This document shows positions 1 through 30,627 of a stretch of 30,627 bases of DNA, piece by piece. The number at the start of each line of letters is the position of its first letter. Position 1 is the first letter of the stretch. The DNA lies in contig WELB01000003.1 in assembly GCA_009602725.1 (NCBI GenBank), forward strand, positions 886,702 to 917,328, read 5' to 3'. The notes beneath the pieces were generated by a model that worked only from the letters and a program-made list of their open reading frames with translations, was not told the origin of the DNA and did no database searches. The position numbers were made by a program, and so were the translations under genes. This DNA comes from Spirogloea muscicola (Eukaryota > Streptophyta > Zygnematophyceae > Spirogloeales > Spirogloeaceae).

Positions 1-235
1 GAGGATAGGGGCTGGACAAGCCAGCCCAAAAAAGAATGAACAAAGAACGAGAAGAGGGCCAGAGGAAGCCAGAGGAAGCGCTAAGAAACCAAAGCACACA
101 AAGAAAGAAAGCAGCTACAAATTACTCAGTAACCCCTGCTAAGCAGCCGCAAATCAGAGAGGCTAGGGTCCTGGAAGTGGGTCCCCTGGACAGAGCCAGA
201 GGCAGCAGCGAGGGCTCTCCCGGCACGAAAGAATG
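1..235 (-). mobile_element. F1 non-LTR retrotransposon tail (5'-truncated)
   Basis: Read on the minus strand, about 230 to 126 encodes the C-terminal motif AGRALAAASGS...SLSDLRLLSRGY and a TGA stop at 128-126. A short 3' UTR follows, ending in the hairpin GGGCTGG...CCAGCCC (9-27). The fragment is an inverted near-copy of 24480-24720. Coding capacity on the plus strand here is only the antisense shadow of this tail. The window edge cuts the 3' end. Confidence 0.75.
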
Positions 236-640
236 GACAATGTCCAAAGCCGAAGAATGAGAAGCCGCTATGGGCGAGCCTTCTTCTCCTGGAAGCGTCT
301 TTCTTCTTCAATTTCTTCATTGATCACCATTGCTCCATGCACTTGTTTCCGACAGGACGACAGTTTTCCGCCCTCTATTCATTCTTATCTTCCCTTGCTT
401 ACCGAAGATTTATTGAGCGCCCACACGCAGGAGTCGTGATTTTTTCGTACTTTTTGCACTTCTGGCCCTTTCAGACCTTGTACAATAATTTTGGGCTGGC
501 CTCTTACAGCCATTGCCTTACATTGCAAGCCCTGTATCTCTTTGTTCTACAAAACGCTCAAATACATTTTCCACGCAGATTTGTATACTTCGATTGGAAT
601 TTAGGTAACATCTCATGTTCTTTCATTTTCTGTGGCTTCC
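236..640. other. Unassigned DNA with one F1 tail scrap
   Basis: A plus-strand ATGGGCGAGCCTTCTTCTCC stretch near 268-290 looks like the extreme 3' end of an F1 element. From about 300 to 640 I see AT-richer sequence with no recognisable gene. Confidence 0.4.
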
Positions 641-1145
641 AAGAAGGTCATTCAGAACTCCGGGGCTTGCACGCTTCGACGCGCTTGACTGATGGCCGGC
701 CTGCTGAGACCCGCCGTCCCTCCACCCGTCTCGGCGAGGCCGCGGAACTACTGTTGCCCAGTGGGAGTCGCAGAGTAGCCTTTCCGTGGCAGCCACTTGC
801 GCTGTCGAGATTGGTCCTCTTTGAGTCCTCTTCGGTTGTTGGCCTTTCGGACTCTGTCAATTCTGGTCGGACTGTTTTTTACACTGCCTCGCTCCTTTGG
901 GAGAACTCACTTCTCTTCGAGTCGGGGCTCTCCTCAGTGACCTCCTGCACGTTCCTCTGCTTTTGACCTCCACAGCTACCGTCCTCGTAGGAGAAATGCT
1001 TTTATCGTCCTCTCAGCCGAAGAGGTGAAATTGCCTCGATTACAGTTTGTACCTGCTTAGCATAGCCTGACGAAGGCATTCACCTGCGCCAATGCTCTCG
1101 TCGTCCTGCCTCGAAGGCTTTCTTGACATCTTTTCTGCCGCTTCC
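640..1145 (+). repeat. Dispersed duplicated block B' (less interrupted copy)
   Basis: The block aligns in the same order with 21955-22730. Shared landmarks are GGCCTGCTGAG (694), GAGTCGCAGAGTAGCC (766), GACCTCCTGC.CGTTCCTCTGCT (940), GTCGTCCTCTCA (1005) and AGCCTGACGAAGGC (1066). The other copy carries an extra hairpin insertion that is absent here near 1050-1062, so this copy serves as the empty site. An F1-like tail (TTTGGGAGAACTCACTTCT, 897-915) is embedded. No intact reading frame or family is recognised. Confidence 0.7.
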
Positions 1146-1545
1146 TATCTCGTTAGGCTCGCTCTGTGTTCTTGCAACCGGGGATGTGGTGGCCGCCGGC
1201 AGGCTGCTAACCAATCTGGAATTCCTGCTCACCTGCTCCAGCGAGGCGAAGGGCCAGTCCTGCACAAGGAGGTCTTGATAAGAGAGCCCTGCCGTCTCTC
1301 TATTAAAGTAGACCACAGCACATGTAAAGGTGACGCAAACGTAAGGTCACGCTTTGACGGCAAACTGCCTTCAAACCAGGCAGGTGGCCAGTATCTGGAG
1401 GCCGTTGACTGGCCAGACAGGTGACTAGCGGTGTTTGTTGGAAGCGCTTTCCGACTGGGGCGGTAAGTAAAATAGAGTGGCCAGCTTAAAGTGGTCGACC
1501 AAGTCTGTAGGGGGGCGGAATGTGCGTGGCAAGCACTCCCAGTAG
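1146..1545. other. Unassigned single-copy stretch
   Basis: Minus-strand open frames exist (1080-1316 and 1229-1678) but show no domain, codon pattern or splice structure I can recognise. I see no repeat of this stretch elsewhere in the window. Confidence 0.3.
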
Positions 1546-1547
1546 TC

Positions 1548-2225
1548 GGCTGCCGAGGGAGAGTGGCTCCCTCAGCTGGGCAAGGCCGCAGTAGATTTTT
1601 GCCGATGACACGGTTGACAGGCATTCTTATTAAGCCCCAACACTGGCTCCAGATGCGCCGTTGCTGTTGTTGCTGCACAATATAGCCATCCCCATGAACT
1701 ACCGCAGGTACTGCTTTCTAGGTTACAAAATGGTGGTGGAGAGAGCATGCCCAAAAGCATGGACAAAGTTGCGCAAAACAGCACAAATGACACTAAGCAA
1801 TATATGTCAAGTGTCGCGTGATCATCACGAAGCATGCTGCTCGCGAAGCCCTAACACCGTAATGCGCGGCTAGGAGTAAGTACCAACCACGTGAGTGTGC
1901 AGAAATGTCAGAAAGGCTAAAAGTGGCCCACCGTATACGACAACAATGAGTCCCAAGGTGTTGGAGGCTATAGAGGTGCTCTTCTCAAGGTCTCAGCTCC
2001 CATGCGGCGGGCCTGCTGGCCCTTCGTCTGCGTGCTTTTCTGGCAGGCAGTGCACCTCGAAGGTCATCCCCCTTGTTAGAGGCTCTAGAACTCAACAGAT
2101 TCTACTGACTAGCTCGCATGTTGAATTCTGATGCTTCCAACAAACGAAGTACGATCGGAGAGCAGCTGCGCACGTCGTCTGCCTTCTGAAAGGCTGACAG
2201 ACTCAGCTCCCAAGTCAACGTGCTG
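1548..2225 (+). repeat. Segmental repeat A (uninterrupted copy)
   Basis: Near-identical landmarks recur at 18770-20158. These include a GAGGGAG-AGTGG-CTCCCTC hairpin (about 1557-1575), CCAGATGCGCCGTTGCTG (about 1650), GCATGCCCAAAAGCATGGAC, GTGAGTGTGCAGAAATGTC and TCTCAGCTCCCATGCGGCGG. Here TTCTAGGTTAC runs straight into AAAATGGTGGTGGA, whereas the other copy carries a 546-bp insertion at that point. Content is unknown and no coding frame is shared by both copies. Confidence 0.8.
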
Positions 2226-2249
2226 GACGTCACTGGGAGCTGCACTACT

Positions 2250-3530
2250 CTCCATGCCTCCGTAGAAGGACTCAGTCCTTCCCTCGGCCAGTCGAATCTC
2301 TCTCTGAGAGTGGTATCTCACTCTGCAGCAGTCTGAGCAGTCTGAGATCAGCGTGTACGAACACAGCCGCTGCTGCAAGCTCTTCTAGGGCTTCCTAATT
2401 TGGTCATTGTAAGACGAAGCATGGCCGTTAGATGCCAAGTGCACGCAGGAATCTCCCTGGTATCTTCTTGACCATCTTCAGTGCATCTTGTCAAACACTC
2501 AGACTCTCACTCATATCTTGCTCTCTGGCATGGGCCCTAATGCGTTGCTTAAGGTCATACAATCTGATGATATGCATACCAGTGTAGGTGCGCTCAGATC
2601 TCCTTCATGAGGGATTTGTGGCAAAAGGAAGTCCAGCTGCTCCCCCTAAACATATGACCCACTACCAGGTTCCCGCCTCCTCCTACTCTGACTTGATGTA
2701 CCAGGCACGGTCCCACGGTCTGAGAGCCAGTATATACTGTCTTCAATGTGGCCACCTGAAGCGATTGAGGCGCTCCCGATACTCGTCTGGGGCTTCCTTG
2801 GCGCTTAATCTCAACTTGCTGCCATTGAAACGTCTCTGAGCCCTGCCGTTACAGTTCTTTCCAGCATTTTGTCATTTTGGATACTCATGTGTAAGCTGCG
2901 ACTTTCATAAAAAGTCGTTTCACCATCCCATCCTCATGACAGTCAAGGCTCATCATTCCTCAGCTCACTGGATTGTGTTAATGTCCGTATGCTAGGCTTC
3001 TACTTCATGCGTAAGCCACTCTGTGTGACGTAGTCTGAGTTGATGCTGACGAGTAGGCCCTCACTTGAGCAGTGTGATAGTGGGGGCTATTCCACGCTCT
3101 GCTAGCAATGAGAATGATTGAGCCGTCAAGACATCCACTTGGAAGCAAATGATGCGCAGATGATGTAGCCTGCAAGTCATTCTGCAGTGATTGCACTGAC
3201 TTGAGCGGCAATACATAGCAGAGAGGGAGAGGAATTGGGCTGATGCTGCTGCCCAGTTGTGGAATGCTTCAAGGTGATTGTGTAGCCTCTTGTCCATGTA
3301 ACTTTGTTTATGTGTACTTCTCAGTAGTCACTTCAAATTAAAGGGGATAGGAGAAGCTCACTTGCAATGACTAGTTTCAAATAGAACTCAAGTTGGACAT
3401 ACAAGCCTTGTGGCATTGGCCAAGTGAAGTGATCAGAACCCGGCTGCCCTGATGACATACGTTGACAACCTGCTTGTCGCATCTTGTCACGTAATGCGTT
3501 GTCAAGAGAGACGCGTCATCAGTGCGTGAG
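2250..3530. other. Unassigned, apparently single-copy region
   Basis: Balanced-composition DNA with short open frames on both strands (for example 2588-2839 plus and 3061-3297 minus). None has a recognisable domain. A peptide PASSYSDLM near 2670-2695 resembles the F1 C-terminal motif, but its context does not continue the similarity. Confidence 0.3.
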
Positions 3531-3589
3531 TGAGGCTGCAAACTGGGAGGGGCGTGGGGAGCTTGGGGTTGAAAGGGGTGGGTGAGAGA

Positions 3590-3590
3590 G

Positions 3591-3655
<65 letters not shown>

Positions 3656-3656
3656 N

Positions 3657-3735
<79 letters not shown>

Positions 3736-3756
3736 AGGGAGGGAGGGAGGGAGGGT
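3590..3756. repeat. (GA)n - N - poly(A) - (GGGA)n microsatellite
   Basis: A GA dinucleotide tract runs to 3655. It is followed by one ambiguous base at 3656, 76 consecutive A (3657-3732), then GGGA units to about 3756. The N exactly at the switch suggests an uncertain base call or assembly patch. Confidence 0.9.
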
Positions 3757-4019
3757 GGGGTTACGCGGGGGGACGGAGAACGCCGCCCCGCCAGTTGCGG
3801 CGTTTCACATGGATAGATTGAGAAGCGTGTATTCAGTGATAGAGCCTGATAGAGAGCCTAGTAGACGGCCAGAGAGGCCAAGCTCAAAGACATTGATTAG
3901 CCGCGCCTGCCGTGGCGTGGCGGCGGCGGCTGCGACGGCGGCGGCGGCAGCGGCGGCGGGCGACTGGGAAGCCACCGGACTCGGCGGGCGCGCAGGTGAT
4001 GAGAAGAGCAAAGAGAAAG
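3757..4019. other. GC-rich stretch with (GCG)n-type triplet run
   Basis: The stretch contains GGCGGCGGCTGCGACGGCGG-type triplets at about 3916-3960. It lies between the microsatellite and an F1 tail. No gene is recognised. Confidence 0.4.
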
Positions 4020-4075
4020 GGCTCGCCCATTGAGGATATGGGCTGGAACAGCCAGCCCAGAAAAGAAGAAAAGGC
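4020..4075 (-). mobile_element. F1 3' hairpin, minus orientation
   Basis: The hairpin GGGCTGGAACAGCCAGCCC is at 4040-4058. In minus sense it is followed by CATATCCTCAATGGGCGAGC, the canonical F1 3' end. No coding remnant is attached, so this is an extreme 5' truncation. Confidence 0.7.
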
Positions 4076-4190
4076 CCCTCTGTAGCTGCTAAACGCTTGT
4101 CGGCCCCTCCGAACCCTTGTCAATTCTTTTTGGGCTGGCTCATCACAGCCCTTGCCCCCATTTGGAGTGCCACTTCTTCCGTCAAAAAAG
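4074..4190 (+). mobile_element. F1 3' UTR and hairpin
   Basis: The stretch AGGCCCCTCTGTAGCTGCT to GTGCCACTTCTTCC is nearly identical to 14521-14625. The hairpin is at 4132-4151 (GGGCTGGCTCATCACAGCCC). It lies back-to-back with the minus-strand F1 end just upstream, forming a tail-to-tail junction. Confidence 0.75.
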
Positions 4191-4490
4191 GAATTAACAA
4201 AGTACCAGAGCAAAAGGGCTGCCTGCCCTCCAGTGTTTTATGACCCCGGCCCGACCCGCAGGAAATCGCGGGGCTGGTCGGCCAGCCCGGGCAGATAAGC
4301 CGCTGACCTGTCAACCAGTGTGTGGGGCCCATGCCATCCACCCACTCCTCGGTCAAAAGCACTAGACCTCGTCTACTGCTGTCCGCGATGAGCATTCCAA
4401 GGCGCTACCGCGCAGCTCCACACAAAACAGCTAGACCTAGACCATATGCAGCCAGCAGTCAAGAGTTTACGAAGTACACTCTTTCCAACA
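4191..4490. other. Unassigned; one isolated GGGCTGG hairpin
   Basis: GGGCTGGTCGGCCAGCCC at 4271-4288 folds like the F1 hairpin, but its flanks do not match the F1 UTR. Nothing else is recognised. Confidence 0.35.
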
Positions 4491-4685
4491 AAAGAAAGTG
4501 CTTTCCCATACAAGGTAGGGGCTGGGAAAGGCCAGCCCGAACAAACAATAGGCAAGGTCCAAAGAGACGGACGGCGTCGAAAACCACACAGCTAGATACG
4601 AGACGACTGCAGAGAAAAGCTGAGTACCCACTAGTGAGCAGCAGCAAGTCGGAGTAACCCGCAGCTGGGTAAAGTGGCACCCCGC
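4490..4685 (-). mobile_element. F1 tail with coding stub, minus
   Basis: In minus sense, about 4680-4620 encodes a degenerate C-terminal motif (AAGYSDLLLLTSGY) without the usual stop. A UTR follows containing AGCTGTGTGGTTTTCGACGC, then the hairpin at about 4519-4538, then TATGGGAAAGCACTTTCTTT. The UTR resembles that of the F1 tail at 22980-23080. Confidence 0.6.
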
Positions 4686-5024
4686 CTCTTTCCCGAAGCA
4701 AGCACAAGGACGATTGCAAGCCATCAACTGCTTGGCAAGGCCATCTCGGCCGCAAGGACATTCTCACATTGTGCAAAACCTTGTTGTAGCAATATTTTTC
4801 AAGTAGGAAAGCGAGGAGACCTATTATGACTTAAATATATCGACTGCGCTGGTAGGAGGTGATCACAGCGAGGGTAGTCGAAGTAGTGCTGTAATTCTTC
4901 TGCTCTGCACTACCTACTGCGTGGCCAGCAATGTGGGTCGCGCTGGCACGAAAGAGGAATTAGTGGGAGTAGCAGCTTGGGCCTAGGGCGGGCACGTCCC
5001 GCCGCACTGTCGATGCCATCCGGG

Positions 5025-5100
5025 GCCCGCGGGATCTCGGGCCGTCGAGCCCGCGGGATCTCGGGCCGGCAGGTTGCGCGGCCCGCGGTATCTCGGGCCG
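5025..5100. repeat. GC-rich tandem repeat, three units
   Basis: GCCCGCGGGATCTCGGGCCG occurs at 5025-5044 and 5049-5068. A third unit with one change is at 5081-5100. Each unit holds the CCGCGG palindrome. They sit in an otherwise unassigned GC-rich stretch (4960-5210). Confidence 0.85.
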
Positions 5101-5392
5101 GCAGCGGGCGCGGGGGCCATGGCTGCCGGCTGCCCACCGACTGCCCCAGCCCAGCGTGGTGCCAACACCTGGGTCGCCCCCTCAGGGGGGATCGAAAGGA
5201 AGTGGCTCTCCTGAAAAGCCAGCCCAGAAGCAATTGACGATCACGGAAGACTTCGCAGACTCGACCTGCGGGCTGCGGTTAATGGGTGCCGCAAGAGGTC
5301 TGTGTCTCTCACCCGTGGACGCTTGGCTGATAGGTTGATAGAAGCATCACTCACAACATGTCAAACACGTCAAAGCCTTTCCGAGTGCTTGC

Positions 5393-5437
5393 TTGAATTG
5401 GCCATGCTTTCAATTCATGCGCGCCGCGCGCCTTCCC
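5393..5437 (+). mobile_element. F2 3' hairpin end
   Basis: TTGAATTGGCCATGCTTTCAATTCA forms the F2 stem (TGAATTG pairing with CAATTCA). It is followed by TGCGCGCCGCGCGCCTT and a pyrimidine tail. It lies immediately upstream of the F3 copy at 5520, so the F3 copy appears joined to the F2 tail. Confidence 0.65.
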
Positions 5438-5519
5438 TCTTCCTCTTCCTCCACTTGTTCTTACGTCCTCCCTCTCCCTGGCTTGTCTTGCTTTCTCTAC
5501 CCTTCCCTCTCCAGCCTTT

Positions 5520-6639
5520 TCTCGGTTGCTGGCAACCAGGTTGCCTCCCTTCTCCCCTTGCGCTTCCCTTGTCTGGCTGGCCCTGCAGCCGAGGCGGAGA
5601 AAGGCTCCTTGGCATACCAAGTGCAATTGAGGAGCATCCGCGAGTCAGCAATCTGCTCCTTCCCCTCCCTGCAACCCCTCTTCACTCCCTTCTCAGCGCT
5701 TGCCCAAGCATCAGACAAAGGGGCACAGGCGAGACTCGTTGCTGCAATTGAGTATGAGCGCCAAGACATTGAGGAGGATGCCAGATATCATGACCGATCC
5801 AAGGAGTCTGGCACGTCTCACATCGCTCGCAATACCTGGGGCCACTGATAGGCTCACAACGCACGCCATCAACAACGCACTCAATATCAGCCCCGAGGCA
5901 TATCGGACTCTTCTCCAGCTTTTCCTAGGCCTGCCCCTGACCTGCCTGATTGGAGTAACTCAGTGTGAGTGCGGCTTCCGTGTGGAGGGCGGAGACCTTG
6001 CCACCCACATGCTGCGGTGTCCCACAGGCCCTGAGGTGGTTGGCGTCCATAACCTCCTACGGGACGCCCTAGCGGACCTGATGCGCAATGCCGGCTACCG
6101 CGCCATTGTGGAAGTGTGTAATATAATGCCCATCACCACGGATTCCCAGGGACGCCATCACCGTCGCGCCCTGGATTGTGGGTGTACAACCTGGCGGAGG
6201 CCCACGAGCCTTGGTTGATGTGGTGGTGACGGAGGCGGACAAGAGTTCCGCATCGACGCACATAGCTGGCCACGCAGTGGGAGGTACTGAGCAGAGAAAG
6301 CTCTTACACTACTCTGACTACCCCCGCAGCGGTCACCTCCTACCGGCGACAATTGACACTTTCGGCTGCATGGGTCCTCGCTTCCATACCTTACTGGAGA
6401 ATCTTGCAAGTTTGGGATATGCTCGACGTGAGAATATGCTTCCAGCTCAGATGGGCATGCCGGCAGCCTACTTGTCATTCTTGCGACGTCGAGTGTCAGC
6501 TTGTCTGCAGCGATACTCAGGCTCATGCGTTGCATCAAAAGCTGGACGAGCCTTAGCTGATAGCTCAAGAGCTTGTCGATTGCCGTCCGGTATTCGGGCA
6601 TCACTTAGCGACCTCTATGTGCTGACTCGTGGTTACTGA
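5520..6639 (+). pseudogene. F3 non-LTR retrotransposon, C-terminal half (copy 1, frameshifted)
   Basis: The three plus-strand frames in turn give one protein: about 5520-5790, then 5780-6178, then 6178-6639. The order matches the copy at 20345-21838. A post-RT region (NQVASLLPLRFPCL..., LRSIRESAI) comes first. It is followed by a CCHC knuckle at about 5965-6020 (CECG...H..RC). Next comes an RLE-type core: RRALD at about 6160-6175, VDVVVTEAD at about 6217-6243 and KLLHYSDYP at about 6300-6325. The end is SLSDLYVLTRGY with TGA at 6637-6639. At least two frameshifts make it non-functional. The RT domain proper is missing (5' truncation). The RLE assignment is inferred from the D...D...K spacing and the zinc knuckle; the retrotransposon origin is secure from recurrence. 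Confidence 0.8.
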
Positions 6640-6811
6640 GCGGGTCAGCTTAGCAGCAGGACACGTACATTTGTCAATGTGCTTGCCCTTGTACTTGACC
6701 ATACAGGCCCTCCATTTCTTCATACACACTCCATTCCTCTCCCTCTCCCTCCTTGCGCCCCCCCCAACCCCACCACCCCCGGCCGCCACTCTCTCTTCAC
6801 GCACTTACATC
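6640..6811 (+). mobile_element. F3 3' UTR
   Basis: GCGGGTCA...TGTGCTTGCC.TTGTACTTG.CCAT matches the stretch after the other F3 copy (21838-21905). It then grades into pyrimidine-rich sequence and the CT microsatellite. Confidence 0.6.
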
Positions 6812-6812
6812 N

Positions 6813-6847
<35 letters not shown>

Positions 6848-6861
6848 ACGCACTTACATCC
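6812..6861. repeat. (CT)n with N, flanked by a direct repeat
   Basis: TCTCTTCACGCACTTACATC occurs on both sides of the CT tract (about 6792-6811 and 6842-6861). An N lies at 6812. This may be a real short duplication or an assembly overlap left unresolved. Confidence 0.75.
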
Positions 6862-6959
6862 TCTTTCTCCCCCTGGCTTGTCTTGCTTGCCCTCCCTTTT
6901 CCCTTTTCTTTCTCGTACAATTCTATCCTATCTCTCGACCTGGGCTTGCCTTGCTTTCT

Positions 6960-8270
6960 CAGCCCTTCCCTCTCTCTCTGTCTCTCACTATCTCCCTCTC
7001 TCTGTGTCTCGCTATCTCTCTAACTCTCTGTCTCTCTGTCTCACTATCTCTCTATCTCACTATCTCTCTGTCTCTCTGTTTTTCTCTATCTCTCTGTCTC
7101 TCTGTCTCTCTGTCTCTCTGTCTCTCCGTCTCTCTGTCTCTCCGTCTCTCTGTCTCTCTGTCTCTCCGTCTCTGTCTCTCTCTGTCTCTCTGTCTCTCTG
7201 TCCCACTGTCTCTCTCTGTCTCACTGTCTCTCTGTCCCACTGTCTCACTGTCTCTCTGCCTCACTGCCTCACTGTCTCACTGTCTCTCTGCCTCACTGCC
7301 TCACTGTCTCTCTGTCTCTCTGTCTCACTGTCTCACCGTCTCACTGTCTCTCTGCCTCACTGTCTCTCTGTCTCTCTGTCTCACTATCTCTCTGTCTCAC
7401 TATCTCTCTGTCTCTCTGTTTTTCTCTATCTCTCTGTCTCTCTGTCTCTCTGTCTCTCTGTCTCTCCGTCTTTCTGTCTTTCTGTCTCTCTGTCTCTCTG
7501 TCTCTGTCTCTCTGTCTCTCTGTCTCTCTGTCTCTCTGTCTCTGTCTTTCTGTCTCTCTGTCTCTCTGTCTCACTGCCTCACTGTCTTTCTGTCTCACCG
7601 TCTCACTGTCTCTCTGTCTCTCTGTCTCACTGTCTCACCGTCTCACTGTCTCTCTGTCTCACCGTCTCTCTGTCTCACTGTCTCTCTGTCTCACTGTCTC
7701 ACTGTCTCTCTGTCTCTCTGTTTTACTGCCTCTCTGCCTCCCTGTCTCTCTGTCTCACTGTCTCTCTGTCTCTCTGTCTCACTGTCTCACTTTCTCACTG
7801 TCTCTCCGTCTCTCTGTCTCTCTGTCTCTTTGTCTCTCCGTCTCTCTGTCTCTCTGTCTCTGTCTCTCTGTCTCTCTGTCCCTTTGTCTCTCTGTCCCAC
7901 TGTCTCACTGTCTCACTGTCTCACTGTCTTTCTGCCTCACTGTCTCACTGTCTCACTGTCTCACTGTCTCTCTGTCTCTCTGTCTCTCTGTCTCACTGTC
8001 TCTCTGTCTCACTGCCTCATTGTCTTTCTGTCTCCGTCTCTCTGTCTCACTGTCTCTCCGTCTCTCTGTCTCACCGTCTCACTGTCTCTCTGCCTCACTG
8101 TCTCTCTGTCTCACTGTCTCACTGTCTCTCTGTCTCACTGTTTTACTGCCTCTCTGCCTCCCTGTCTCTCTGTCTCTCTGTCTCTCTGTCTCTCTGTCTC
8201 ACTGTCTCTCTGTCTCACTGTCTCACTGTCTCACTGTCTCTCTGTCTCTCTGTCGCTCTGTCTCTCTCAG
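6960..8270. repeat. 8-bp minisatellite, TCTCTGTC and variants
   Basis: About 1.3 kb is built from octamers TCTCTGTC, TCACTGTC, TCTCCGTC, TCACCGTC, TCACTGCC and TCACTATC. Longer-range order is visible. GTTTTTCTCTATCTC recurs 340 bp apart (about 7078 and 7418). A block around TTTTACTGCCTCTCTGCC recurs 420 bp apart (7721 and 8141). Because 8 is not a multiple of 3 and the units lack stops, very long Ser/Leu-rich frames are open throughout; these are not genes. Confidence 0.95.
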
Positions 8271-8518
8271 ACACACACACACACAGACAGACAGACACAG
8301 ACACAGACAAAGACACAGACACACAGACACAGACACAGACGCACAGACACACAGACACACACACAGACACAGACACAGACACAGACACACAGAGACACAG
8401 AGGCGCAGAGACACAGAGACACAGACAGACACACAGACAGACACACAGAGACACAGAGACACAGACAGACACACAGAGACACAGAGACACAGACACACAC
8501 AGACACACACACACACAC
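8271..8518. repeat. ACAGAC/ACAGAG/CA array
   Basis: The array directly abuts the minisatellite. Its AGACACAGAGACACAG units are roughly the reverse complement of the CTCTGTCT units upstream, so the two arrays could pair imperfectly. Confidence 0.9.
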
Positions 8519-9975
8519 CTGTAATAAACCCAGAACTGCTTTACTTCTGAAGGAGAAATTGTGAAGGAGTCACCTAGGTTGGTTGCTGACCTCGCTGTGT
8601 CCGTGTCCTATTTAACCGTGTCCTATTTAAATCCTCAATGACAATTTCTGCTACCCTAAAATATGATTAGGTCTTGTAGAAAGATTTACTGCAGCTCAAT
8701 ATATGCCTTTGTCTGAGAAACTTCATGAAGCATTGAGTCAAAGCTTCTCAGATGCACTCACCCTGTACCCCCGCCGCTCTCTCCCGACTTGTTACCCTCT
8801 CTCCTTCCAAAAATCCCCCCTCTTCTTCTGGTCCGTACTCCTACCATCCTCCTCCGTTCTTTCGAATTCACTATATTTGAGACACTTTCACTCGCAATGC
8901 CGACGTTTCTTGAGCATTCCTTACCCATAACAGTCTCTTCCTTCGTATATTGAAATCCCTCTCCCTACCCCCTGTGCCTGTAGGCAATGCATCAACCTTA
9001 CCTCCCCCTTTCGCGCAAACTTCTTCCATTTCCTTCGTCTTCTTCTCTCCTGTCGCCCAATGTGTCCCAGGGACAATAGCAAGGAGATATCACCAATTGT
9101 GGTCCTCTTTCCTTGCACGCCTAGACTTCTTTGCTAGACTGGTGCTAGACATTGTGTGCATTTTAAAAATCCCTTGGGCGCCTGGCAATTGCACCTGATG
9201 GAATGATGTGCCTGTGGATGCAGCATCTTGTGAAATTTGCTCACTATGGCTGCTTAGGCAATTACACGAGAATGTTAAAGTACATCATGTAGCGCAGCTT
9301 TCAGAAACAAATATCCGAAGCTGTTGCTGTTGAGCTCTTCCACATACAACCTTGTCATATCCTATCCGTTTGGATGTAGGCTTTTACGCAACGCAGCTCC
9401 CCAACGGCGGTAATGAGAGGGCCCTGATTGCCCAGCCTGACGGCTCCGCATCCCATTTATTGCCCTCGGAATTTCTCTGTATTGCACTCGGCTGACCTCT
9501 TCAGCCGCCCCTGAATATAAGCAGCCGCACTCTCTAACTGCACATTAGTCAAACTTTTAGCCCCGTTCGTTTTAGTCATCAAGCTCTGCAATCTACAAGT
9601 GCATGTCGACCACTACGGCAGCGCAAGTTGACAACTTCATAACACTGATATTCTTCTAGTCTCAATGGTTTTATTCATCAAGCTCCGCAATCTCCAAAAA
9701 ATCGCAAGTCGACCACTTCACAACAGTGACCACAATCAGGGCCGTTACATCCCACGTTATCCCCTTCATTTGTTCCGAAGTCTCCGCCAGAGCACCCACT
9801 ACATCCAGCTGCGTTACATGTGCAGAGGTAGCCACCCATCACTGCGGAACAGTCACATCCATGTTTTGCACAAGCTGGAGGTGGCGGCGGCGACGGCGAC
9901 GGCGTAATACAAGCTGCCAGAACATTGCGAATTTATGAGGTTCTGCTGCGGAGGACCATAGTAGTTGCTGTGCGG
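8515..9975 (-). repeat. Segmental duplicate D1 (3' part of the cysteine-rich gene and its flank)
   Basis: The segment aligns collinearly with 11705-13205. Landmarks are CTTCTGAAGGAG, GTCACCTAG.TTGGT, CATTGAGTCAAAGCTT, TAGCAAGGAGATATCAC, GACTGGTGCTAGACATTGTG, CCCACATACAACCTTGTC and the last exon of the gene. Both copies are preceded by a CT-then-CA microsatellite, which was probably part of the duplicated unit. About 8520-9660 lies beyond the gene's 3' end and shows no other gene. Confidence 0.85.
9670..9675 (-). promoter_or_regulatory. Poly(A) signal AATAAA
   Basis: In minus sense the stop TGA (9680-9678) is followed within 2 nt by AATAAA. The duplicate D2 has GAGTCA in its place, so the signal is lost there. 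Confidence 0.6.
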
Positions 9976-10581
9976 CAGAAGAGAACAGCAGATTTATGGA
10001 TGCATACCAGACTGGCAGGTTACTGGAGCTGACACGTGCACGACTGTCAATGCCTGTGCAGCTAGCATCGTGAGAGGAGCTCGCAAGTGTGACAGCGTCC
10101 AGCCATACACTGGTGTCATTATCTGGAGCTTTACTTGATATAGACTGTCTTGCTTTTTTACGAGGAACATTCACCTGTACTTACGCACTGGCAGTCGGTG
10201 TTGCCGTTGGTCCCTACGTCTTGGCATGCGCACCCGCCTGCCAGAAAGTGGCAACAACAAGCAGGAGTTATGATCTTCATCCTCTGTTCACATCGCAGGT
10301 TACGAAGTTGATGTGCAAATAATGTCAACTTAGATGGTGCTAAAAGATGTACTTCGAGTGTAGACGTGAATAAATACTCCTGTGTGGACGATTGCAGTAC
10401 TTGTGTAACGTGCAGGCCGTATCCAGAGCATGGGGCTGGCCCCATGCTTTGGAACCAACGCAACATTTTAAAAATGCATGTATGACTAATCTGAATCTGG
10501 TAATGGCACAAATGGTTGGAGGAGTATCTTACACGAAGGGGTGCAGTCTCCTTGGCAGCCACAACTGTGACATCTCTGTTC
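9678..10581 (-). CDS. Cysteine-rich protein, four 3' exons resolved, 5' end open
   Basis: I do not recognise a named family. In minus sense four exons join with matching phases: 10581-10533, 10237-10185, 10053-10008 and 9913-9678 (stop). All introns are GT-AG: 295, 131 and 94 bp. The first exon gives RCHSCGCQGDC, the second CACQDVGTNGNTDCQC, the third a short ALTVVHVSAPVTC link. The last has a Pro/Ser hinge (PSPSPPPPP), then ACAKHGCDC, GGYLCTC, GCSGCSGGD and NVGCNGPDCGHCC. The final exon alone has 13 Cys with many CxC pairs, which suggests a disulphide-rich, probably secreted protein. No signal peptide was found; a first exon should lie upstream, and MCALCALAFHS ending at a GTAAGG donor (about 10657) is one candidate. 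The last exon is independently conserved in the truncated duplicate, including its acceptor TTGTTTTGGCAG-like site, which supports it as real coding sequence. Confidence 0.68.
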
Positions 10582-10739
10582 CTAATCACACAGTTAGGGT
10601 CAGAATGTCCTGTTTGGGTTTCGGACATAGGGTGTTTTGGAGACAACCCCCTTACAGAGTGGAACGCCAGCGCACACAGTGCACACATACGCGTACAGCG
10701 CGCAGCGGAAGTCTACCCTGAGGCACCGCCGGAAGGCGG

Positions 10740-11490
10740 CGACTCACCGAGGGTCAGCGGCTGTCCCCGCAAGGGGCGCAGGCATGGTACTTACAGAGAG
10801 CCGTCGAGGCCTGCAGCGACGAGCCGCAACGACGGGCTGAGCAGCAGGCGGCATCAGCAGAGCTGTGGCGGCGGCTGCGGCAGCAGGCAGCAGCAGGGCT
10901 GTGCCTCTCTTGGCGTCACGGGTCCGACTCCGAAGTCTGGCCTCTGCCTACTACTGATAAGCGTTCCATCTGCCACCCCTCCCCTGAGGGTGTGACGAGG
11001 GTTGCCCCCAAGGTCCTCCCCGGAGGAGCGGGCCTGACAAGGGGACACGACGGGCGCACAGGGCCAGAGGCCTGTAGCACGAGTCTAAGGGACTAGCGCC
11101 AAGGAGGTGGCGCGCCAGGCCAAGAGCCTGGTTCACGGGGCCAACGGACTGAGGCCATGAGGACGGTGGCCATGAGGCCATGAGGCCAGGCGAGCTGGCC
11201 ACCCGGCCGGCCCGCCCGCAGGGCGTGGGCCCGAGGGGTGCGCACGTGGTACGGAGCCCGGGACCTCAACCCGTACTTAGCTACATACAGTGGAGCAAAG
11301 CTACCGGTGCCGTTTGGGACTTCCAAAGGGTAGATACGATACGATCATGTAAGGTTATCAACACCGTTAGCACTCTCAAACGGAGGAAATCGTTACAACA
11401 ACTGCCTATGGTACCGCCAGGAGCGCCGCTACACGGCTTGTTTGTGCAGCCGTTACTTGAGCACGTGGAGCCTGCCAGTCGCCTCTCGCG
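10740..11490. other. GC-rich unassigned region
   Basis: High-GC DNA with repeated GGCCATGAGGCCATGAGG (11162-11185) and CAGCAGGCGGCATCAGCAG-like runs. It may hold the promoter and first exon of the minus-strand cysteine-rich gene, but I cannot define either. Confidence 0.35.
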
Positions 11491-11502
11491 TTGACATGTC
11501 GA

Positions 11503-11504
<2 letters not shown>

Positions 11505-11537
<33 letters not shown>

Positions 11538-11607
11538 TCTCTGTCTCTCTCTGTCTCTCTCTCGCTCTCTCTTCCTCTCCCCCTCCCTCTCTCTCCCTCT
11601 CTCTTTC

Positions 11608-11687
<80 letters not shown>

Positions 11688-11700
11688 ACACACGCACATC
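11505..11700. repeat. (CT)n then (CA)n compound microsatellite
   Basis: CT/TCTG-rich tract to about 11608, then about 36 CA units with a few changes. It precedes duplicate D2 just as the larger CT/CA arrays precede D1. Confidence 0.95.
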
Positions 11701-11704
11701 TACC

Positions 11705-13205
11705 ACGTGCTCCATTTAATCCATAACAGCTACTTCTGAAGGAGGATATGTAGAGTCACCTAGATTGGTCAACGATCTCGCTGTAACAGTGTCTCATAAT
11801 ACTCACAATGCAACTTATGCTATCTCAAAGATGTTGAGGTCTTGTAGATTGAAAGAAGGTGGCTCTCCCCAAGGGGGCGAGTAATGGACAGGGTTCAAAG
11901 GGGCCAAAATAACTTGTACAAATGCTCATTGATAGGTCAGTACATGCCTTTGTCTTAGAACCGTCATGAGAGCATTGAGTCAAAGCTTTTCAAATGCACT
12001 CACTTTGTACTACCGCCGCTCTTTGCCGACTTGTTATATTTTCTTTCAAACTTCCCCACGTCTTCTGGTCCGTACCCCCACCATCCTCCTTCGCTTTTAC
12101 GCGTTGCACTCTTATTGAGGCACTATTACTACCACTTTCTGCTGTCTTTCCTTGAGCATTTGTTACTCATCACTAGTCTATTCCTTCGTACATTGGTTTT
12201 CTTCACGCTACCCTCTGTGCCTGAAAGCAATTCATCAACTTGACCTCTTTCTCTCCTGCGAACTTCTTCCAATTCCTTGGACTTCCCCTCTTCTCTCGCT
12301 CAATGCTTCCCAGGGAACGATAGCAAGGAGATATCACTAATTGTGGTCCTCCTGTTCTTGCATTTGTGAACTTTTTTGCAAGACTGGTGCTAGACATTGT
12401 GTGCATCTTACAAACCCCTTAGGCGCCTGACAATTGCACCTGAGAAACTGATATGCCTGTGGATATGCAGCATCTTTCATGTAATTCTTGCTCATTGTGC
12501 CTGCTTCGGCAACCACACAAGAAAGTGAAAGTACATCTTGTAGCGCAGCTTCCAGCGACAAGTATCCGAATCTGTTATTGTTGACTTCTCCCACATACAA
12601 CCTTGTCGTATCCTAATCGTAAGATGTAGGCTCCTAGGCAATGCAGCCCCCAATGGGAGCACCGAGGTGGCCCTCTTGCCCAGCCTGACGGCTGCACATG
12701 CCTAAATTGCACCCCTACCTCTAATTGCCCTTGCTGATCTTCACAGCCGCCCCTGAACTCAAGCAGCAGCATTCTCTAACTTCATAAAAGTCAATCTAGC
12801 CCCATCCGTTTAAGTCATCAAGCTCTGCAAGGTACAAGTGCATGTCGACTACTACGGCAGGGCAAGTTGACAACTTCATATCAGTGTACCGTCTAGTCTT
12901 AATGGTTGACTCATCAAGCTCTACAATCTCCATACAGTCGCAAGTCGACCACATTACAGACAATGAACACAATCAACCCCGTGACATCCCACGTTATTTT
13001 CTTGATTTGTTCCGGAGTCTCCACCAGAGCACCCACTACATCCCTCTGTTGTACAATCGCACAGGTAGCCACCATCTATTGCAGTACACCTACATCCATG
13101 GTCCGCACAGACTGGAGGTGGCAGTGGCGCTGGTGACGTCATACAAGCTGCCAAAACAGTGCGAACTCATGATGTTCTACTACGAAGGACCACAGTAGTT
13201 GCTCA
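11705..13205 (-). repeat. Segmental duplicate D2
   Basis: This is the second copy of D1, about 3.2 kb downstream and in the same orientation. It has small insertions (for example about 11860-11925, GGTGGCTCTCCCCAAGGGGG). Similarity stops at about 13205, inside the last intron of the gene, exactly where an F1 tail begins. Confidence 0.85.
12954..13147 (-). pseudogene. Truncated copy of the cysteine-rich gene (last exon only)
   Basis: The acceptor at 13148 and the frame (PVCADHGCRC, GGYLCDC, GCSGCSGGD, NVGCHGVDCVHC) match the last exon at 9913-9678. A one-base indel then brings a TAA at 12956-12954, ahead of the tail found in the other copy. No upstream exons follow beyond 13205 and the AATAAA is gone, so this is a 5'-truncated pseudogene, unless the short open frame from 13154 is used on its own. 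Confidence 0.7.
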
Positions 13206-13460
13206 ATGGCAGTATCTCCCTCCAGCGGTCCATGGCTCAAGCCTTGCACCTGCATGCTGGCCGTGCTCTCGCTGCAGCCTCTGGCTTTCGTCAGTGGGAT
13301 AGCTTTCCGGCTGCTAGTCTTTCGGATTTGCGGCTCCTCACTCCTGGTTATCGAGTGATTCATCCTACCCAAGTTTTGTGACAGCGCTTTTGGCCCCTTC
13401 GAACCTTGTCGATTCTTTTCGGGCTGGCTTTTCACAGCCCTTGCCCCCGGGCAGCGTGTT
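13206..13460 (+). mobile_element. F1 tail: coding stub, UTR and hairpin
   Basis: Starts in frame with ISLQRSMAQALHLHAGRAL, continues to ASLSDLRLLTPGY, and reads through the stop position as CGA instead of TGA. The UTR TTTTGGCCCCTTCGAACCTTG leads to the hairpin GGGCTGGCTTTTCACAGCCC (13421-13440). The next F1 stub starts about 20 bp later. Confidence 0.8.
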
Positions 13461-13670
13461 GCTTCTTTCCGAGCTGAGATTTATTCGGACTTGCTGCTGG
13501 TCACTCGTGGTTAGTAACCCTCCATCTCAAATAGTCTCGTGCATTGCTGTGTGGTTTGGGCTCTTTGGACCTTGTCCATTCTCTTTGAGGTGACCTTTCT
13601 CAGCCGTGCTCTCGCTGCAGCCTCTGGCTTTCGTCAAGGGATTGTTTCCCGGCAGCTAGTCTGTCGTAAT
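13461..13670 (+). mobile_element. Two further truncated F1 stubs
   Basis: 13470-13515 encodes FRAEIYSDLLLVTRG and a TAG. It is followed by a short UTR (TTTGGACCTTGTCCATTCTCTTTGAGG) with a degraded hairpin. At 13598 another stub starts mid-codon-block with CGTGCTCTCGCTGCAGCCTC. They are joined directly head-to-tail. Confidence 0.7.
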
Positions 13671-13739
13671 ACCCCACACATTGTGCCTCCAAGGCTGGGT
13701 CTGCGGTGGCCTGCGCCGCCCGGGCCAAGAAATAAAAAC

Positions 13740-14122
13740 ACAGACCTCCCGCGGGAAGACGAGTTCTTCCCGCTCGCCATAGACACCCAAGGTGCGTTGG
13801 GCGTACAGTGGCTCGAGCTGCTCAACCAGCTCTCGCGTCACGCCATCTCCCGCCGATGCCATGGAGAGCTGGTGGGTTTTCATGCTGGCTCGCTCGCGCA
13901 GGTGTACCGCATGCGCCTGTCCGTCTCGCTGCAGAGGTCCATGGCTCGCGCGCTGCATCTGCGTGCCGGTCGTGCCCAAGCTGCTGCCTCTGGCCCTGGC
14001 CAGGGGGAAAGCGCGCAGAGCGCATGAAATGAAAAGAGGCCAATTCAAGCCGATACAGTGTCCAGGGGACCCGCTACCAAGAGCCCAGTTTCTCTGACCT
14101 GCGGCTACGAAGCAGGGGTTAC
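13740..14122 (+). pseudogene. F1 endonuclease-domain C-terminus, split by an F2 hairpin
   Basis: Frame at 13760-14005 reads FPLAIDTQGALGVQWLELL, RMRLSVSLQRSMARAL and HLRAGRAQAAASG. This is the region after the RLE lysine in the other copies. The frame is broken by a 55-bp insertion at 14007-14061. After it, GTRYQEPSFSDLRL...SRGY and TGA (about 14120-14122) complete the tail, matching 24527-24597. Non-functional and 5'-truncated. Confidence 0.75.
14007..14061 (-). mobile_element. 55-bp F2 hairpin-only insertion
   Basis: The direct repeat CCAGGGG flanks it (14000-14006 and 14062-14068). In minus sense it reads GGCTTGAATTGGCCTC...CATTTCATGCGC followed by GCGCGC and a pyrimidine end, the F2 3' terminus and nothing else. 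The paralogous tail at about 24530 has a single CCAGGGGACCC, which is the empty site. Confidence 0.8.
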
Positions 14123-14410
14123 TGAGTGTTTCGTAGCTCCTTATTCCCATATGTGCTAGCTTCAGCGCTTCCCCTTGGCCCATTCGAACTTCGTTGTCAT
14201 GCCCGGGCCAGCGTCGTCGTAACAGCTAGAGGGCGGTTGGGCGGAACCGAGCAGGGCTAACCCTGGTCGAGTATCTCAGGTAGGAAGGTGGTATAGGGAA
14301 CCTCAGCGGGGGTAACCCATGGGGTGACTCGCTGGGTAGGGTGCAACCGGTAGGGCGGGCCGGAGAGCCCCGGGGCGCCGGAGCGAAGTCCCTGTACCTA
14401 CTGCCTTGAC
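14123..14410. other. F1-like UTR remnant and GC-rich unassigned DNA
   Basis: After the stop, the start of the F1 UTR (TTTCGTAGCTCC) is visible. It is followed by about 200 bp of GC-rich sequence (14220-14400) without a hairpin or similarity to other parts of the window. Confidence 0.35.
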
Positions 14411-14640
14411 CCCCCCTCGGCAGGGGGATAGTTTTCCGGCAGCTAGTCTGTCGGATCTGCGGCTCCTCACTCGTAACTACTGAGTGATCCATCCTCCCCC
14501 TGTGCTGACATGACACCTTCAGGCCCCTCTGTAGCTGCTGAACGCTTGTCGGCCCCTCCAAACCCTTGTCATTTCTTTTTGGGCTGGCTTATCACAGCCC
14601 TTGCCCCCATTTGGAGTGCCACTTCTCTTCACTTCTCTCT
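14410..14640 (+). mobile_element. F1 tail with stop, UTR and hairpin
   Basis: ASLSDLRLLTRNY with TGA at about 14480. The UTR AGGCCCCTCTGTAGCTGCTG leads to the hairpin at 14581-14600 and then CATTTGGAGTGCCACTTCT. The UTR is almost identical to 4074-4180. An F2 stub is joined directly at the end of its tail. Confidence 0.85.
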
Positions 14641-14644
14641 CTCT

Positions 14645-14868
14645 CGCTCTAAGTCAGGCCTCCGGCATTCGTGGCGGCGCTCCAGCTCCCCAAGTTAGCT
14701 TGTCAGATTTGTTTGTGCTCACCCGTGGGTACTAATGTCATCTTAGGTACCTTAGATTAGGTCTCCGTGTTATGTAGCCTTGTTTAGTCTGCACTCGACT
14801 CTGCCTGAACAATGTATTGGCTTGAATTGGCCTCCCTTTCAATTCATGCGCCCCGCGCGCCTTCTCTC
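14645..14868 (+). mobile_element. F2 tail, nearly identical to the 3' part of 19105-19650
   Basis: The coding stub QASGIRGGAPAPQ...SLSDLFVLTRGY ends in TAA at about 14732-14734. The UTR (GTACCTTAGATTAGGTCTCC..., CTGAACAATGTATTGG) ends in the F2 hairpin TTGAATTGGCCTCCCTTTCAATTCA with its GCGCGCC tail. It is fused to the CACTTCT end of the preceding F1 tail. Confidence 0.85.
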
Positions 14869-14895
14869 GCGGGGTGGGCTCTTAAGAGATCGGAC

Positions 14896-14920
14896 GGCGG
14901 AGAGAGGCCATCTCTCCGCC
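14896..14920. repeat. Perfect 10-bp inverted repeat
   Basis: GGCGGAGAGA and TCTCTCCGCC are separated by GGCCA. It lies just past the F2 tail, in a 390-bp stretch (14870-15260) where I see no gene. Confidence 0.85.
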
Positions 14921-15257
14921 AGTTCCTCGGTGGGGAAAGACCCCGCGCAGCGCAGGGTACGCACTCCAGGCCAGGGTGGCCAGGGGGCCGAAAGCGGTGT
15001 GAGATCCCCCGGCGGGGGTAGCCACGCAGCGGCGCAGGAGGCGCACGCGAGAGAGAGGGAGGCGAGCATATCTTTGTGATCCGTCTTGTGACTTCTTGGT
15101 GTGGTGACTCTTCTGCCACATCCTTTGCATGTCTGCTTACTTGGTAGTGAGGCCATGCAGGGCAGGCTGCTGCTTGCCAAGCAGAGTCCTGGCCTGCAGG
15201 CGGAGCTTCAGGTGTGGCACTTCGACGCAGATAGGGCGCTATACGAGCAGGCACGAC

Positions 15258-15326
15258 ATCGTTCATTCTTTTTGGGCTGGCCTTTCCAGCCCCTATTCCC
15301 TATGGGCGAGCACTTCTTCTTCTTGA
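15258..15326 (+). mobile_element. F1 hairpin end
   Basis: CGTTCATTCTTTTTGGGCTGG...CCAGCCCC (stem 15274-15291), then CCTATGGGCGAGCACTTCTTC. No coding remnant is attached. Upstream sequence is unrelated. Confidence 0.8.
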
Positions 15327-15690
15327 TTTGAAGCTCCTCACTCGTGATTATTGAGTGGTTCATCCTACACCAGTTCTGAGATAGCGCTTCTGGCCCCCTC
15401 GTAGTTTGGCCCCTTCGAACTTTGTCAAGTCTTTGAAGGCTGGCTTCTCACAGCCCTTGCCCCCATTGGGAGAGCCACTTTCTGACAGCCCTTGCCCCCA
15501 TTGGGAGAGCCACTTTCTTTCCCAGCCCCTACCTTCTATGAGAGAGCACTTACTTTCTTTGCCGGCCTCCCTTGTTGGACCTTGTAAAATCTTATTGTCC
15601 TGGCCCTTCCCAGCCACCGCCATCTCCTGGACGCGTCTTTCTTCTTTGCCAGCCCCTACCTTCCTTGGGAGAGCACTTCAATTCTTCACC
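15327..15690 (+). mobile_element. F1 stub followed by a cluster of repeated 3' termini
   Basis: LKLLTRDY and a TGA (about 15352-15354) join directly to the tail of the previous F1 end. After the UTR the hairpin (15438-15456) is followed by a 35-bp tandem duplication of its 3' half, CAGCCCTTGCCCCCATTGGG plus AGAGCCACTTTCTGA, at about 15451-15520. Two more half-ends follow, CAGCCCCTACCTTC.(T)ATGAGAGAGCACTT (about 15520) and CAGCCCCTACCTTCCTTGGG (about 15650). Confidence 0.75.
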
Positions 15691-16193
15691 CGGCGTGCTG
15701 ATCTGGTCGCCATCCAGGCCGGAGGGCGGTCCAGCGGCTCTTGGGCCTTGTCGTGCAATATCCTGTCGACTGCCTACTTGTGTCGATCTGACTAGGACAG
15801 CTGACTGGGCTTCACACGTGCCCTCCTAGGCTGACTCACCCACTTCGGTGTGTGACTCACGCTAAGGATGGAGGACCATCTTTTCTCCCTATGTGGCTCC
15901 CAGGCTGGGTCATACACTTTTGTGTGTGATTCAAGCTGACAACGGAGGTCAACCCATCTCTGACTCTCTCTCGCGGCGACAACAACGACATCTCAGCGAC
16001 AACAACGATATCGACCACTCATCCAATGCGGTTGTCAACAACAACATTACCCGCTCATCCAATGCGGACGACATCAACGAAGCGACTACAAGGGCCCAGG
16101 CCCACACGCGACGCTGACCGTCAGAAGACCGTTCGCGGCGCAATGAGTGAAGCCCATCTGGAGGTACCTCAACCACCCACAAGACCGTTGAAG

Positions 16194-16463
<270 letters not shown>

Positions 16464-16670
16464 GAAGCGGTGGCGGGGCGATCGTGGAACGGACGGCTGA
16501 AGATGAGCATCCTACGGTCGAGCCAACCATTGCGACGGGTGAAGGTCCACGACAACCGGCCATCCAGCTAACCAACCAGCGTAGCCGACGGCCGAGCCGG
16601 GCCTATCAGGCAGCGCTAGGATCTTTGCCGCGCCCCGGCCCAAGTCGGGGCGAGCAGCCCTTGCAAAATA

Positions 16671-17054
16671 CAGTAAAACCTGTCTAAGCTTATGCGGTCG
16701 GTTGGGGAGATTTGTATAACGATACACAGGTTATAGCTATAAACAGGTTACTGCTTAACCCCTGACCCCTAGGGTTAGGGTTAGGGGTAGGATTAAGGGT
16801 TAGGGGGTTAAGTGTTTAGCGTGACGTCACGTGACACAGGTCGCACGGTTGGTCGCACGGCCGTCGCACGACCGTCGCACGGTCGCACGCCGTCCCACGG
16901 TATAGGTATAAGCTTATATTTGAGGAAAACATATAATGTATGGAAGTAGAGAGTATATAAGCTTATGCCACTAAACCGACTCGGTTGGCCAGAATTTGAT
17001 AACCTTAGACAGGATATAAGCTTATAAGCTTATAAGCTTAGACAGGTTTTACTG
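16671..17054. mobile_element. 384-bp MITE with 23-bp TIRs, TA target (pogo/Tc1-mariner style)
   Basis: The first 23 bp (starting CAGTAAAACCTGTCTAAG) recur as an exact reverse complement at 17032-17054. TA flanks both ends (16669-16670, 17055-17056). The second LTR copy lacks it: its matching sequence runs directly into GTCCGCTT. The interior has TTAGGG-like repeats (16773-16805), a GTCGCACG repeat cluster (16842-16890) and several ATAAGCTTAT units near the right end. No transposase is encoded, so it depends on another element. Confidence 0.88.
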
Positions 17055-18064
17055 TAGTCCGCTTTGCAAGTTTCACCCTCTTGCCGCGAGCCACGCCTGC
17101 GCCAACGCCACACCATAGAAGCGTAGAGCCTAGGGCAGGAGCCGCAGCAGCTAGTGAACCTTCGCACGACCCCCGGCGCGGCGAGTGCGAGAAGTCGTGG
17201 TGATTCTGTGTGAGCAGCCTCGAGTATTGCGCTGCGTGTCGCACGCTTCACTAGGCTGAGCAGCTGAGCACTGGTTCTCAAGTTGCATCACTTATGGCTG
17301 TGCATTGAGGCCCGATAGCACCGTCATCGATTGGCATTCATTGACCGTGCGCAAGGGATCATCTTGTGGTCCAGGGAATGCACATTTGCTTGTGTGTATG
17401 CTTTTTGATATTGCTCGCAATCACTCAGTCGACAGTCGTCACTTTCACTGAGCTACAAGTTCTTATTCGGACTGTTCTTACCTTTCTTCTTATGTTGTGA
17501 GCCTATTAACAATTTTCAATGTTGGCCTCTCGTTGGACTGTTATCTTTCAGCTTGGCTAACGGGATCAACAATTACATTCGGTTTGTTACATATGTAGTC
17601 TATCACGTCAGTATTTGTCGTTATCTAGACTAATCGACGCCAATGCACAATCGACGCCCTTGCGCATGACAGCCTCCTCTCTCCCTGCGTCGTGGGCGTC
17701 ACTCAGTGCGAGTGCGGTGCCCGTCCCGCCGACCCTGCAGAGCTGGCTGCGCACATTCTCCGTTGCGCGCACGGGGGCAAGCGGACTGGTTCCCACGACC
17801 TCCTGCGAGATGGCATGCAGGGGGTGTTCCTGGAGGCGGGCTTCAAGGTGGCAGTGAAAAACATGTCAATAATGCCCATCCAGCAGGGCGCGGACGGCCA
17901 GCCCCATACTCGACGCGCCGACCTGGTCGCCATCCCGCCCGGCGTCGGTCCCCGCATCATCGCCGATGTGGTGACAACTGACTGCATCGACTCCGCCAAT
18001 CCCACCAGATCGCTTTTCCCGCTTCGAGTTATTCTGATTTGCTGGCGCTCACTCGTGGTTTCTG

Positions 18065-18350
18065 AGCATCCATCTGCATTCTTTCGTGTCTTGGTGTAAA
18101 GTTGTCTTTCCGGGCAATGTTTTGTGGCCTTTGAGGCCTGCGGACATCGTCCATTCTTTTCTGGGCTGGCTTTGCTAGCCCCTCTTTTTCTATCCTCCCC
18201 CTGTTTTACCATAGCATCCTCAGGCCCTTTGTAGCTGCTCACCGCTCTTAGGCCCCTCTGAACCTTTGTGAATTCTTTTTGGGCTGGCTTTTCGTAGCCC
18301 TTGCCCCCATTGGGAGTGCCACTTCTTCTATTTCTATGGGCGAGCCGTTG
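18065..18350 (+). mobile_element. Two successive F1 3' ends
   Basis: The first hairpin (18163-18181, GGGCTGGCTTTGCTAGCCC) is followed by TCTTTTTCTATCC. A second UTR (CAGGCCCTTTGTAGCTGC) leads to another hairpin (18281-18300) and CATTGGGAGTGCCACTTCTTC. Then comes TTTCTATGGGCGAGC, a third partial end. Confidence 0.8.
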
Positions 18351-18361
18351 ATCGGCGTCAA

Positions 18362-18748
18362 TTGCTGGGCACGCGGTCGGTCTGGCGGCCTTGGGCAAGG
18401 AGCGAATATACGCCGATCACTGGGTCGGTGATGAATCACCGACCCAGTGCGGCCCTGGCGATGGATGAGCACGGGGCCTTCGGCAGCCGGTGGCTGGATC
18501 TCCTCCAGCGGCTTGCCCGTCAGGCCATTGACCGGCGGCCGGGTCTGCCAGGGGCGATGCCCGGCTTCAACGCCGCCGGTTCGCTCGCCCAAGTCTTCCG
18601 TCTGGCGGTTTCGTTCCACCGCTCTCTAGCCTACGCCGTCCACACGCGAGCAGGCCGTGCGATGGGTGCTGCCTCTGGGTCTCGGCGGAGTGCCTCTGTC
18701 CCTGCAGCGAGCTACTCTGATTTGATGTTGCTCACTCGTGGGTACTGA
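18362..18748 (+). pseudogene. F1 endonuclease-domain C-terminus with a palindrome-associated frameshift
   Basis: The copy starts at GHAVGLAALGKERIYADHW (about 18366-18423), which aligns with the lysine-bearing GHAVGMAEQGKLQHYSDY of F3. The frame then breaks and resumes as ALAMDEHGAFGSRWLDLLQR, VFRLAVSFHRSLAYAV and SYSDLMLLTRGY with TGA at 18746-18748. The break lies in the 14-bp palindrome at 18419-18448. 5'-truncated and joined to the F1 tail end before it. Confidence 0.75.
18419..18448. repeat. Perfect 14-bp inverted repeat, 2-nt spacer
   Basis: ACTGGGTCGGTGAT and ATCACCGACCCAGT are separated by GA. It sits at the frameshift in the retrotransposon endonuclease region. Confidence 0.95.
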
Positions 18749-18769
18749 ATTTCCCTCTGCCAGTGGTCG

Positions 18770-20158
18770 GCTACCCTCTGAGGGAGGGTGGCCTCCCTCA
18801 GCCGCTCTTCGGTTACTGAGGCCCACTTGCTGACGTTTCCACTTGCTGACGTCTGAGCGATTAGTATCCTGCTTTTTGCGCCAGCCAGCCCTTTCCGCCC
18901 TTGTCCATTCCTTTGTGCTGGCCTCTCACAGCCACTGCTGTCAATCTGGAAGAGCTGTTCTTCTTGTATGGTTGTACTGCTGACCCGGCTGACAGGCATT
19001 GTTGACTAGCCTCATTACTGCCTCCAGATGCGCCGTTGCTGTTGTTGCTGCACAAAATCGCCATCCCCATGGACTACAGCAGGTACTGCTTTCTAGGTTA
19101 CGAAGAGAGAGAGAGAAGGCGCGCGGGGCTCATGAATTGAAAGGGAGGCCAATTCAAGCCAATACATTGTTCAGGCAGAGTCGAGTGCAGACTAAACAAG
19201 GCTACATAATACGGAGACCTAATCTAAGGTACCTAAGATGACATTAGTACCCACGGGTGAGCACAAACAAATCTGACAAGCTAACTTGGGGAGCTGGAGC
19301 GCCGCCACGAAAGCCGGAGGCCTGACTTAGAGCGCGCCCTGCACGTTGATGAAGAGCCAATGCTTGCGAGCGCTGCAAACTAAGCGAGAGCCGCATGCTA
19401 TAATATGCAACTAAGGCCTGCGGAATGCTGGAGTGGCCCAAGCTGCCCCCCCGACTTCGACGACGCGCATCAACCAGCCGGGCCAGATGCTGGATCAGGG
19501 AGGACCATTTCACGCCGTAGCCTCCATAGATATCCATGGCACACGGGTAAAGATGGTCCCCTCGAGGATGATCATGGTAGTGCCGCTCCTTCTTGCGCTC
19601 CGCGCTGGACGTGGCCCAGCCAGACACGGTTGACGTTGGTGCGCCAGCCAACGAAATGGTGGTGGACGGAGCATGCCCAAAAGCATGGACAGAGTTGCGC
19701 AAACAGCACAAACGGAACTAAGCAACTTTATATCAAGTGTGGAATAATCATCACAAAGCGTGCTGATCCGGAAGCCCAAACACAGTAATGCGCGGCTAAG
19801 AGTAAGTAGCATCCACGTGAGTGTGCAGAAATGTCAGAAAGGCTAACAGTGGCCCAACGTATACGACAACAATGAGTTTCAAGGTGTTGGGGGCTATTAA
19901 ATGATGCTCTTCTCAAGGTCTCAGCTCCCATGCGGCGGGTCTGCTGGCCCTTCGCCTGCCTGCTTTTCTGGCAGGCAATGCACCTCGGAGGTCATTCCCC
20001 TTGTTAGAGGCTCTAGAAAAAAACAGATACTACTGATTAGCTCGCATGTTTAAACTGATGCTTCCAACAATCGAAGCACGATTGAAAGCAGCTGCGCACA
20101 TCGTCTGCCTTCTGAAAGGCTGACAGTCTCAGCTCCAAACTCAACGTGCTGGACGTCG
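18770..20158 (+). repeat. Segmental repeat A' (interrupted copy)
   Basis: Second copy of 1548-2225. A perfect 10-bp hairpin, CTGAGGGAGG-GTGG-CCTCCCTCAG, is at 18778-18801 (the A copy has a decayed version). An F1 hairpin end (18916-18935) and the 546-bp F2 insertion (19105-19650) lie inside it. CCACTTGCTGACGT is tandemly repeated at about 18823-18852. Confidence 0.8.
19105..19650 (-). mobile_element. F2 retrotransposon insertion, 546 bp, with ACGAA duplications
   Basis: ACGAA lies at 19100-19104 and 19651-19655; repeat A has the uninterrupted site. In minus sense the insertion starts inside the coding region (WATSSAERKKERHYHDHP) and runs through MDIYGGYGVKWSSLIQHLARL to SLSDLFVLTRGY, with TAA at about 19246-19244. 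A 3' UTR of about 140 bp follows, ending in the F2 hairpin (TTGAATTGGCCTCCC...), GCGCGCC and (CT)n. It defines the F2 3' end precisely. The coding part is open through its whole length but 5'-truncated. Confidence 0.88.
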
Positions 20159-20261
20159 TCCCTTGGTACTGCAGAGCACTCTCTTACACTTCCACGCAGA
20201 TAAGGTACACACAAATTGGAGTAAGCAAAATGTTTATTGCATTCTTATTCTAAGGCTACGT

Positions 20262-20340
20262 AGAGAGAAAGCGCGCGGGCCCAATACATTGTGCAGGCAG
20301 AAACAGAAAGGAAACATAAAGGTAATGGAGACCAGGCCTT
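20262..20340 (-). mobile_element. F2 3' end lacking the hairpin
   Basis: In minus sense CTGCACAATGTATTGG joins directly to GCCCGCGCGC and TTTCTCTC. The TTGAATTGG...CAATTCATG hairpin present between these motifs in other F2 copies is missing. A short GGTCTCCATTACC stretch on the 5' side matches the F2 UTR. Confidence 0.6.
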
Positions 20341-20344
20341 CGCG

Positions 20345-21838
20345 CACTTCTCTTTCGCAAGGTCCCCTTCGGTGCACCAGCTCACGTGGCGGTGGACTTG
20401 CGGGAACGCCTCCATAAACACCTCGCCCCCCTCCCTTTCCTTCCCCTCCTGGGCGACACACAGCTGGCGTTGGCCATCCTCACCCGCTGCATCGGCCAAC
20501 GGGCTTGCTTTCTGCAACGCATAGTTGCCCCATTGGGCATGGTGGTGGACCTTTACAAGGATCATGTTGACCCCCTTCTGCAGTCCCTGGCATCCCTACT
20601 ACATTCTTCATCTTTCCCCTCAGCTTCAGCTTCCCTCCAGGCCTCCCTCCCCTCTCGCATGGGCGGCCTTGGCTGCCGGTCATTGGAGCAGACGGCGCAA
20701 GCAGCCTTCCTGGGCTGCTGGCACCAGATCGCCTCTCTGCTCCCCATACGCTTCCCTTGCCTCCACGACCCTGTACGCAATGTGGAGGAAGGCCCCTTCC
20801 CCTTCCAAGCGGATCTGAGGAGCATCCGCGACTCAGCCATCGGCTCTTTCCCCTCTCTCCAACCCCTGCTCACGCCATTCTCCGCCCTCGCCCAAGCTGC
20901 TGATGGAGGGGCACAAACCAGACTGGTTACGGCAGTGGAAGACGAGCGCCGCAGAAGGTTGAGGAGGCTGCCAGAGATTCAGGACAATCCAAGGAGCCTG
21001 GCAAGACTTACTAAGACTTACTTCTCTAGCCACACCTGGTGCCACGGATTGGATCACCTCACACGCCGTCGCCAATGCCTTCAGCATTAGCTCCGAGGCC
21101 TTTCGGACGTCGCTGCAACTCTTCCTCGGCCTCCCACTTAACTGCCTGATTGGGGTGCGCCAGTGCGAGTGCGGCTTCCGTGCAGAGGGTGCTGAGCTCG
21201 CCACTCACATGCTGACATGCCCCACAGGACCAGAAGTGGTGGGCATCACAACCTCCTCCGCGATGCCCTGGCGGGCTTGATGCGCGACGCCGGCTACCGT
21301 GCGGTCGTAGAAGTCAACAATATCATGCCGATTACCACGGACGCCCAGGGACGTCATCATCGCCGCACACTTGACATTGAGGGCGTGCAACCTGGTGGAG
21401 GACCACGGGCCCTGGTCGACGTGGTGGTTACGGAGGCGTATAAATGTCCAGCATCGACACACATCGCTGGCCACGCAGTGGGCATGGCAGAGCAGGGAAA
21501 GCTACAGCACTACTCCGACTACCCCCGGTGCGATCAGCTCCTGCCAGCTGCAGTTGACACCTTTGGCTGTCTGGGTCCGCGTTTCCACACCCTCCTCCAC
21601 AACATTGCCAATCTAGGCTACACACGACGTGCAGATGTGTTCTCGGCTGAGATGTGCTTGCCAGCTGCATATCTGTCTTTCTTGCGACGACGAGTTTCGG
21701 CCTATTTGCAGCCTGCCCAGGCTAATGCCTTGCACCAGAAAGCTGGGCGAACTCTAGTTGGTGGCAGAAGGGCTTCTTATCTGACATCTAGTATTCAGGC
21801 ATCGATTAGCGACCTTTATGATTTGACCCGCGGTTACA
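20345..21838 (+). pseudogene. F3 non-LTR retrotransposon, C-terminal half (copy 2)
   Basis: The longest retrotransposon copy in the window. 20386-21010 encodes a post-RT region (VAVDLRERLHKHL, LAILTRCIGQRACFLQ, RMGGLGCRSLEQTAQAAFLG). The R.GGLG.RS..T..AA pattern is typical of the stretch after the RT domain in non-LTR elements. A frame change near 21000-21030 gives EAFRTSLQLFLGLPLNCLIG and the knuckle CECG...H.LTC (about 21165-21220). After a second frame change near 21230 the rest is open: RRTLDI, VDVVVTEAY, GKLQHYSDYP, SFLRRRVSAYL and SISDLYDLTRGY. The expected TGA is AGA here, so the frame runs on to 21975. Two frameshifts and the lost stop mark it as dead. Confidence 0.82.
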
Positions 21839-21950
21839 GAGCGGGTCATTCTGCTGTAGGTTATGTAGGTCTTAGATGTGCTTGCCTTTGTACTTGGCCA
21901 TTTGAGCTTCGTTTGTTTCAAATACACAAAACGTTCCTTTCGCAGGACGC
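21839..21950 (+). mobile_element. F3 3' UTR, copy 2
   Basis: GCGGGTCATTCTGCTGTAGG...TGTGCTTGCC..TGTACTTGGCCAT parallels 6640-6710. Confidence 0.55.
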
Positions 21951-22179
21951 GCAGGACCGATTGACGGCCTGCTGAGCCCCGCGTCAATGTCTGTCCCGGC
22001 GAGCTCCGCAGTATCACTGTTGCCCGCTGACGAATCAGGAAGTGGATCTCATGCTGGCGAGTCGCAGAGTAGCCCATCCGCGGCCGCCATTTGCGCTGTC
22101 GGGATTGGGTTGTCCTCTCCGAACCCTCTTCGAGTCCTCTTCACTTTCCGGCCCCTCTGGACCTCGTCAACTCTTATGG

Positions 22180-22390
22180 GGTGGGGCTGTCTGTCGGATC
22201 TGAGGCTCCTCACTCGTAACTACTGAGTGCTCCATCCTCCCCCTGTTCTGACATAGCATCTTCAGGCCCCTTTGTAGCTGTTTCACGCTTGTAGGCCCCT
22301 CCGAACCTTGGTGAATCCTTTTTGGGCTGGCTTTTCGCAGCCCTTGCCCCCATTGCGAGTGCCATTCTCTTTGTTCACAGCCCCTCGGCC
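22180..22390 (+). mobile_element. F1 tail inside block B
   Basis: CLSDLRLLTRNY and TGA (22224-22226), then a UTR CAGGCCCCTTTGTAGCTG and the hairpin GGGCTGGCTTTTCGCAGCCC (22324-22343), ending near CATTGCGAGTGCCATTCTC. The UTR is close to those at 14521 and 4074. Confidence 0.75.
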
Positions 22391-22554
22391 CCTTCGAAAA
22401 AAAACAGTTCTCTTCCAGCTTGGGGCGCTCCGCGTTGACCTCCTGCCCGTTCCTCTGCTCTTGATCCTCCGTAGCTACCGACCTCGGCGGAAGAGCTACT
22501 TTTGTCGTCCTCTCACTGAGGAGGTGAAGGTGCATCTCTACAGTGTGCCTACTT

Positions 22555-22622
22555 GTAAGAGCTCTTTTCTTGGGCTGTTTCAGCCCATCTCCTCAATGGG
22601 CGAGCCTTTTCTTCTTTCCGTT
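22555..22622 (+). mobile_element. 68-bp F1 hairpin-only insertion
   Basis: CTACTT flanks it at 22549-22554 and 22623-22628. The insert is a few bases plus CTTGGGCTGTTTCAGCCCATC, then CTCAATGGGCGAGCC and a TTTTCTTCTTTCC tail. The paralogous block at 1050-1062 reads ACCTGCTTAGCATAGCCTGACG without it. Confidence 0.8.
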
Positions 22623-22699
22623 CTACTTAGCCAAGCCTGACGAAGGCTTTCACTGCTGCGCCGGCATCCTCTGCTCTCGCCGTCCTGCCTCCATGGCTT

Positions 22700-23083
22700 C
22701 CTTGTCATCCTTTCTACCGTGTCCCTCCAACGCTCCCTCGCTCATGCCGTCCACTCGCGTGCCGGCCGCGCTATTGCGGCTGCTTCTGGGTCGCGTCTGA
22801 ATGCATCTTTTCCTGCTTCGAGCCACTCCGACCTGATTTTGCTCACCCGTTGGGTATTGAGCTTCCTCCAAAGGCATGGACTGTGGTGTAGTTCATGTTC
22901 GGCACCTCTTTGGCTGGGGATATTGTCCATTCTTTTTGGGCTGGCTTTGCCAGCCACTCTTCTCTATGGGCGAGCACTTTGCTTCCTGTGCTTTCGTCGT
23001 GTTTTCTTGTCTAGCTGCCTAGCTGTGTGATTTTTTTGGCTTTCGGCATAGTCCATTCTTTCTGAGCTGGCTTTGCTGGCCCC
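22700..23083 (+). mobile_element. F1 coding stub with two successive 3' ends
   Basis: 22719-22850 encodes SLQRSLAHAVHSRAGRAIAAASG and SHSDLILLTR. One extra T (CCGTTGGGTATTGAG) shifts the GY-stop. Hairpins follow at 22938-22956 and 23064-23082. The second module continues, after the LTR-like element, at 24420 with CCCCCTTTTTCTATGGGCG. Confidence 0.75.
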
Positions 23084-24419
23084 TGTCATGCGAGTAGGCG
23101 TCGGTGCGAAATGACGTCGATAGGTCTAGACGATAACAAACCTTGGCCAACTGTCAGGAAGAACAGTCTGATAAAGGTCAACAGTTGCTGTCAGTTGCCA
23201 AAGATCACAACAGATAAACAACTCAAGAACGTGTGAAAATTGACTATGTAGTATATGAAGGAAAGCGCGACAGTGCCCAGTAACCGGTATCCAGTATCTG
23301 AAGTCTTAAGGTCTTTCTATCTACTCGTATTGAGTCTCAAGGGGTCCCTATCTACTCGTATTGGGTAACCACCCCAAAGGATGGTCGCTATCTACTCGAG
23401 CAATTGTTCTCGGGCAAGCCCGCACCTTTTCTGTATTCGTGATTATAACAAGCAATGCAGCCAATGGATGCACGCAAGCAATCGATTCGAAACAGGCACT
23501 CAAACAATGAGCGCGACTCTTCAGATGTGAATACAGGCAAGTGCAGCACAATGTAAAGGCTGCTTACCATGCAGATAGAACGACTTCTCGCTGTCGCAGC
23601 GGGTCCGCACGCAAGGCTCGCTATGCGCGCACGCCGTATATGCCGGGCTCTGCCCTCTCGCGGACGCAGGCGCGAGTAGACCCAGGCTTGATCGGCGCAG
23701 GCGCGGTGGGCGCAGGCGCGGCAGGAGGGTGAGTATTACCAAGCGGACTGCCTGGCCTAGAGCGCGCGCCCCGACATGGGCTCGACGCGGTGAAACCCTA
23801 GCGCTACCTGATAGGCCAGATGCGGGCCGTTGGCTACGCTGGTTGGCTAAGCTGGATTGTCGGCCTTCGTGGACCCGCTTCCGACCCTGGAGTCGTCTTG
23901 ACCGTAGATGAACATATCCAATGGTCCGCTGCACGGTCGCCCCGCCACCGCTTCGATAGCGCCCACCTTGACGGTCTTGTTGGTGGTTGAGGTACCTGTA
24001 GATGGGCATTCCTCGTCGCGCCTTGAACGGTCTTCGGCTGGTTGGCGTCGCGCGTGGGCTTGGGCCCTTATAGTCACGCCGTTGTTGTGGATGTCCGCGT
24101 TTGATGAGCGGTTGATGTTGTTGTTGGTGTTGTCCGCATCGGAAGAGCGGTCGATATCGTTGTTGTCGCCGAAAGAGAAAGTCGGTGTCGCCGAGAGAAA
24201 GTGTCAGAGGTGGGTGGAACCTCCATTGTCAGCGTGAATCACACACAAAAGTGTCTGACCCAGCCTAGGAGCCACATAGGGAGAAAAGTGGTCCTTCATC
24301 CTCAGCGTGAATCACCCACCGAAGTGAATGAGTCAGCCTAGTAAGGCCACGTGTGAAGCCCAGTCAGCGGTCCTAGTCAGATCGACACAAATAGGCAGTC
24401 GACAGGATACGGCACGACA
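23084..24419 (-). mobile_element. Solo-LTR-like element R, copy 2 (1,336 bp)
   Basis: Ends are TGTCATGC (23084-23091) and GCACGACA (24412-24419). CCCC flanks both sides (23080-23083, 24420-24423). It is the inverse of 15749-17671 and lacks that copy's MITE and poly(A). Excision joins GAGCTGGCTTTGCTGGCCCC to CTTTTTCTATGGGCGAACAC, restoring an F1 3' end like that at 18163-18193. CTATCTACTCG occurs three times at 23316-23400. No gag, pol or integrase is seen. Confidence 0.8.
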
Positions 24420-24745
24420 CCCCCTTTTTCTATGGGCGAACACTTTCTTTCTAGCATTCCTCTCCCCTTGAGGCTTCCTTCGCAAGCTGCACCTTCGTGC
24501 CGGCCGGGCTCTTGCTGCTGCCTCTGGCTCTGGCCAGGGGACCCACTTTCAGGACCCTAGCCTCTCTGATTTGCGGCTGCTTAGCAGGGGTTACTGAGTG
24601 ATTTGTAGCTGCTTTCTTTCTTTGTGTGCTTTGTTTTCTTAGCGCTTCCTCTGGGCCCCCTTCTCGTACTTTGTTCATTCTTTCTTGGGCTGGCTTTTCC
24701 AGCCCCTATCCTCAATGGGCGAGCCCTTCTTTCTCCGCAAACCGG
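24420..24745 (+). mobile_element. F1 3' half-end joined to another F1 tail
   Basis: The end of the interrupted module (TATGGGCGAACACTTTCTTTC, to about 24453) is followed by a stub with CCTTCGTGCCGGCCGGGCTC, AAASGSGQGTHFQDPSLSDL, then LLSRGY and TGA (about 24595-24597). Its UTR and hairpin (24687-24705) match 1-125 in inverse orientation. The single CCAGGGGACCC at about 24535 is the empty-site reference for 14007-14061. Confidence 0.8.
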
Positions 24746-25830
24746 GGGGTGGTGGCCGTTCGACGGCACGCACCGCCCTGGCAATCGCGCCGTTGGCGTT
24801 CCGTCCGGGCTCGTCCGGGTGGCCTGGCATGCTCCCGTCATGCTCGGCGGCATGCGCAGGGCCGGACGCCCCCGGCGGCATGGCCGCCCGCGGCCATGCC
24901 TGGCGACATGCCCCGCCGCGGCCATGCTCGGCGCCATGGCGCCCGCTGGCGACAGCTCATGATTCCCTCGTCAGGCACGCTCCTCGCGGGCGAGCCTTGG
25001 GGGCGACCCCCATACACCCTGGACGGAGGGTGGTACGGAGAAGCACTTACTTTTGCACTTGCTATTGCACGGAGCAGAGAGAGACCCGACCTCCGGCCGG
25101 GGACTCAGTGACGCTCTGAGAGAGGCGCAGCCTTGCGGCTGCCTGCTGCTGTAGACCGCTGCTGCGCGCGGCTCGTTGCCGGCTCTGCTGAGGAGACCTT
25201 GGCGGCGTCCCGCCAGAGGCAAGTCTGTAGCGCGTGCCTATGGGTGGAGCTGCTGCTTAGCGGCAGCACCACAGGGCAAGTCTTCCGCTGTGTCGGAGTG
25301 CTTCCTCGTGGCGGGTGGTTGTCCCTAAATACGCAAGCACTCAGTCCAATAAGGACACATTCGGCTCTAACCTGCTTGTTTAGGTCCGAACGTGACACTT
25401 GTTGTCGCAATATGAGGTTCACAAAGTGATAATCATTACTTCACCCAGAGGAGCAGGGCTATTGCGCAGGCCAGACTACACAATATGCAGAGCTGAGTAA
25501 ACACTTCAATGTCTGCAAACAACATGATACGCTAAGCTCCTTTTGCTTGTTGGTGCCAATTAAGTAGGCATACAAATCTCCTATATCTTCTACGCACTTT
25601 TTATTGAAGCTGGTTCACAGGTCAGCTTGGTCGTAGGGTAACGATTGCATCCATTCTTGCTCGATGAAGCACTGAGACTGAAGTTAGACTTCAGCTCTGG
25701 CTTTGCTGCTGTTCTTTCTCAGCCAATGTGGACAATGTCTGTTGGCTTCGTTGCTTTGTGAAGCCATCTGCAGATTTCAGCTTGTTTTGAAATACTGACA
25801 CGGTAGGTGACCTTTAACTAAGCATGCTAT
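24746..25830. other. GC-rich island, then unassigned DNA
   Basis: 24820-24960 is very GC-rich with many GCATG/CATGC and GGCCATG words. 25120-25400 has no recognisable gene. 25400-25830 is AT-richer and also featureless to me. Confidence 0.35.
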
Positions 25831-25833
25831 AGA

Positions 25834-26085
25834 ATGCGGCTATCCTTGAGTCTGCAGCACTGCCAGGCACTCGCGATTCACCAGCGTGCTGGTCGTGCAT
25901 TAGCCCAGGCTAGTGGCTTCCATGGTGGTGGTTCGGCTCCTCAGTATAGCTTGTCAGATATGCATGTGCTCACTCGGGGATATTTAGTGTCCCCCCTAGC
26001 CAGCTCATTACCCAGTTAACAGGACATTTGTAAGGCTAGAACTGGCCTCCCTTTCAATTTCATGCGCACCGCGCTCCTTCTCTAC
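25834..26085 (+). mobile_element. Diverged F2 copy
   Basis: Coding stub MRLSLSLQHCQALAIHQRAG then SLSDMHVLTRGY. The stop is changed (TTA), so the frame runs on to 26019. After a shortened UTR the F2 end CTGGCCTCCCTTTCAATTTC with GCGCACCGCGC and TTCTCTACC is present, its stem weakened. This is an older copy than those at 14645 and 19105. Confidence 0.7.
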
Positions 26086-26512
26086 CTAAGCAGAACAATA
26101 TCAGCAGCTTTCCACGATCAAAGAGAGTCTCCTTGAAAATTGGATAATCTACCTTCTCCCTCGATCCTACATTTTGCGTGCCTTCTGCCCTAGACAACAG
26201 CCAGTGGAATATCCTCACTATCTCCATGCAGTGCTTGTAGACCAAATGAACGGTGAAGTGTTGTTGTAGATTCAGTCACACAGCCTGTAAAACTCTGGAA
26301 GATTTCTCCAAGCTTATTTACTTTAAATATTGATCTGCACAACAGTGTTCTAGACTGTTAAGGAGACTAGACAGAGATACCTGGATTGAGGAAACCGCAA
26401 GTAGGAGTGTAATGTCTCAACATGTGGAACAATTCAGATTTGCGGGTAAGAGCATGATGAGTAAGTTTGACATGAAAAGTAGCAGATGCGTAGCTTTGTG
26501 CGCATTGGTTGG

Positions 26513-26548
26513 CTTCAGGGGAAGTAATTTGTCTTACCTCCCCTGAAG
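26513..26548. repeat. 15-bp inverted repeat with one mismatch
   Basis: CTTCAGGGGAAGTAA and TTACCTCCCCTGAAG are separated by TTTGTC. It could form a stem-loop; role unknown. Confidence 0.8.
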
Positions 26549-26669
26549 TTAGAAACTCGTTTGTCATGTTTGTCATGTCTCTGATTCATTTGCAGTTACA
26601 CTAAACTCACGTCTAACAACTGAGGCCAAAGGAACGATGGCAAGTTCGGTTTCATTTCAGCCTACCACT

Positions 26670-26767
26670 AAGCACTTCTGTCATTCGCGCACGTTCATTG
26701 GAGGTGATTGAAGCAAGCACTTATGTCATTCGCGCACGTTCATTGGAGGTGATTGAAGCAAGCACTT
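26670..26767. repeat. 45-bp direct repeat, two full units plus 8 bp
   Basis: AAGCACTTNTGTCATTCGCG... begins at 26670 and 26715, with a third partial start at 26760. The two full units differ at one base, which points to a recent duplication. Confidence 0.95.
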
Positions 26768-26990
26768 GAGTCTCAGAATCTGAAAAGCAAGTATGCTCTC
26801 ATCTAAAGCCTCTGGGAAGCAGCCTCTACAAAGTGTGTCATTGTAGCACTCTTTGGGACAATGTGTTCAGACAGGGAATGTATTGTTCTAAGACACACTT
26901 GCTCAAGCAAAGTGTCCATGCCATCGAAGAACAACGCAGAAAGGTGACAAGGCACTTGACTATCGCTTGCAGATTGCTTGGTGGTTGTTA

Positions 26991-29900
26991 CTAATGCTGG
27001 CAGTACGTATTGTATCCCTGGCCACCAAAAAGGACGACTGCACCTTGACCGCCATCCGAGTCGTCATAATAGCCGTCGATATTGTAGTAGTACGGGTTAT
27101 CAGTATAACCATTGAGATCTAATCCGACACTCACAGCCTCGGTGTATCTGTTGACATATCCGATGTTGGAGATAAAAGCAGCCACATTAGAGACTGGATA
27201 TTGACCATTGCCCATGTCTGTCTGGGTGTGCCGACCGAAGGGGTGGGTATCAAGGACCTCGCCACCAAATTGGGCAAAATTTGCATAGAAGTTGAGGGCA
27301 GGAAGAAGGCTACGCGGCCAGTAGCCCACCGGTGACTTTCCAATGTATAACCACCAATTGCCTGTCTTGGCATCCTGCAGCGTGGGGACACCCACGTTTC
27401 AGGAGGTCGTGGAAAACAACGATACAGGCAATTTACAAGGCCAACAAGGGCACAATGTCAGGAGGTTGTTGGAGAAGAACGACGCATGCAATTGCAAGGT
27501 CAACAATGAGTTCATGATCTGTGTCCAAAATGCACCACTGCTAGACTGAGAAGTAATCCTCGACAAATCAGGGCCAGAGGCATGCATGTACTGACCAATG
27601 AAAAGCCCTCAATACAGCTGGGAAGATCTTGCAAAGTGACTCACCCTAACGATACTCAGAAAGAGTACGGATTGTGTGTCAGAGCCGGCTGTGGAGATGG
27701 GGCCGACTCTTCCCCCAAGATGTATTTTACTGCTCGTCTGAACAAAGCCTTTGCAGTCTAGATTGTAGCAGCCTGTCTTCCTGTAGTTATCCCTCTGCAA
27801 GAGGCAGTTCAGTAAAGCAAGGAGGTCAATGGAGCTAATGTGGCTGTGACAAGGTCAGCCATGGCGTGAACCGTAAGCCACGGGCTTCACACCCGAAGCA
27901 TGAAGTACGTACTGTCCAGTAGATGTAGAGATGTGGTTGCTTGTCACCATACGTCTTGGGAGACACCTGAGGAGCCAAACAGGACCTGGTTGTAGCCGAT
28001 TATGAGGCTCTTGTTGAATGCTCACTAGGTGAATGCTTGGACGACAAGGCGCATGGTAGACATCAGTAACAAGACATTCGACTACGTACCATGTGCACAG
28101 TGTGCACCCCCAGGGGTACCCTGTGGAAGTCAAAGCACTTACAATAAGCAGCCGTAGCAAGCAGCTTGTTGTTTCTATAGAGGTGTGGTCGAGCAAGAGG
28201 TCAGAAACTATACCTCCCAGCCGGCCTGAATGACTGTCAGATCCCCGCGTGATGCGCTTCCTGAGAGGAGCCACATTTGGCTGGAACTGAATTCACTGGG
28301 GCTTTGCACATACGGAGCATAAATATTGAAACCTGCCGTGGCCCCATAGATGCGAGTAGGACCATATGTGCCAACAGCAAACTGCAGCCCAGCATTAAAC
28401 AGCTGGTCAGTTTTTCACTTACTCCTGATCACATTAAGGCACTGCTTCAGTGATGCTTGCATGTGAGAAGCTCAAGTGAGCCAGTGCTACTGTGAATCAA
28501 GAAGCGTCCATGTTTGTGGAGTTTCTCAGGGAAGGTAAGTCAATCGCAAGCTTACCTCCGCAACAGTGCCTGAGCTGCTGGCTGCTGACCGGTGCATGAT
28601 AGCACTGGAAACCCAGTTGGGTCAGTCGTATTCTTGGCAGCGGCTGGCTTCTCAGCGCCCTCTGGTACAGTATCAAAAAGCCCACTCCTAACCCCAGTGG
28701 GATATCTGGCCATGTATGCTGCCACGGAACCGGCAGCAAGGACTGCCTTGGCTGCCACCATGAAATAAACAGCAGTGGAGCTGACCACCACACTCAGAAT
28801 TGAGACTGCAGTCTGTCAGGGCGTTCTTTCAGCAATGTGCGAGTCCTGGAGACCTCTATCAGACATGACAATGCCAGTTGAATAGAAACACATCTCTATA
28901 GCTTAGCGGAGCTGTAGAAACGGCACAAAGATCGATGAGGGCCTGAGGTGCTCACCTCCATGGCGCAACACAGGGATTGTTCCTTTGGGGCACGCTTCCT
29001 TCTTGCTTGGTGGCAAGGAATTTGGCCCCAGTGTTATATTGAGTAGCTTGGATGGCTTCATCTGAAGCCATTTGAATAAACGGGTGTTAATTTCTGACGC
29101 AGCCAAGGCAATTTCGGATGCTGTGCACCTCCTCACGCTTCTACGTGGATATCTTCAATTGAGGACTTCTGAGATGCACATCCTAATCAGCATACTCTGC
29201 TAACGTGCCTCAAACCAGGTCTTATAGCAGACTGACCAGCCGAGCATCATCACAATGCTTTGCCCTTTCTTTGGCTTCAGGTATCTACACTTCCCAGATG
29301 GTGAGCAGCAGAGAGAGATTAGCAAGGAAGGCCTGGCAAGCAGTGACACAGGCTTGTAAGAGGCCCACCTGGACCTTGTGGTTCTTCATACTAGGATGTC
29401 GCAGGGAGTACTGCTGTGTTATGTTCACGCAGTCATATATGTCATTCTCACCCTCTCCCTGCCATCATAGAAGCTGATGCTGGGTGTCAGGTATATCAGT
29501 GAGTGACTGACAAGTCTAAGCAGGGCAAGCATCTGTATAGCACAAAAGCAGGTGCTTGATTACCTTCAGCGTAGTTACAACTGATGCACTGCGCTCGGCC
29601 AAGTAGGCATCGATCTCCTTCAGGTCCTGACCTGCAACTGAGACCTCTACCTTTCGTGGGCAGTCTGGCAAGGTGCACATCTTGCAGTATGTGACCAGCT
29701 TTCTTAGCAAGAAGATGCTTTTGTACTGACAGTCTTATCATGACTCCAGTTCACCCAGTTTGCTGAACCCTTGGCTTCAAGCAGCGTGGCTGAGCTGGTT
29801 TGTAAAGTTACACACATTGCAAGTAAACTCTCAAACCTCCACATGTTCACAACCATTTGCTATACATAGACTCGTGTTTAGCTTCCCGGCTCAAGCTTCT

Positions 29901-30045
29901 CTGGACATCAACGTGCTCATAGCAGCTAGCAAGGGAGGTTGGTTGAAATTTGCCCTCTCTTCAGCGGCAGCTTACCTGTTGTCAAGCTGGCGGCGCCCAG
30001 GAAGCAGCAGAGCAACAGGAGACGGTGCATCGCCGCGCTTGCCAT
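26991..30045 (-). CDS. Neprosin-domain secreted protein, nine-exon model
   Basis: Belongs to the neprosin (DUF239) family, whose characterised members are secreted glutamic endopeptidases that cleave after proline. Minus-strand exons: 30045-29976 (signal peptide, MASAAMHRLLLLCCFLGAAS), 29631-29564 (DLKEIDAYLAERSASVV, activation-peptide start), 29458-29369 (DIYDCVNITQQ, HPSMKNHKVQ), 29061-28956 (MKPSKLL, EACPKGTIPVLRHG), 28751-about 28556 (AGSVAAYMARYPTGV), 28402 or 28381-28214 (FAVGTYGP, YGATAGFNIYAPYV, SSSQMWLLSG, VIQAGWE), 27966-27913 (VSPKTYGDKQPHLYIYWT), 27794-27645 (TGCYNLDCKGFVQT), 27374-26991 (KTGNWWLYIG, VGYWPRSLL, FGGEV, VVLFGGQGYNTYC, TAG). Introns are GT-AG, 105-344 bp where defined, mostly phase 0. 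The product is about 430 residues, usual for the family. One junction (28403-28556) does not keep frame in my model. The start is chosen because the signal peptide and its phase-1 donor fit exon 2 exactly. No neighbouring gene suggests its partner. Confidence 0.9.
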
Positions 30046-30530
30046 CACAAAGCCTCAGGCCTGTCTTCCACAAGCCAGACGCCGTCCAACGGATGGCCTT
30101 CGACGAGGACAATGGCCAGCCTAGAGGCTGTGGGGTGGGAGGAAGTGGCCTGGCCGGCGTACGTCTCTCCTTCGACAAGTGCGGCCGTCAGTAGCAGACC
30201 ACGGCCTGGAAGGCCGGCGGAAGTGGGCAGCAGGAGGGTCTTCAGCAAGGGCCGGAGGGAGGCTTATCAGTGCGTAAGAGGCATGGGGCGGACGGCAGGA
30301 GGGAGGAAGAGTCGGGCCGGGAGGATTTGTGGAAAAGGAGAGGAAGAGAGTGGGAAAGAACCTGGACGGCCTGCTCTGGGCTATGATGAAAGTGGTTTCC
30401 AAAAGGGGGCGATATCTGTGAAAAGCCAGCTCAAAGAAGACAAGACGAGGTCCGAAACGAGAGGGGGAGGCGGAGAGGGAGGGAGGGGGGAGACGAGCGA
30501 AGAAAAGGGGGGGGGGGAGAGTGTGAGTGT
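30046..30530. promoter_or_regulatory. 5' flank of the neprosin gene
   Basis: Upstream (minus sense) of the start codon. I see no clear TATA box. In minus sense the stretch becomes pyrimidine-rich (C/T) towards 30440-30530, a feature often found near plant promoters; function here is inferred only. Confidence 0.35.
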
Positions 30531-30554
30531 GTGAGAGAGCGAGCGAGAGAGAGA

Positions 30555-30627
<73 letters not shown>
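30531..30627. repeat. (GA)n microsatellite at window end
   Basis: A nearly pure GA tract runs to the last base. It is about 490 bp upstream of the neprosin start codon and reads as (TC)n in the sense of that gene. Confidence 0.95.

What the first reader, a model, noticed from the sequence alone, without database searches (positions are those of the whole stretch)
14000..14068. A second, unrelated hairpin moved alone: 55-bp F2 end with CCAGGGG duplications
Seen: a 55-bp F2 terminus in reverse orientation splits an F1 coding tail between two CCAGGGG copies; 24530 shows the uninterrupted sequence. Two different families both producing hairpin-only insertions suggests a shared property of their reverse transcription (very early dissociation), or a distinct class of micro-retroposons that use the hairpins as stand-alone substrates.
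Basis: partly seen in the sequence, partly recalled or inferred. Interest (0 to 1): 0.75.

Follow-up and report, generated by a model that had tools for sequence, protein, structure and literature searches.

The report
Tiny truncated retrotransposon copy in alga
The 55-base piece is the very end of a common retrotransposon, copied into another retrotransposon and cut short early; such stubs of many different lengths are common in this algal genome, so it is ordinary in kind though unusually short.

Summary
Observation confirmed. Window 14007-14061 (55 bp, minus strand) is the 3' end of an abundant LINE-like family (F2), inserted in the coding tail of another LINE (F1) between two CCAGGGG copies; by my reading, 24 other F1 places are uninterrupted there.

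Copied lengths run continuously from about 20 nt upward; the rate of ending is near constant (0.6-0.8% per nt from 45 to 120 nt) and no position shows a pile-up. Copies with duplications of 7-11 nt occur at 28, 29, 34, 34, 35, 37, 40, 48, 50, 56, 57, 63 nt among others; the shortest lack the upstream predicted hairpin. Tail type B behaves likewise, type A less clearly.

Best explanation: target-primed reverse transcription from the LINE tail that stops very early (extreme 5' truncation). A discrete "hairpin micro-retroposon" is not supported, although short copies resemble each other slightly more than chance (P 0.02-0.03) and sample 1 alone had a broad excess at 45-75 nt. Hairpin pairing has no covariation support. 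The unusual part is quantitative: a half-length near 98 nt over the first 200 nt.

The parts
14000..14006 (.). left copy of target-site duplication CCAGGGG
   Evidence: single copy in empty F1 sites
14007..14061 (-). 55-bp 5'-truncated copy: the 3' end of the F2 LINE tail
   Evidence: 84-86% identical to F2 ends at 14809-14864 and 19115-19170
14062..14068 (.). right copy of target-site duplication CCAGGGG
   Evidence: also found by the automated TSD search (row 126)
13901..14125 (+). host: 3' coding end of an F1-type LINE, split by the insertion; the open frame (13518-14027) now stops inside the insert; the F1 stop codon as read is at 14123-14125
24480..24614 (+). related F1 copy with the uninterrupted site
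   Evidence: alignment to window 24400-24700
14645..14868 (+). longer copy of the F2 3' end, 99% complementary to 19111-19334
   Evidence: (I1)
19111..19334 (-). longer copy of the F2 3' end; the open frame 19244-19717 ends in ...SDLFVLTRGY just before the tail
5391..5435 (+). another strongly shortened F2-type tail; no TSD found
   Evidence: extension of about 42 nt (row 125)

Best explanation
The 55-bp piece is an extremely 5'-truncated copy of the F2 LINE. Proposed steps: F2 RNA with its 3' tail was primed on a nicked target in the F1 DNA (target-primed reverse transcription); cDNA synthesis covered only about 55 nt from the 3' end; the unfinished cDNA end was joined to the other target strand by annealing or repair; the staggered cut gave the 7-bp duplication. 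Shown: F2 3' end, duplication, empty site, continuous length spectrum, the same in another tail (B). Inferred: priming, loss of the enzyme or take-over by repair, and the annealing type of joining.
For: Empty site and TSD. Length test on 160 F2 tails (the 100 places listed, and 60 of 125 places): pooled rate of ending 0.25% (15-30 nt), 0.35% (30-45), then 0.73, 0.64, 0.60, 0.76, 0.63% per nt in 15-nt bins to 120 nt; 40 ended and 19 were censored before 75 nt; largest pile-up in 1/3/5-nt windows 3/6/8 of 60 ends, P 0.94/0.63/0.62 against a smoothed resampling (sd 12 nt); exponential half-length about 98 nt for 25-205 nt. TSDs of >=9 nt in 9 of 62 tails with extension <=80 nt against 9 of 1240 swapped-flank controls; in all, 18 of 160 against 10 of 1600; in an earlier overlapping set 12 of 130 against 4 of 650. 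Type B tail: extension below 60 nt in 32 of 87, TSDs >=9 nt in 11 of 87 against 3 of 435 controls, 5 of them in copies below 60 nt; type A: 9 of 49 below 60 nt, TSDs >=9 nt in 6 of 49 against 1 of 245, none of these below 60 nt. 13 of 30 short copies have a 44-nt tail identical to that of a long copy. PMC4245944 (passages): zebrafish ZfL2-1 in DT40 cells makes 5-bp TSDs, 2 of 33 inserts full length, joined through microhomology or extra nucleotides.
Against: The decline is not strictly memoryless: lower below 45 nt; higher at 135-150 nt in sample 1 (11 of 38 at risk) but not in sample 2 (0 of 15); in sample 1 none of the 9 that passed 300 nt ended before 500 nt. Sample 1 alone has 21 of 100 ends at 45-75 nt; sample 2 has 5 of 60. 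Short copies cluster slightly with each other (P 0.02-0.03). At >=7 nt the TSD control rate is 6.7%, so single cases of 7 nt are not proof. No transcript or enzyme data; no F2 enzyme was characterised.
Confidence: 0.86

Rival explanations
1. A discrete short RNA (SINE-like micro-retroposon) consisting of the hairpin tail is made and mobilised by the LINE enzyme in trans.
For: Many tail-only copies; sample 1 has a broad excess of ends at 45-75 nt (21 of 100); short copies resemble each other slightly more than expected (P 0.02-0.03).
Against: No pile-up at any position; sample 2 lacks the excess (5 of 60); TSD-flanked copies of 28-40 nt lack the upstream hairpin; anchor variants A, C and T occur among short as well as long copies.
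Confidence: 0.06
2. The F2 RNA is degraded down to an enzyme-protected 3' tail before reverse transcription, so truncation comes from the template and not from early stop.
For: Lower ending rate in the last 45 nt (0.25-0.35% against 0.6-0.8% per nt) would fit a protected 3' end.
Against: The low rate near the anchor may be an effect of how tails were found; the decline goes on far beyond a plausible footprint.
Confidence: 0.07
3. The two CCAGGGG copies are coincidental and the 55 bp belong to this F1 lineage.
For: None found.
Against: 24 F1 places lack it; its sequence is an F2 end present thousands of times.
Confidence: 0.01

Closest known systems
5'-truncated LINE copies with short TSDs (L2-clade ZfL2-1 of zebrafish, annealing pathway; PMC4245944, passages seen)
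   Same: 3'-anchored copies, mostly truncated, short duplications
   Different: Here 40 of 160 sampled tails (19 more unresolved) end before 75 nt; PMC3747384 (passages seen) gives 100-1,000 bp as the range of truncated LINE members
Stringent-type LINEs with a needed 3' tail (UnaL2, SART1, and algal SINE/LINE pairs such as SINEX with RandI or L1-1_CR; PMC3747384, passages seen; R2 recalled)
   Same: A 3' tail shared by several element bodies, by analogy the landing site of the enzyme
   Different: Tail ends in pyrimidine-rich CTTCTC; need for the tail not tested; clade not assigned
SINEs with LINE-derived tails (PMC3747384, passages seen)
   Same: Mobile unit that shares only the tail with a LINE
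   Different: No separate body and no fixed length found; a promoter was not looked for

Membership tests
5'-truncated LINE (TPRT) copy | 3' end fixed, 5' end variable | tested here: met
5'-truncated LINE (TPRT) copy | target-site duplication flush with both ends | tested here: met
   window TSD; excess of TSDs over swapped flanks in the samples
5'-truncated LINE (TPRT) copy | empty site known | tested here: met
5'-truncated LINE (TPRT) copy | parent element encodes reverse transcriptase | tested here: inconclusive
   Pfam gave no match above cut-off for seven window ORF pieces; naming it a LINE rests on the recalled look of the C-terminal proteins and on truncation with TSDs
SINE / discrete micro-retroposon | discrete length or fixed 5' end | tested here: not met
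SINE / discrete micro-retroposon | own lineage distinct from LINE copies | tested here: inconclusive
   13 of 30 identical to long copies, but P 0.02-0.03 for clustering
SINE / discrete micro-retroposon | own transcript and promoter | not tested
   no RNA data; no promoter search made
stringent-type LINE tail | conserved RNA hairpin at the 3' end | tested here: inconclusive
   single sequences fold into small hairpins, no better than shuffles for two of four; no compensatory change in 15 sequences

The most novel reading that the evidence does not exclude
The last ~45-70 nt of several LINE tails act as a discrete, enzyme-protected RNA that is itself a substrate for insertion, superposed on ordinary truncation, so that part of the stubs are micro-retroposons of a kind not described.
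Probability: 0.07. Interest if true: 0.7.

Novelty: new member of a known kind. Interest (0 to 1): 0.33.

Why it matters
It replaces a tempting special mechanism by a measured one. With thousands of short inserts in one genome, the rate at which LINE copying ends per nucleotide can be read directly, and ultra-short copies (28-70 bp), easily missed by repeat annotation (inference), can scatter tail sequences and short duplications widely.

Tried and rejected
A sharp 55-nt peak: sample 1 looked enriched at 45-75 nt (21 of 100), sample 2 did not confirm it (5 of 60). Chance duplication: rejected by empty sites. A site hotspot in F1: L002 carries a type B tail within a few bases of the same F1 site, L004 an F2 tail at the homologous place of a diverged LINE, L003 other tails about 20 bp further on; these came from a query holding both site and insert, so the search was biased and I make no hotspot claim; one more place (C81:242909-243076, 73% over the whole query) was not fetched. 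Hairpin conservation: no compensatory changes; the downstream hairpin lies inside the search pattern, so its invariance says nothing. Pfam on seven window ORF pieces gave nothing above cut-off. Organism: 68 matches, exon by exon, to the chlorophyll a/b-binding family point to a photosynthetic eukaryote; the species was not identified. Literature: seven paper searches ran (and one search found nothing); no title or abstract start that they listed names LINE copies of 25-70 bp as a class. PMC6407172 (passages) only says that its human L1 method detects inserts down to 150 bp.

Rows dropped or doubtful: 33 of 163 raw anchors were set aside as not tail-like. In one search, copies whose body seemed to go on past the break (score 15 or more; highest null scores 14.5 and 13.0) and without a TSD of 6 or more were censored. 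L125 and L148, whose upstream parts match chiefly each other, were kept as ended at 50 and 52 nt. In some searches, 94 of 160 tails were used (30 short, 64 long; repeats of the same 130 nt, doubtful and intermediate lengths left out). Two pairs in sample 2 (L121/L166, L118/L141) look like duplicates and were both kept.

Full report
What is there. Window 14007-14061 (55 bp) reads, on the minus strand, as the 3' end of the F2 family; CCAGGGG flanks it at 14000-14006 and 14062-14068. F2 ends elsewhere in the window match it at 81-86%. The host is the 3' coding end of an F1-type LINE; its open frame (13518-14027) now stops inside the insert, and the F1 stop codon lies at 14123-14125. In the genome (153 Mb, 471 contigs) I read from the table 24 F1 places where the two flanks abut without the insert; of seven further loci aligned, L003 and L005-L008 show the single site, and so does the window copy near 24531.

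What the 55 bp are. The core pattern of the F2 tail (<=1 mismatch) has 3847 places against 2 for the reversed control, and a 3'-proximal pattern 3816 against 0. Upstream of the shared tail lie several different bodies (here called F2a, F2b, F2c). The window copy at 19111-19717 ends in a protein ...LTRGY just before the tail; that this is a LINE C-terminus is recalled, and Pfam gave no call. The tails run into pyrimidine-rich DNA behind CCTTCTC.

I measured the copied length at the 100 places listed for the 3'-proximal pattern (61 on contig C1, 39 on C2) and in a second sample of 60 of the 125 places with G or T at the variable anchor base. Pooled with censoring, the rate of ending per nucleotide was 0.25% at 15-30 nt, 0.35% at 30-45, then 0.73, 0.64, 0.60, 0.76, 0.63% to 120 nt, 0.95% at 120-135, 1.38% at 135-150 and 0.62% at 150-200. 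The two samples differ bin by bin: 45-75 nt has 21 of 100 ends in sample 1 and 5 of 60 in sample 2; 135-150 nt has 11 of 38 at risk in sample 1 and 0 of 15 in sample 2; of the 9 in sample 1 that passed 300 nt none ended before 500. No single nucleotide holds more than 3 of the 60 ends between 20 and 110 nt, which a smoothed resampling gives easily (P 0.94; 3- and 5-nt windows P 0.63 and 0.62). The fitted half-length over 25-205 nt is about 98 nt. This is a smooth decline and not a peak at 55.

Are the short ones real insertions? Among 62 tails with extension of 80 nt or less, duplications of 9 nt or more were found in 9, against 9 of 1240 with swapped downstream flanks; of 7 or more in 13 of 62 against 83 of 1240. 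Copied lengths up to 80 nt with TSDs of 7 or more: 28, 29, 34, 34, 35, 37, 40, 48, 50, 51, 56, 57, 63, 76, 78 nt; several of these TSDs are TC-rich and therefore less certain (51 nt is a pure TC repeat), while CGGAATAGCT (28), CTCTTGCAAT (34), TCTAGTAGAAG (34), CTTCCAGG (48) and CCCTTCGCC (56) are not simple. Lengths count from the end of the 17-nt anchor; a few bases are to be added, so the window's 55-bp copy corresponds to 52 (row 126). The shortest lack the GGCT..GGCC hairpin.

Is it shared by other tails? In held loci (326 kb with overlaps) I found 49 type A and 89 type B tails, not similar to F2; A and B share a GGGCTGGC..CAGCC stretch and may be related to each other. Extension was below 60 nt in 9 of 49 and in 32 of 87 distinct ones. 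TSDs of 9 nt or more occurred in 6 of 49 and 11 of 87, against 1 of 245 and 3 of 435 controls; below 60 nt they occurred in none of the 9 A and in 5 of the 32 B copies. So the effect is clear in B and only suggestive in A. These loci were fetched because they hold F2 tails or F1 sites and are not a random sample.

A separate lineage of stubs? Of 30 clear short copies, 13 have a 44-nt tail identical to that of a long copy; the best match was equally good to long and short in 20, better to long in 5, better to short in 5. Against this, nearest neighbours of short copies are short in 0.48, against 0.31, 0.32 and 0.34 in label shuffles (P 0.023, 0.024, 0.030 with finer strata). This is weak and may reflect unequal truncation among subfamilies, but it is why the micro-retroposon reading keeps a small probability.

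Mechanism and comparison. Target-primed reverse transcription from the 3' tail, ended very early and completed by joining to the other strand, explains the fixed 3' end, free 5' end and short TSD. PMC4245944 (passages) reports that ZfL2-1 inserts in DT40 cells have 5-bp TSDs, are full length in 2 of 33 cases and are joined through microhomology or extra nucleotides. PMC3747384 (passages) gives 100-1,000 bp as the length range of truncated LINE members and describes stringent 3'-tail recognition, including algal LINE/SINE pairs. The present copies are shorter than that range; this is a difference of degree.

Limits. The species and LINE clade are not known; 68 matches to the chlorophyll-binding family point to a photosynthetic eukaryote. 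Only 160 of about 3800 F2 tails were measured. Folding suggests small hairpins (z-scores -1.65, 0.33, 0.01 and, for the insert, -1.56), but 15 diverse tails show no compensatory change.

Noticed in passing
L002, L003, L004, each about 1400-1800: Other tail insertions lie in or within about 20 bp of the same F1-type site (a type B tail in L002, a 257-nt F2 copy in L004, two tails in L003); possible insertion hotspot, but the search was biased towards it.
   Followed up: partly
C1:161857-161930 (L009), C1:575459-575526 (L023), window 15481-15516 (L001): Tails inserted directly behind other tails, giving tandem stubs; the pyrimidine-rich end of one tail may serve as target for the next.
   Followed up: no
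samples: Many target-site duplications begin with pyrimidines (TCTT, CTCT, CTTC), as if the CTTCTC tail end anneals to a GA-rich primer strand; not tested against background.
   Followed up: no
135-150 nt from the anchor end, sample 1: A second rise in the ending rate in sample 1 (11 of 38 at risk), absent in sample 2 (0 of 15), close to where the F2a stop codon seems to lie (about 127 nt, my count).
   Followed up: no
window 6813-8554: Long tandem array of 8-bp register (153 overlapping register matches in family D1), with a second array from 8228 (family D11).
   Followed up: no
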